Shown here: positions 1 to 64,000 of the stretch, one piece after another
Layout: the number at the start of each line of letters is the position of its first letter
How positions within the stretch are numbered: position 1 is the stretch's first letter
Assembly: GCA_958296065.1 (NCBI GenBank)
Contig: CATQHX010000025.1
Location: forward strand, 62,001-126,000
Reading direction: 5' to 3'
DNA length: 64,000 nucleotides
Source of the DNA: Vicinamibacterales bacterium
GTDB lineage: Bacteria; Acidobacteriota; Vicinamibacteria; Vicinamibacterales; UBA8438
The notes under the pieces: model-generated
Told to the model about the DNA's origin: nothing
What the model saw: the letters and a program-made list of their open reading frames with translations, nothing else
Database searches by the model: none
Position numbers and translations under genes: made by a program

Positions 1-102
1 AGGATTGACGTGCGTTTCGACCACGCCGGCACCGCGGCGTGAGGCCACCGGCAATCGCGAGTACTTCGTCCACCTCCGTCACCGTGCGACGGCCTCATCC
101 TG

Positions 103-1011
103 ATGGCGCCTGCGCCCCCTGCTCCAAGCCACCCTGAACGCCGTACCACGGTGGGCATCGTCGCCCGCCCGAACGCCCCCAACGCAACCTCCGCCGCCCG
201 GGATGCGGCGTCATGGCTGCAAAGGCGGACAGTTCCCACGGTCGTCGAGACCGAGACGGCGCGCCGGGCCGGTCTGAGCAACCGTACGGCTTCACGGACG
301 GACTTGCCGGCCGAGGCGGACGTGCTCCTGGTCCTCGGCGGCGACGGCACCCTCCTGAGCGTTGCCCATCCGGTAGCGCGCCTGGCCCCGGAGACGCTCA
401 TCCTGGGAGTGAACTGCGGGAGTCTCGGCTTCCTTACCGAGATCACCCGACCCGAGATGTACGAGGCCCTCGATTCCGTGCTGGCCGGCCAGGCCGGCAT
501 CGACGAACGCCTTACCGTCCGTGCTTTCGTGAAACGGGGCGGGCGCGAGATTGCGGACAGGACCGTGCTCAACGACGTCGTAATCGGCAGATCGGCCGAC
601 TCGGGAATCATCGACGTGACCATCACCCTGCGCGACCGGCTCGTTACAAGTTGCCGGGCTGACGGCGTAATCCTGTCGACACCGACCGGCTCGACCGGCT
701 ACAGCCTGGCTGCCGGCGGCCCCATCGTGCACCCGACCGTGGATGCCCTGACCGTAACCCCGATCGCGCCGCATACCCTGACCAACCGCCCGGTCGTCAT
801 CCCGGCGCGCGAGCCGGTAACGCTGGAGCCGAGGCTGGGCGGAACGCACGTCGACGCTTTTGCCAGCTTCGACGGTCAACTCAGCGTCGCGCTGGAGGAA
901 GGCGACAAGGTAGTCGTCGAACGATCGGAGCGGCCACTACGGCTCGTGAGCGCGGCGTCGCGCGACTACTTCGCGGTGCTCCGGCAAAAGCTCAAGTGGG
1001 GCGAACGCTGA
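103..1011 (+). CDS. nadK: NAD kinase
   Basis: ORF with GGDGTLL and NPTxxxGYSLAAGGPI-like motifs (TPTGSTGYSLAAGGPIVHP). Confidence 0.93.
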   Translation: MAPAPPAPSHPERRTTVGIVARPNAPNATSAARDAASWLQRRTVPTVVETETARRAGLSNRTASRTDLPAEADVLLVLGGDGTLLSVAHPVARLAPETLILGVNCGSLGFLTEITRPEMYEALDSVLAGQAGIDERLTVRAFVKRGGREIADRTVLNDVVIGRSADSGIIDVTITLRDRLVTSCRADGVILSTPTGSTGYSLAAGGPIVHPTVDALTVTPIAPHTLTNRPVVIPAREPVTLEPRLGGTHVDAFASFDGQLSVALEEGDKVVVERSERPLRLVSAASRDYFAVLRQKLKWGER

Positions 1012-1046
1012 ACCCGCCGGGGCCAGTGAACCGGTGACAGCCCGTG

Positions 1047-1472
1047 CTACTTGTCGCTGATCGGCGGGTGGTGGATGATCTGCACGCGATTGCCATCCGG
1101 ATCCGAGAGGTATAGCGACCGCGCACCGTCGCGATGAGTCCTCGGCGCCGCGGCGAGCTCTATGCCGCACCACCTCAGGTAGTCGGCCCACGCGTCGACG
1201 TCTTCAGACCGTCGCACGACGAGACCCAGGTGATCGAGCGCGCAACCAGCGTGCTCCGGACCGCGGCCGCCCGGCACGCGGTGGAGCGCCAGATTGTCGA
1301 CCCCGGAAGTCAGGTACACGTTGTCCTCGTCCGGCTCCCATTCCACGGCAAAGCCGAGCACATCCGTATAGAACCGCCTCATGGCCCCGAAATCGCTCGC
1401 GTGGAGCGCCAGATGCCGCAGACCGCGGTGCGGCGGACGATTCGGCATGGATCGCGGCGGGCGATTCGGCAT
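1047..1472 (-). CDS. VOC/glyoxalase family protein
   Basis: ORF GLRHLALHASDFGAMRRFYTDVLGF...SLYLSDPDGNRVQII typical of the VOC fold. Confidence 0.85.
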   Translation of the reverse strand: MPNRPPRSMPNRPPHRGLRHLALHASDFGAMRRFYTDVLGFAVEWEPDEDNVYLTSGVDNLALHRVPGGRGPEHAGCALDHLGLVVRRSEDVDAWADYLRWCGIELAAAPRTHRDGARSLYLSDPDGNRVQIIHHPPISDK

Positions 1473-1527
1473 GCATCAATCGTAACCCGGCGGCGCCCAC
1501 GCCCCGGGGACTGCTAGAATCGGCGGC

Positions 1528-1986
1528 ATGGCTCCACGTTCGGCCGCTCGCACCCGGTGTGCCCTCTGCGGCACCAAGGAGGTTTCCGAACCTCGCGGCG
1601 AGGAAAGATACTGCCACGAGTGCTGGGTCAAGAAGATGGCGGTCGAGGACGTCGTCGCCCAGGAGTTTGCGCTCAAGCGGTACATCCGAGCCCACAGCGC
1701 GGAAAAGTACCTCGTGTACCACTCCACCCAGAAGCGGCCCTGCGGCCAGTTGATCGTCGTCGACGACGGCTACGACCTGTTCCTGAGCCTGATTCTCTAC
1801 CCCACCTTCTCCTGGGACGACCCGGCCTACCACCTCGAAGGGGATCCGGAAGGGCGGGCGTTTTCGGAGTTGCTGGTCGATGTCGTCGCCGCCGAGGTAA
1901 TCGAACCCTGGGGTGGCGGCAAGTGGCATCTGGAGGTTTTCCGCTCGGCGAGCGCGGAGCCGGAGGACTGGAACGGCGAAATGTAG
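1528..1986 (+). CDS. Hypothetical protein with N-terminal CxxC...CxxC zinc-ribbon-like motif
   Basis: ORF CALCGTKEVSEPRGEERYCHECW; compact gene between flanking genes. Confidence 0.65.
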   Translation: MAPRSAARTRCALCGTKEVSEPRGEERYCHECWVKKMAVEDVVAQEFALKRYIRAHSAEKYLVYHSTQKRPCGQLIVVDDGYDLFLSLILYPTFSWDDPAYHLEGDPEGRAFSELLVDVVAAEVIEPWGGGKWHLEVFRSASAEPEDWNGEM

Positions 1987-2053
1987 CGCGCCGCGTTTGC
2001 CGGGGGCTGCTATACTTTCGCCTCATCTCTACGATCTTTCGGGAGGACATGCG

Positions 2054-2773
2054 ATGCAATCCGTGAACCGCGCACTGTTCTTGGGTGTGATGGTCGTGCT
2101 GGCGGCAGCGGTCGCCTGCGGCGGCGGCGAGGAGGAAGCGGCGGCGGCAGCAGCGGCGGCGGCCGAGGCCGAAGTGGTCGAGGTCAGCCCCGAGGCCCAA
2201 GCGGCGGCAGACCGGCTGGCGGCCAGACTCGCCGAGGGAATCACGCTCGTTCCAACCCAGCGCGGGCAGGCCGACATCGGCTACACGCAGCCGACCGCCC
2301 GGCGCGGCACCGGCGAGGATCGCGGCTTCAACATCACGTCGATCCGGGTCAGGAACCTCTCGCAGAATGCGATCGCCGGATTCCAGGTCGACGAGTTCTG
2401 GTACGACGGCGACGGCAACACCGTGACCGGCGATCAGGCACGACGGCGTCTGCCGATCCTGGTCGACGAGGTGTGCGACATCGAGCTTCGGGTTCCGGTG
2501 GTCTCGGCGATGGACCGCAGCAACTACGAGTTCTCCCATCAGAACGGCGACATCAAGGCGACCCTCCTGGAAGACATCGAGTTCCCGCCCCAGCCCGAGG
2601 TCGAAGAGGGCGAGGAGGGTGAAGAGGCCGAGGAAGCAGAGGCCGAGGAGGGCGAAGAATCGGAAGAGGAGCTGGTGGACGTGGACGCACTCAAGTTCAC
2701 TTGCCTCCGCCCGGTCGAGGGGATGCCGGCAGCGGCAGAGGCCGAGACGGACGAAGCCGCCGAGGGCGCCTGA
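2054..2773 (+). CDS. Putative lipoprotein with poly-Ala and poly-Glu low-complexity tracts
   Basis: Internal ATG at 2054 gives signal peptide with lipobox-like VAAAVACGGG; in frame with ORF 1913..2773. Confidence 0.7.
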   Translation: MQSVNRALFLGVMVVLAAAVACGGGEEEAAAAAAAAAEAEVVEVSPEAQAAADRLAARLAEGITLVPTQRGQADIGYTQPTARRGTGEDRGFNITSIRVRNLSQNAIAGFQVDEFWYDGDGNTVTGDQARRRLPILVDEVCDIELRVPVVSAMDRSNYEFSHQNGDIKATLLEDIEFPPQPEVEEGEEGEEAEEAEAEEGEESEEELVDVDALKFTCLRPVEGMPAAAEAETDEAAEGA

Positions 2774-3026
2774 GCTTCAGCCTGCCGCGGAAGCGGGACC
2801 GGCCGCGACCGGGCCCGCCGGACCGGGCCCGGCGCACCATGGCTCCGTGCGGAGACGGGGACGGTGGTCGGGCTTGGGCTCCCGTGCAGCCGATTCAACC
2901 GTGCTTTCGTCCTGTCCCGGCTGCTGCCTGAATATCCTGTCCGCTCGGATCGGATCCGGGACCGAGTCGCAGGCTGCGGCGCGGCACCCACTGTCCTGAG
3001 CGATCGGAGGCTGGCGAGGCACTGCC

Positions 3027-4232
3027 GTGTCCCGCCGGGACGGAGCGCAAATCATGGGGTTCGACCCGTCGGCGATTCAGCTGGCGCTCCGCGAGGACGC
3101 TCTCGACGGCTGGCTGCTCTACGACTTTCACGGCTCCAATCCCGTCGCGCGAAGAATCACCGGCCTGAACCGTACCGCGAAGTTGACGACCCGGCGTTGG
3201 TACTATCTGGTGCCTGCGTCCGGGACACCACGCGCGCTCGTTCACCGCATTGAACAGGACACCCTGGCGCACCTGCCGGGAAAGCGCCGCATCTACTCGG
3301 GACGCGCCGAGTTGGAGGCGGGGCTCGCCGATCTGGTGCAGGGCGTGCGCCGGGTCGCCATGGAGTACTCGCCCGCGTGCGCCATCCCGTATTTGTCGCG
3401 AGTCGACGCCGGCACGGTCGAGCGGATCCGCTCCCTCGGTGCCGAGGTGGTGTCTTCCGGCGACCTGGTGCAACGCTTCGAAGCGGTCTGGGACCATGCG
3501 GCGCTCGAAACGCATCGCACGGCGTCGCAGCGCCTGTACGTCATCAAGGATCGCACGTTCGAGTTGATCCGGCACCGCGTGGCCACCGGGACGCTGACCG
3601 AGTACGAGGTCCAGCAGAAGATGGTCGGGTGGTTCGAGGAGGCAGGCCTGGTCACCGACTGTCCTCCGGTAGTCGCGGCGCAGGAGAGCAGTGGAAACCC
3701 TCACTATCTGCCCACCGCGGCGGATCACCGCCCGATTCGGCCCGAACAGATCGTTCTGCTCGACCTGTGGGGCAAGCTCGACATGCAGGGCGCCGTGTAC
3801 GCCGACATCACGTGGGTCGGCTTCACCGGGTCCCACGTGCCGGCCGAAGCCGCCGCCGTCTTCGGAGCGGCGCGCGCAGCGCGGGACGCCGCGATAGCTC
3901 TGGTCGCCGACCGTGTGCGGGGCGGACGCCCCGTCAGCGGCTGGGAGGTGGACCGTGCCGCCCGGAAGGTGATCGGAGATGCGGGCTATGGCGACCGCTT
4001 CGTGCACCGTACCGGACACAGCCTCGGGGAGGAGGTCCACGGCAACGGCGTGCACATGGACGACTACGAGACCCACGACGAGCGACGGCTTATCGCCGGT
4101 ACCGGCTTCACGATAGAACCCGGCATTTATCTGGACGACTTCGGCGTCAGAACCGAGATAAACATGCATGTGGGGAACGTCGAGGCTGCCGTCACCGGCC
4201 CGCTTCAGGCGGAAATCGTGCCCTTGGGCTGA
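3027..4232 (+). CDS. M24 family metallopeptidase (Xaa-Pro aminopeptidase-like)
   Basis: ORF with LLDLWGK...ADITWVGFTG, HRTGHSLGEEVHGNGVHMDDYE, GTGFTIEPGIYL; start may be 3054. Confidence 0.88.
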   Translation: MSRRDGAQIMGFDPSAIQLALREDALDGWLLYDFHGSNPVARRITGLNRTAKLTTRRWYYLVPASGTPRALVHRIEQDTLAHLPGKRRIYSGRAELEAGLADLVQGVRRVAMEYSPACAIPYLSRVDAGTVERIRSLGAEVVSSGDLVQRFEAVWDHAALETHRTASQRLYVIKDRTFELIRHRVATGTLTEYEVQQKMVGWFEEAGLVTDCPPVVAAQESSGNPHYLPTAADHRPIRPEQIVLLDLWGKLDMQGAVYADITWVGFTGSHVPAEAAAVFGAARAARDAAIALVADRVRGGRPVSGWEVDRAARKVIGDAGYGDRFVHRTGHSLGEEVHGNGVHMDDYETHDERRLIAGTGFTIEPGIYLDDFGVRTEINMHVGNVEAAVTGPLQAEIVPLG

Positions 4233-4304
4233 CCCGTCCGGGAGGGCGCCGCGCCAGGCTCCGGACGGGCGCGGCGCGGCGTTACACTTAGGGGCGGGAC
4301 GAGG

Positions 4305-5852
4305 ATGCGGGTGGTCGCCCCGCTGGAGGAAATGATGTCGAGATCGAGGACCACTTTTGTTTCCACGCTGGTGATAGCCCTGGCCGCGATGGCGTTCGGA
4401 ATGGTTATCGCGTCGCGCTTCAACCTCGCGCCGCAGTCGACCGCGCAGCCCGCTCGAACGCCGACTTCCAACAGCTCACCGATCTCCGGCAACCTGACCG
4501 CGACCACCTTCCGCGAGATTGCGGACGCGCAGACGGCGATGGTGGTCACCATCTGGACCCAACGGCCGGAGCAGGACAACATGAACGAGCTGTTCGGAGG
4601 CGATGAGCTCTTCCGCCGCTTCTTCGGACAGCCGCAGGCACCCGAACAGGAACCACCGGAGCGGGATGACAATGACGTGACCCCCAGGGCGCCCACCGGA
4701 ACGGGATTCGTGATTGATGGCGCGGGTCTCGTGCTGACGAACAATCACGTCGTCGAGAATGCCACGAACATCGAGATCCAGTTCTTCGGCGACGATGACG
4801 AGCTCTACGAGGCACGGGTGCTCGGGCGGGACCGACTGACCGACAGCGCGCTCCTCGAGCTTGTCGAGCGACCCGACGGCGAGCTGCCGGCGGCAACGTT
4901 CGGCGACTCCGGTCAGGTGGCCCCGGGCGATTGGGTCATGGCGATAGGAGCACCGTTCGGTCTGAGCCACACGGTCACGGTCGGCGTCATTTCCGCGCTC
5001 AGCCGTCCCCTGCCCGCCGCAAGGGGACGCTGGAACGACATGCTGCAAACCGACGCCGCGATCAACCCCGGCAACTCGGGAGGCCCGCTCCTCAACATCC
5101 GCGGCGAAGTGGTCGGGATGAACACCGCGATCGTGAGCGACCGCCGGGCCAACGCGGGCGTAGGGTTCGCCGTCCCCATCAACACGGTGCGAGACCTGCT
5201 TCCCGAGTTGCGCGGCGGCAAGGTGACGCGCGGAGTAATCGGCATCGGCATCGACGACATTCCGCGAGAAGAGTACGGGTTGCTCGGACTCGACGACAAC
5301 GGTGGCGTCCTCGTCCAGAGGGTGGAGCCGGACGGACCCGCCGATCAGGCCGGCATGGGACCGGGCGACATCATCGTCGCGTACGACGGTGAACCGGTGG
5401 GCGCCACCCGTGAGCTGCAGAATCGCGTGGTCGCTACCAGACCCGGAACGACAGTGCCGATCCGGATCGTCCGCAACGGCGAGTCCGTGACCCTGGATGT
5501 CACTATCGGCGAGCTCGATCTCGATGCCGAAAACCGGACAGTGAGAGTGGCGGCCGAGGAGACCAGCGAGGGCTTCGGAATCACGCTGCAGGACCTGACG
5601 CCGGACATGATCGGTAGCCTGCGCGTGCCGCCCGGCACGATCGGGGCGGTAGTGGTGGACGTCGGCCGCGGCAGCACCGCGGAGGCCAGCGACTTGCGAC
5701 CCGGCGACGTGATTCTCAGCGTCAATCGTGTCGACGTGGCCTCGGCCAGCGAGGCGACCGCGCAACTCAACGAGATCGAATCGGGCCGGACAGCGTTTCT
5801 CCTGGTCCAGCGCCGCGAGACGCGCGTATTCCTGCAGGTGGAAAAGGACTGA
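4305..5852 (+). CDS. HtrA/DegP-like serine protease with two PDZ domains
   Basis: ORF with NNHVVENA, TDAAINPGNSGGPLLN and two C-terminal PDZ-like segments; N-terminal membrane anchor. Confidence 0.92.
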   Translation: MRVVAPLEEMMSRSRTTFVSTLVIALAAMAFGMVIASRFNLAPQSTAQPARTPTSNSSPISGNLTATTFREIADAQTAMVVTIWTQRPEQDNMNELFGGDELFRRFFGQPQAPEQEPPERDDNDVTPRAPTGTGFVIDGAGLVLTNNHVVENATNIEIQFFGDDDELYEARVLGRDRLTDSALLELVERPDGELPAATFGDSGQVAPGDWVMAIGAPFGLSHTVTVGVISALSRPLPAARGRWNDMLQTDAAINPGNSGGPLLNIRGEVVGMNTAIVSDRRANAGVGFAVPINTVRDLLPELRGGKVTRGVIGIGIDDIPREEYGLLGLDDNGGVLVQRVEPDGPADQAGMGPGDIIVAYDGEPVGATRELQNRVVATRPGTTVPIRIVRNGESVTLDVTIGELDLDAENRTVRVAAEETSEGFGITLQDLTPDMIGSLRVPPGTIGAVVVDVGRGSTAEASDLRPGDVILSVNRVDVASASEATAQLNEIESGRTAFLLVQRRETRVFLQVEKD

Positions 5853-5902
5853 CAATCCATGGTGAGACCCCGCGCCACACCGCCAGCGGAGAGGCGCCCG
5901 CG

Positions 5903-7093
5903 TTGCAAGGCGCGACGAGGGAGCATGTTGGACGGATGACGTTGCGGGAGGTGATCCGGGAGCGGATCCGTGCGGCGGGTCCGCTTCCGTTCGCCGCCTA
6001 CGCGGAGCTCGCTCTCTACCACCCCGACCTGGGGTACTACACCCGCGCGGACCGGCGCTCCGGACGCGCGGGAGACTTCTTCACCAGCGTCGACCTCGGT
6101 CCGCTCTTCGGCGCCCTGCTGGCGTCGCAGCTTGGCGAGATGTGGCGCCTCCTGCGGTCGACGTCCGCCGACAAGCGCTTCGACCTCGTCGAGGCGGCCG
6201 CCGGCAACGGGCGACTCGCGCGTGACGTGCTGGCGGCCGCCGCTACGGACGATCCGGCCTTCTACGACGCAATGGATCTCCATCTGGTCGAACGCAGCGG
6301 TGCCGCGCGCGACACGCAGGTTGCCACCCTGGGCCCGCACGCCTGCAAACTGGCATCGTCCGGCTCGAAGATGCCGCCGGTGGTTCACGGCGCCATTTTC
6401 GCCAACGAGTTGCTCGACGCGCTGGCCCCGCACGCACTGGCAATGACCGCTGACGGTCTGCGGGAGGTGTACGTCGATGTCGACGAGGCGACCGGGCACT
6501 TCGTCGAGCGGCTCGGTCCACTGTCGAGCGCCCGCGTGCAGGCGCACATCGACGGTCGGAGCATTGCGCTCCGACCCGGTTGGCGGGCCGAGATCGTTCC
6601 CGATGCGGCCGACTGGGTGAGGCACGCGGTCTCCTCGCTGGCGCGCGGGTTTCTGCTTCTGATCGACTACGGCCACGAGGCGAGCGAGCTCTACTCCGAG
6701 ACCCACGCGTCGGGCACGCTTGCGACCTACCGCCGGCAGCGGATCGCGGACGCGGCCGACGGCGTCCCACCGCCGTGGCTCGTCGACCCGGGCGAGTGCG
6801 ACATCACCGCGCACGTCGACCTTACTCTCGTGCGCGATTCCGCGGAGGAGGCAGGCGCTCGCACGCTCGGCGTGCTCGACCAGACCTACTTCCTGCTCGG
6901 ACTCGGAGCAACCGGTCGAGTACTTCGGGACACCGGGGAGCATGGCGTGCCCGCCCTCAGACAGCGTCTGGCCCTGAAGTCGCTGCTCGTCCCCGGCGGT
7001 CTGGGCAGCACGCACAAGGCCATGATCTTCGGCAAGGACGTCGGAACCCCGGCCCTGGCAGGGTGTTCCTATCGTGTCCGCGCGACACGCTAG
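5903..7093 (+). CDS. SAM-dependent methyltransferase, MidA/NDUFAF7-like (COG1565)
   Basis: ORF LRERIRAAGPLPFAAYAELALYHPDLGYYTR...FFTSVDLGPLFGALLA, FANELLDALAPH. Confidence 0.85.
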   Translation: MQGATREHVGRMTLREVIRERIRAAGPLPFAAYAELALYHPDLGYYTRADRRSGRAGDFFTSVDLGPLFGALLASQLGEMWRLLRSTSADKRFDLVEAAAGNGRLARDVLAAAATDDPAFYDAMDLHLVERSGAARDTQVATLGPHACKLASSGSKMPPVVHGAIFANELLDALAPHALAMTADGLREVYVDVDEATGHFVERLGPLSSARVQAHIDGRSIALRPGWRAEIVPDAADWVRHAVSSLARGFLLLIDYGHEASELYSETHASGTLATYRRQRIADAADGVPPPWLVDPGECDITAHVDLTLVRDSAEEAGARTLGVLDQTYFLLGLGATGRVLRDTGEHGVPALRQRLALKSLLVPGGLGSTHKAMIFGKDVGTPALAGCSYRVRATR

Positions 7094-7105
7094 ACTAGAC
7101 CCGCG

Positions 7106-7675
7106 ATGAGCCACCGGATCGAGCGCGAGATCAAGCTGTCCTTCGAATCGGCCGAGGCCGCCCGCGGCGCGGTCTCCGCGCTTGGCGCGGTCCCGCTGCG
7201 CGCCCGGCGCCTGCAGGACGACCGTCTCCTCGACACGGCCACCGGTCGCCTGCGGGACGAGTGGTGCACGTTGCGGGTGCGCGTCGAGAAGGCGCCTGGC
7301 GATGACGAAAGCACCGCCAGCCTCACTTTCAAGGGACCGCCGAGGTCCGACGTCATGAAGGTGCGCGAAGAGTTGGAAACCGGGGTGGGCAACGGTGAAG
7401 TACTGCTAGAGGTCCTCCGCAGAGCGGGATTCGACGTGTGGTTCCGGTACCAGAAATACCGCGAGGAATTCGAGCGCGACGGCACGATCGTCGCCATCGA
7501 CGAGACGCCGTGCGGCGTTTTCGTCGAGCTGGAAGGGAGCGAAACTGGCGTCACGCACCTCGCCGTGGCCCTCGGCCGCACCCCCGGCGACTACATCACG
7601 GCGTCGTATCGGCGGGTCTGGGAGTCGGACTGCGCGAGGCGCGGCCGGCCGGCCGGCGACATGGTCTTCGAGTAG
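7106..7675 (+). CDS. CYTH-domain / class IV adenylate cyclase-like protein
   Basis: ORF begins with EREIKLSFES (ExExK) and LTFKGP; triphosphate tunnel family pattern. Confidence 0.85.
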   Translation: MSHRIEREIKLSFESAEAARGAVSALGAVPLRARRLQDDRLLDTATGRLRDEWCTLRVRVEKAPGDDESTASLTFKGPPRSDVMKVREELETGVGNGEVLLEVLRRAGFDVWFRYQKYREEFERDGTIVAIDETPCGVFVELEGSETGVTHLAVALGRTPGDYITASYRRVWESDCARRGRPAGDMVFE

Positions 7676-7687
7676 CCCGCGAACACG

Positions 7688-8680
7688 ATGCTCGGCCCGC
7701 CCCCGCCCGCCCTCGTGCTTGCGGCAGGACTCGGTACACGCCTTCGGCCGCTGACGAACGTCCGTGCGAAACCGGCCGTGCCGGTAGCCGGCCGGCCGCT
7801 GGTGGTCCGGATCCTGGAGTGGCTGGCCGGACAGGGCGTCGAGGAAGTGGTCCTCAATCTGCACCACCGCCCGGAAACGGTCACGCGCGTGGTAGGACAC
7901 GGCAAAGCGGCCGGCTTGCGCGTGCGCTACTCCTGGGAACCGGTCATCCTCGGATCGGCCGGCGGCCCGCGCCAAGCGCTGCCGCTCCTCGGCCGGCGCT
8001 TCTTCATCGTCAACGGCGACACGCTGACGACACTGTCGCTCCGCGCCCTCTCCAACGCGCATGCACGTAGCGACGCGGCCGTGACACTCGCCGTCGCACC
8101 TCATCCCGACCCGGCCCGCTACGGAGGCGTCCTGGTCGCGGAAGACGGTCGCGTGCGCGGCTTCGCACCAGCGGGCAATGGGCCGGCTTCCCACTTCCTG
8201 GGTCTGCAGGTCGTCGAGGCGGCGGTCTTCGAGAACCTGCCGGCCGGCCGACCGGCGGCCACAATCGGTGGCCTCTACAACGGACTCCTTTCTCCTCCCG
8301 GCCACGGCCGGGGGACACCGATCCGCGCCCATCGGGTCGATGCAGAGTTTCTGGACGTCGGCACACCGGCAGACTATCTGGCCGCCTCGCTGACCGTCGC
8401 CCGCCGCGAGAAGCGCCAGTCGTTGCCGGCCGGCGCCAGCTCGACGATCGATCCGTCGGCGTCGCTCGAACGCACGGCGGTCTGGGACGATGTCGTCATC
8501 GGTGCCGGTTGCCGGCTCGAGGAATGCATCGTTGCGGACGGCGTCCGCCTGCCTCCCGGCACGACGCTTCGGCGCCGAATCTGCGTGCGAGCCGTGGACG
8601 CGGGAACCGAACGAGGCGGACGAATCGTCGGGAACGCAGTCGTCCACCCCCTCGACGGCACGACGCTACCTGACCGATGA
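7688..8680 (+). CDS. Nucleotidyltransferase (MurU-like / NDP-sugar pyrophosphorylase)
   Basis: ORF LVLAAGLGTRLRPLTNVRAKPAVPVAGRPL...NGDTL; overlaps following kinase by ATGA at 8677-8680. Confidence 0.8.
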   Translation: MLGPPPPALVLAAGLGTRLRPLTNVRAKPAVPVAGRPLVVRILEWLAGQGVEEVVLNLHHRPETVTRVVGHGKAAGLRVRYSWEPVILGSAGGPRQALPLLGRRFFIVNGDTLTTLSLRALSNAHARSDAAVTLAVAPHPDPARYGGVLVAEDGRVRGFAPAGNGPASHFLGLQVVEAAVFENLPAGRPAATIGGLYNGLLSPPGHGRGTPIRAHRVDAEFLDVGTPADYLAASLTVARREKRQSLPAGASSTIDPSASLERTAVWDDVVIGAGCRLEECIVADGVRLPPGTTLRRRICVRAVDAGTERGGRIVGNAVVHPLDGTTLPDR

Positions 8681-9696
8681 CGGATTCATCACACCTGCCC
8701 GATACCACCGAAGCGCGCGCCAAGTCCTGGCTGCGGAACGCCGGACTGCCATCGGCGACCCGCCTTGAACGGCTGGCAGGAGATGCCTCCGACCGCCGGT
8801 TCGTGCGGGTTGTTCCGCCCGGGGCGCCGACCCGCGTGCTCGTCGTTCATGAGCGACCCATCGATCCCGACACGCTGCCGTTGATCCGTGTCGGCGAGCT
8901 GTTCCGCCGGCTCTCGGTGCCGGTACCGGCCATCCATGGCGCCCACGCGGCTCTGGGCATCGTCGTCGTCGAAGACCTCGGCGACACCATGCTGGAGGAT
9001 GCGGCCGCCAACCTGCCGGACGTCGAGCGCAGCGCCCGGTACCGCGAAGCAGTGGAGATCATCGCGGCGATTCAACAGGGGGGACGCCGCCTCGCGCAAT
9101 CGAACGCGGGCCCCTTCGGCCTGGCGTTCGACGTCGAGAAGCTCACGCAGGAGCTGAGCTTCTTCGCCGAGCATTTCGTCGCAGGCTTCCGGCGGCACGC
9201 GCTCACGGCGGGGGCGCGCCGTACCCTCGACGAGGAGTTCCGCGCCCTGGCCTCCGACATGGCAGCCGAGCCGCGCGTGCTCTGCCATCGAGACTTCCAC
9301 AGCCGGAACCTCATGCTGCACCGGGACCGCCTCCACGTCATCGACTATCAGGACGCTCGCATGGGGCCGGACACCTACGATCTCACCTCGCTGTTGCGCG
9401 ATGCCTACGTGGAGCTGGAAGCGGCCGAGGTGGATCGCCTGCTCGCCCATTATCAGGCTGTCACGGACCTGCACGACGGTGCGGCCCTGCGGCGGCGCTT
9501 CGTCCGGACCACCGTGCAGCGAGCCCTCAAGGCCCTCGGCACCTTCGGTTTTCAGATTACCGTACGCGGCAATGCCCGGTACCGCGAAGCAATACCCCGC
9601 ACGCTCTCCTACGCGCGAAGGGCGATTGGACGGGATCCGGAGCGTCGCCGCCTCGGCGAGCTGCTTGGAGCGGTGTTGGCGGACTCCGGCTCGTAG
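8677..9696 (+). CDS. Aminoglycoside-phosphotransferase-fold kinase, AmgK-like
   Basis: ORF with [41 protein letters not shown]; adjacent to MurU-like gene. Confidence 0.8.
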
Positions 9697-9704
9697 TACG
9701 CTAC

Positions 9705-11015
9705 ATGGCGAGGATGAGCGCGACGACGACAACCGTCGATGCAATTGCGGACTGCGTGGGCCGGCAGGTTGCGATCCGCGGGTGGCTGCACCGGCAGCGC
9801 TCGAGCGGAAAGATCCACTTCCTCACGTTGCGCGACGGCACGGGGTTCATCCAGGCGGTCGTCTCCCGGGCCGCGGTCGGCGTCGAGACGTTCACTCGGG
9901 CCGATCACCTCGGTCAGGAAACGTCACTGATCGTCGAGGGGACGGTGCGGAAGGACGCGCGGGCCCCTGGCGGCTACGAGATCGACGTGTCCGCACTCGA
10001 GATCGTCGGTGAGTCCCGCGATTATCCCATCACCCCCAAGGAGCACGGGGTCGACTACCTGCTCGACCGGCGCCACCTCTGGATCCGCAGCCGCCGGCAA
10101 GCGGCAATCCTGCGCGTGCGGCACGAGGTGATCAACGGCATCCGTGACTTCCTCAACGACCAGGGGTTCATCCTGGCCGATACGCCGATCTTCACACCAG
10201 CCGCCTGCGAGGGCACCACGACCCTGTTTGCCGTCCCGTACTTCGACCATGCCACGGCGTATCTGACGCAGAGCGGTCAGTTGTACAACGAAGCCAACGC
10301 CATGGCGCTCGGACGCGTCTACTGCTTCGGACCTACATTTCGCGCCGAGAAGTCCAAGACGAGGCGCCACCTGACCGAGTTCTGGATGGTCGAGCCGGAG
10401 ATGGCCTACGCCACGCTCGACGACGCGACGGACCTGGCCGAAGCGCTGGTGGTCTCGATTGTCGAGCGGGTACTCGACCGGCGCCGTCGAGAGTTGGAGG
10501 TGCTGGAACGGGACACCGCACCGCTCGAGCGGGTCCGGTCGCCGTTCGCGCGCATCGCTTACGACGAAGCCGTCGAGATCCTCCAATCCCGCGGCCTGCC
10601 GTTCGAGTGGGGCGGCGACTTCGGCGGACCGGACGAAACGGCTCTCGCGGAACACTTCGACCGCCCGGTGGCAGTGCAACGATTTCCGGCGGCAATCAAG
10701 GCCTTCTACATGAAACCGGACGCCGACAGACCGGAGCTGTCGTTGTCCGTCGACGTGCTGGCTCCCGAGGGCTACGGCGAGATCGTCGGCGGTGGTGAGC
10801 GCCTGGACGACTACGAGCTCCTCCTCGACCGGATTCGCCAACACGACCTGCCGCGCGAGGCTTTCGAGTGGTACCTGGACCTCCGACGGTACGGGAGCGT
10901 GCCGCACGCAGGTTTCGGCATGGGCGTGGAGCGCGTCGTCGCGTGGCTTTGCGGGCTGGAGCACATCCGCGAGACCATTCCGTACCCGCGCATGCTCTAT
11001 CGCCTGACGCCGTGA
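9705..11015 (+). CDS. asnS: Asparaginyl-tRNA synthetase
   Basis: OB-fold N-terminus, class II motifs ([37 protein letters not shown]). Confidence 0.9.
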
Positions 11016-11072
11016 CCGTGTGCTGCCGGCTTCCGTGATATACTCTGTCGGCTACGGGAAACGAAGTCCTGC

Positions 11073-11099
11073 AGAAGTGGGCATTTTGCCCACTTCTTT
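11073..11099 (+). promoter_or_regulatory. Hairpin followed by T-rich run upstream of rimP (leader attenuator/terminator candidate)
   Basis: Perfect 10-bp stem AGAAGTGGGC-ATTTT-GCCCACTTCT then TTTG. Confidence 0.7.
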
Positions 11100-11145
11100 G
11101 TGTTTCAGGGCTCAGTTACAGCGGTCAACGCGGGGGTAAGGCAGG

Positions 11146-11673
11146 GTGAAGCCCGGTGAAGGCCGGGTTGCGCAGGTCTGGGCCATCGCGGAGCGGGTCG
11201 CCCGTGACTTCGGTCTCGACGTCTTCGACGTCCAGCTCCGACGCGAATCGGCGGGCTGGCTGCTGCGAATCGTCATCGACCGGCCACCGAGCGCGACCGG
11301 GGAGAATGGCAACGCGACGGGCGAGTCAGTCACCCTCGACGATTGCCAGCGGGTGAGCACGGACGTCAACGTCGTACTGGATGTCGAGTTCGATTTCGAG
11401 CACCCGTACACGTTGGAAGTGTCGTCGCCGGGCCTTGATCGCCCATTGCGGCACCTGGGAGACTGCCGGCGCTTTCGGGGCCGGCTAGCACGGTTCGTGA
11501 TGTCGGAAGCCGTGGACGGTCAGCAGTTCATCTGCGGGCGGATCGCAGGCGTCGAGCCGGGCGACGAGGAACCGCAGGATTCGCGGGGCCGTGTTGTGGT
11601 GAACGTCGGGCGGCGGGTCCACCGCATCCCGTGGGCGCTGGTGACGAAGGCCCGGCTGGAAGTGGAGTTGTGA
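11146..11673 (+). CDS. rimP: Ribosome maturation factor RimP
   Basis: ORF with VSTDVNVVLD...YTLEVSSPGLDRPL; upstream of nusA. Confidence 0.92.
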   Translation: MKPGEGRVAQVWAIAERVARDFGLDVFDVQLRRESAGWLLRIVIDRPPSATGENGNATGESVTLDDCQRVSTDVNVVLDVEFDFEHPYTLEVSSPGLDRPLRHLGDCRRFRGRLARFVMSEAVDGQQFICGRIAGVEPGDEEPQDSRGRVVVNVGRRVHRIPWALVTKARLEVEL

Positions 11674-11712
11674 AGTCGTGGCGCATGCCGGGGCAAGCGC
11701 GCGCGAGAGCAC

Positions 11713-13095
11713 GTGATGAGCAATCCGCTGCAACAGACGATCGAGGCGCTGGCCAAGGAGAAGGGCATCGAGCCCGACGTCATCGTTACGGCCATTGAGG
11801 ACGCGGTCCTGACCGCCTCGCGCAAGTACTACAGATCGACCGAGAACCTGCGAACGAAGTTCAATCATGAGACGGGTCAGGTCGAGTTGTTTTCGGTTCG
11901 GCAAATCGTCGAGGAAGTGACCGACCCCCTGACGGAGATCTCACTTGCCGAGGCGCAGGAGCTCTACGGTGACGAGGCGGAAGTCGACATGGAGATCGAG
12001 TTCCCCAAGCCGACCGACGTGCTCGGACGCATCGCGGCGCAGACGGCGAAGCAGGTCATCTTCCAGAAGGTGCGCGAAGCGGAGCGCGACAACGTCTACG
12101 CCCTGTACAGCGACCGGGTGAGCGAGGTGGTCAGCGGTACCGTCAAGCGATTCGAGAACGGCGACATCGTGGTGGACACCGAGCGGGTCGAGGCGCTGCT
12201 TCCAAGGCGCGAACAGTCGCGCGCCGAAAACTACACCACCGGCGACCGGGTCCGTGCGGTCATCCGCGAGGTCAACAAGAACACGAAGGGCCCTCAGATC
12301 ATCCTGTCCCGTACCGACCCGACGCTGCTGGTCAAGATGTTCGAGCAGGAGGTCCCCGAAATCTACGACGGGACGGTCACCATTCGCGGCGCGGTCCGCG
12401 AAGCCGGGGATCGGGCCAAGGTCGCCGTGCACTCGCGCGAGCGCGACGTCGATCCCGTCGGTGCCTGCGTAGGCATGAAGGGCACGCGGGTGCAGGCCAT
12501 CATTCGCGAGCTGCGCGGCGAGAAGATCGATATCGTCGAGTGGTCGGAAGACCCCGTGGTTTTCGTGACCAACGCCATCAGCCCGGCCAGAGTCCAGCGT
12601 GTGACCGTCGTCGACCACGAGGAATCGATCGTCGAAGTGGTCGTCGAGGATCGCCAGCTCTCGCTTGCAATCGGCAAGAAGGGCCAGAACGTCCGCCTCG
12701 CGGCCAAGCTCACCGGCTGGAGGATCGACATCAAGAGCGAGGAAGAGAAACGACGTGAGGTGGAAGCGCAGTTCGAGGAGCTCGAGGAGGGCGACGAGGC
12801 CGGCACGCTCATGTTGCCCGGACTGGACGAGACGCAGCTCCTGCGCCTGAGCGAGGCAGGGCTGGACACGGCCGACCGTCTTCTCGAAGTCGAAACCGCG
12901 GCTCTGGCCGAGGTGGCGGGTGTGGACGAACCCACCGCCCGAGATCTGCAGGCCGCGGTTCAGGAACAGGTTGCCGCCGCCACGAGAGCAGCGGGCACCC
13001 CCGACGACGTGGATGACGCCTCGATAGCCCAGCCGGCGGGAACGACGCCCCCGCCGGCGGCGGATGCGCCCGACGAGACACCGACAGTAGAGTGA
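11713..13095 (+). CDS. nusA: Transcription termination/antitermination protein NusA
   Basis: ORF with S1, KH domains (DPVGACVGMKGTRVQAI...ERIDIVEW-like); start likely 11716. Confidence 0.95.
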   Translation: MMSNPLQQTIEALAKEKGIEPDVIVTAIEDAVLTASRKYYRSTENLRTKFNHETGQVELFSVRQIVEEVTDPLTEISLAEAQELYGDEAEVDMEIEFPKPTDVLGRIAAQTAKQVIFQKVREAERDNVYALYSDRVSEVVSGTVKRFENGDIVVDTERVEALLPRREQSRAENYTTGDRVRAVIREVNKNTKGPQIILSRTDPTLLVKMFEQEVPEIYDGTVTIRGAVREAGDRAKVAVHSRERDVDPVGACVGMKGTRVQAIIRELRGEKIDIVEWSEDPVVFVTNAISPARVQRVTVVDHEESIVEVVVEDRQLSLAIGKKGQNVRLAAKLTGWRIDIKSEEEKRREVEAQFEELEEGDEAGTLMLPGLDETQLLRLSEAGLDTADRLLEVETAALAEVAGVDEPTARDLQAAVQEQVAAATRAAGTPDDVDDASIAQPAGTTPPPAADAPDETPTVE

Positions 13096-16000
13096 GAGCG
13101 CCCGTGGGCACAATTCGCATCTACAAGATCGCTGAAGTTCTCGGCATTCCGAGCCAGGAAGTCGTCCAATTGCTGCGCTCCCAGCACGGGATCGAAGCCA
13201 AGAGCGCCTCGAGCACCGTGGAAGAGATCGTGGCCCGGCAGTTCGCCGAGCGGCTCGCGCGCAAGCGAAACGTCACCCTGCCGGCCGGCTCGCTCTTCTC
13301 GCAACGGCCGGCCACGAGACGTGGGGGGCGCGGTGCGGCCGCACCGGAAGCGGTGGCACCCGCAGCGCCGAAGCTCGGCCCGCCGCGGCTGGTCAAGTCC
13401 GCCAAGGCGGCCAAGGCGGCAGCCGAGGTAGAGACCAGCGACGCCGAGGCAACAGCGGTCACACCGGTGGCGCCCGCAGCGGATCCGCCGACGGCAACGC
13501 CCTCGTCCGCCACCGCTCCCCCGTCCCCGGCCGCGCAATCAGCGGCGGAACCGACCCCATCCCCGGCGCCGCCCGCCGCGGCACCGCGGCCGCTGCCGTC
13601 GGCGCCACGGCTCAGGGTCGAGGGCGCGCCGCGCCTGCGGGTCGAAACGCCACGCATCCGTGTAGAGGAACCGTCCCCGGCGGAAACGGAGACTCCCGGC
13701 GCCGAGGTCGAAGCGCCTCTCCCGAGCGTCGTGGCCAAGGAAACTTCGCGCGTCGAGACCGACCCGCCCCCCGTCGAGGCCAAGGAAGCACCACCCGCCG
13801 GGGCCGGACCGCCCCGGACTCAGGTCGAGAGAACTCCGGCCGCCGCGGCCGCGCCGCAGCGCGTCGAATCCGAGAAGTCCCTGCGGGTCGAGGCCGAGTC
13901 ACCTCGTACCGACGATGACGCGCCCGCTGTGGTGACAGTCGATCCGCCTCGCGTCCAGGTCGAAGGAATGCCGCTGCAGCAGAGTGAGAACATGGCACGG
14001 GTCGCCGCCGAGGCGATCCCCCCGGTAAAACTGAAAGCCCCGCCGCCCGAGGCGGAGAAACCTCCCGTCGCGGTCGAACCGATCGCGGCCGCACCGTCCG
14101 TCTCGTCGAACGTTTTGTCGACACCTCCGACCGCCGGAGCATCTTCCGGAACACGGCGGCCCAGCTCTCGACTCGCACTCCGACCGACCGGGCGCGTGGT
14201 CCCTCCACGGCTGCGGCTGCGAATCGAGGAACCAAAACCGCCGAAGCCGCGCCCCACGGCCCCGGCGGCATTACCGAGAATGCCCGTTGTCCGACCGACG
14301 CCGCCGGCCGCCACGGCCACGCCGGTCGCGCGACCGCCACTCGGAGGCCCGCGGCCGTTGCCGTCGCAACCGGTGCGCCCTCCGGGGGTGCGTCCGTTGC
14401 CGCCCCGACCGGCCGTCGGTTACCGACCGCCGCCGCCACGGCCGCATCACCGCCCGGGCGGACGGCGCGCCCATTACCGGCGCACGAGATCTCAAACTCC
14501 GGCCACACCGGCCCCTCCGCCTCCGATTACGCGGACCATCACGCTGGCCGAGGGCATGACCGTCAAGGATCTGGCCGAGCGCCTGGAGGTCAAGCCGAAG
14601 GACGTGCTGAAGAAGTTGATCGAACGGCGCGTGATGATGACCATCAACACGACGCTCGATCCCGAAACCGCGACGACCATCGCGCGGGAGTTCGGCGCGG
14701 ACGTGAAGATGCGCACCTTCGAGGAGGAAATGGTCGTCATCGAGGCCGAGGAGGCGAAGCCCGACGACCTGATCGTCCGCGCCCCGGTCGTGACCGTCAT
14801 GGGACACGTCGACCACGGCAAGACGACCCTGCTCGACGCCATCCGCGAGACGAAGGTTGCGGAAGGCGAGGCCGGTGGAATCACACAGCACATCGGTGCG
14901 TATTCGGTGCAGGTAAACGGCCGCAAGATTGTCTTCCTCGACACGCCGGGTCACGAGGCATTCACGTTGATGCGGGCTCGCGGAGCGCAGGTGACCGATG
15001 TGGTAATCCTCGTCGTCGCCGCCGACGATGGAGTGATGCCGCAGACGCAGGAAGCAATCGACCATGCGCAGGCCGCAAGCGTGCCCATCATCGTCGCCAT
15101 CAACAAGATCGACAAGGCGGACGCCAACCTCGATCGGGTCAAGAAGGAACTGGCGGAGCGCGGGCTGACCCCTGAAGACTGGGGCGGATCGACGGTCACC
15201 GTGCCCGTCTCGGCGAAGAAGCGGGACAACCTCGACGGCCTTCTGGAAATGGTCCTGCTGGTGACCGAGCTCGAGGAGCAGAAGGCCAACCCGAAACGCG
15301 CCGCAACCGGTACCGTGCTGGAGGCGAAGGTGGACCGCGGCCGCGGACCGGTCGCCACAATCCTGGTGCAGGACGGCACGCTGCACGTCGGCGACAACTT
15401 CATCGCAGGGGTCGTGGTCGGGCGCGTCCGCGCGTTGCTGGACGACCGGCTGCAGAAAACGAACGAGGTCGGGCCTTCCAGTCCGGTAGAGGTTCTCGGC
15501 CTGACCGGACTGCCCCAACCCGGTGACGCCTTTCAGGCCGTGGCGGATGCGGCAAAGGCACGGCAGATCGCTGTGCTGCGCCAGAACCAGGCCAAGGAAA
15601 AGGCGCTCGGCGGACGCGGCCAGCGGCTGACCCTCGAGTCGCTCCAGCAGCAGTTGTCGGAAGGCGAGGCCAAGGAGCTGCCAATCATCATAAAGGCGGA
15701 CGTGCAGGGATCCGCCGAGGTGCTGGCCGACTCGCTCGGCAAGCTGGGCGACGAACGTGTCAAGACCCGCATCATTCATACCGGCGTCGGCGCCATCAGC
15801 GAATGGGACGTGTTGCTGGCCTCGACCTCGAACGCGATCATCATCGGATTCAACGTCCGCCCCGACCGCAACGCCACCTCCGTGGCGGAACGCGAAGGGG
15901 TCGACCTTCGCCTCCATTCGGTCATCTACGATGTCATCGATGAATTGAAGAAGGCACTGGCCGGCCTGCTCGATCCGACGACGAAGGAGGTCAAGCTGGG

Positions 16001-16289
16001 TGCCGCCGAGATCCGGCAGACGTTCAAGGTCCCCAAGTTCGGTACGGCGGCCGGTTGCATGGTCACCGAGGGCGTCATCACCCGCGCCGGCAACGTCCAG
16101 GCCCGGATCGTGCGGGACGGCGTAGTCGTGCACGAGGGACGCATCGGATCGCTGCGCCGCTTCAAGGACGACGTCAACGAAGTGCGGAGCGGCCTGGAGT
16201 GCGGTCTGGCGTTCGAACGCTTCGCCGATCTCAAGCTCGGCGACGTCGTCGAGTCGTTCACCGTGGAGAAGGTCGCCGCGACCGTCTGA
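13092..16289 (+). CDS. infB: Translation initiation factor IF-2 with long Pro/Ala/Glu-rich linker
   Basis: [33 protein letters not shown]; likely start GTG 13104 ([14 protein letters not shown]). Confidence 0.95.
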
Positions 16290-16322
16290 CGAGGGCACCT
16301 CCGCCAGGCGCCAGCCGATCGA

Positions 16323-16607
16323 ATGCCTGCCGTCGGGTTGTTGACCGTCGATCTCCACTTTCCTGGTGCGCGCTCGCTGAAGGACAAGCGACGGGTTCTT
16401 GCCAGCGTCAAGGACCGTGTCCGAAAGCTGAACGTTTCGCTGGCGGAAATCGATCATCTGGACGCCCACCAGAGAACGCGCCTGGGCATCGTCGCGGTGG
16501 CATCCCATCGGGATCACGTGGATCGCATGCTGGACGGGGTCGTCACGGAAATAGAGCGCCGGGATCCGGGACTCGTGCTGGCGACCGACCTGCAGTGGTT
16601 GAGTTGA
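16323..16607 (+). CDS. DUF503 family protein
   Basis: ORF VGLLTVDLHFPGARSLKDKRRVLASVKDRVRKLNVSLAEID; between infB and rbfA. Confidence 0.85.
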   Translation: MPAVGLLTVDLHFPGARSLKDKRRVLASVKDRVRKLNVSLAEIDHLDAHQRTRLGIVAVASHRDHVDRMLDGVVTEIERRDPGLVLATDLQWLS

Positions 16608-16622
16608 CGGCACCGGAGAGGC

Positions 16623-17036
16623 ATGGCAGAGGGCAATCGGATCCGGCGCGTCGCGCAACGCGTGCGAACGGAACTCTCGGTGCTCCTCGCCCGCTCCGTT
16701 CGCGATCCGGGCCTCCTGGGCTTGACGGTCACCGACGTCAGGATGACCGCCGATCTCCAGCTTGCACGCGTCTACTACACGCTCCTCGAGGACAGCGACC
16801 GGCGCGGCGCGGCGCGGGGGCTTCGTCGGGCGCAACCCTACCTGCGGCGCGAAATCGGCCAGCGCCTTCAGCTTCGCCAGGTTCCGGAGATACGTTTCGT
16901 GTACGACGATTCCGCCGAGCAGCAGGATCGCATCGCCCGGATCTTCGAGGAGATCGAAGAGCAGCGGAACTCGGTCAGCTCATCCAACGAGGAGCCGGAC
17001 TACCCTGTCGAAACGGAAGATACGGATGGCGCCTGA
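16623..17036 (+). CDS. rbfA: Ribosome-binding factor A
   Basis: ORF RIRRVAQRVRTELSVLLARSVRDPGLLGLTVTDVRMTADLQLARVYYT. Confidence 0.92.
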   Translation: MAEGNRIRRVAQRVRTELSVLLARSVRDPGLLGLTVTDVRMTADLQLARVYYTLLEDSDRRGAARGLRRAQPYLRREIGQRLQLRQVPEIRFVYDDSAEQQDRIARIFEEIEEQRNSVSSSNEEPDYPVETEDTDGA

Positions 17037-18018
17037 GGCGATCGGCCCCATCGCCAAAGCCCTGAGGGACGGAACGAGTTTCGTGCTTTCCTCGCACGCC
17101 CGGCCGGACGGCGACTCCATCGGCTCACAACTCGCGCTCACGCACACCCTGCGGGCCCTCGGCAAGACGGTACGTATCGTCAACCACGATCCGCCACCCG
17201 CGTACTTGGAAACGCTTCCGGGAGTGACGGACGTCGAAGTGGCGGATTGCGTGTACGACCGCTTCGACGCGGCAGTCGTGCTGGAATGCGGCACGCTCGA
17301 TCGTACCGAGGTCACCGGGCTGGATCGCCAACCTGTCATCAATATCGATCACCACGCGGGTAACGCGATGTACGGTGTGCTCAACTGGTTCGATCCGAGC
17401 GCCGCGGCCTGCGCCGAAATGGTCCATGACCTGATCGCCGTGCTCGGCGTTCCCTTGACCCCGGCGATCGGCGCGGCCCTGTACGCCGGTATCCTCACCG
17501 ACACCGGCTCGTTCCGGCATGCGAACATCAGCGCCCGAACGTTCGAGACTTGCCGCAACGTGGCCGCGTGCGGCGTCGACGTCGCCGACCTCGCGGCCGC
17601 GATCTACCAGAACAGCTCGCTCGGCAAGCTGCGGCTGACCGGACGCCTGCTGCACGAGATGCGGCTCGAGGCGGGCGGTCGGATCGCGATTCTCCGCGTC
17701 GACGAGACCCTCCTCCACGACACCGGCTGCCCCGCCGACGACATGGAGGGCGTGATAAACCTTCCGCTGGCAGCCCGCAGTGTCGAAGCGGTAATCATGA
17801 TCAAGACGACGGACGGAGTGACCCGGGCCAGCCTGCGGTCGAAGGGCGTCGTCGATGTCCGCGCGGTCGCCGCGACATTCGGCGGGGGTGGCCACCGCAA
17901 CGCCGCCGGCTGCACGTTGGAGGCACCTGCCTCCGAGATCGAGCGGCGCCTGGTCTCGCGCACGGTAGCGGCGATCGAGCGGGCCGGACACCTGCGCCCG
18001 GCCGAACCACGCGCCTGA
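17026..18018 (+). CDS. nrnA: DHH/DHHA1 bifunctional oligoribonuclease/PAP phosphatase
   Basis: SSHARPDGDSIGSQLAL, NIDHHAGN, GGGGHRNAAG; ATG 17026 in frame with ORF 16762..18018. Confidence 0.88.
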   Translation: MAPEAIGPIAKALRDGTSFVLSSHARPDGDSIGSQLALTHTLRALGKTVRIVNHDPPPAYLETLPGVTDVEVADCVYDRFDAAVVLECGTLDRTEVTGLDRQPVINIDHHAGNAMYGVLNWFDPSAAACAEMVHDLIAVLGVPLTPAIGAALYAGILTDTGSFRHANISARTFETCRNVAACGVDVADLAAAIYQNSSLGKLRLTGRLLHEMRLEAGGRIAILRVDETLLHDTGCPADDMEGVINLPLAARSVEAVIMIKTTDGVTRASLRSKGVVDVRAVAATFGGGGHRNAAGCTLEAPASEIERRLVSRTVAAIERAGHLRPAEPRA

Positions 18019-18020
18019 AA

Positions 18021-18950
18021 ATGGACGGAGTGCTGGTCGTCGACAAGCCGTCCGGGCCGACGTCGCACGATGTCGTTGCTCATGCCCGGCGCTCGCTCGG
18101 GGTCAGGCGGGTCGGGCACATCGGAACGCTGGATCCCATCGCCACCGGCGTGCTGCCGCTCGTGGTGGGGCGCGCGACGAGGCTGGCGTCGTTGCTTTCC
18201 GCCGGGCGGAAGACCTACGACGGCGGTATCCTCCTGGGCGTCTCCACCGACACCTACGACGCCACCGGAACGGTCACCGCAGACGCCCGGGATCGCATGG
18301 GCACCGGCCTGGTCAAGGCCCCGGACCGACAGGTGCTCGAAGAGGCCGTGCAAGCGTTCGTCGGCACCCGGGCGCAGCAACCGCCCCCGTTCTCGGCAAA
18401 GAAGATCCACGGCGTACGCGCGTACAAGCTGGCTCGCCGCAACCAGGCGGTCGCCCCGGACCCGGTCGACGTGACCGTGCATGCGATCGACGTTCTGGAG
18501 GTCGACGGCGTGCGGGTCAGATGCCGGGTCACCTGCGACACCGGTTTCTACATGCGTGCGTTCGCCCACGAGCTCGGAGCGGCACTCGGGTGTGGAGCCT
18601 GCCTGGAGACACTGCGGCGGGAACGCAACGGGGCGTTCGACCTGAGCGCCGCGGTCCCGCTGGACGAACTCGCGGAGCGGGGGCCCGCCGTCGCGGACCG
18701 GATGGTGCCCCTCGACGAGCTGCTGCCGGAGGTTCCGCGGGTGGTGCTGACCGAGCACGGCGCCCGGCGCGCGCGGCACGGCAACGACCTGACCGCCGCC
18801 GACGTGATCTCGTCCAGCGCGGGGTGGACCGCGGGGGACGCGACCTTCGGCCCGGCGCTGGCCAAGCTGTACAGCGGTGACGGCACCCTGATCGCCATTG
18901 CGAAGGCCGGCACCGCCCGGCTTTTGCACCCGACTATCGTTCTAGTGTAG
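18021..18950 (+). CDS. truB: tRNA pseudouridine(55) synthase
   Basis: MDGVLVVDKPSGPTSHDVV...GHIGTLDPIATGVLPL from ATG 18021. Confidence 0.94.
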   Translation: MDGVLVVDKPSGPTSHDVVAHARRSLGVRRVGHIGTLDPIATGVLPLVVGRATRLASLLSAGRKTYDGGILLGVSTDTYDATGTVTADARDRMGTGLVKAPDRQVLEEAVQAFVGTRAQQPPPFSAKKIHGVRAYKLARRNQAVAPDPVDVTVHAIDVLEVDGVRVRCRVTCDTGFYMRAFAHELGAALGCGACLETLRRERNGAFDLSAAVPLDELAERGPAVADRMVPLDELLPEVPRVVLTEHGARRARHGNDLTAADVISSSAGWTAGDATFGPALAKLYSGDGTLIAIAKAGTARLLHPTIVLV

Positions 18951-19004
18951 GATCGCGGTTTGAACAGAGTACAGAGTAAGGAAAGAGTAGAGAGGTAGTT
19001 GCAC

Positions 19005-19274
19005 GTGGCGCTGGCCAAGGAGCGGAAGTCCGAATTGATTGGCTCGTATCGCCTGCATGACAGCGATACCGGATCCCCGCAGGTGCAGATTGCGATTCTC
19101 AGCGAACGCATCACGTATCTGACCGAGCATTTCAAGACCCACGCCAAGGACCACCATTCACGTCGTGGCCTGCTGCAACTGGTCGGCCGGCGTCGTCGTC
19201 TCCTCGACTACCTCAAGGGTAAGGATTCCGAGCGGTACTCGACTCTGATCAAGAGCCTCGGAATCCGCAAATAG
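19005..19274 (+). CDS. rpsO: 30S ribosomal protein S15
   Basis: [35 protein letters not shown]...[20 protein letters not shown] start 19005. Confidence 0.96.
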
Positions 19275-19370
19275 GCGCGAGACGAAGACCGGTCCCGACC
19301 GGACCGCTGCCCGCCTCTCCGCACAACGCGCCGGGACCAAGAATCGTCCCGAGAACTGGAGCCCATCCCC

Positions 19371-21572
<2,202 letters not shown>

Positions 21573-21581
21573 TCTAGCGCC

Positions 21582-21611
21582 CCGAAACGCCTCGCTGGCT
21601 TGGCGTTTCGG
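21582..21611. terminator. Hairpin downstream of pnp in convergent intergenic region
   Basis: CCGAAACGCC-tcgctggctt-GGCGTTTCGG, 10-bp perfect stem. Confidence 0.65.
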
Positions 21612-21634
21612 CCCATCCGCCCCCGCTCCATGAC

Positions 21635-21673
21635 CTTGCGCCGCAGAACTCACTCTGCGTTCTACGGCGCAAG
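21635..21673. terminator. Second hairpin between convergent pnp and M48 gene
   Basis: CTTGCGCCG c AGAAC ... GTTCT a CGGCGCAAG, 14 paired bases with one mismatch. Confidence 0.55.
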
Positions 21674-21697
21674 CTCCCAGGCGCCGTCGACCCGACC

Positions 21698-22810
21698 CTA
21701 CCCCTTGGAAGCTGCGGCGCGGGCTCCCGCCATGCGCGTAGCCAACGGCGGGTGCGAGTGGAAGAACCATTCGACCAGCCGCGACGGTCGTTCCTCGGCG
21801 AGGTACTGTGCGCTCACGCGCCGCAGTCCCGACACGAACGCATCGAGGTTGCCGGTCACCCGAAGTGCATACCGATCGGCCCTGCGCTCGTGCCAGCGTG
21901 AGAGCGTGTTCACGATCGGCGCCGACGCCACCGTCACGGCTCCGTACACGAGCGACAGCAACGGCAGGCTGGCGGGGTCCCACAACCCGGCGACCCCGGG
22001 TAACGGCAGCAACGCCGCCAGCACGCTGTTCGCAGTCCAGAACGCCGCCAACGACAGCGCGGAAGTGCAGACGATCATCTGCCACAGGTCCCAGTGCACG
22101 TGGTGCCCGATCTCGTGCGCGATGATCACTTCGATCTCTTCGTCGCTGTAGTCCTCCAGCAAGGTATCCGAAACCAGGATCCGCCGTGACGGCCCGATGC
22201 CGACGACCGCGGCGTTGGCGGTGTCGGTCGCGGACCCGACCCGCCATTCGTGGATGGCGATGACCGGCGCCCGGGCTCGGCGGGTCAGCGCCTGCAGCCG
22301 CGCCTGCAAGGCGGGTCGCCGCAGCGGCTTGGTGCGCCTCGCGACCGCCGCGGACGCCAGCGTGGCCTGGATCACCGACGTCAGGAGGTAACCTGCCCCC
22401 GCGACCTTCCACCACGTGTCGGGCCAGATTCCGATCGCCGCGTAGACGGCTACCGCGGCGGCCGACCAACCGGCCACGCGAACGCCGATGGTCTGTCCCA
22501 GGCCAGGCAGCCAGTCCCCGAGCGACTGCCGCGAGAGCCCGAATCGACGCTCGAGGAAGAACTCGGCGTGAACCACGAACGGCAGCGCCGCCAACTCGGT
22601 GGCAAGGCCGAGCGCCGCGGCCAGAACACCGACGCCGAGCACTACCTGCAGTGCCGCCGGCAAGTCCGGAAGGCCGAGAAACGCCTCGATAACGGCCGCC
22701 GGATAGCCCCAACCGGCGGCCGCGACGAGGACCCCCACCCGCGCAAGGAACGCGAGTTGACGGCTCCGGCGCCTCAGCCGGTGAAAACGACGCGCCTTGC
22801 CCTCGTTCAC
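21698..22810 (-). CDS. M48 family (Ste24/HtpX-like) membrane metalloprotease
   Basis: ORF with VIIAHEIGHHVHWD and multiple TM segments; GTGA overlap with smc stop. Confidence 0.9.
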   Translation of the reverse strand: MNEGKARRFHRLRRRSRQLAFLARVGVLVAAAGWGYPAAVIEAFLGLPDLPAALQVVLGVGVLAAALGLATELAALPFVVHAEFFLERRFGLSRQSLGDWLPGLGQTIGVRVAGWSAAAVAVYAAIGIWPDTWWKVAGAGYLLTSVIQATLASAAVARRTKPLRRPALQARLQALTRRARAPVIAIHEWRVGSATDTANAAVVGIGPSRRILVSDTLLEDYSDEEIEVIIAHEIGHHVHWDLWQMIVCTSALSLAAFWTANSVLAALLPLPGVAGLWDPASLPLLSLVYGAVTVASAPIVNTLSRWHERRADRYALRVTGNLDAFVSGLRRVSAQYLAEERPSRLVEWFFHSHPPLATRMAGARAAASKG

Positions 22811-25800
22811 CCGACTGTCTGCGCCATGTTGACGGAAATCAGCTTCGACACGCCCGGCTCCTCCATCGTGATGCCGTAGAGGCGGTCGGCGATCTCCATG
22901 GTCTTGCGGTTGTGCGTGACCAGGACGAACTGCGTGCGGTCCTGCAACCCTCGCAGCATCTCCACGAAACGCCCGATGTTCGCGTCGTCCAACGGAGCGT
23001 CGATCTCGTCCAGCAAACAGAACGGACTCGGCCGGTACCTGAAGATCGCGAACATCAGCGCCATTGCCGTCAGCGCCTTCTCACCGCCGGACAGTAGCTG
23101 AATGCTCTGGAGGCGCTTGCCGGGTGGCTGCGCCGCGATATCGATACCGCTCTCCAGCACATCGGACTCGTCGAGCAACACCAGCTCGGCACGCCCCCCG
23201 CCGAACAACGCTTCGAAGGTCAACTGGAAATGCTCGTTGACTACCCTGAACGCCTCCTGGAAACGAGAACGAGTGGTAGCGTCGATACGCTTGATGGCGG
23301 CTCCGGTGGCCGAGATCGAGTCGATCAGATCCTGGCGCTGCTTGGTCAGGAAACCGTGCCGCTCCTCCAGTTCGTCGAACTGATCGATAGCCATCATGTT
23401 GACCGCGCCCAGACGCTCGACCTTCGCGTTCAGAAGATCGACGATGGCCTCGGCGTCGGCCGGCTGCGACACGGCCGCCTTCCCCACGTCTTCGTCAGCG
23501 AGAGGTATGTCCGTTCGGTCGGTGTGTTCGTCGGATCCGGTCGCCGCGGCGCCCGCCTCGTCTCCCGCGACATCGGCAGGCGTCGGAGTCCCCACGAGCG
23601 CCGGGTCGGGTTCGATGGGCCCCTCCGCTTCGAGAACCTCCACCTCCGCACGGACATCGTCCAGGCTTGCCTGCAGCGACAGGCTGCACGATTCGGTCAG
23701 ATGGCTCAGATCCGCTTCGGCCGTGGCCAGCGCCACTTCCTGCTTCCCCACCTCCGCACGCGCGAGTTCCAACGCCCGACGGGCGGTACGCACCTCCTCG
23801 TCCTGCGAGGCGATCCGCTGCCGCAGCCCGTCCGCGCGTTCATCGAGCGCCACTATTTCCTTGCGAAGCTCGTCGAACGCCGCGACGTCAGCGTCGAGCT
23901 GCTGCTCCGCGCCGGCTACTTCGCCCAGCGTCTCTCGTCTGTCGGCTGCAGCACGTTCGTTCCCGGCTGCGCACTTCGCAGTTCGCTCCCGAAGCTCCTC
24001 GACCTGCCCTTCGAGCCGCCTCACGTCGGAAGCGATCGCAGCAACACGTTCCGACATCGTCGCATGACGGGCTTTCGCACCGGCCGCTTCCCGACCGAGC
24101 GTCTCCACGGTCTCGCGCGCTTCGTGAAGCCGTCGCTCCGCCTCCATGAACCGGTCGTCGGTTGCCTGTTGCTGCGCCTCCAGGCGTTCGACCGCCTCGC
24201 GGGCTTCCGTTTCGCGCCCCTGGAGTGCGACCGTTTCCTCGGTCAACTGGCCGCGCTCGGTGTTCACGAGCTGCTGTCTGTCCGTGACGCGGGCCCGCTC
24301 CTCGTCGAGCCGGGACCGCTGCATGTCCAGACCGACGAGCTCCTTTTCCAGGGCATGCTCGTCCTGCTGGAGTGCGCCAAGCGCCTGCTCGCCCCGCGCC
24401 ACGTCCTCCTTGCCCGCGGCGATCAGACGGCCGACCTCGTCGACTGCCGCACTCTCCGCCGCGATCCGTGCACGCAGCTCCTTGATCTCCCGCTTCGTCG
24501 CGAGGAGGCCGCCAGCTCCCTGCCGGCCGCCCCCGGCAACCCGATGCGGCCCTCGAACGACGACGCCGGCCGGTGTCGCGATGGGATCCTCGGTCTTCTC
24601 GGCCGCCGCCAGCGCGTCGTCGAGTGAAGGCGCGACCCAACGATGTCGCAACAGGCGCCGCACCGCGGCGGCACCAGCGCCTGTCACCTTGACAACGTCC
24701 GTCAAGGCCCGGAGCGCCGCGTGGGGTGGACGCATGGGTCGTCGCTCCGGCGACTCGCCGGCGACGACAAAGCCGCAACGCCCTCTGTCCCGCGAGGCCG
24801 CCAGCGCGACGCCGGCCAGCGCAGCCTCGCGCGACGGCACCACAACATCCTGCAACAGGTCCGCGAGACAGTACTCGGCCGCCGACTCGTCGCGCCGCTC
24901 GACCTCCAGATGGTCGGCCACCGATCCGTGGTGAGCGACCTGGCTGCCCGCGGCCAGGATCTCCCGCGCCGCCTCTCCATACGCGGCCCGGCCGGCCTCC
25001 AGCTCCTCGAGAGACTCCACGCGCGCCCGCATCACCGCGACCTGCTGCTCGCGTTCCCGCAGATCGCGCGTCCGCGCCTCGACCGCGCCGCGGGCCGACT
25101 CCAGCTCCGCGGCCTGCGCCTCGCGATCCGCGCAGACCGCGTCCAGCCGCTCCCGTCCTTGGTCACGGGCGGCGTCCGCGGTCTCACGATCACGCCGGAT
25201 CCGCTCGATCTCGGACGCGAGGTCCGCTGCCTCCGCATCGATCTTCACGGCAGATTCGGCAATCCGCCGCTGGGCCGCCCCCGCGTTGTCGATGACGTTC
25301 TGCAAGGCGGTCGCCGCGTTCACCGCGGCGAACATCTCACTGCGGGCGGCTTCCACGTCACCTTCCCGCCCCTCTATCGCCTGCTGTCCTTCCGCGAGGG
25401 CCCGTTCGGCTTCGCGCAGACGCTCGAGCGTCGCATCGCGATCGACGACGCACCGATCGTGGGCTTCCCGCTGCGCCGCCAGCTCGTTACCCGCCGGTAT
25501 GCGGCGCGCCTCGAGCGCCGCGAGCGTCGCCTTTCCCTCCTCCAGGGCGGCCGCAAGCTCCTTGGCGCGGCGCTTGCCGAAATCGATCTGCTGCTGCCGC
25601 CGCTCGATCTCGAGCTCGCGACGATGAGCATTCTCCCGAACCGTCGTCGCCGCCTGATCCGTCTCGACCAGATCGAGGCGCAGGCGTTCCCGCCCGCTCT
25701 CCGCTCCCGCCAGAACGGCCGCCGCGCTCTGTTCGCCGGTGGCGGCCTCGTCCAGGCACCGCCCGGCCGTCTCGATGGCCGACGTGAGCCTCCTGCTCCT

Positions 25801-26718
25801 GCGCGCGAACGTGACCTTCTGCCACTTGCGCAATTCGTCGCGCAGCCGGCGATAGCGTCGCGCCTTGGCGGCCTGACGCTTGAGTGCGCTGCGTTGTCTC
25901 TCCACCTCGAAGATGATGTCGTCGACGCGCGTCAGGTTCTGCTGCGCGGCTTCGAGCTTCAGCTCAGCGGTGCGACGCCGCACCTTGTACTTGGTGATCC
26001 CGGCCGCCTCCTCGAGCAACTGGCGCCGCTCGGTGGGTCGGGCGCTCAGGATCTGTCCGATTCGACCTTGTTCGATGACGGCGTAGGCCTTGACCCCGAG
26101 CCCGGAATCCATCAGCAGGTCCTGAATGTCCCGGAGCCGGCAGACCCTGCCGTCGATGAGATACTCGCTCTCTCCCGACCGGAAGAGCCGCCGCGCCACC
26201 TCGACGTCGCGGCTGATGCAGGGCCCGGAGAAATCGAGATCCTCCTCGCGGCCCAGTCCATCCGGCTCCGCTTCGGCCGGCATGCTCGCCGGTGCCGGAC
26301 CGGCGCCGGCGGTACGGTCGTTGCCGTTACCGTTGGCATTGCCGTTACCGTTGGCATTGCCGTTACCGTTGGCATTGCCGTTGCTCTCGCCAGCCTCTGT
26401 ACCGATTCCGGAGACGCGCAGCGCCTTGTCGCTGCCGCCGTTCGCCAGCGCCGCGGTCACCTCGGAGAGCTGAATCCGGACCTCGGCAGCCGCCGTGGGA
26501 CGCCGGGCGTCACTCCCGCTGAAGATGACGTCCTCCATGCGCTCGCCCCGCAGGCTGCGCGCGCTCTGCTCGCCCAGGACCCACGTGATGGCGTCGATGA
26601 CGTTGCTCTTGCCGCAACCGTTGGGCCCGACGATCGCGGTTACGCCGTCGTCGAAAGCCAGTGCGGCACGCTCCGCGAAACTCTTGAATCCTGCGATCTC
26701 CAGGTGATTGAGTCGCAT
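22807..26718 (-). CDS. smc: Chromosome segregation protein SMC
   Basis: MRLNHLEIAGFKSFAERAALAFDDGVTAIVGPNGCGKSNVIDAI; C-terminal LLSGGEKALTAMALMFAIF, FCLLDEIDAPLDDAN. Confidence 0.96.
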   Translation of the reverse strand: MRLNHLEIAGFKSFAERAALAFDDGVTAIVGPNGCGKSNVIDAITWVLGEQSARSLRGERMEDVIFSGSDARRPTAAAEVRIQLSEVTAALANGGSDKALRVSGIGTEAGESNGNANGNGNANGNGNANGNGNDRTAGAGPAPASMPAEAEPDGLGREEDLDFSGPCISRDVEVARRLFRSGESEYLIDGRVCRLRDIQDLLMDSGLGVKAYAVIEQGRIGQILSARPTERRQLLEEAAGITKYKVRRRTAELKLEAAQQNLTRVDDIIFEVERQRSALKRQAAKARRYRRLRDELRKWQKVTFARRSRRLTSAIETAGRCLDEAATGEQSAAAVLAGAESGRERLRLDLVETDQAATTVRENAHRRELEIERRQQQIDFGKRRAKELAAALEEGKATLAALEARRIPAGNELAAQREAHDRCVVDRDATLERLREAERALAEGQQAIEGREGDVEAARSEMFAAVNAATALQNVIDNAGAAQRRIAESAVKIDAEAADLASEIERIRRDRETADAARDQGRERLDAVCADREAQAAELESARGAVEARTRDLREREQQVAVMRARVESLEELEAGRAAYGEAAREILAAGSQVAHHGSVADHLEVERRDESAAEYCLADLLQDVVVPSREAALAGVALAASRDRGRCGFVVAGESPERRPMRPPHAALRALTDVVKVTGAGAAAVRRLLRHRWVAPSLDDALAAAEKTEDPIATPAGVVVRGPHRVAGGGRQGAGGLLATKREIKELRARIAAESAAVDEVGRLIAAGKEDVARGEQALGALQQDEHALEKELVGLDMQRSRLDEERARVTDRQQLVNTERGQLTEETVALQGRETEAREAVERLEAQQQATDDRFMEAERRLHEARETVETLGREAAGAKARHATMSERVAAIASDVRRLEGQVEELRERTAKCAAGNERAAADRRETLGEVAGAEQQLDADVAAFDELRKEIVALDERADGLRQRIASQDEEVRTARRALELARAEVGKQEVALATAEADLSHLTESCSLSLQASLDDVRAEVEVLEAEGPIEPDPALVGTPTPADVAGDEAGAAATGSDEHTDRTDIPLADEDVGKAAVSQPADAEAIVDLLNAKVERLGAVNMMAIDQFDELEERHGFLTKQRQDLIDSISATGAAIKRIDATTRSRFQEAFRVVNEHFQLTFEALFGGGRAELVLLDESDVLESGIDIAAQPPGKRLQSIQLLSGGEKALTAMALMFAIFRYRPSPFCLLDEIDAPLDDANIGRFVEMLRGLQDRTQFVLVTHNRKTMEIADRLYGITMEEPGVSKLISVNMAQTVG
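26330..26393. repeat. 18-bp tandem repeat inside smc encoding (N-G-N-A-N-G)n
   Basis: ccgttaccgttggcattg repeated about three times. Confidence 0.9.
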
Positions 26719-26935
26719 CAGAACCGCCGGATATCGCGGGAAGGAGTACGCGAAAAAGGAGTACGCGAAAACAGCCGCACGAACAGGTTCACTGGCTTAC
26801 TCCACCATCACCTGTCGAGCGGCTGGGAACGCTCAACGCCGGGTCAGGAACGCTACGATAGAACGCCTGAACTTTGCGCCGTAGTCTAGCAACCAACCAC
26901 GCCGGACGGCAAGTCCGGTCCCGGTGCGGCTCCCC

Positions 26936-28639
26936 CTATCTGGAGGCGACCCGGCCCGACGACGACGACAGACGCAACAGCGTTGCCGCCTCGTCGAACA
27001 GCGTCAACGCGTGCTGCGCCTGGGGGTCGCGGCGAGACAGATTGCGGCGCGCCTCGATCTCTCCGAACAGGTCCTTGTCTATCTCGTAGTGGATCATCGC
27101 GCGGATGAAATCGTCATCCGCCGCGAACATTGCCTCGTCGATCGTCAGGCCACGCGACTGGACATGCTCCCTGAACCGCGCGAGCATCGCATCGTCGACG
27201 ACGAATCCGGGATCGACGACTTCGCGGTCGCGGCCCTCGACGGTCACTCGCGTGTCGCCCGCCACGACGAACCGTTGCGCGAAGGACACGAAGTCTCGCC
27301 GGGCCGCGAGCAGCCGTCCGAAGCGCGACGGATCGAAGCCCTCGATCGGCCCGGTGAAGAAATGGTCCGGTTCGACCCCGCCGCCGCTGTAGACCTCCCG
27401 GCCCGCGTCCGTGAACTTGCGATCTCCGGGTGCGCGGGCCGGGGTCTCCGGCTCACGCAGGGAATAGGTGAGGTACTCGTCGAAGGCGGTGTCCCACGGC
27501 CGCTGGATCATCCGCCCGCTCGGCGTGAAGTAGCGGGCCGTGGTCAGCGCCAGGCCCGCCCCGTGGCTCACGCGGTAGATGGACTGCACCAGCGCCTTGC
27601 CGAACGTGGTCTCTCCCACCACCAGCCCGCGATCGTGGTCCTGAATGGCGCCCGCGACGATCTCGGACGCGCTCGCGCTGTTGCGGTTGACCAGCACGAT
27701 GAGCGGCTGGTCCGTGTACCTGCCGGCATCGCGGGCGTGGTAGTCCTGATCGGAATTGGCGACACGGCCGCGCGTGTAGACGATCATGTCGCCGCGCGCC
27801 AGGAACTGGTTGGAGACCTTGATCGCCTGGTCGAGCGGTCCACCGGGATTGCCGCGCAGGTCCAGCAGGAGCCGTGCGGCTCCCGCGTCCTGCAGCGACG
27901 CCAGCGCCCGTGACAGCTCGTCGTTGCTGGTCTCCGAGAAGTCGCGCAGACGCACGTATCCGGTCGCGTCGTCGATCAAGAACGCCGCTTCCACGGTCGC
28001 GATGCTGATTTCGTCCCGTTCGACGCGCAGGTCGATCAGCTCTTCGTACCCCTCGCGCCGAACCGAGATGTTGACGGCACTGCCGCGCGGGCCCCGCAGC
28101 AGACGCACCGCGTCGTCGCTGCTCATCCCGATCGCGTTCTCTCCCTCGATGCGGGCGATGACGTCTCCGCGCCGGATTCCGCGGCGGTAGGCGGGCGACC
28201 CCTCGAAGATGCTGTTTACCGTGATGCCGCCGTCAATGACGCTGATCTGGATCCCGAGCCCGTAATAGCGCCCTTCCTGGCGTTCGCGCAAGCGCGCGTA
28301 CTGCCGGGCGTCCATGAAGTTCGAATGCGGATCCAGCGTCTGCAGCATGCCGCCGATGGCCCGCGTCACGAGCTGCTCGACGTCCACGTCACCGACGTAG
28401 TTGTCCTCTATCGCGGCAATCGCCGAAGCGAAAGCGTCGTACTGGCGGGTCATCGAGTCCTGGCGCGCCAGCACCTGGCCGCCGAACAACCCGCCCGCGA
28501 TGGCCGACAACACGACGGCGCCCACCCCAATCGCCAGAGATGTCACAGCTCGCATGAGGCGGATGCTACCAGATAAGCCACTGTGCAGCAACAACTTCGA
28601 GCGATCCGTAAGGCACCCTCGCCCTTGACCCGGCGGCAC
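26936..28639 (-). CDS. S41 family C-terminal processing peptidase
   Basis: PDZ plus GNPGGPLDQAIKVSN, VLVNRNSASASEIVAGAIQDHDRG(L)VVGETTFGKALVQ; start likely internal (MRAVTSLAIG, about 28555). Confidence 0.9.
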   Translation of the reverse strand: MPPGQGRGCLTDRSKLLLHSGLSGSIRLMRAVTSLAIGVGAVVLSAIAGGLFGGQVLARQDSMTRQYDAFASAIAAIEDNYVGDVDVEQLVTRAIGGMLQTLDPHSNFMDARQYARLRERQEGRYYGLGIQISVIDGGITVNSIFEGSPAYRRGIRRGDVIARIEGENAIGMSSDDAVRLLRGPRGSAVNISVRREGYEELIDLRVERDEISIATVEAAFLIDDATGYVRLRDFSETSNDELSRALASLQDAGAARLLLDLRGNPGGPLDQAIKVSNQFLARGDMIVYTRGRVANSDQDYHARDAGRYTDQPLIVLVNRNSASASEIVAGAIQDHDRGLVVGETTFGKALVQSIYRVSHGAGLALTTARYFTPSGRMIQRPWDTAFDEYLTYSLREPETPARAPGDRKFTDAGREVYSGGGVEPDHFFTGPIEGFDPSRFGRLLAARRDFVSFAQRFVVAGDTRVTVEGRDREVVDPGFVVDDAMLARFREHVQSRGLTIDEAMFAADDDFIRAMIHYEIDKDLFGEIEARRNLSRRDPQAQHALTLFDEAATLLRLSSSSGRVASR

Positions 28640-28697
28640 GCGCGTTTCTATAATGCCCAGAACGGGTTACGGAAGATCCACTACCAGGAGCATTGCC

Positions 28698-29090
28698 ATG
28701 TTCGGTCCGATCGGCGTCTGGGAAATGGTCATCATCCTGGTGATTGCCTTGATCGTGTTCGGCCCGCGAAAGCTGCCCGAACTCGGGCGGTCTCTCGGCA
28801 AGAGCCTCGGCGAGTTCAAGCGTGCGTCGAACGAGCTCCGCAACACCCTCGACGAAGAGATCCGGGTCGAGGAGCGCCGCCCCCCGAAGGCTGCCGCTCC
28901 GAAACCCGCGACCCCGAAGACCGCCGCGACCGAGGCATTGGGCGACATCGCGGAACCGGACGCAACCGAACCGGATGTAGTTGAACCGAATACGAGCGCG
29001 AGCGCAGACCCGGCGGCTGCGTCCGAACCGGCGGCCGTGGCTGGACCGACTCCGGATCCGCATCCGACGGAGCCGAGCGCAGGCGCCTAA
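28698..29090 (+). CDS. tatA: Twin-arginine translocase subunit TatA/TatB-like
   Basis: MFGPIGVWEMVIILVIALIVFGPRKLPELGRSLGKSLGEFKRA. Confidence 0.9.
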   Translation: MFGPIGVWEMVIILVIALIVFGPRKLPELGRSLGKSLGEFKRASNELRNTLDEEIRVEERRPPKAAAPKPATPKTAATEALGDIAEPDATEPDVVEPNTSASADPAAASEPAAVAGPTPDPHPTEPSAGA

Positions 29091-29105
29091 CGCTCAACGA
29101 ACCCG

Positions 29106-30209
29106 ATGGCTCAGGCTCCGGTTTCCGAACAGTCTTCGTCCGCCTCGACCGCCCCGGAGGAGGCGTCCGCCGTCGGCGCCGCCGGTGAGCCGGGTCCCGA
29201 GACCGCGCCTGCCGCGTCCGGCCCGTCCGACGCTCCCGCGAGGTCCTCCGACCCGAACGACGCGACCGGTTCCGCCGACCAGGAAGGCCCTGCGACCGAA
29301 CCCGGGCGGGAGGGGCCGGAAGCCGCGCCGGCGACCACCGGTAGCGTTCCGGAAGTACTCCCGGCACCGGCGCCGGGACCCGACGGACCGCCCGCTCCAC
29401 CAGCTCCGGCCGGTCCGTCGGGTCCCGGCGGGCCTCCCGTCGACGACGGCGAGGACGAAGATGACGACGAGGACGGCGGCGGCGGCAAGATGTCGTTCCT
29501 CGACCACCTCGACGAGCTGCGGACGCGCCTGATCGCGTCGTTCCTGGCGCTTGCCGGAGGCTTCGTCGCCTGCTTCGCGTTCATCACGCCGATCTTCGAC
29601 TTCATCATGGAGCCGCTGGCGGCGGTCCTCGAGGACGGCGTGCGGATGATCTACACCAGCGCCCCCGAGTACTTCTTCCTCGAGTTGAAGATGGCCGCGC
29701 TGGCCGGCCTCATCCTGGCAACGCCGGTCGTCATGTCGCAGGTGTGGTTGTTCATCGCGCCCGGCCTGTACGCGCACGAGAAGAAGTTCGCGATCCCCTT
29801 CGTCGTGTTCGCCTCGTTCTTCTTCATCTCCGGCACGCTCTTCGGCCACTACATCCTGTTCCAGGTCGCCTGGGGCTTCTTCGCCGGTTTCGGCGCCGAG
29901 AACGAGTACGTCGAATTCACGCCGCGGCTGCAGGACGCCTTCAGCCTGTACGTCCGGCTGGTGCTCGCCTGTGGCGTCATCTTTCAGCTCCCGACCCTGG
30001 TCTTCTTCCTGGCCCGGATGGGCGTGGCCTCGCCCCAGTTCCTGATCCGGAACTTCAAGTACGCGTTCCTGCTCTGCTTCGTGTTCGCGGCGATCCTGAC
30101 CCCGACCCCGGACCCGGTCACGATGACCGTGATGGCGGGGCCGATGATTGCGCTCTACGTGCTGAGCATCGGCATCGCGTGGGTGTTCCGGAAGCGGGGG
30201 GCGGAGTAG
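29106..30209 (+). CDS. tatC: Sec-independent translocase TatC with long N-terminal extension
   Basis: MSFLDHLDELRTRLIASFLAL...ATPVVMSQVWLFIAPGLYAHEKK; six TM-like segments. Confidence 0.92.
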   Translation: MAQAPVSEQSSSASTAPEEASAVGAAGEPGPETAPAASGPSDAPARSSDPNDATGSADQEGPATEPGREGPEAAPATTGSVPEVLPAPAPGPDGPPAPPAPAGPSGPGGPPVDDGEDEDDDEDGGGGKMSFLDHLDELRTRLIASFLALAGGFVACFAFITPIFDFIMEPLAAVLEDGVRMIYTSAPEYFFLELKMAALAGLILATPVVMSQVWLFIAPGLYAHEKKFAIPFVVFASFFFISGTLFGHYILFQVAWGFFAGFGAENEYVEFTPRLQDAFSLYVRLVLACGVIFQLPTLVFFLARMGVASPQFLIRNFKYAFLLCFVFAAILTPTPDPVTMTVMAGPMIALYVLSIGIAWVFRKRGAE

Positions 30210-30294
30210 GCGGCGGCGCGCCGTCCGAAGACGACTGCGAGGCTGCAAGGAGTCCGGCGCGAGCGCCGCCCGCACGGGTGGCTACGATAGGAAC

Positions 30295-30642
30295 ATGAGC
30301 GCGTCGGAGAGGCCCGACTCGTTGACTGCCATCACAACTGGCGAAGCGCGGGCGATCATGCGGAGCATCGTCGGCACGGGGATTGGACTCGCCACCCTGT
30401 TGTTGATGCTCGTCGGCCTGGTGCTGCAGCAGAACGCGGCCGTGAACGCCCGCATCGACGACGTCAACGCCAACGTGAACATCCGGTTCGCCAACGTGAA
30501 CACCCGGTTCGATGACGTCAACGCCAGCATGAACGACCGCTTCGATGACGTCAACGCGCGCATCGACGGTATCGTCAGCGACATCCGCGAGTTGCGGGGA
30601 CTCGTCATCGACGCCGTCAAGCGCACCGATCCTGCCGACTGA
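30295..30642 (+). CDS. Small single-TM protein with degenerate coiled-coil repeats
   Basis: TM segment GTGIGLATLLLMLVGLVLQ then repeated (N/D)xRFDDVNAxxN units. Confidence 0.6.
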   Translation: MSASERPDSLTAITTGEARAIMRSIVGTGIGLATLLLMLVGLVLQQNAAVNARIDDVNANVNIRFANVNTRFDDVNASMNDRFDDVNARIDGIVSDIRELRGLVIDAVKRTDPAD

Positions 30643-31022
30643 TCCGGGTCAGGGCCACAGCCCCGCCCAGACCGAACGTGATGGCCTCGAAGGGACGGAC
30701 GGAAATCGGGTCGTCGTCCTTCGCGCTTGCGATCTGCGTGGGTCGCTCCGGTCCCCAGCCCAAGAACCGCATTCACGCCCTCCGCGGCGCCCCAGTAACG
30801 GTCCTCGGCAACCCCGAGCACCCGTCCGCAGGATGCGCGACCAGCGTGAAGACGTCGAGGGCCGGGACGCCCCGCCCATGAGCGGCCGCAAGATCCATAT
30901 TTGCTCTCTGAGCGGAGGGCCCCGCCGGCGGCGTGTCAACCCGGCAGGGCCAAACAGTCCACGGCGAGAGTCGCGGTTCCGGCTTGGTCCCGGCGCGATC
31001 CAATCCCGTACACTGAAGGCCC

Positions 31023-31264
31023 ATGGCGATGGGCAAGAGACCGACGGCGCGGCACGGGTCCCCGCTATGAATGACGACGGCGGATTTGCGGACGAACGAC
31101 GGGCATCCATTCTTCGAGCGTCTGAACCGCGGGTGCTGGGAAAGGCCCGGTTCCACCAATTCGTCGAGGGGCTCTGCTCGGTGTTCTACACGGCGCGGAT
31201 GGGCCGGCCGAATCTGCGTCCCCGGCGGTGTTTCCGGATGCTGTTTATCGGCTACTTCGAGGGT
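31023..31264 (+). pseudogene. 5' fragment of IS5/IS1182-like (DUF772-type) transposase, with stop and frameshift
   Basis: MAMGKRPTARHGSPL*, MTTADLRTNDGHPFFERLN, then LGKARFHQFVEGLCSVFYTARMGRPNLRPRRCFRMLFIGYFEG; remainder resumes at 38681. Confidence 0.85.
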
Positions 31265-31991
31265 CTGACGCCCCTATATGTCAAGAAATGCTTAGGGGGC
31301 TCGTCGAGTTCGAGGCTTCCTTCGGAACCGCCGTCACAGAAACCGGCGTGGTTGTCGCCATACGGACGATCGTCGAACGTTGCACCCAGTCCCGACGTCA
31401 CCTCCGATGAGCGTCCGTATCGACAGGGGCGTGACCGACCCTGCGCGGGGCTCCGATGACTCCGCACCGCGAGCCGGCGTCCGGCCCATCCTTGCGCCTG
31501 CGCGCGGGGTCCTGGCGACCCTGACGGCTGCAGATACGGGCGACGACGACGATCCGTCCAGCCGCTGTCAATCCTCTCACAGCTCCTCGCGTAGCAACGG
31601 TTCAGCCATTGCCGCCGTGACCGCGCGCTCGGCTACCGCGCTACGCGAACGCCTGCAGGCGTCCGCTTCACTTGGTCTCCTGCTGCTCGGAACCAGGCGG
31701 GAACGACTGCGTTTCGGCGCCCTACCGCGAGCGGCGGCCAAAGGCAGCGAGCGCCTCGTCGGTAGCCGGATGTCGAGAACACGACCACGTCAGGCAGCTT
31801 CGGCGCACGCTGTCAACGGTCATTCAAAATTCCCCCACCCGCGGTCATCGAAAATTCCCCCACCCCTGGTTGAAAACATCGATGAAGTGAGTGCCTGTGG
31901 GGCTGTGGGCAGGCCGTCTGCGGCCTGTCCAAGGCGTTGTGGGCGCGTCTGCGCGTCCACATAGCCGGCAGCGTCCACAGGCTCCCATCGC

Positions 31992-32768
31992 TCACGCTCC
32001 CGCTGTCGTCGGCTTGACCACCCCCGACTTCAGCTTGTCCTTCAGCCGATACGAATCGCCCCGGATGCTGATCGTCGTCGCGTGATGCAGAATCCGGTCG
32101 AGGATCGCGCTGGCGATCACCCGGTCGCCGAAGACGTCGCCCCAGCTCCCGAAGCTCTGGTTGCTGGTCAGGATCATCGGCCCCCGCTCGTAGCGCCGGC
32201 TGATGAGCTGGAAGAACAACGTCGCCGCCTGCCGGTCGATCGGCAGATACCCGATCTCGTCGATGATCAACAGCCGCGGGATCGTGAAGACCTTCAGCTT
32301 CTCGTCGAAGCGGCCCTCGTTCAGCGCCTTGGTCAACGTCGTCAGCATCGCCGCGGCCGTGGTGAACAGCACCCGGTAGCCGTGCTCTATCGCCTTGAGC
32401 CCGAGACCCACGGCCAGATGAGTTTTCCCGACCCCGGGTGGACCGAGCAGGACCAGGTTCTCCCCGTGCTCGACGAAGTGGCACAGACTCAGCTTCTGGA
32501 TCTGCTTCCGGTCGACCGAGGGCTGGTAGCCGAAGTCGAAGCTGTCGAGCCCCTTGATGAACGGGAACCGCGCCAGGTTCGTCCTCATCGTGACGTGCTT
32601 GGCGGTCTTCGCCGACACCTCCTCGGTCAACAGGCCGTCGAGGAAGTCGGCATACGACAGCTCCTTCTTCGTGGCTTCCTGCAGCAGCGCTTCGAGCCGC
32701 TCACGGACCGTATTCAGGCGCAGCCGCTGCAGGTGCTCGTCGAGCCGGACCATCTGCGGCGACGTCAT
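31992..32768 (-). CDS. istB: IS21-family helper ATPase IstB (element #1)
   Basis: [32 protein letters not shown]...[13 protein letters not shown]. Confidence 0.94.
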
Positions 32769-34066
32769 TGCGCACCCCCGAGGCCGTAGGCCGACTCGTA
32801 GCAGGCGAGGTCGCGGATCTCGACGTCGAGCGGGACCGCCTCGGTCGAGCGCCCGCCCGTCGAATAGCGCACGCGCGCATTGCGGGCGATTGGTCCGGGA
32901 CCGTGCTCGGGCAGGATCCGGAGCTGGTGTCGGCCGTCGAGCACCGGGTGGGTGGCGACCAGCTGGCCGCGGTGCCGCATCTGCAGGAAGCCGTTGCGTC
33001 GCATTACCTCGACCGGCTGACCGATCAGCGTGAACGGCACCGAGTAGCGGTTCGTGTCGACGGTGACCAGGTAGTCGGTCGCCACCACCCGCGTCAGCGG
33101 CGCCTCGAGTCGGAACGCACGGCCCGGTGGCGCCGGAACCAGCGAGTCACGCTCGCGAGCGAACCGGTCAATCGGACGCTCGTGCGTCGTCCCGTGCACG
33201 CGCACGTCGGCCACCGTCGCCATCCACTCCTGCAACTGCTCGTTGAAGTCGAGGTCGTCACGGAATCGCCGGCCCGCCAGGAAATTCCGCTTGAAATACT
33301 TCACACCCGACTCGACCTTTCCCTTCGTCTGAGCCCGGTAGGCCCGGCACAGCCGCGGCTCGAAGCCCCAGAAGTCGGCGAACGCCTTGAAGGTCGTGTT
33401 CCACCGCACGCCGCCGCTCCCACGCGGCGCGCAGACCGTCCGCGGTCGGTCGTACAGATGCTCCTGCGTGCGCCCGCCGAAGTGCGTGAACGCCTGCTCG
33501 TGCGCGTCGAGCAGCTCGCCGAGCGTCTCGCTCAGACACGGCACGTAGAAGCTTCGCCGCGAGAAACCGAGCGTCAGCACGAAGATGTGCCGCACCTCGC
33601 GCTGCGCACCCAGCCAGACTCGCGCTTGGCCCCAGTCAATCTGGCTCTGCAACCCGGGCGGCGTCTCGAACCGCGTACGGGTCACCGCCGCGTGCAACTG
33701 CGTCTCCCGCAACGGCCGCACGAACCGCTTCACCGTTTCGTAGCTGCCGTCGTACTGCCGACCTCTCAGCTCCTGGAACAGAACCTGGGCCGAGTAGCCG
33801 ACCTCGGCCGCCCGTCGCCGCAGGTACTCCGCGTGCGTGGCCAGCAGCGTGTCTGTCCGTGCCGCCCGCTGGTACGGCTTCCACTCCGTCTGCCGCAGAC
33901 ACCGCCGCACGGTCTTGCGATCGAGGTCCAGCTCACGAGCAATCGCCCGAATCGATGCACCCTCGCCCGCCCGACGACGAATCTCCTCCCACCGGTCCTG
34001 TCCGATCACCTCGACCTCCCCGAGCATCTGACGCTCGGGGTCGATCGTCGCCGTTTTCGTCGACAT
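32765..34066 (-). CDS. istA: IS21-family transposase IstA (element #1)
   Basis: HTH plus DDE core ([29 protein letters not shown]...); ATGA overlap with istB. Confidence 0.93.
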
Positions 34067-34141
34067 CTGCTCCTCCCCTCAGTTATCGAGGTGAGGAGTT
34101 TTCAGTGACCACAACTGGGGATTATTGGGTGACCGGTGACA

Positions 34142-34562
34142 CACGCCGCACCGACTCTGTGGTCGTCGAGCAGTGCGTGGTAGACCTCCCGAGCGACGAA
34201 GCGCTTCAAGCAGCGGATGATGTCTCTCTTCGACAAGCCCTCGGCCGTGCGACGTCGAGCGTAGTCGATGGTCGGCTGGTGCCAGCGCATGCGGACGATC
34301 ACGATCCGGTAGAGCGCCGCGTTGGCGTGGCGGTGGCCGCCGCGGAAGAGCCGATGCCGGTTCGTGAGCCCGCTCGAGGCGGGAATCGGGCAGGCGCCGC
34401 AGAGCTTCGCTAACGCGGCTTCGGACCGGATCCGGCCGGGGTTGTCGCCCGCAACGGTCATCATCTCGGCCGCGGACTCGGGACCAATCCCGATGGCCTC
34501 ACGCAGGGTCGGCACTGCCGCCCTGGTAAGGATGTCCAGCAACTCGTCGTGCTGGTCGATCT
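34142..34562 (-). pseudogene. C-terminal part of IS110-family transposase (interrupted)
   Basis: KIDQHDELLDILTRAAVPTLREAIGIGPESAAEMMTVAGDNPGRIRSEAALAKLCGACPIPASSGLTNRHRLFRGGHRHANAALYRIVIVRMR; Tnp_20/IS116-IS110-IS902 C-terminal domain. Confidence 0.9.
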
Positions 34563-34726
34563 TGGAAATGGCAAGTACAAAAGGGACCCCTGTGGCCACG
34601 TGAAAAGGGACCCCCCGTTGACGGGAGCCGTCGCGGGAATCGAAGCCGTCTTCGTACCGGGACGTCCCCGCACCCGGCTCGTTCAGTGCGTCAAAGGTGA
34701 GCTCCTCCTTCCTTGAAGAGTGGTTT

Positions 34727-34870
34727 CCGGCTGTCGGGCAAGATTGCCTGTGACCGTGCGCGGAGCCGGTGTCAAGGCCGCAGCCCCGCGTAGCGGGGGC
34801 GTCGCGCAGCGACGCGCCTTGACGCCGGTGAGCACACGGTCACACTGGTCGGCCCGACAGCGCGGGTTGT
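34727..34870. repeat. Complex inverted-repeat (multi-stem hairpin) element, copy A
   Basis: GCTGTCGGGC...TGTGACCGTG...CCGGTGTCAAGGC...[CCCCGC gta GCGGGG][GTCGC gca GCGAC]...GCCTTGACGCCGG...CACGGTCACA...GCCCGACAGC. Confidence 0.8.
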
Positions 34871-34948
34871 CGATATCCGTGCTCGACGCAGTTGAGCATT
34901 CTTGTCGAGCCGACGCGTGTTCGGCATCGACTACATTTGGCCGGCGCG

Positions 34949-35239
34949 CTAGCGGTCACGCCCGAAGCCCCTGGGCAGCTCGACAGCCTCGAGTGCCGAC
35001 AGATCCAGATCGCAGGCCTGTTCGAGCAGCTCCGCGGTCGCGGACCCGGCCAGCGATTCCGGCAACGCGTCGCGCCACTGCCGGTACTGTTCCTGCAACT
35101 CCAGGAGTGTCTGCACCGCGTCGTTCCACTGTTGTGGCCGCGACCTCCGGTCCGCCGGCCGGCGGTACCGGAGCCGGGATTCGCCGGCCTTGCGCCGCTC
35201 CCGGTAACGTGCCTGCCGCTCCGCGTTGGTCAGCGCCAC
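34949..35239 (-). CDS. Small hypothetical protein carried inside IS21 element #2
   Basis: ORF MALTNAERQARYRERRKAGESRLRYRRP...; basic N-terminus, helical C-terminus. Confidence 0.55.
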   Translation of the reverse strand: MALTNAERQARYRERRKAGESRLRYRRPADRRSRPQQWNDAVQTLLELQEQYRQWRDALPESLAGSATAELLEQACDLDLSALEAVELPRGFGRDR

Positions 35240-35406
35240 AAGTCAATCCTGCGCCGTTACGTAACGGAGGGGGAAGCGGTCGGCCGCGCGATCAAGGGGC
35301 AAGCGTCGTGACAGGCCCACCGCTCGGTCGTCGGCATCGGTCCACGAGCGGCTCCCCGGCGCCGCACTTCGGACAGTCGAACGCGGGCCGGCACGACTCG
35401 CCGGCG

Positions 35407-36198
35407 TCAACGGGGTCCCTCCTTGCCGGACGCCTGCGTCTGGTTCCGCTTTGCAGCCTGTAACCTGTAGCTGTTGCCCGAGGTCTGCAGTACCGTCGCG
35501 TGGTGGACGATGCGGTCGATGACCGCGGCGGCGGCCGTCGGGTCGAGGAAGACCTCGGACCAGCGGGCGAACGGCAGATTCGTCGTCACCACGAGGCTGC
35601 AGCGCTCGTAGCGCTGGCTGATGAAGCCGAACAACAAGTCGGCGCCGGCCTTGTCGAGCGGTACGTAGCCAAGCTCGTCGCAGATGACGACGTCAAAGCG
35701 GGCGAGCTGGGCGAGCTTGCGGGCCAGCCGGCCTTCCTGCTGCGCTTCGACGAGCATCGTGACCAGCTCGGCTGCGGTCACGAACCGCACCCGGTAGTCG
35801 TGCTGGCAGCAGGCCATCCCCAGGGCGATGGACAAGTGCGTCTTGCCCGTGCCGACGCCGCCGACGAACACGACGTTGGCGGCCTCGGCGACGAAGCGGC
35901 AGTCGAAGACCGCCAGCACCGCATCGCGGTCCAACGCCGGCTGCGCCTCGAAGGAGAAGGCGTCGAGCGTCTTCAGCATCGGGAAGCGGGCATCGTGAAT
36001 GCGGCGTTGGATACGGCGCTCCCGGCGTTCGGTCACCTCCAGATGCACCAACTGGGCCAGGTAGTCGGCCGGCGCCTGCCGCTGACGGGCGGCCTGCTCG
36101 GCCAGCGGCCGCCACTGCGCCGCGACCGTCGACAGGCACAACGTCTTCAGGTCCGTCTCCAGATGCGGGGGCTCGATAGTCGTAGTCGCCATCAGCAA
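35407..36198 (-). CDS. istB: IS21-family helper ATPase IstB (element #2)
   Basis: NVVFVGGVGTGKTHLSIALGMACCQHDYRVRFVTAAELV...VVICDELGYVPLDK. Confidence 0.94.
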   Translation of the reverse strand: MLMATTTIEPPHLETDLKTLCLSTVAAQWRPLAEQAARQRQAPADYLAQLVHLEVTERRERRIQRRIHDARFPMLKTLDAFSFEAQPALDRDAVLAVFDCRFVAEAANVVFVGGVGTGKTHLSIALGMACCQHDYRVRFVTAAELVTMLVEAQQEGRLARKLAQLARFDVVICDELGYVPLDKAGADLLFGFISQRYERCSLVVTTNLPFARWSEVFLDPTAAAAVIDRIVHHATVLQTSGNSYRLQAAKRNQTQASGKEGPR

Positions 36199-37721
36199 CC
36201 CCCTTCCACCAGCGCGTCATAGGCCGACAGCGTCGGGGCGGGCACCGTAATCTGCGCCAGCTCCGGGCGCACCCGGGTCACCGGCGGGCAGACCGGCGGC
36301 GGGCCGGCCTGCTGCTGCCGGAGGAGGAGCCGCACCGTCTCCAGGCGCGGCGAATGCCGTTCGAGCGCGGCGGCCACCGCGCGTTCGACGGCCGCGGCCG
36401 GGTACGTCTCCATCAACCGCAGCATCCGGACCCACTCCTGATCGGGCTTGCGCGTGTGCTTGGCCAGCTCGGCCCGCACCTGCTCCCACACCGGCGCCAG
36501 CCGCCAGCCGGCCAGCGCCGTCGCCTCGGCCACCGCCCGGTGCTTGCGTTCCAGCAACGGCAGCACGTGGAACGGGTCGAGGACCTTGGTGCCCCGGCTG
36601 AACGCCCGGGGATGCTCCGCAACCACCTCGGCGCCGACGGCGATCGCCACCCGGTCGTGATACAGCTTCACCCACACGGGCCGCCAGGCGTGGCGGACCG
36701 GCACCGAGTAGGTGACGTGGTCCACCCGCACATGGCCGAACTTGTCGGCCACCCGGGCGACGATGCGGCAGGTGGCGGGAAGATGCTCGGGCAACGCTCG
36801 CAGATGCTGCCGCTCCAGCGCCAAGGCTTCCTGCACTGGGCGCCCGTCGTCGAGGTGGCGCGTCGGCAGGTCGGCCTCCAGCTCGGTGCGGATCGTCGCG
36901 TTGAGCGCCGCCCAGCTCTCCACCGCCAGCCGCGGCCGGAACACCAGGTTCCGGACGTATTTGACGCCGTTTTCCACGGAACCTTTTTCCCAGCCCTTCG
37001 CCGGCGCACAGAACTCGGCCCGGAACGGATACGCGCCCCGAAACGCCTCGAATGCCTCGGTCTGCACCCGGTCCCGTCCGGCCAACACGTCCTTGACCGC
37101 CAGCGAGGTGTTATCGAGGACAACGCGGTCCACGACGCCCCGAAAGTACTTGAACGCCGACTCGATGCCGTCGAGCAGCGACTCGAGCCGCTCGACCGGA
37201 TACGCCTTGGCGAAGTACGCGTTCGAGAACGGCAGCGTCGCCACCAAGTACTTCACCTTGCACGGCGCCCCGGCGATGTCGGCCCACGACTCGCCGAAGT
37301 CGACCTCCATCGTCGTACCAGCAGCCACGCTGCGGTGGACGAAGGCCTCCTTCGACGTGACAGTCCTCCTCAGCGCCGCCACGTAGCGGCGCACCGTGCG
37401 CGGGGAGACCGCGCCGGCCAACGGCAACAGCAACCGGCGGATCCGCTTCGCGGTCAACTTCCGGTCCTCCCGCAGCCACTGCTCGATCTGGTCCCGCCAC
37501 GGGTCCAGGCTGCCGGCCCTCGGCGGCGACACCCGCACCGGCGGCGTCGGCCGGACTACGGCGCGGCGCACCGTCTTGACGTCCAGCTGCAGGCGCCGCG
37601 CAATCTCCTTCTTCGGTACCCCTTCCACCAGATGCAGGTGGCGGATCTCGGCCCACTGACTCATCCTGATCACCTCCGCGTCCTCCTGGCGATGTCGACG
37701 AGACGAACGTGTCTCGTCCAT
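36192..37721 (-). CDS. istA: IS21-family transposase IstA (element #2)
   Basis: HLVEGVPKKEIARRLQLDVKTVRRAV...MEVDFGESWADIAGAPCKVKYLVATLPFS... Confidence 0.93.
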   Translation of the reverse strand: MDETRSSRRHRQEDAEVIRMSQWAEIRHLHLVEGVPKKEIARRLQLDVKTVRRAVVRPTPPVRVSPPRAGSLDPWRDQIEQWLREDRKLTAKRIRRLLLPLAGAVSPRTVRRYVAALRRTVTSKEAFVHRSVAAGTTMEVDFGESWADIAGAPCKVKYLVATLPFSNAYFAKAYPVERLESLLDGIESAFKYFRGVVDRVVLDNTSLAVKDVLAGRDRVQTEAFEAFRGAYPFRAEFCAPAKGWEKGSVENGVKYVRNLVFRPRLAVESWAALNATIRTELEADLPTRHLDDGRPVQEALALERQHLRALPEHLPATCRIVARVADKFGHVRVDHVTYSVPVRHAWRPVWVKLYHDRVAIAVGAEVVAEHPRAFSRGTKVLDPFHVLPLLERKHRAVAEATALAGWRLAPVWEQVRAELAKHTRKPDQEWVRMLRLMETYPAAAVERAVAAALERHSPRLETVRLLLRQQQAGPPPVCPPVTRVRPELAQITVPAPTLSAYDALVEGGC

Positions 37722-37812
37722 CGATTCATCGCCGCAGGAACGCCATTCCTTGAGTGCTCAGGGGGTCCCTTTTCAGGTGGCCACGAGGTCCCTTTTCATG
37801 TTGCCACTACCA

Positions 37813-38428
37813 GGTCGATCTCGGCCGACAGCGTACGCCAGCGGGCCGCGAGCGCCCGTAGCGCATGCTTCACGGCGGCAGTCGGGTCGATGATGTCTCC
37901 TGGTCTGAGGGCCGCGCAGCGGTCGATGAGCTTTCGGTCGGTGAGCGGCTCAAGTGCTTCGCGGACCCGGCTCGGCGCATTGACGAGGAGCGTCTTGAGG
38001 GTGGTCATCGCGGCAGTGCGGGCCTTGACGGCCGTATCGCGGGCAATCTTGATCTGGCGGACCATCTCTGCCGCCCCGTCGGCCGTCTTTGGAGTGCCGG
38101 TCGCGACGCCGGCGAGCACCGACCGCGCGGCAGCCTCGGCGTCGAGCGTGTCACTCTTGCCGTTGTTGCGCCGTTTGCGCCGGTCGCAACGGTTGACCTC
38201 GACGACGCGGAACCCCTGTCGGCGCGCGAAGCTCGCGAGGCCGACCCCGTAGGAACCTGTGCCTTCGATCCCGAAGGCTTCGAGGTCGCCGAGCGTGCGC
38301 GCCCAGGCCACCAGATCGGCGTAGCCCGCACCGTTCGCTGGCGCCCGGAACGTCGCGAGCCGGGCGCCCAGGTCATTGGTCGCTACCGCGACATGCTCGT
38401 GCTTGTGGGTGTCGACGCCGACGATCAC
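37813..38428 (-). pseudogene. N-terminal part of IS110-family transposase (DEDD domain, interrupted)
   Basis: MIVGVDTHKHEHVAVATNDLGARLATFRAPANGAGYADLVAWARTLG...GIEGTGSYG...KSDTLDAEAAARSVLAG. Confidence 0.92.
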
Positions 38429-38680
38429 CTTGACGGGCGGACCGTCGGGCGCGATGCTTCGACATGTTGCCGGCCTCCTTCACGGGCTGCCGACGCCGTC
38501 TGGTCAGGCGGGCGGACAGGACTGTGACGGGTCTCCAAACAGGCCCCTATTGGGTCACTGCCCACCCGGCCAGTCAACATCTGGATGTGTGCTGCCCAAC
38601 CGGGTCGACAGATCAGACCCAGGACACGAAGTCGGTCGTCGGAGGGGTCAGAACCGATCAGGCAGCAGCACGATCATGCT
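38429..38680 (-). ncRNA. Candidate IS110 bridge RNA (seekRNA) region in non-coding end
   Basis: About 250 bp non-coding segment directly upstream of the IS110 transposase; contains hairpin ACCCGG...ACAT-CTGG-ATGT...CCGGGT (38564-38605). Confidence 0.4.
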
Positions 38681-39143
38681 CACAGTCTTCGGAGCGCGGG
38701 ATTGCATGGCGGGTGGCCGACTCTCTGAGCCTGCGGTCGTTTCTAAGACCTGGATGTGACCGAGGCGTCGCCGGACCACTCGACGCTGTCACGTACGCGT
38801 CAGTTCATCGACGTGGAGACTCACGAGGCGGTGTTCGCGTGGGTTCTGGAACGAGTGTCGGCGGCGGGTCTGTTACGGGGAAACCCGGTCGGGGTCGATG
38901 CGACGACTCTGGAAGCGAACGCATCGATGCGGAGCATCGAGCGGCGGGACACCGGGCGCTCCTACGAGGCGTTCATTCGGCGGTTGGCGGAACCGTCTGG
39001 TGTGGAGACATCGACGCAGGCGAACTGGCTCGGTGCAACCGGTCGCGGAGGAACAAGAAGACATCGAACAAGGATTGGAAATCACCGCAGGATCCGGACA
39101 CGAAGATCGGGAAGATCAAGGACGGCTGGAGCGCAGCACGTTG
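38681..39143 (+). pseudogene. 3' fragment of IS5/IS1182-like transposase, frameshifted
   Basis: SERGIAWRVADSLSLRSFL / MTEASPDHSTLSRTRQFIDVETHEAVFAWVLERVSAAGLLRGNPVGVDATTLEANASMRSIERRDTGRSYEAF / KKTSNKDWKSPQDPDTKIGKIKDG in three frames. Confidence 0.88.
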
Positions 39144-39633
39144 ACACGCCGGTCGCTCGCTCGTAGCCAACCGCCGAACCCGCCTCGGTTCCGCGCCATT
39201 TGCTTCGTCATCGCTCCGCCCTGTCCACCGCCCAAGCAGCTCCAAGCCGACCCACACCCATTGAGGACACCCACGTTCGGTAGATTCCAAATGTAGACTC
39301 GTTCAAACAGGCAAAGACGGAGTCCCTCACCCGGAAACTCCAACAACCAGCGGGACACCGCCGATCCCATGCGGTTGCGTGCTTGACATAGGTCAGTGCA
39401 ATCAAGGCGGTTTGCTGGTCCAATACGGCAGATGTTTGACTGCGGCATGCAGATCATCGGCACCCAATGGTCAAAGGTGCCGTGGTCAAGATCCGTGCAT
39501 GGACTCTCTGGGAGACGCCGTTACCCGCAGCGCACCCGTGTCACGCCTTGGCCCACAAGAAAGGGGTCTCACACCGCCAACTCGACCCAGTGCAACCCTG
39601 GAATCTGCCACGACAGTGACTCTTCGATTGTCC

Positions 39634-39780
39634 CTAGTGGTGTGTCCCAGAACTGGCTTTACACTTTCCTCGTGTGGCCGACGGGTTGCAGAAACGCCCG
39701 ATTTCCGGGCGATTGTGGGCGGCAGCGGTGCTGCTCCACGGAAGTCGAACTGCAAACTTGTTCTAGTGACACACCACTAG
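39634..39780. mobile_element. MITE-like element (~147 bp)
   Basis: Terminal inverted repeat CTAGTGGTGTGTCcCAGAAC ... GTTCTAGTGACACACCACTAG with internal hairpin CGCCCGatttcCGGGCG. Confidence 0.7.
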
Positions 39781-40018
39781 CAGCCCGCGGCAAAGCCCCG
39801 CTGCATTCGAAGGGCCATGCATTCCGCGCGGACTGCGTTGCTCCTCGGTCGAATATGCTCAATATGCCTCCTCGTCGCGCCTTGCCAAGCGGGCGCTTCG
39901 CCGTTCTCGGTGCGACGCGGGATTTCACCACGGACAGCTAGTTGCCACACGGAAGCGACTTGCGTTGGATCTGTTCAAGAAAGCCCACAGAGAGAGACCA
40001 CAACGCTAGGTTAAAGAA

Positions 40019-40867
40019 ATGTCCCTTTGTATCTCCCACACGACGCCCAGGATGCCGCCAGACTGGCGGCCCCCGATCGACACTACTAAGCTATGGGACC
40101 TGATGGCGCAGTTCGCGGCCCGGTTCCTGTTCGAAGTGTTGATCAGCCGGACTACTATGTTTGCGTTAGTGTTGCACGCCGCTGCTATCGCTGCGGCTGC
40201 CTTGGCCAATCAACAGTCTTCTCCGGCTCCTCCTCCTCGCATTGGCGTACCTCTCATGTTCGGCGCGCAGCTAGACGACGAGCCCCTCCCGTGGCCCACA
40301 TTCGCCGAGCCTCCGCGCCTTGTGTACCAGCCAGTAGACACTCAACAAGTCGTCACCCGTACCGTTCAAGACCCTGCACTTCAAGAGGAACTCGAGCTAG
40401 CTCGCGCAGAACTCCGTGCGGTGAGGGGTGCGAACTCCAGATTAAATGACCGACTGGGAGAACTCGACTCAGAGTTGACCAATGCGAGTGATAGCGGCCA
40501 ACTAGCACAAATTGCTTTGGACGCGATGACCCGTGAGCGTAATCGCTTGGAGGAACAGCTTGCAGAAGCGTTGCGGCCGCCAGACAGGCAGCGGATCGGC
40601 ACATTTCGCGGCATCATGAACGTGTACCAGTCGCCGCCACCAGGATACGAGTACGTTGGAGAGAACATACGGATATCGACCTACACAACCCGAAGGGGTG
40701 TCGACGCTGAGGATACTAATTGGTCTGTTAGCTGCGGCACGGCCGTTGGTGGCAATTCAGGGAGGACGTTTACGTTTCGGCCACACACACCGGGCCGTTG
40801 TGTAGTCACCGCACGACGAGGCAGGGAAATGGAATCGTATGTGGTCATTGTCAATAACGAGCGTTAA
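40019..40867 (+). CDS. Hypothetical membrane-anchored protein: coiled coil plus C-terminal beta/Ig-like region
   Basis: TM FALVLHAAAIAAAALA, coiled coil LQEELELARAELRAVRGANSRLNDRLGELDSEL, C-terminal CGTAVGGNSGRTFTFRPHTPGRCVVTARRG. Confidence 0.6.
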   Translation: MSLCISHTTPRMPPDWRPPIDTTKLWDLMAQFAARFLFEVLISRTTMFALVLHAAAIAAAALANQQSSPAPPPRIGVPLMFGAQLDDEPLPWPTFAEPPRLVYQPVDTQQVVTRTVQDPALQEELELARAELRAVRGANSRLNDRLGELDSELTNASDSGQLAQIALDAMTRERNRLEEQLAEALRPPDRQRIGTFRGIMNVYQSPPPGYEYVGENIRISTYTTRRGVDAEDTNWSVSCGTAVGGNSGRTFTFRPHTPGRCVVTARRGREMESYVVIVNNER

Positions 40868-40917
40868 CGGTTCAATAGTCTGTGCTACGTCGCTTCCTGC
40901 GAAGGGTAGGTGCTCGT

Positions 40918-41045
40918 CTGTCGGGCGAGATTGGCTTTGACCGTGCGCGGGGGCGGTGTCAAGGCCGAGGCCCCGCGTAACGCCGCGCCCTGACGACGGT
41001 GAGCACACGGTCATGCTAGGAGGCCGGACCGCGGGTTGTCGGCAT
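40918..41045. repeat. Degenerate copy B of the complex inverted-repeat element
   Basis: CTGTCGGGCGAGATTGGCTTTGACCGTGCGCGGGGGCGGTGTCAAGGCCGAGGCCCCGCGTAAC...CTGACGACGGTGAGCACACGGTCA...CGCGGGTTGTCGGCATCCG parallels 34729-34881. Confidence 0.75.
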
Positions 41046-41461
41046 CCGGTCGCCAACGCCCCTCAGAATCGCAGTCGATTCGACCGGAAGCCGGGCAACA
41101 ACCCCAGCGCGGGCAAGCGCCTCTACGGGGGCGCGCCCGGGAAACGCGACCCTACACGGGCGGTCCGACGGGGGGCTGTCGCGAGCACGAGTCCCATGTA
41201 GTCCGGACCGACCCACTACTAGCCGTCGGCCAGTCGGGATTCACGGGGTCCCCTGACGCCGGACTTGTTCGCGCTAGCCACGCATGCGACGGCCGGCCTG
41301 ATGCCTCGGCCGCAACCTGAGGCACCTCGGAGCGCGTCTGACATCCTCAATGGCCACAATCTGTGTGCTGCCGCACGGCACAAGGCCACGCCAAGTATTG
41401 CGCACAGAACAAGATCAATATACAGTTTTCCTGCGACCGTGAAAGCAGAAGGAGGCACACA

Positions 41462-42343
41462 ATGAAGTGGTCATTCACGGCCATGGTGGCGCTCTCAGTG
41501 CTCGCGCTGTCACCAAGTGCGGTGAGAGCACAGACCGCGACGATCAGCGGAACGGTTACCGACGGCAGCGACGTCATCCGACCAGTTCCGCTATCCGGCG
41601 CCAACGTCGAGGTAGCCTTGTTCGACCGCAGCCGAAGCGCGACCACCGACGCGAACGGCCACTACGAATTCACAGCACTGGAGTCCGGCAGGTATACTGT
41701 CACGTTCAGTTCCGGAGGTGTAGGCAATGAAGAGAGACTAGTGGATTTGGCGCCCGACTCGCAAAGAAGCATCGATGTGTGCATGGCGCCGCGCAATATC
41801 ACCGGGGCAGCGCTCTCGACCGCCGCGCGCATTACTGGAGTCGTCCGTGACACCGGGACGTGCGAAACGCTGGCCAACGTGAGGGTTGAGGTGCGACGCC
41901 AAGCCGGAAGCCTCGGCAGCCCCGTCGCTTCGACGCCAACGAGTGGTAACGGCATCTACGAGTTCAATCAACTCGACGAAGGAAACTACGTTGTCACGTT
42001 CAGGGCAGAGGGCTACGAGGAAATCCAGAGGTCAGTCGAAGCAAGGGTCGGCGGCGCGCAGCCCCTCCACGCTTATATGCCCCCCCGGTTCAGGCTGTTG
42101 GAAGAGAGGGACGAATTCGGCATCAATCCTGACACAACTACGGAGATCCCGTGGTTCCCCCCTGTCCCTCCCGAATGTCGGAGCGAGAATTGCCCCGCAC
42201 CTCTTCCTCCCATCCGCTCCGCCCCTCCCCGCCCGCGGGTCGGCATCGCGTTCGAGAACGGCAGCGACGGAGGCACTCGGGAGCCACGTCCGCCTGAACC
42301 AACTGCACCTGTCAAGATCTGGTCGAACAGACCTCCGAGGTGA
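41462..42343 (+). CDS. Exported protein with two carboxypeptidase-regulatory-like domains
   Basis: Signal peptide MKWSFTAMVALSVLALSPSAVRAQ; repeated ...TDANGHYEFTALESGRYTVTFSSGG / TSGNGIYEFNQLDEGNYVVTFRAEGYEE; ATG 41462 in frame with ORF 41363. Confidence 0.8.
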   Translation: MKWSFTAMVALSVLALSPSAVRAQTATISGTVTDGSDVIRPVPLSGANVEVALFDRSRSATTDANGHYEFTALESGRYTVTFSSGGVGNEERLVDLAPDSQRSIDVCMAPRNITGAALSTAARITGVVRDTGTCETLANVRVEVRRQAGSLGSPVASTPTSGNGIYEFNQLDEGNYVVTFRAEGYEEIQRSVEARVGGAQPLHAYMPPRFRLLEERDEFGINPDTTTEIPWFPPVPPECRSENCPAPLPPIRSAPPRPRVGIAFENGSDGGTREPRPPEPTAPVKIWSNRPPR

Positions 42344-42368
42344 CAACGTCCGTCCCACAATACTCATT

Positions 42369-42770
42369 TCAGCGTTCATCCGCGGTCGCGCGTAGGATGC
42401 TGTTCCCGATCCCCTCCTTGACCCATTCCTCCATCCTCTCACTGAGGTGACCGTCGAGTTCCTCTTCCATCGCTGTCCTCATCTCGTCGACGAGTTCCAG
42501 CCGGACCTCCCTGAGCAGCTCGAGAATGTCGTGGCATACATTCTCCAGCGGCTCGACCGTGATGCATGTTCTTTCCACAAACACACCGATGTCGAGCTCC
42601 AGCGTGAAGAGATCCCTTTCCCTTACAAGCGGAACGGACGCCATCTCCACCGTGTCCCGCGACGAGTCCCTTTGCACCGTGTCCCGCGTTCGCCCCCCCT
42701 GGGCGTTTACCATTTCGGTCGATGCGAACAATAGCGTTACCACCACTCCGATCCATGTGCCCTTACTCAT
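42369..42770 (-). CDS. Small exported hypothetical protein with Cys pair
   Basis: Signal peptide MSKGTWIGVVVTLLFASTEMVNAQ; LFTLELDIGVFVERTCITVEPLENVCHDILELL. Confidence 0.6.
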   Translation of the reverse strand: MSKGTWIGVVVTLLFASTEMVNAQGGRTRDTVQRDSSRDTVEMASVPLVRERDLFTLELDIGVFVERTCITVEPLENVCHDILELLREVRLELVDEMRTAMEEELDGHLSERMEEWVKEGIGNSILRATADER

Positions 42771-42855
42771 CTCACACTCCTCTCCTCACAGAGAAAGCGG
42801 TCACAGGAGCTCCTTTGCTCCCTCCCGCGTTCGACCGCGGGATGTGCTCCTTGCG

Positions 42856-43533
42856 TCACCACTCGACCCCCAGCCCCGTACGAGAGCCACTGACCCCTGC
42901 GCCCCGCCACTTGCCAAGAAGCGGCTTGAGTATCAGACCCAGCCCCACTGTCGCGATCGCCACACCGATGTAACCCTCGTCGATTGGCCACTCGTTCCTC
43001 GACGCGCTCAGAAAACCGCCGCCAGCAAACATCACCGACCCCAGAATGTAGTTGCGAGGGATCCCTCTCGACCTCTGTTCTCGTGCGGCTCTCCGGATCT
43101 TCTCGATGGTGGAGCGCTCCAATTCCTCGATGATTCGGTCGTTCTCGATCTTCTCTTCCAATCGCCTCTTGATTCTCTCAGCGAGCCTCTGCGCCGCGCC
43201 GGTTCCCTCGAGAAGGCTCGGCAACTCAGCGCACGGGTCGAAGTATTGAATATGTTGACAGGTTGCTCTCAGAACAATGCCAGTGCCGAACTCCAACCTG
43301 AACAGGCGAAGCGTGCTGTCTCTCGTGATCGGACCGCCTTCGGCTCGAATCTCCCAGTAGGGAGCACTTGGAGTCGTGGTAACGGTCGGATCCGTGGACA
43401 GGTTGGTCGAATCCGATTCAGCTTCCGACGTCATTCGTTGGGACCGCTCCACTATCACTTGCGCGGACACCGGCTGGGCGGTCACCAGCACCAGCGCGCC
43501 GAACAACCATGCCGACACGATCCTCTCCATCAT
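42856..43533 (-). CDS. Exported hypothetical protein with Cys pair and C-terminal TM region
   Basis: Signal peptide MMERIVSAWLFGALVLVTAQPVSAQ; LFRLEFGTGIVLRATCQHIQYFDPCAELPSLL; downstream helix and TM. Confidence 0.6.
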   Translation of the reverse strand: MMERIVSAWLFGALVLVTAQPVSAQVIVERSQRMTSEAESDSTNLSTDPTVTTTPSAPYWEIRAEGGPITRDSTLRLFRLEFGTGIVLRATCQHIQYFDPCAELPSLLEGTGAAQRLAERIKRRLEEKIENDRIIEELERSTIEKIRRAAREQRSRGIPRNYILGSVMFAGGGFLSASRNEWPIDEGYIGVAIATVGLGLILKPLLGKWRGAGVSGSRTGLGVEW

Positions 43534-43957
43534 CTCGAAGCCTCTCTTTCGTCCAGCATCCTCAATCCAAGTGTCGACATGAGCCGGCGCGAAAGTCCGC
43601 TCTCTTCGCTCCGGTAACGCGCCCTATCCGCCTCATCCGATGGCTCCACGCACGAAGCCGAAGGCCCGCGTAGGCCCCCGGCCGCTCGGTCTCAGAGGTG
43701 TCGGTATAAGGATCGGCTGTCGCTGACGTCCCCCATGCGCGTCCCGCCCGTCGCCCCAGGCTGAATCGTACCGACAACCCAGCATACTCCGAGTATCGGC
43801 ACATGCTTGTACGTGGTATAGCGCGTATTCCGACAAGGTGTCAATGCTCCATGTCAACCACGTATAACCACGCATCCTACGAATTCACAGCCCACAATGT
43901 CGGGAATAGACCCAGCGATTCTCGTCCGTCGTCGCACGTCGGGTAACGCAGTCCTCC

Positions 43958-45409
43958 TCAGTACGATTTCGCGAACCACGCATCCGTCATCCCCGCCTGC
44001 CCGCAGCGTACGCAGTCGCCGGTCGCCGGCGGCAGGTCGAACGCCAGGTTGCGGATGGTCGCCTGGGTGTCCGCCTTGATCTTCGCCTCGCAGTCGGCCG
44101 ATCCGCACCACGGCGCGATGACGAAGCCGGGCCGGCCCTCGAAGGCGCGGCGGAACTCGTCGCTCGAGGTGGTCCGGAGGGTATGGCCGTCGCGGAACGC
44201 CACCGCCCGCTCGAACAACGCCGCCTGCACGGCGTCGAGCAGCTCGGCGACGCGCGTCTCGAGTCCCTCCATCGGCGCGGTGAGCTTCTCGCGGGTGTCG
44301 CGCCGCGCCAGCAGGACCTGCTGCTGCTCGATGTCCCGCGGACCGATCTCCAGCCGCAGCGGCACGCCCCGCATCTCCCACTCCGAGAACTTCCACCCCG
44401 GCTTGTACTCCTCCCGGTCGTCGAGCATCACGCGCACGCCGGCCTGCTTCAGCGTCGCGGCGATCTCCTTCGCCCGGGGCAGCACGGTGGTGCGCCAGTC
44501 GCCGCGCGGAATGGGCACGATGACCACCTGATGCGGCGCGACCCGGGGCGGCAGGATCAGGCCGCTGTCGTCGCCGTGGACCATGATAGCGGCGCCGATG
44601 AGCCGCGTGGTCATGCCCCACGAGGTCTGCCAGACGTGCTGCACGGACTTGTCCCGCGCCTGGAAGGTGATGTCGAAGACCTTGGCGAAGTTCTGGCCAA
44701 GGTGGTGGGAGGTGCCCGCCTGCAGCGCGCGGCCGTCGCCCATCAGCGCCTCGACCGAGTAGGTGTGCGCGGCCCCGGCGAACTTCTCGCTCTCGGTCTT
44801 GCGCCCGTCGAGCACCGGCATGGCGAGCTCGGTCTCCAGGAACTCCTTGTAGACGCCCAGCATCCGGCGCGCCTCGGCCTCGGCCTCCTCCTCGGTCTCG
44901 TGGGCGGTATGCCCCTCCTGCCACAGAAACTCGGTGGTGCGCAGGAACAGCCGCGTGACCTTCTCCCAGCGCACGACGTTGGCCCACTGGTTGATCAGGA
45001 TCGGCAGGTCGCGCCACGACTGGATCCACTTCGAGTACATGGTGCCGATGATCGCTTCCGACGTCGGGCGGACCACCAGCGGCTCCTCCAGCGTCTCGTC
45101 GCCGCCACGGGTGACCCAGGCGACCTCCGGCGCGAAGCCCTCCACGTGCGCCGCCTCCTTGCGGAGCAGGCTCTCGGGGATGAAGAGCGGGAAGTAGGCG
45201 TTGACGTGGCCGGTCTCCTTGAAGCGGCGGTCGAGCGCCGACTGCATCAGCTCCCAGATGGCGTAACCGTACGGCCGGATCACCATGCTGCCCTTCACCG
45301 GCGAGTAGTCCGCCAGCTCGGCGCGGCGAATCACGTCGGTGTACCAGCGCGAGAAGTCCTCCGACTGCGGGGTGATCTCGGTCACGAAAGCCTGCTGTTT
45401 CGGCGCCAT
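43958..45409 (-). CDS. proS: Prolyl-tRNA synthetase (archaeal/eukaryotic-type)
   Basis: VKGSMVIRPYGYAIWELMQ, RPTSEAIIGTMYSKWIQSWRDLPILINQWANVVRWE, TSWGMTTRLIGAAIMVHGDDSGLILPP. Confidence 0.94.
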   Translation of the reverse strand: MAPKQQAFVTEITPQSEDFSRWYTDVIRRAELADYSPVKGSMVIRPYGYAIWELMQSALDRRFKETGHVNAYFPLFIPESLLRKEAAHVEGFAPEVAWVTRGGDETLEEPLVVRPTSEAIIGTMYSKWIQSWRDLPILINQWANVVRWEKVTRLFLRTTEFLWQEGHTAHETEEEAEAEARRMLGVYKEFLETELAMPVLDGRKTESEKFAGAAHTYSVEALMGDGRALQAGTSHHLGQNFAKVFDITFQARDKSVQHVWQTSWGMTTRLIGAAIMVHGDDSGLILPPRVAPHQVVIVPIPRGDWRTTVLPRAKEIAATLKQAGVRVMLDDREEYKPGWKFSEWEMRGVPLRLEIGPRDIEQQQVLLARRDTREKLTAPMEGLETRVAELLDAVQAALFERAVAFRDGHTLRTTSSDEFRRAFEGRPGFVIAPWCGSADCEAKIKADTQATIRNLAFDLPPATGDCVRCGQAGMTDAWFAKSY

Positions 45410-45501
45410 CTGCTCCTGTCCTCGTTCCGCTCTTGTCCGGCGGTGCGACCGCTGCCCCCGCCGCCCCGCCCGCGGCGGGTGGTGCTATTGTACCGGCGCG
45501 C

Positions 45502-46587
45502 ATGCCCGCCACCGTCATCCAGGTTGCCACGACCTCACGCACCTATCCCGTCCACGTGGGCGCCGGCCTTCTCGGACGGCTCCATGCGCTGCTGGACGAG
45601 GCGGGAGTCGGCGGCCAGCGCGTCGCCGTCTCGAGCCCTACGGTCTGGAAGGCGCACGGCGAAACCGTGGCGCGAGCGCTCGGCAAGGTGGAGCAGGTCC
45701 TGATCCCCGACGGCGAGCGTTCCAAGAACGCCCAGACCGTCGCGCGGATCTACGACGCCCTGATTCGCATGGCGGCCGAGCGCAGCGTCACGATCATCGC
45801 CATCGGGGGCGGCGTGGTCGGCGACGTCGTGGGCTTTGCGGCGGCAACGTATCTGCGGGGCGTCGGGCTCGTGCACGTCCCGACCACGCTGCTCGCCCAG
45901 GTGGACAGCTCCATCGGGGGCAAGGTCGGCATCAACCATCCCCTCGGCAAGAACCTGATCGGCTCGTTCCACCAGCCGGTGGCGGTTTTCGCCGATCCGG
46001 AGGTGCTCGGCACGCTGCCCCGGCGCGAGTTCCGGGCCGGACTGTACGAGGTCATCAAGTACGGCATGATCGCCGACCGCGGCCTGTTCGATCGGGTGGG
46101 AAACGATCTGCGCGCGATCGTCCGGCGCGATCAGGACGCGCTGGCTCCGGTGATAGCCGACTCCTGCCGCATCAAGGCGCAGGTGGTGTCCGAGGACGAA
46201 CGCGAGAGCGGGTTGCGGCGCATCCTGAACTTCGGGCACACCGCCGGGCACGCCATCGAAGCGGTGACGAAGTACCGGCGCTTCCGCCACGGCGAGGCGG
46301 TCGCCTACGGCATGCTCGTCGTCGCCGATCTGGCCGTCCGGCGCGGTACCTTCGCCGAGGCCGAACGGTCCGCGCTGGCCGACCTCATCGCGCGGCTGGG
46401 ACCTCTGCCCTCCGTCAGCGACCTGTCCGCGCAGGCGCTCATCGAAGCGATGCAGCGCGACAAGAAAGTCCGCAAGGGGCGCTTGCACGTCGTGCTGCCG
46501 ACGCGGATCGGATCCACCCGGATCGTCAACGACGTCAGCGACGACGAATTCAAGCAGTCCCTGTGCGCCCTCGGCGCGCGCCCGTAA
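45502..46587 (+). CDS. aroB: 3-dehydroquinate synthase
   Basis: GGGVVGDVVGFAAATYLRGVGLVHVPTTLLAQVDSSIGGKVGINHPLGKNLIGSFHQP; start ATG 45502. Confidence 0.95.
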   Translation: MPATVIQVATTSRTYPVHVGAGLLGRLHALLDEAGVGGQRVAVSSPTVWKAHGETVARALGKVEQVLIPDGERSKNAQTVARIYDALIRMAAERSVTIIAIGGGVVGDVVGFAAATYLRGVGLVHVPTTLLAQVDSSIGGKVGINHPLGKNLIGSFHQPVAVFADPEVLGTLPRREFRAGLYEVIKYGMIADRGLFDRVGNDLRAIVRRDQDALAPVIADSCRIKAQVVSEDERESGLRRILNFGHTAGHAIEAVTKYRRFRHGEAVAYGMLVVADLAVRRGTFAEAERSALADLIARLGPLPSVSDLSAQALIEAMQRDKKVRKGRLHVVLPTRIGSTRIVNDVSDDEFKQSLCALGARP

Positions 46588-46662
46588 TGCGGTCGGCCGG
46601 ACAGTCCGCGGCGACGCCTACCGAGGCACCCTCGGCGCGCGCCCGCAAGGCGGCGTCCGACC

Positions 46663-47373
46663 TCACCGGACGATGCGCCACGACACCAATCGCGCTCTCG
46701 TAACCGGCGGGGCGGGCGGCGGCGGGTTCACCGTCTGGCGGATGAGCGTCGCCTGCACGGCCCGCGCGGCGCGGCGCGGACCGAACGCGGCCGCGTGGGC
46801 AACGATTGCGTCGTTTCCGTCCCGCTGTCGATCGGGATCGGGGTCCGCGGGGTCGTCGGCAATCCAGACCGCGACCAGCCAGGGTCCGTAACCGTCGGGG
46901 ATCGACACCCAGGTGCCCAGGGGACCGTGCGCGAACAGCCGCCATTCGAGCCCCCGACCGGCAGCGCCCGCCCCTGCGCCATCCGACCGCAGCCGGCCCG
47001 CGATGGCGGACAGATCGATACGCTCGCCACCGGGCATGACGGGCGCGAGGCCACCGTTCCGGTACGCCGATCGGACCGCGCCGCTCAATACCGCGCTCCA
47101 GTCCGGGAAGGAACCCAGCTCCGCGGTCGCCAGCTCGAGCGCCGACTCCGCCGCGTACAGCGCCTGCACGGATCGGCGATGGTTGACGCCCACCGCCGTC
47201 TCGATCATCGCCAGCGGCGCCAGCACCCCGGCCAGGGCGACGAGCAGCAGCGCCGCCATCATCGTCACGATCAGCGCGATGCCGCGTTCACCCGCACCGG
47301 CGTCGGAACGAGCCATCGCACTACCAGTCGGCCAGACTGCGCGGCGCGACATCGAGCCTGGCGATGACGTCAC
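46663..47373 (-). CDS. PilX-like pilus assembly/minor pilin protein
   Basis: GERGIALIVTMMAALLLVALAGVLAPLAMIETAVGVNHRRSVQALYAAESALELA; start likely internal. Confidence 0.65.
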   Translation of the reverse strand: MTSSPGSMSRRAVWPTGSAMARSDAGAGERGIALIVTMMAALLLVALAGVLAPLAMIETAVGVNHRRSVQALYAAESALELATAELGSFPDWSAVLSGAVRSAYRNGGLAPVMPGGERIDLSAIAGRLRSDGAGAGAAGRGLEWRLFAHGPLGTWVSIPDGYGPWLVAVWIADDPADPDPDRQRDGNDAIVAHAAAFGPRRAARAVQATLIRQTVNPPPPAPPVTRARLVSWRIVR

Positions 47374-48322
47374 GAATCGCGGCGTTGCGAACCGGAATCA
47401 ACGGCGACCCCGTTGCCGGGCGCCGCCACACCGGATCCGCCACCCGCAGCGTCAGCTCGATTTGCACCCGCCTGATGCGAAAGAGATCGACATCGAACGG
47501 GATGCTGCCGCCGCACGACGAGCCGTCAGAAAGGAGTCCCAGGTTCAGGGCGCCGACCCCTGATGCAGCAGGCGCCACCGCGGCCGCGGCGGCCAGACAG
47601 GGGGCCATCACTGCTGCCGGTCCCGCGGCCGGCGGCAGTGCCGGTTGCGGAACGCCGAAATAGCGTACGGTGAACTCGACGACGCCGTCCACGAACGGGA
47701 GATCGCTGCCTGCTCCGTTGTGGACGCGAAGCTGCTCCGCATCTCGATCGAGGTAGAACCCGCGCACGAGCACCGGTGCGATGAACGAGCCGGCGGGATA
47801 GACCGGCGCGCCGCCGCCGGCATGCTCCAGTTCCGCGGAGGTGCCGGTCACGTCCGTAACCCGGTACAGATCGGAACGGCCGGCCGCATCGAAGATCAGC
47901 GCCAGCCCCCCGCCACGATCCGACAGTCCGCACGGCAACGCGCAGGCGCCCGCGGGCGCCAACCCGACCACCGCCGGGCTGGCGGCGAGGTCACCCGCGA
48001 GCAGCGCCCCCGTCTCGCCCGGCGGCGCGTACAGCACGGACAGGCGATCCGTTCCCGGCGAGCGATCCGCGGACATGCCTCGCAACGCCGGCGCGACCGC
48101 CGGCCGCAGGTGCGCAACGCTGCCGTTCATCCCGGGGTGCGGGCCACTGCCGGCCAGCAGAAGGTGGCGGTGAAGCTCGGCGAGCGCGGCTCGCTGCCGC
48201 TGCTGCACGTCCGCCGCCAACGATTGCACGGCCAGCGTGCCATCGGAAGGGTCCACCAGCTCGAAGACGACCCCCAACAGCCCCAGGACGATAGCGACGG
48301 AAACCAGCAGCTCGATCAGCAT
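47321..48322 (-). CDS. PilW-like prepilin
   Basis: MLIELLVSVAIVLGLLGVVFELV N-terminal prepilin helix; large periplasmic domain. Confidence 0.7.
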   Translation of the reverse strand: MLIELLVSVAIVLGLLGVVFELVDPSDGTLAVQSLAADVQQRQRAALAELHRHLLLAGSGPHPGMNGSVAHLRPAVAPALRGMSADRSPGTDRLSVLYAPPGETGALLAGDLAASPAVVGLAPAGACALPCGLSDRGGGLALIFDAAGRSDLYRVTDVTGTSAELEHAGGGAPVYPAGSFIAPVLVRGFYLDRDAEQLRVHNGAGSDLPFVDGVVEFTVRYFGVPQPALPPAAGPAAVMAPCLAAAAAVAPAASGVGALNLGLLSDGSSCGGSIPFDVDLFRIRRVQIELTLRVADPVWRRPATGSPLIPVRNAAIRDVIARLDVAPRSLADW

Positions 48323-48328
48323 GACGTC

Positions 48329-48868
48329 TCAGTGCCGGACGCGCACGCTGGCCAGCCAGGTGACTCCCGGATCGTTGGGCCGCAGGTCGAGTGCCCCGGA
48401 CGGTGCCCGCACGCTCGTGGCGACGACCTGCACCTGCAACAGCAGCGCATCGCCGCCCGGCGCGGCGACCGGGGAGACCGACCAGCGCCGAACGAACGCC
48501 GTGCCCGCCGGCGGCTGGGCGCCCGTTCCGACCCAGCGCCCATCCGGGTCCAGGTAGTCCACGTAGCCGGCGCCGCCCGGCGGGCCGGACGACTGGAGAC
48601 CTCGGCCACCAGGGCCCGGTGGATCGAGCGCCAGACTGGTTGCCTCGTCGGAGACCGGCTCCAGACGATCGTCGAAGGTCCACAGGAGCGACTGCAACTG
48701 CTCGATTTTCTGGACCGCAAGGAACAAGGCCCGCGCCTGCGCGCTGCTCTCCCGGATCGCTGCGCCCGTCAGCACGGCAACCTGCGCTACTCCCGCTGCG
48801 AGACCGACGACGATGCCGGCCGCCACCAGCGTCTCGATGAGTGCATAGCCGGCCGCGGATCGGGGCAT
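48329..48868 (-). CDS. PilV-like prepilin
   Basis: MPRSAAGYALIETLVAAGIVVGLAAGVAQVAVLTG (prepilin N-terminus). Confidence 0.7.
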   Translation of the reverse strand: MPRSAAGYALIETLVAAGIVVGLAAGVAQVAVLTGAAIRESSAQARALFLAVQKIEQLQSLLWTFDDRLEPVSDEATSLALDPPGPGGRGLQSSGPPGGAGYVDYLDPDGRWVGTGAQPPAGTAFVRRWSVSPVAAPGGDALLLQVQVVATSVRAPSGALDLRPNDPGVTWLASVRVRH

Positions 48869-48944
48869 GCAAACTACACAAGCAATAGTCGGGCCAGCCG
48901 GCGAGCACGCAGTCATGCGGCGGCGGACGTCGCGGGTGGCGAAA

Positions 48945-49086
48945 TCTGCACTCGCCGGCGGACCGGCGCCGGCAGAAATCGCCTGCCAGCGGAGATCCGT
49001 CGCGACCACGACGGTCGATTGGTCTGCACTCGCCAACGGGCCGGCACCGGCAGAAATCGCCTGCCATCGGGGACCCGTCGCGACGA
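48945..49086. repeat. Two imperfect direct repeats, 78-bp period
   Basis: tctgcactcgcc...ccggcagaaatcgcctgcca... at 48945-49008 and 49023-49086. Confidence 0.85.
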
Positions 49087-49140
49087 TGGCGGCCGATCCC
49101 CCAGTGCGCACGCGCTGGATCCCCACCGGGGTGGTGCCGC

Positions 49141-49941
49141 TCACGCGTGGGCGACGAGCTGCTCCAGAATCCGGCCTGCCGCGCCCAGGTACCAGTCGAG
49201 GAACGCCTCGCCGGCGAGCGAAGCGGCCACCGCCGCGACGGACAGAAACGATCCGAGCGGCAGCGGGTGCTGCCATCCGACGCCGGTCAACCGCATCATC
49301 CCGATTCCGACCGCCGCACCCAGCAGGGATGCCCAGGCCAGCGTTACGAACGCCAGCGGCAACCCCAGGAATGCACCGATCATGGCCAACATCTTGACGT
49401 CGCCCATGCCGAGGCCTTCCCGCCCCCGGACGCGTGCATAGACCCTGGCGATTCCCAGCAGCAATCCGCCGCCCCCCAACGCTCCCACCAAGGCATCGGA
49501 CCAGCCCGGCTCCAGACCAACCGAACAGATCAGGCCGACGACGATGCCGGGCAGCGTGATCACATTGGGTAGCACGTGATGGCGCAGGTCCACGACGAAC
49601 AGGACGATCATCGCCGCCGTGAACAGCAGGCGGGCGACCAGCAGGGGCTGGAGCCCCACGACGTGCCACTGGGCCAGAAACAGGCCCGCCGCCGCCATTT
49701 CCACGAGCGGATACACGGAACCGATGGGTGCCCGGCACGAACGGCACCGGCCGCGCAGCACGAGATAGGCAACGACAGGAACATTGTCGAACCAGCGAAT
49801 GGCCCGGCGGCAGGCGGGGCAGTACGAGCGGGGCGCGACAACCGAAACGCCCCGGGGCAGCCGGTAGATGCAGACGTTGAGGAAGCTGCCGACCACCAGG
49901 CCGAGCAACGCGACGACGAGACCGATACCGGAGTCGCTCAC
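49141..49941 (-). CDS. pilD: Prepilin peptidase (A24)
   Basis: GLVVGSFLNVCIYRLPRG, CPACRRAIRWFDNVPVVAYLVLRGRCRSC, GMGDVKMLAMIGAFLG. Confidence 0.93.
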   Translation of the reverse strand: MSDSGIGLVVALLGLVVGSFLNVCIYRLPRGVSVVAPRSYCPACRRAIRWFDNVPVVAYLVLRGRCRSCRAPIGSVYPLVEMAAAGLFLAQWHVVGLQPLLVARLLFTAAMIVLFVVDLRHHVLPNVITLPGIVVGLICSVGLEPGWSDALVGALGGGGLLLGIARVYARVRGREGLGMGDVKMLAMIGAFLGLPLAFVTLAWASLLGAAVGIGMMRLTGVGWQHPLPLGSFLSVAAVAASLAGEAFLDWYLGAAGRILEQLVAHA

Positions 49942-50033
49942 CGCGCCGGCCGACCCGGAAGCAAGCCGCCCTCCGGCAGCGGGAACAGCCGAGACCGCCG
50001 GGACACCGCGACGGCCTCACCGGGCGGCGTCAA

Positions 50034-51281
50034 CTACTCTCCCTCGCCGCCTCCGGCGCGCCCGAGCTCGTACGCGATCGCCGCATCGAAGTACCGCGGC
50101 GAAAGCGTGCCCTTCACCACGACGCCGTTGATGACGTAGGTCGGCGTCGCCTCGACGGGAAGACCGTTTCCCAGGGCTATGTCGGCCTGCACCGCAAGAA
50201 CCGCCTCGTCGTAGGCGCCGTCGTAGCGCACCTGGTCGATGCCGGCGACGTCGCCCAACGCCTCCACGACCGCCTCGCGGGTCAGACCCGGCTGATTCGA
50301 GTACAGCCAGTTCTCCATCTCGGCGCGCTCCTCGTCCCCGACCGCACCGGCGAGCCGCACCGCGACCGCACCGGCGCAGGCCCCATGGTGCTGGCCGCGA
50401 GGCGCCTGCTCGTTGCAGGCCGGATCGAGCGGGTAGTCCAGCGTCACCTGCCGCACCTGACCGGGATGCGACGACGCGTACTTCGCGAAGATCGGAGCGT
50501 AGACCCGGTGGGCGTTGGCGCACGCGGGACACTGGTAGTCGTTGAACTTCACCACGACGACGGCTGCACCGTCGGCCCCGGCAGACGCGGGCAGGGCCAG
50601 CTCCACGCGCGGCTCCGCCGCCCAGAAGCGCTCGAACTCGCTCCGCTGATCCGCGTTCACCACCGGCGGCGGCGCGGCGGTTTCCACTGCCTGCACCGGC
50701 GCCGGAGCGGGCGGCGACCAGGTGAACCAGCCGATCGATCCCAAGGAGCCGCCGACGAAGACCACCAGGAGCCCGAGCCCTGCGGGCGCCCCGGCGAGGG
50801 CGCGCAGGTCGCTCACGATCGCGGCCGGCAGCCGCCTGGCCGGGGTGGCTTCCTCTCCACCGGACAGGATGAAGATGCCGACGACTGCCACGTAGACGAC
50901 GACGCATAGCAGACAGACCGTCCCGAGCACGAAAAAGGAGGCATAGGCCATGTACATCGCCACGGCGAGCCCAATCGTCGACCAGAGCAACTGGTAGCCC
51001 GCGACGTGCGGCGCGAAGCCCCGCGGGGCGCGCGCCCCGGCGTATGCCAGGAGCAGCACGGCGGCGAACCAGATGACACCGCCCAGCGCAACCGGCACGC
51101 CGAACACCGAGCCGTAGCGGCTCTGGTACACCTGCGTGCAGCTCACGTTGGCGTTGATGTCGCAGAAGCTGGCATACCCCGGATCCCCGAGCATGCGAAC
51201 ATGCACGTAGGTAGAGGTGGCCGCCGCCACGAGACCGGCGCACGCCAGTATCGTCATCCACATCCGCGTCCGTCTGGTCAT
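50034..51281 (-). CDS. VKOR-DsbA fusion protein
   Basis: VKOR part (CDINANVSCTQVYQSRYGSVFGVPVALGG...CLLCVVVY) fused to thioredoxin-like domain VVKFNDYQCPACANAH...EATPTYVINGVV; start ATG 51281. Confidence 0.88.
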   Translation of the reverse strand: MTRRTRMWMTILACAGLVAAATSTYVHVRMLGDPGYASFCDINANVSCTQVYQSRYGSVFGVPVALGGVIWFAAVLLLAYAGARAPRGFAPHVAGYQLLWSTIGLAVAMYMAYASFFVLGTVCLLCVVVYVAVVGIFILSGGEEATPARRLPAAIVSDLRALAGAPAGLGLLVVFVGGSLGSIGWFTWSPPAPAPVQAVETAAPPPVVNADQRSEFERFWAAEPRVELALPASAGADGAAVVVVKFNDYQCPACANAHRVYAPIFAKYASSHPGQVRQVTLDYPLDPACNEQAPRGQHHGACAGAVAVRLAGAVGDEERAEMENWLYSNQPGLTREAVVEALGDVAGIDQVRYDGAYDEAVLAVQADIALGNGLPVEATPTYVINGVVVKGTLSPRYFDAAIAYELGRAGGGEGE

Positions 51282-51382
51282 CGTCTCTCCACCCTGTTGA
51301 TCCAGGCAGGTGCCCCATTCCTCCGCCGCAGTACTGTCCAGACCACTTGTAAAGGCATCTCGCCGCGCCGTCAAGACGGAGG

Positions 51383-51964
51383 CTACTGAATCGGCGTGGC
51401 GCCGGCCGGTGCACCTGTCTGCGTAACCGGCAATGCGGCCGTCCCCTGGTAGATTGTCGCGCCCTGATTCGTTCCGAAGAAGCGCGTACCACCGCCCGGA
51501 TTCGGGTTCGCCCCCACGAAGTACGTGGAGACCAACCCGCCGGCAGCGACACCGTTGCACGACGCGGGCGCACCGGTCGCAACGGCCCCGCCGGTCATCG
51601 TGACCGTGTAGCCGCTCTTGATCGACGGGTCCGCACCCAAGTCGGTACCGATGAATCCGTCACCGCCGCCGACCGTCGGCGGCGTCGCCAGGCTGGCCAG
51701 CGTCGGCGCGTAGAAGCCGTTGCCGCAGCTCGCCGCGTAAGTCGCCTGCGCACCGTTGATTGCCCGCAGCGACCCGATCGCCGATGCCTCGTTGCCCGCC
51801 ATCCGCGCCCGAAACAGGCCTGGGGCGGCGATCGCGGCGATGATGCCGATAATCGCCACGACGATCAGCAGCTCCATCAACGTGAAACCCTCCTGCTTCT
51901 TCACGACCCACCTCATCATCCCCTCCCCTTCGTACATATCCTCACCGGTTCGCACTCTTCTCAT
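51383..51964 (-). CDS. pilA: Type IV pilin (major pilin-like)
   Basis: KKQEGFTLMELLIVVAIIGIIAAIAAPGLFRARMAGNEASAIGSLRAIN. Confidence 0.9.
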   Translation of the reverse strand: MRRVRTGEDMYEGEGMMRWVVKKQEGFTLMELLIVVAIIGIIAAIAAPGLFRARMAGNEASAIGSLRAINGAQATYAASCGNGFYAPTLASLATPPTVGGGDGFIGTDLGADPSIKSGYTVTMTGGAVATGAPASCNGVAAGGLVSTYFVGANPNPGGGTRFFGTNQGATIYQGTAALPVTQTGAPAGATPIQ

Positions 51965-53205
51965 CCCGCGAGCTGGCCAATCAGGTCGAACACGGGCAGG
52001 TACATGGCCACTACGATGCCCCCGACGACGATCCCCAGCACGGCGACGACCGCAGGCTCGAGCAGTGCCGTCATGCCCGCGACATCGCGATCGACCTCCT
52101 CCTCGTAGAAGTCCGCCACCTTCGCGAGCATCGAGTCCAGGGCCCCGGTGGTCTCTCCGACGGCGATCATCTGCGTCACCATCGCCGGAAACACCTGCGT
52201 CTCCCGCAACGGCACGGCCACCGATTCGCCGCGCTCGATAGCCGCGCGCGTCTTCATGACCGCATCCTCGACCACCGCGTTCCCCGCGGTTCCGGCCGTG
52301 ATGTCCAGGCTATCGAGGATCGGCACGCCGGCGCCGAGCAACGCCGACAGGGTGCGGCAGAACCGGGCAACCGCGTTTCTGCGTACGATACCGCCTACCA
52401 GGGGCGCGCGAAGCGCGGCACCGTCGACCGCCCGCCGGCCGCCCGTTGTCGAATAGTACCGGCGAAACAGCAGCGCGGTACCCACCGCGCCGAGACCGAG
52501 CAGCGGAACGGCGGCGGCGAACGAGTCGCCGGCCGCGATCACCAGTCGCGTCGGCAGCGGCAGCACCGCGCCGAGCCCTTCGAAGAGCGTGGCAAACGTC
52601 GGGATAACCTTCCAGAGAATCACCCCGACGACGATGGCGGCGATGGAAAGGACCGCCACGGGGTACATCATGGCGGAGCGCACCTGCCCCCCGAGGACGA
52701 CCTGTTTCTCGATATGCACCGCCAGACGCTCCAGGATGGCGTCCAGCACACCACCCGCCTCTCCCGCCTCGACCATGCTGGCGTAGAGCCGGTCGAACGA
52801 GCGAGGGTGAGCCCTCAGCGCGTCGGCCAGCGTCGCACCGGCCTCGACATCGGCGCGCACCGCACGAATGGTCGCGGCGAAGCGTCCGTCCTCTTCCTGC
52901 TTCGCAAGCACGTCGAGACACTGCACGAGCGGCAGCCCCGCATCTATCATCACCGCGAACTGACGGGTGAACACGGCGAGGCTTCGCGGCGAGACGGCCC
53001 TGGAGCGCCTGAACCAGTCGGCGCCCGGAGCATTCCGTTCCACCCGGTCGATTGCAGTTACCAGAATCTGCTCGCGCCTGAGCGCGGCAACGGCATCCTC
53101 GACGGACGCGGCACGACGCTTCCCGCTGATCCGCTCTCCCTGGCGCGTGCGCCCGGTGAACGCGAAAGTGGTCTTCATCGGATCCGTCCCTGTCGCGGCG
53201 TCCAC
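51961..53205 (-). CDS. pilC: Type IV pilus/type II secretion inner membrane protein (PilC/GspF)
   Basis: AVFTRQFAVMIDAGLPLVQCLDVLAKQ...FYEEEVDRDVAGMTALLEPAVVAVLGIVVGGIVVAMYLPVFDL; start likely 53178. Confidence 0.93.
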   Translation of the reverse strand: MDAATGTDPMKTTFAFTGRTRQGERISGKRRAASVEDAVAALRREQILVTAIDRVERNAPGADWFRRSRAVSPRSLAVFTRQFAVMIDAGLPLVQCLDVLAKQEEDGRFAATIRAVRADVEAGATLADALRAHPRSFDRLYASMVEAGEAGGVLDAILERLAVHIEKQVVLGGQVRSAMMYPVAVLSIAAIVVGVILWKVIPTFATLFEGLGAVLPLPTRLVIAAGDSFAAAVPLLGLGAVGTALLFRRYYSTTGGRRAVDGAALRAPLVGGIVRRNAVARFCRTLSALLGAGVPILDSLDITAGTAGNAVVEDAVMKTRAAIERGESVAVPLRETQVFPAMVTQMIAVGETTGALDSMLAKVADFYEEEVDRDVAGMTALLEPAVVAVLGIVVGGIVVAMYLPVFDLIGQLAG

Positions 53206-54293
53206 TCCGCTTCGTCCCGTCCACGAGCAATCAGTGCTTCCAGCTCCTCGCGGTTCGCGGCGTGGTCGAGCGCCTGCTCCAGCGTGATGCGGCCTCGCCG
53301 ATACAGGGACGCGAGTGCCTGAGTCATCGTCTGCATGCCGCGCTGCTTCTGGCCGGCCTGCATCGCCGCATAGATCAGATGCGCCTTGTCCTCGCGGATC
53401 AGGTTGCGAATCGCCGGGGTGACTATCAGCACCTCGACCGCGCAGACCCTCCCGCCGGCATCGGCCGTCGGCACGAGCGACTGGCAGATCACTCCCTCGA
53501 GCACCAACGAGAGCTGGGTGCGAACCTGCGGCTGCTGGTCCGCGGGAAAAAGGTCGACAACCCGGCCGACGGCGTGCACGGCCGAGCTCGTATGCAACGT
53601 GGCCAGAGTCAGGTGGCCGGTCTCGGCGATCCGCAGGGCGGCCTCGGTGGTCTCCAGATCGCGCATCTCGCCGATCAGCACGACATCGGGATCCTCGCGC
53701 AACGCCGCCCGTAGCGCTGGCGCGAAGCCGGCGGTGTCCTGGTGCACTTCGCGCTGGTTGACGATCGACCGCCGATGATGATGAACGTACTCGACAGGAT
53801 CCTCGATGGTCAGAATGTGGCTCCGCCGCTCGGCGTTGATCCGGTCGATCAGGGCCGCGAGGGTCGTGCTCTTGCCGCTGCCGGTCGGACCGGTCACCAG
53901 CACGAGCCCGTGCGGCCGCGCGGCCAGCTCCGACACCGCGGGCGGCAGGCCAAGCTCATCGAATCCCGGAATCGCCCCGGGAATCAGGCGGTACACCGCC
54001 GCCACGGTGCCGCGCTGCCTGAAGACATTGGCGCGCACCCGCCCCACGCCCTCGATGCCGAGGGAAACGTCGAGCTCCAGAGTCTGCTCGAACCGTTGCC
54101 GCTGCTCCGCGGTCAGGCCTCCGTAGATCAGGCGCCTGGCGTCATCCGGCGTGAGCGGCCCGAGGTCCGCCTGCGCCTCCAGGACACCGTTCAAACGAAT
54201 CTGCGGCGGCACGCCGGTGGTCACGTGCAGATCCGAACCGCCCCGCTCGGCGGCGCGGGCCAGCAACTCCGCGAGCGTGGCCGACGCGGTCAT
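53175..54293 (-). CDS. pilT: Pilus retraction ATPase
   Basis: SDLHVTTGVPPQIRLNG, VLVTGPTGSGKSTTLAALIDRIN, VVLIGEMRDLETTEAALRIAETGHL. Confidence 0.93.
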   Translation of the reverse strand: MTASATLAELLARAAERGGSDLHVTTGVPPQIRLNGVLEAQADLGPLTPDDARRLIYGGLTAEQRQRFEQTLELDVSLGIEGVGRVRANVFRQRGTVAAVYRLIPGAIPGFDELGLPPAVSELAARPHGLVLVTGPTGSGKSTTLAALIDRINAERRSHILTIEDPVEYVHHHRRSIVNQREVHQDTAGFAPALRAALREDPDVVLIGEMRDLETTEAALRIAETGHLTLATLHTSSAVHAVGRVVDLFPADQQPQVRTQLSLVLEGVICQSLVPTADAGGRVCAVEVLIVTPAIRNLIREDKAHLIYAAMQAGQKQRGMQTMTQALASLYRRGRITLEQALDHAANREELEALIARGRDEAEWTPRQGRIR

Positions 54294-56035
54294 CGAACCG
54301 TCTCCCGCGTCACTTCGTCGATCGAGGTCACGCCTTGTGCGATCTTGCGCAGTCCACTCCGGCGCAGCGTCAGCATCCCCTCTTCGATTGCGGCGGCCCG
54401 CAGGCCACGCCCCGTTCCGCCGGCGAGAATTCGCTCGCGCAGCCGGTCGGTCACCTCCAGCACTTCGTAGAGACCGATCCGACCCTTGTAGCCGGTCCCG
54501 TTGCACGCATCGCACCCGCTTCCCTTCATCGGCGTCACCATACGGGCCTCGTCATCGCCGAACCCGATTTCGACCAACGACGCCGGGCTTGCCGCCACTG
54601 GTGCCGCGCAGGCCCCGCATACCCGGCGAACGAGGCGTTGCGCGCAGATGAGGTTGACCGAGCCGGCAATCAGGAACGGCTCGATTCCCATGTTCAGGAG
54701 GCGGCTGACTGCGCTCGGTGCGTCATTGGTGTGCAGGGTGGACAACACCAGGTGACCGGTGAGCGCCGCCTTGACGGCGATCTCCGCGGTTTCGACGTCA
54801 CGGATCTCCCCGACGAGAATGACATTCGGATCCTGCCGCAGGAGCGCCCGGAGCACCGTGGCGAAGCTCAGCCCGATCGCCTCGCGAATCTGCACCTGAT
54901 TGACCCCCTCGATGTTGAACTCCACCGGATCCTCGGCGGTCACGATGTTCGTGTCCGAGCTGTTGAGTCCGGCAATCGAGGAATAGAGCGTGCTGGTCTT
55001 GCCGCTCCCGGTGGGCCCCGTCACCAGGACCATCCCCCAAGGCCGGTGGATGTTCTCGGTAAACCGCCGGAGCGACGCCTCTTCGAACCCGAGCTTCGTC
55101 ATGTCGAGCACGAGACGAGCGTGATCGAGCAGGCGCAGCACGATCTTCTCTCCGAAGAGCGTCGGCAGAGAGGAAACGCGCAGATCGATCGATTTCTTCG
55201 CGCTGCCGTCCCGGAAACGGATCCGGATCCGCCCATCCTGCGGCACGCGCCGCTCGGCGATGTCGAGGCTGGCCATCACCTTCAGCCGGGAGGTGATGGC
55301 ATCCCGCATGCGCTGGGGCGGCGTCATCACCTGATGCAGAACGCCGTCTATGCGGAACCGGATTCTGAGGTCTCTCTCGTAGGGCTCGACATGGATGTCG
55401 CTGACGTCGCGCTGCACGGCAAGCGTCAGGATGACGTTGACAAGCCGGACAGCGGGCGCCTGCCCGCGAGCCTCGTCCCCGGCCACGAGCTCGACATCCC
55501 GGGCGACGTCGGCGGACTGCGCTTCGTCCGGCCCGCCTCCCGAGGCCTCCATCTCGCGCACCGCAACGTCGAGGGCGCGCCCCCCGCCGTCGGCTTCGCC
55601 CGCGCCAGGGCCGCCATCGTAGTACCGGGCGATGGCCGCGGCCACGGCCGCCTCCGACGCCACCAGCGGCTCGACCGTACAACCGGTCCTGAAGCGCACG
55701 TCATCGAGGGCGGCCACGTCGCGCGGATCGGTCATCACGACCGTCAACGTCGCGCCGGAGCGCCGGAGCGGCACAATCCGATGCTTGCGGGCCGTGTCGG
55801 CCGGAATCAGCTCCAGGACGGCGGACTCGATCTCGAACCCGGAAAGGTCGATGGATCGCACACCGTACTGGGCGCCGCGCAGTGCGGCCATCTCCTCGGC
55901 CGGCAGGAATCCGAGTTGGACCAGAGCGGCGCCGAGATCGCCGCCGTTCGCCTCGCGAAACGCCCGCGCCTCTTCGAGCTGGGTCTGGGTGATGCGCCGC
56001 TTCTCGAGCAGCAGTTCGCCTAAACGGTCAGACAC
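54290..56035 (-). CDS. pilB: Pilus assembly ATPase (PilB/GspE)
   Basis: VLVTGPTGSGKTSTLYSSIAGLN, VILVGEIRDVETAEIAVKAALTGHLVLSTLHTNDA, zinc motif CGACAAP...CDACNGTGYKGR. Confidence 0.94.
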   Translation of the reverse strand: MSDRLGELLLEKRRITQTQLEEARAFREANGGDLGAALVQLGFLPAEEMAALRGAQYGVRSIDLSGFEIESAVLELIPADTARKHRIVPLRRSGATLTVVMTDPRDVAALDDVRFRTGCTVEPLVASEAAVAAAIARYYDGGPGAGEADGGGRALDVAVREMEASGGGPDEAQSADVARDVELVAGDEARGQAPAVRLVNVILTLAVQRDVSDIHVEPYERDLRIRFRIDGVLHQVMTPPQRMRDAITSRLKVMASLDIAERRVPQDGRIRIRFRDGSAKKSIDLRVSSLPTLFGEKIVLRLLDHARLVLDMTKLGFEEASLRRFTENIHRPWGMVLVTGPTGSGKTSTLYSSIAGLNSSDTNIVTAEDPVEFNIEGVNQVQIREAIGLSFATVLRALLRQDPNVILVGEIRDVETAEIAVKAALTGHLVLSTLHTNDAPSAVSRLLNMGIEPFLIAGSVNLICAQRLVRRVCGACAAPVAASPASLVEIGFGDDEARMVTPMKGSGCDACNGTGYKGRIGLYEVLEVTDRLRERILAGGTGRGLRAAAIEEGMLTLRRSGLRKIAQGVTSIDEVTRETVR

Positions 56036-56147
56036 CGGGACATCGTCATCTTCCCGGAGGTCCGAAGGTGAGCAGGGGGTAACTCCATTGTAGGAGCTTG
56101 CGCGTCAGAACGCAACGAAGCGAGTTCCGACGCGCAGGCAGCCGCGA

Positions 56148-56699
56148 TCAACCGACCATGACGGCCGCGGCAATCACCGTCGTCCAGAGTCCGTTCCGCT
56201 CGCCGATCGCCGTTTGCGTGACATGCTGGGTCCGGACAATCTGGTTCGACAACCGCCAGACCTCCTTGTTCTCGTCCCAGCTCTTCTCCGGATCGAACTT
56301 CAGCCCCAGGGTCGTCGCCAGCATCTCCGCGGCGAGGTCCTCCGCGTAGTCTCCGGCCGTCTCCTCGTCCTCGCCGAAGCTGTGGTGCTCCGAGAGGTAG
56401 CCGTACAGACTGGGGTCGCGCGGGATCGCCACTCCCACCGTTGCCGCGATGAGACGCTGCGGCTCCTTGGTCGCCGCCTCGGACATGACCACGAAGGTCA
56501 CCTGCCCGGGCTGCAGACGCTGCACTCCCTCTTCGCGCGGAAGAATCCGGCATCCCGGGGGAAAAATGCTCGAGACCCGAACCACGTTGCAGGCGGCGAT
56601 CCCCGCCGAGCGCAACGCCAGCTCGAACGAGGTCAGCTTCTCGCGGTGCGTGCCGACGCCCTTCGTGAAGAAGAGCTCGCGGGGTACCAGTCCAAACAC
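56148..56699 (-). CDS. Pyruvoyl-dependent arginine decarboxylase
   Basis: ELFFTKGVGTHREKLTSFELALRSAGIAACNVVRVSSIFPPGCRILPREEG (VSS self-processing site). Confidence 0.9.
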   Translation of the reverse strand: MFGLVPRELFFTKGVGTHREKLTSFELALRSAGIAACNVVRVSSIFPPGCRILPREEGVQRLQPGQVTFVVMSEAATKEPQRLIAATVGVAIPRDPSLYGYLSEHHSFGEDEETAGDYAEDLAAEMLATTLGLKFDPEKSWDENKEVWRLSNQIVRTQHVTQTAIGERNGLWTTVIAAAVMVG

Positions 56700-56913
56700 G
56701 GGAATCCGGACGCCGGAGGTCCAGCGCCACCAGTGAGCGACGCATCCTATGGTACGGCTCGCACCCTGTCAAGGCGGCGTGGCCGGCATGAAACTTCCCC
56801 GCCAGCCAAACGTATCAAGCGGATGTGGACGCGGGGGGCACAGGCACATTTCAGCGTCATCGACGCGCCGCTGGCCGGGACACGGACTCCCGGGGCGCTA
56901 GAATGGAGAGATC

Positions 56914-57648
56914 ATGCAGGCTCGGAACGGGTTGAACGGCGAGCCGCCGGTCGAGCGCCTCGGCCTGATCAGCCGCCTGCTCGGCACCCTCACGTCGCCC
57001 CGCGAGACGTTCGAGCGCGTGATGGTCGACCCGCGCTGGGTCGGGGTTCTGGTGCTGGGCGTCGTCGGCGCGGCGGTGCTGAGCAGCCTGCTCCTGACCG
57101 CCGACTTCGCGCAACGGGCCCTGCTCGAACAGCAGCTCTCCTCGATGGAGTCCTTCGGGGCCCCGGTGACCGATGAGGTTCGAGCCGAGATGGAGCAGGG
57201 CAGCCGGTTCGCCGCGTACACCACGTTCGGCTCCATGCTGGTCGGCGTGCCGATCTTCTGCGTGGTTCTGGCCGGGATGCTGCACGGCGTCGGCTACGGC
57301 CTGCTGGGCGGGGAAGCGAGCTTCGGGCAGGTCTTCGCCGTCGTCGCTCACGCCGGCCTGGTGTTCCTGGTGCAGCAGCTCGTCGCCGTCCCGCTAAACT
57401 ATGCGCGCGAGGCGATTACGTCGCCCACCACGCTGGCCGCCTTCGCGCCGATGCTCGACGACGACGCGTTCGCCCACAAGCTGCTCGGCACCATCGACCT
57501 CGTAAACGTGTGGTGGATCATGCTGTTGTCTATCGGTCTGGCCGTCGCCTGGAAGCGCCGGACGGCCCCGATCGCCACCGCCCTGTTCGGCATCTACGCC
57601 GGCATCGTTCTGATCATCGCAGTACTGCGCACGAATTTCGGTTTCTGA
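56914..57648 (+). CDS. Yip1-domain membrane protein
   Basis: LISRLLGTLTSPRETFERVMVDPRWVGVLVLGVVGAAV and multiple TM segments. Confidence 0.75.
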   Translation: MQARNGLNGEPPVERLGLISRLLGTLTSPRETFERVMVDPRWVGVLVLGVVGAAVLSSLLLTADFAQRALLEQQLSSMESFGAPVTDEVRAEMEQGSRFAAYTTFGSMLVGVPIFCVVLAGMLHGVGYGLLGGEASFGQVFAVVAHAGLVFLVQQLVAVPLNYAREAITSPTTLAAFAPMLDDDAFAHKLLGTIDLVNVWWIMLLSIGLAVAWKRRTAPIATALFGIYAGIVLIIAVLRTNFGF

Positions 57649-57650
57649 AC

Positions 57651-58994
57651 ATGTCGAGAAAGCTACTCATCGGCGGACTGATCGTCCTGATCGGCGCCGC
57701 GCTCGTGGCCGTCAATCTCCTGTTCGAACGCTCCGACGCGGCGGAAGTCGACGTCGAGGCGATCGAGCGGCGCGATCTGGTCGCGATCGCCTCCGCGCCC
57801 GGCACCATCCAACCGCAACTCTCGGTCGACATGAGCGCCAGCACGATGGGCCGGGTCACGCGCCTGGCGGTCGACGAGGGCGAGCGGGTCACGGCCGGAC
57901 AGTTCCTGCTCCAGATCGATCCGGAGAACCTTCAGGCGATAGTCAACCGCGGCCAGGCGTCCCTCGACGCGACCGTCTCGGCCCACGAGCAGGCGCAGGT
58001 GGCCGTGGAGACGGCCCGCGTCAACCTCGAGGTCGCCCGCGAGAACCTGGAGCGCCAGGCCGATCTCTGGTCGTTGCGTCTCGTCTCCCGCGAGGCCTAC
58101 GAACAAGCGACGGCCGACGTCGAGCTGCGGGAGACCGAGCTCAAGGCCCGGGAGGTCGACGTCGAGGGAGCGGCGCAGCGCATTCTCCAGGAACGGGCGA
58201 CGCTCGACAGCGCGCGCTACGACCTCACGCAGGTGACCATCACCTCGCCAATCGACGGCATCGTGACCCGGCGCAACATCGAAGAGGGGGAAACGGTCGT
58301 CATCGGCACGATGAACAACCCCGGAACGGTGCTGCTGACAATCGCGGACTTCTCGGTTCTCGAAGCCGAGATCGAAGTCGACGAGACCGACATCCCGGCC
58401 GTGCGGCTCGGGCAGCCGGTCGAGATCACGATCGACGCGCTGCCGGACCGCACCTACACCGGGCGCGTAACCGAGATTGGCAACAGCCCGATCCAGAATC
58501 AGAACGCGGCCGCCGGCGCCACGCAGGAGGCGACCAACTTCCTGGTGGTCGTCGTTGTCGACGGCGACATACCCGGCGTGCGGCCCGGCTTCACCTGCAC
58601 GGCGGAGATCACGACGGCGACCCGCACCGCATCGCTGGCCGTTCCCATCCAGGCGACCACCGTGCGCGAGGTCGAGCTGGACGCGTCCGGCCGGATCGTG
58701 CGGCAAGTCGATGACGGCGGGTCGGGCGTCATCTCCCGCACCGCCTCCGCCTCCTCCGATCCGGCGCTGGCCGGCGGAGAGACCACGAGGGAAGAGCGGG
58801 AGGGAGTATTCGCGGTCCGCCAGGGGCGCGCGGTCTTCGTGCCGGTGACCACCGGCATCGCCGGCGAGCGCTACTTCGAGGCCCTGAGCGGCCTGGAGGA
58901 AGGGGACCTCGTGATCACCGGTCCGTTCGAGGTGGTCCGCAACCTCGACGACGGCGACCCGGTGGATCCCAATGAAGCTGATTCTGATTCATGA
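57651..58994 (+). CDS. HlyD/MacA-like efflux periplasmic adaptor
   Basis: VTRLAVDEGERVTAGQFLLQIDPENLQAIVNRGQASLDA...ITSPIDGIVTRRNIEEGETVV; start ATG 57651. Confidence 0.88.
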   Translation: MSRKLLIGGLIVLIGAALVAVNLLFERSDAAEVDVEAIERRDLVAIASAPGTIQPQLSVDMSASTMGRVTRLAVDEGERVTAGQFLLQIDPENLQAIVNRGQASLDATVSAHEQAQVAVETARVNLEVARENLERQADLWSLRLVSREAYEQATADVELRETELKAREVDVEGAAQRILQERATLDSARYDLTQVTITSPIDGIVTRRNIEEGETVVIGTMNNPGTVLLTIADFSVLEAEIEVDETDIPAVRLGQPVEITIDALPDRTYTGRVTEIGNSPIQNQNAAAGATQEATNFLVVVVVDGDIPGVRPGFTCTAEITTATRTASLAVPIQATTVREVELDASGRIVRQVDDGGSGVISRTASASSDPALAGGETTREEREGVFAVRQGRAVFVPVTTGIAGERYFEALSGLEEGDLVITGPFEVVRNLDDGDPVDPNEADSDS

Positions 58995-60204
58995 GATGCT
59001 CCGGATCGCGCTCGGCGCGATCTGGACCAACAAGCTCCGTTCCTTCCTGACGATCCTCGGGAACGTCGTCGCCGTCACGTCGATCATCACCCTCGTCTCC
59101 TTGATCCAGGGCATCACCGAAGAGGTCAAGGATGTGATCCTCTCGGACGTGGGCGCCGACGCGTTCCTGGTCGACCGCCGCGGCATCATGATGAGCGAGG
59201 AGGACTTGGAGCGGACGCGCAACAACCCGCGGATCACCCTCCACGACGCGGAGGCCATCCGGCGCTTCGCCTCCAATGTCACCGCGGTCATGGCCTTCGG
59301 ACGCCGCAGCGGAGAGGTGCGCTACCGCCAGCACGTGCTCGAGTCGGTCCAGATCCAGGGCGTGACCGAGGAGTTCATCCGGTTTTCCACATTCAACGCC
59401 GAGATCGGACGGCTGATGACTCCCACCGAGGTCCGCCGCAGGCGCAACGTCGCGGTCCTCGGATGGGACACCGCCGACCGCCTGTTCGGCGCACTCGATC
59501 CGATCGACAGGCAAGTGAGGATCCGCGGGGTGCCGTTCCGTGTCGTCGGCGTGAGCCGGCCCCAGGGTTCGTCCTTCGGACAATCGCAGGACGAGTTCGC
59601 CGTCATTCCACTGGGCGCGTTCCAGCGGCTCTTCGGCAGCCGCACCTCGCTCGGGCTCCGTGTCCAACCGGCGGATCCGGCCGAGATCGACCGGGCGATC
59701 GGCGAGGCCACGGTCGCCCTGCGGATCGAGCGGCGCCTGAAAGCGACCGAGGACGACAACTTCGGGATCTTCACGTCCGCGACCGCCCTCCGCATCTTCA
59801 ACCAGGCCACCACCGGCATCTTTGCGGTGCTGGTCGGCGTCGTGGGCCTCGCGCTCGTCGTCGCCGGCATCGTGATCATGAACATCATGCTGATGGCGGT
59901 ATCGGAGCGGACCCGGGAGATCGGTCTGCGCAAGGCGCTCGGCGCCCGGCGACAGGACATCCTGTGGCAGATGCTGTCCGAATCGGTAGCGCTGTCCGTG
60001 CTCGGCGGCGTTGCGGGCACGACGCTCGGCGCGGCCGCGGCGCTCGCGCTCGACCGGTTCGCCCCGGTGCCTGCCGTCGTGCACCCCTGGTCGGTGATTC
60101 TCGCCATCACGATGACCGCCGGCGTCGGACTCTTCTTCGGGCTGTACCCCGCGGCGCGGGCGGCGGCTCTCGACCCGATCGACGCGCTCGGGAGGGCCGA
60201 CTGA
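58972..60204 (+). CDS. ABC transporter permease (MacB/FtsX family)
   Basis: ALGAIWTNKLRSFLTILGNVVAV...MNIMLMAVSERTREIGLRKALGARRQDILWQMLSESVALS. Confidence 0.9.
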   Translation: MKLILIHEMLRIALGAIWTNKLRSFLTILGNVVAVTSIITLVSLIQGITEEVKDVILSDVGADAFLVDRRGIMMSEEDLERTRNNPRITLHDAEAIRRFASNVTAVMAFGRRSGEVRYRQHVLESVQIQGVTEEFIRFSTFNAEIGRLMTPTEVRRRRNVAVLGWDTADRLFGALDPIDRQVRIRGVPFRVVGVSRPQGSSFGQSQDEFAVIPLGAFQRLFGSRTSLGLRVQPADPAEIDRAIGEATVALRIERRLKATEDDNFGIFTSATALRIFNQATTGIFAVLVGVVGLALVVAGIVIMNIMLMAVSERTREIGLRKALGARRQDILWQMLSESVALSVLGGVAGTTLGAAAALALDRFAPVPAVVHPWSVILAITMTAGVGLFFGLYPAARAAALDPIDALGRAD

Positions 60205-61487
60205 TGCGCGGATCGCTCCTGCGGGAAATCGTGGTGATGGCGCTCACAACCATCCGGACGCAGAAGATGCGTTCCGGCCTGACGATCCTCGGCATCGTCA
60301 TCGGCATCACCGCGATCGTCGGAATGACGTCGCTCATCCGCGGGTTCGACGAATCGCTGCGCGACAGCATCCGCGAGATCGGCCCCGACACGATCTTCGT
60401 CGCGCAGTTCTCCGCCGTGAGCATGATGTCCGGCGCCGACTTCAACGAGCTCATCAAGCGGCCGACCCTTACGCCGGCCGACGCCCGCGCCATCGAGCGG
60501 CAAGCCGAATCGATCGCCCAGGTGAACATCACGATCGGCGAGGGCGGGCCCGGCTCGACGCGTAGACGCCTCTTCTACGGGGGCGAGCGTACGAAGCTGC
60601 TCACGATCACCGGCACCACGCACAACTATCCGGACGTGTTTCACATCACCGTCGAGCAGGGACGCTTCTTCACCGAAGGCGAGGTGAGCCACCGCCGTCG
60701 GGTCGTGGTGCTGGGCCAGACGCCGTACCTGGCACTCTTTCCGAACGTAGACCCGATCGGCAAGACGGTACGGATCGGCAACCAGCCCTACACGGTCATC
60801 GGCGTGATGGGCGCGCGGCCTGGCATCGGCCAGTTGGACGCCGGCCAGGACGATATCGCAGTAATCCCGCACAGCGCCTATCAGCGGCAGTTCGGCGTCC
60901 GTCTCACGCGATCGCGGCGCGGCCGGTTGCAGTTCCTGATGATCGCCGCCGTGCCGCGCGAGGGAGTGGCGCGCGAGGACGCACTTCGCGACGTCACGGA
61001 GGTGATGCGCATCCGGCACGGCCTGCGCCTCGACGAACCGAACGACTTCGACCTCATGACGCAGGACGCGGCCCTCCGGCTGTGGGATCAGGTCAGCAGC
61101 GCGACGTTCCTCGCCCTGGTCGCCATCTCTTCCATCGCGCTCCTCGTCGGCGGCATCGGGGTAATGGCGATCATGACGATCTCCGTCAAGGAGCGGACGC
61201 GCGAGATCGGCACCCGCAAGGCCATCGGCGCGCGGCGGCGGGAGATTCTCTGGCAGTTCCTCCTCGAGGCGGTGTTCCTGACCGCCATCGGCGGCGTCCT
61301 CGGCATCCTCTTCGGCAGCGGGATCGGGATGGGCGTGCACTACGCCACCGCTTTCCCGGTATCCCTGCCCTGGTGGTCGTTCGCTATCGGCATCGGCTTC
61401 TCGGCGACGGTGGGCATCGTGTTCGGCATCGTGCCGGCGATCCGCGCCTCCGGACTCGATCCGATCGAGGCGCTGCGCTACGAGTAG
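60204..61487 (+). CDS. ABC transporter permease (MacB/FtsX family), second subunit
   Basis: ALTTIRTQKMRSGLTILGIVIGITAIVGM...TISVKERTREIGTRKAIGARRREILWQFLLEAV; start ATG 60204. Confidence 0.9.
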   Translation: MRGSLLREIVVMALTTIRTQKMRSGLTILGIVIGITAIVGMTSLIRGFDESLRDSIREIGPDTIFVAQFSAVSMMSGADFNELIKRPTLTPADARAIERQAESIAQVNITIGEGGPGSTRRRLFYGGERTKLLTITGTTHNYPDVFHITVEQGRFFTEGEVSHRRRVVVLGQTPYLALFPNVDPIGKTVRIGNQPYTVIGVMGARPGIGQLDAGQDDIAVIPHSAYQRQFGVRLTRSRRGRLQFLMIAAVPREGVAREDALRDVTEVMRIRHGLRLDEPNDFDLMTQDAALRLWDQVSSATFLALVAISSIALLVGGIGVMAIMTISVKERTREIGTRKAIGARRREILWQFLLEAVFLTAIGGVLGILFGSGIGMGVHYATAFPVSLPWWSFAIGIGFSATVGIVFGIVPAIRASGLDPIEALRYE

Positions 61488-61649
61488 CCGCACCTACTTG
61501 AGCCGGCCGGCCAGTCGCAGTACGATTACTGGTTTGATCCGGGGCAGCCCGAAGCGCTCGGCCCGCATCGCGTTCCCGATACAACCTTGAACGCACGACG
61601 GCGAGCCGGCTGCCCTTCCCGGAGGCGTGCTCGAAGGAGGTTACTGTCG

Positions 61650-63746
61650 ATGAAGGTCTATGACGCGTCGAACATCCGCAACGTGGCGGTCGTCGGGCAC
61701 AGCGGTTCCGGCAAGACACAACTCGTGTCCGCGATGCTGTTCGGCGCGAAGATGGTCAACCGCCTCGGGAAGGTCAACGATGGCACGACGGTCACCGACT
61801 TCGACGAGGACGAGATCAACCGCAAGCACACGCTGGCGGCGAGCGTCGCGTTCGCCGAGTGGCGCTCCACGAAGATCAACCTGATCGATACCCCCGGCAT
61901 GAGCAATTTCCTGAGCGACACGCGGGCGGCCCTGCGTGTGGCCGACGCCGCCCTCGTCGTCGTCGACGCGGTAGCCGGCGTCGAGGTGCAGACCGAGAAG
62001 GTCTGGAGCATCGCCAACGAGCTCGGATTGCCTTGCCTGGTAGTGCTCAACCTGCTCGATCGCGAACGCGCGAGCTTCGAGCGCGCGCTCGAATCGGTGC
62101 AGGGAAGCCTGGGCCGGGAAGTGGTACCGATCCAGCTTCCGATCGGTTCGGAACGGGACTTCCGGGGCGCGGTCGATCTCGTCGGCATGCAGGGCATGAC
62201 CTTCCCGGTCGACGGCAGCGGAACGGTCGCGACGGGAGACGTTGCCGGGGAGCTGGCCGGCCCGGCGGAAACCGCCCGCGAGGCGCTGATCGAGATGGTC
62301 GCGGAAGCCGACGAGGCGCTCATGGAGCGCTTCTTCGAGGAGGGCACCCTCACGCAGGACGAGATCGAGGGCGGGCTGCGCGCGGCGACCCGGAATCGGC
62401 AGATGTTCCCCCTCGTCTGCACGTCGGCACAGGCCAACATCGGCGTCGGGCCTCTGCTGGACACGATCCGCGCCTGTCTCCCGGCTGCCGCCGATCATCC
62501 GCTCCCTGCGACCGATCCCGAGAGCGGAGAGCCGCAGACCTACGACGCTGGAGACGGAGCTCCGGCTGCCGCGTTCGTCTGGAAGACCATCGCCGACCCC
62601 TTCGCCGGGCGCATCACGATGTTCCGGGTCGCGGCGGGCACGCTCAAGGCCGATACCAGCGTGCACAACGTCACCCGCGACGACGGCGAGCGTTTCGGGA
62701 CCTTGGCCATCATGCAGGGCAAGACGCAGCATCCGGTGCCGGAACTGAAGGCGGGCGATCTCGGGGCCGTCGCCAAGCTGAAGGAGACGCACACGAGCGA
62801 TACGCTCGGCGAGAAGGGCAGCCCGATACGCTTCGCCCCCATCGCCTTCGCCGACCCGGTCCTGTCCTATGCCATCGAGCCGAAGAGCCGCGGCGACGAG
62901 GAGAAGATCAGCGGCGCGCTGCAGCGCCTGCGAGAAGAAGACCCCACCATCCAGTACACCCGCGATCCCCAGACCAGACAACTCCTGCTCTCCGGCCAGG
63001 GGCAACTGCACATCGAGGTCACCGTCGCCAAGCTGAAGCGGCGGTTCGGGGTCGGGGTCAACCTGAAGCTGCCACGAATCCCTTACCGGGAGACGATCAT
63101 GGCCGCGACCGAAGCGCACGGCCGGCACAAGAAGCAGTCCGGCGGCCACGGACAGTTCGGCGATTGCAAGATCCGGGTCGAGCCGCTCCCGCGGGGAGAA
63201 GACTTCGCGTTCGTGGACGAGATCTTCGGCGGGTCCATCCCTCGGCAGTTCATTCCTGCCGTCGAGAAGGGAATTCAGGAGGCCCGTACGAAGGGCTACC
63301 TCGCCGGGTATCCGATGGTCGACTTCAAGGTGACGCTGCACGACGGGCAGTTCCACTCGGTCGACTCGAACGAGATGTCGTTCAAGATGGCTGGGCGCCT
63401 CGCCTTCCGCGACGCGATGGAACGCGCCAGACCGACGCTGCTCGAACCGGTCATGAACGTCGAGGTCTACGCGCCGGGCGACTTCGCGGGCGACCTCATG
63501 GGCGACCTGAACGGGCGGCGCGGCCGGATCGGCGGCATGGAGCCGCGCGGTGCGTCGACGATCATCAAGGCACAGGTACCGATGTCGGAGATGCTGACCT
63601 ACGAGCAGCAGTTGACCTCCGCCACCGGCGGCAGAGGGTCGTACCACATGGAATTCTCGCACTACGAGGAAGTGCCGGCGCACCTCCACGCCAAGATCGT
63701 GGCCGATTCGAAATCCGAAGCAGGGGATGCCACGGACGACGAATAG
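61650..63746 (+). CDS. Elongation factor G-like GTPase paralog
   Basis: NVAVVGHSGSGKTQLVSAML, LIDTPGMSNFLSD, EF-G domains III-V (GQLHIEVTVAKLKRRFGV...GGRGSYHMEFSHYEEVPAHL). Confidence 0.9.
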   Translation: MKVYDASNIRNVAVVGHSGSGKTQLVSAMLFGAKMVNRLGKVNDGTTVTDFDEDEINRKHTLAASVAFAEWRSTKINLIDTPGMSNFLSDTRAALRVADAALVVVDAVAGVEVQTEKVWSIANELGLPCLVVLNLLDRERASFERALESVQGSLGREVVPIQLPIGSERDFRGAVDLVGMQGMTFPVDGSGTVATGDVAGELAGPAETAREALIEMVAEADEALMERFFEEGTLTQDEIEGGLRAATRNRQMFPLVCTSAQANIGVGPLLDTIRACLPAAADHPLPATDPESGEPQTYDAGDGAPAAAFVWKTIADPFAGRITMFRVAAGTLKADTSVHNVTRDDGERFGTLAIMQGKTQHPVPELKAGDLGAVAKLKETHTSDTLGEKGSPIRFAPIAFADPVLSYAIEPKSRGDEEKISGALQRLREEDPTIQYTRDPQTRQLLLSGQGQLHIEVTVAKLKRRFGVGVNLKLPRIPYRETIMAATEAHGRHKKQSGGHGQFGDCKIRVEPLPRGEDFAFVDEIFGGSIPRQFIPAVEKGIQEARTKGYLAGYPMVDFKVTLHDGQFHSVDSNEMSFKMAGRLAFRDAMERARPTLLEPVMNVEVYAPGDFAGDLMGDLNGRRGRIGGMEPRGASTIIKAQVPMSEMLTYEQQLTSATGGRGSYHMEFSHYEEVPAHLHAKIVADSKSEAGDATDDE

Positions 63747-63753
63747 CGCGGTC

Positions 63754-64000
63754 CTAGCGCTTCTTCCCGCGGCGGAACATCCGGCTCAGGCGTCCGCCTG
63801 TCTGCTGGTCCTGCTGCTGGCGTTCGGGAGTCTCCTCCGGCTTGCGATCGCCCTTGGGCTTCTCCAGAGCGGGGTTGTACTCGCTGCCGATCAGCTCCAC
63901 CTGGGCCATCTCGGCGGCGTCGCCGCGCCGGAATCCAATCCGCAGCAGGCGCGTGTAGCCACCGGGACGGTCAGCGAAACGTGGCGCGATAGTATCGAAC
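63754..64000 (-). CDS. rplQ: 50S ribosomal protein L17 (C-terminal part, runs off window)
   Basis: Reverse-strand reading [48 protein letters not shown]... Confidence 0.85.

Follow-up and report, generated by a model that had tools for sequence, protein, structure and literature searches.

The window analysed here is a stretch of 64,000 nucleotides in which an IS21 element, IS21 #2, occupies positions 34563..37812 on the minus strand. The element is bounded by 26-nt terminal arms and a 9-bp flanking repeat (GGTCGATCT), interrupts an IS110-family transposase gene, and contains istA (36192-37721), istB (35407-36198) and an accessory ORF (34949-35239). The accessory ORF, which also lies on the minus strand, encodes 96 amino acids with no Pfam match and a weak match to PHROG 10506. 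The subject of this report is a hairpin located 3' of these genes, at 34729..34862 on the plus strand, which we call the R1 strand of this copy. It scores 118.7 bits over its full length with the covariance model R2 described below. The hairpin lies between the left end of IS21 #2 and istB, as the initial annotation had stated, with the accessory ORF intervening.

The outer stem of the hairpin pairs GCTGTCGGGC (34730..34739, plus strand) with GCCCGACAGC (34852..34861, plus strand), a middle stem is formed around TGTGACCGTG/CACGGTCACA, and the inner stem is GCCGGTGTCAAGGC/GCCTTGACGCCGG. The apex consists of two small hairpins on the plus strand, CCCCGC-GTA-GCGGGG (34782..34796) and GTCGC-GCA-GCGAC plus flanking pairs (34799..34815), each with a GNA triloop. 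Every arm named in the initial annotation was found in the sequence, and RNA folding of positions 34717-34880 predicted the nested hairpin with its two apical hairpins at -105.3 kcal/mol (z -7.55; none of 200 shuffled sequences was equally good); the complement strand gave -97.3 kcal/mol (z -7.19). The element is strongly structured and non-coding, and its structure far exceeds the needs of IS21 ends. It is not an already catalogued Rfam element: up to E 5, no Rfam family, including 6S RNA, matches the hairpin.

The same annotation regarded the structure as cargo of IS21 and asked whether it is always borne by IS21, which turned out not to be the case. In the genome from which the window derives, a blastn search detected four identical copies, which are copies of IS21 #2, and about 17 further dispersed ones, and a covariance model of the hairpin core detected 20 copies. 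The dispersed copies outside IS21 rule out an IS21-specific structure, and an origin as IS21 cargo does not hold, since the same hairpin is present in dispersed miniature elements (MITEs) in this genome and in integrative elements throughout the order. The core model also found copies in 17 of the 40 related genomes searched.

Several other IS21 elements carry the hairpin. IS21 elements related to IS21 #2 bear it in two further genomes (G002 and G021), and so does an IS21 with a different IstB in a third (L079 in G013), the accessory ORF of which is 87% like that of IS21 #2. Because this relative belongs to a different IS21, the accessory ORF and the hairpin may be exchanged together, as a cassette, among IS21 elements. 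In two IS21s of another subfamily (L303 in G468 and L162 in G035), the hairpin is located at the istA/istB junction with its R1 strand in the sense of the genes; given this opposite orientation, part of the copies may have another function or no function at all. In the window's own genome, partial copies were also observed: an IS21 relative (88%; L044) contains the right half of the hairpin only, and another locus (L043) contains the left half only, beside an istA fragment.

Many copies in the same genome and in genome G006 form the middle of a MITE of about 280 bp. These MITEs have sharp ends (TGTCAAC...GGCAACA) and target duplications of 4-7 bp; duplications of at least 4 bp were found in 11 of 16 copies, compared with 4 of 240 mismatched flank pairs. 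The left end of one MITE (L032, TGTCAACGGTCACC) has 12 nt in common with the end of another IS21 element of the window, IS21 #1, at 31811 (TGTCAACGGTCATT); the match to this end reads TGTCAACGGTCA. With sharp IS21-like ends and target-site duplications, the carriers can be assigned to the IS21-type MITEs. They resemble IS21-end MITEs in their size of about 280 bp, their ends and their 4-7 bp duplications, but differ in that the interior is a promoter-like hairpin rather than an istA/istB remnant. A non-LTR-type retroelement had been considered in view of what seemed to be 5' truncations and of a 12-bp duplication within a CRISPR repeat, and was ruled out by the G006 copies, which have two sharp ends and IS21-like termini.

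A second, diverged copy in the window, at 40916..41033 on the plus strand (47.5 bits with the full-length model R2, see below), has MITE-like flanks (TGTCAATAACGAG ... GGTCGCCAACG). Elsewhere in the genome, CRISPR-like arrays with a period of about 73 nt and one common repeat were observed on three contigs of G000: C11 at ~112-118 kb (L038), C3 at ~96-106 kb (L039, L044) and C15 at ~124-130 kb (L046). A MITE hairpin copy is located inside a CRISPR-like repeat, with GGTGCGTGCCCC on either side, and IS21 #2 copies or relatives adjoin the arrays.

Since the hairpin resides in IS21 #2 as well as in MITEs of about 280 bp flanked by target duplications of 4-7 bp, it might be a neutral palindromic repeat of the MITE or REP type, or a terminator-type structure of IS21, with no role as a promoter, as the initial annotation implied. 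We consider this the least probable of the alternatives discussed here. As an account of the whole family it is contradicted by the integrative-element contexts described below, although it could apply to single IS21 or MITE copies; most genomes of the order contain the hairpin in few copies, which are sited in integrative elements rather than in IS21. It is also opposed by the covariation and by a promoter signature that does not vary across deep divergence, both described below.

For the order-wide search, we used R2, a covariance model of the full-length hairpin of about 135 nt. Copies in other families, which lie in integrative elements, have the full architecture; GGCCATCACG/CGTGATGGCC is one example of their outer stem. 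Within Vicinamibacterales, 71 of 162 genomes had R2 matches, and these belonged to 46 of 86 genera; matches were rare elsewhere in Acidobacteriota. The named records with the hairpin comprise Acidobacteria MAGs, a Luteitalea among them, and a single MAG that is labelled Cyanobacteria; phage records gave no match.

Genes of integrative elements were present in 38 of 40 hairpin contexts and in none of 20 random 10-kb regions of the same genomes; as the marker genes were drawn from earlier loci of the same family, this test shows that new loci share these neighbours and does not imply that the hairpin is present in every integrative element. The markers were serine recombinase, tyrosine integrase, DUF932 or transfer-linked genes, and four unnamed families designated FTERQ, DDARD, KIL and ITPSI. 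In all 36 contexts that have a recombinase, integrase or ITPSI gene, such a gene lies 5' of the R1 strand and antisense to it; at one locus (L241) this holds for ITPSI and KIL, whereas the integrase itself points the other way. ITPSI genes start no more than about 60 nt from the hairpin base. On the opposite side of the hairpin, FTERQ or DUF932 reads toward it in most contexts. One hairpin-bearing element contains type IV secretion system (T4SS) genes for a VirB11-type ATPase, a coupling protein, VirB8, TrbL and TrbI, which identify it as an integrative conjugative element (ICE). Small elements with DDARD, FTERQ, the hairpin and a serine recombinase look like mobilizable elements.

FTERQ, which is predicted to consist of a winged helix and an alpha/beta domain, and DDARD are conserved at L146, L154, L157, L281 and many other loci. 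Neither has a Pfam or NCBIfam family above the cut-off, and both are candidate transfer or replication proteins. An assignment of FTERQ to known relaxases was rejected, since searches of Pfam, NCBIfam and PHROG gave no match and Foldseek gave a winged helix only. The hairpin is also unlikely to be an attP site because it is intact and internal, between FTERQ and the recombinase. Its constant place between FTERQ/DDARD and the recombinase would suit a relaxosome or replication site, namely an oriT or a single-strand origin to which an element-encoded protein such as the winged-helix FTERQ would bind, with the conserved TTGAC...nAnnnT serving as a protein-binding motif; hairpins are typical of oriT and of single-strand origins (sso), and the winged helix predicted in FTERQ agrees with this. 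We nevertheless regard this explanation as unlikely, because DUF932-type loci retain the hairpin without FTERQ close by and because the motif matches a sigma70 promoter in spacing and key bases and is set in an open-complex fold.

The fold itself is under selection. Among 17 diverse homologues, both sides changed in 30 of 48 pairs; both-side changes occupied 110 cells, compared with 37 +- 5 in shuffled alignments, so the homologues contain the compensatory substitutions by which the initial annotation proposed to judge the structure. The covariation score was 0.361, compared with 0.139 after shuffling and at most 0.085 in slid controls. One of the alignments used in the analysis (A4) had been fitted to the covariance model.

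The 3' arm carries a second conserved feature. All 67 distinct elements have a TTGAC-like -35 box followed after 15-17 nt by nAnnnT, where the search for the -10 permitted three spacings and five variant -35 boxes were added after the sequences had been viewed. The arm reads TTGA or TTGCAC in 62 of the 67, and TGGAC, TTAAG or TTGTAC in the other five; the spacing is 16 nt in 57 elements, 17 nt in 9 and 15 nt in 1. With the spacing fixed at 16 nt, nAnnnT occurs in 53 of 62, compared with a chance expectation of about 5%, and at any other offset it occurs in at most 6 of 67. In the window copy, the -35 box TTGACG (34819..34824, plus strand) is in the paired inner stem, and the -10-like CACACT (34841..34846, plus strand) is at the edge of and inside an unpaired internal loop; the 3' arm of the outer stem would then correspond to positions of about +1 to +10 in the predicted promoter.

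The motif nAnnnT places A and T at positions -11 and -7. A pairing profile calculated with DNA parameters predicts that -36..-12 is paired, except for a small loop around -22 and -19, that -11..-2 is largely open (0.35-0.59), and that +1..+9 is paired again (0.88-0.97). This predicted profile matches the shape of an open promoter complex. Sigma70 reads A-11 and T-7 as single strand and T-12 in the duplex; in the hairpin, the conserved A-11 and T-7 lie in the loop, and T-12 is absent from most of the -10 hexamers. The conserved -35/-10 signature with a predicted unpaired -10 thus points to a promoter-like function, which goes beyond what the initial annotation had proposed.

Branched hairpins of similar appearance directly adjoin the 3' ends of IS110 transposase genes on Azospirillum oryzae plasmids (L164, L165). 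In spite of the similar apex, these matches were not accepted as members of the family, as their E values are 1e-5 to 1e-4 and they have no -10 at 15-17 nt.

Both boxes exist in duplex DNA too, so the signature might belong to an ordinary double-stranded promoter along R1, with the hairpin being accidental or regulating it as a cruciform. At the istA/istB junctions of L303 and L162, such a promoter would indeed face istB. In integrative elements, however, it would run away from the recombinase or ITPSI gene and antisense to its neighbours; moreover, T-12 is mostly missing, and the covariation of the outer stem would go unexplained. We therefore judge an ordinary promoter highly improbable.

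Alternatively, R1 may encode a structured RNA that binds RNA polymerase or acts in trans. 6S RNA is a hairpin whose internal bubble mimics an open promoter, and the same mimicry, the strong RNA folding of the element and a mild excess of G.T over A.C (93 to 54) would all fit an RNA of this kind. On the other hand, RNA energies do not favour R1 (30 of 67 elements, compared with 42 of 67 with DNA energies), and the family differs from 6S RNA in its fixed cis position upstream of mobile-element genes as well as in having no Rfam match even at a permissive threshold. Because an RNA of this type also leaves the place and orientation just upstream of the recombinase or early genes unexplained, we consider it quite improbable.

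Our preferred explanation is that the family probably represents single-stranded-DNA promoter or priming hairpins of integrative conjugative and mobilizable elements, which work like the Frpo/ssi sequences of conjugative plasmids. The use by RNA polymerase, the identity of R1 as the transferred strand and silence as duplex are all inferred. According to this model, R1 would be single-stranded when the element enters a recipient and would fold so that the TTGAC -35 is double-stranded, the nAnnnT -10 is exposed in an open bubble and the downstream duplex is formed by the outer stem. Host RNA polymerase with a sigma70-type factor would then transcribe toward the 5' side of R1, using as template the 5' arm, which would be the template side of the downstream duplex. 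The transcript would be sense for the recombinase/integrase or ITPSI-KIL genes, which all 36 contexts have on the side of the predicted output, and could drive early expression of these genes, prime second-strand synthesis, or both. In the predicted RNA of copies in ICEs and integrative mobilizable elements (IMEs; e.g., L155, L156 and L161), the outer stem reads GUGAUGGCC. At some loci an open frame (VMAG...) begins at the outer stem, which might permit leaderless translation.

Frpo folds on the transferred strand, rebuilds -35 and -10 elements and drives the leading genes before second-strand synthesis (PMC9849209, PMC11541004), and it is required in vivo for early expression (PMC9849209; see also PMC11541004). 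The Frpo/ssi sequences of F and ColIb-P9 are long imperfect hairpins with -35 and -10 on one strand, in template-strand orientation upstream of conjugative early genes, and the family described here is alike in these respects (PMC9849209, PMC11541004). In particular, a stem-loop with -35 and -10 is predicted in 67 of 67 elements, and the conjugative or mobilizable setting and the template orientation are seen in 38 of 40 contexts and 36 of 36 orientations, together with the T4SS genes; the window copy, lying in IS21 #2, does not have this setting. The family differs from Frpo/ssi in being GC-rich and about 135 nt long, with a two-hairpin apex and GNA triloops, in adjoining recombinase/integrase or ITPSI genes in ICEs and IMEs of Acidobacteriota, and in its capture by IS21 and MITEs. 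When the F leading region was searched with R2, the best hit (14.9 bits, E 0.09) was outside the Frpo region, and no sequence or model link was found; the F leading region contains a DUF932 gene, as do some hairpin loci.

A related comparison can be made with sso sequences: those of the F type and of many rolling-circle (RCR) plasmids are recognised as promoters by the host RNA polymerase (PMC4595007). The RNA-polymerase-dependent sso of rolling-circle plasmids and sso1 of ICEBs1 are folded, orientation-specific single-stranded DNA (PMC4595007), as the hairpin is predicted to be, although ICEBs1 sso1 has three stem-loops and resembles that of pBAA1. RNA made from the hairpin may prime DNA synthesis in the same way as for the RNA-polymerase type of sso (PMC4595007).

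As for the window copy, we found no integrative-element marker around it, and the output side of the hairpin in IS21 #2 holds no IS21 gene; it would fire outward through the left end of the element. The best explanation is that it is a hairpin captured by IS21 #2. It is possible, though we lean somewhat against it, that this copy keeps a function for IS21 #2 rather than merely riding along.

A large survey sought further cases of Frpo by BLAST with five known sequences and by a consensus search in a few islands (PMC11541004). Our literature search, which covered few subscription papers and preprints, found no description of such a family in Acidobacteriota. To our knowledge, no family of this kind has been described in this phylum. 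We rate the family as separate from Frpo/ssi, residing in different elements, with capture by IS21 and MITEs as the new twist. Taken as a whole, the proposition that an undescribed, covariance-defined family of single-stranded-DNA promoters controls the integrase and early genes carried by conjugative and mobilizable elements of Acidobacteriota, and that its capture by insertion sequences and MITEs has produced dozens of dispersed chromosomal switches transcribed only when the DNA is single-stranded (e.g., during transfer), appears to us about evenly balanced between true and false.

Gene expression from transferred single-stranded DNA before second-strand synthesis is known mainly from the Frpo/ssi sequences of enterobacterial plasmids. 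The present family would offer 67 natural variants of one promoter, spread order-wide in soil bacteria, with which the requirements of RNA polymerase at single-stranded promoters become testable, and it leads us to expect synthesis of the recombinase or integrase itself upon entry. It would also give a handle on the mobile elements of a phylum in which conjugation has hardly been studied, and conditional promoters would have a new means of spreading through their capture by IS21 and MITEs.
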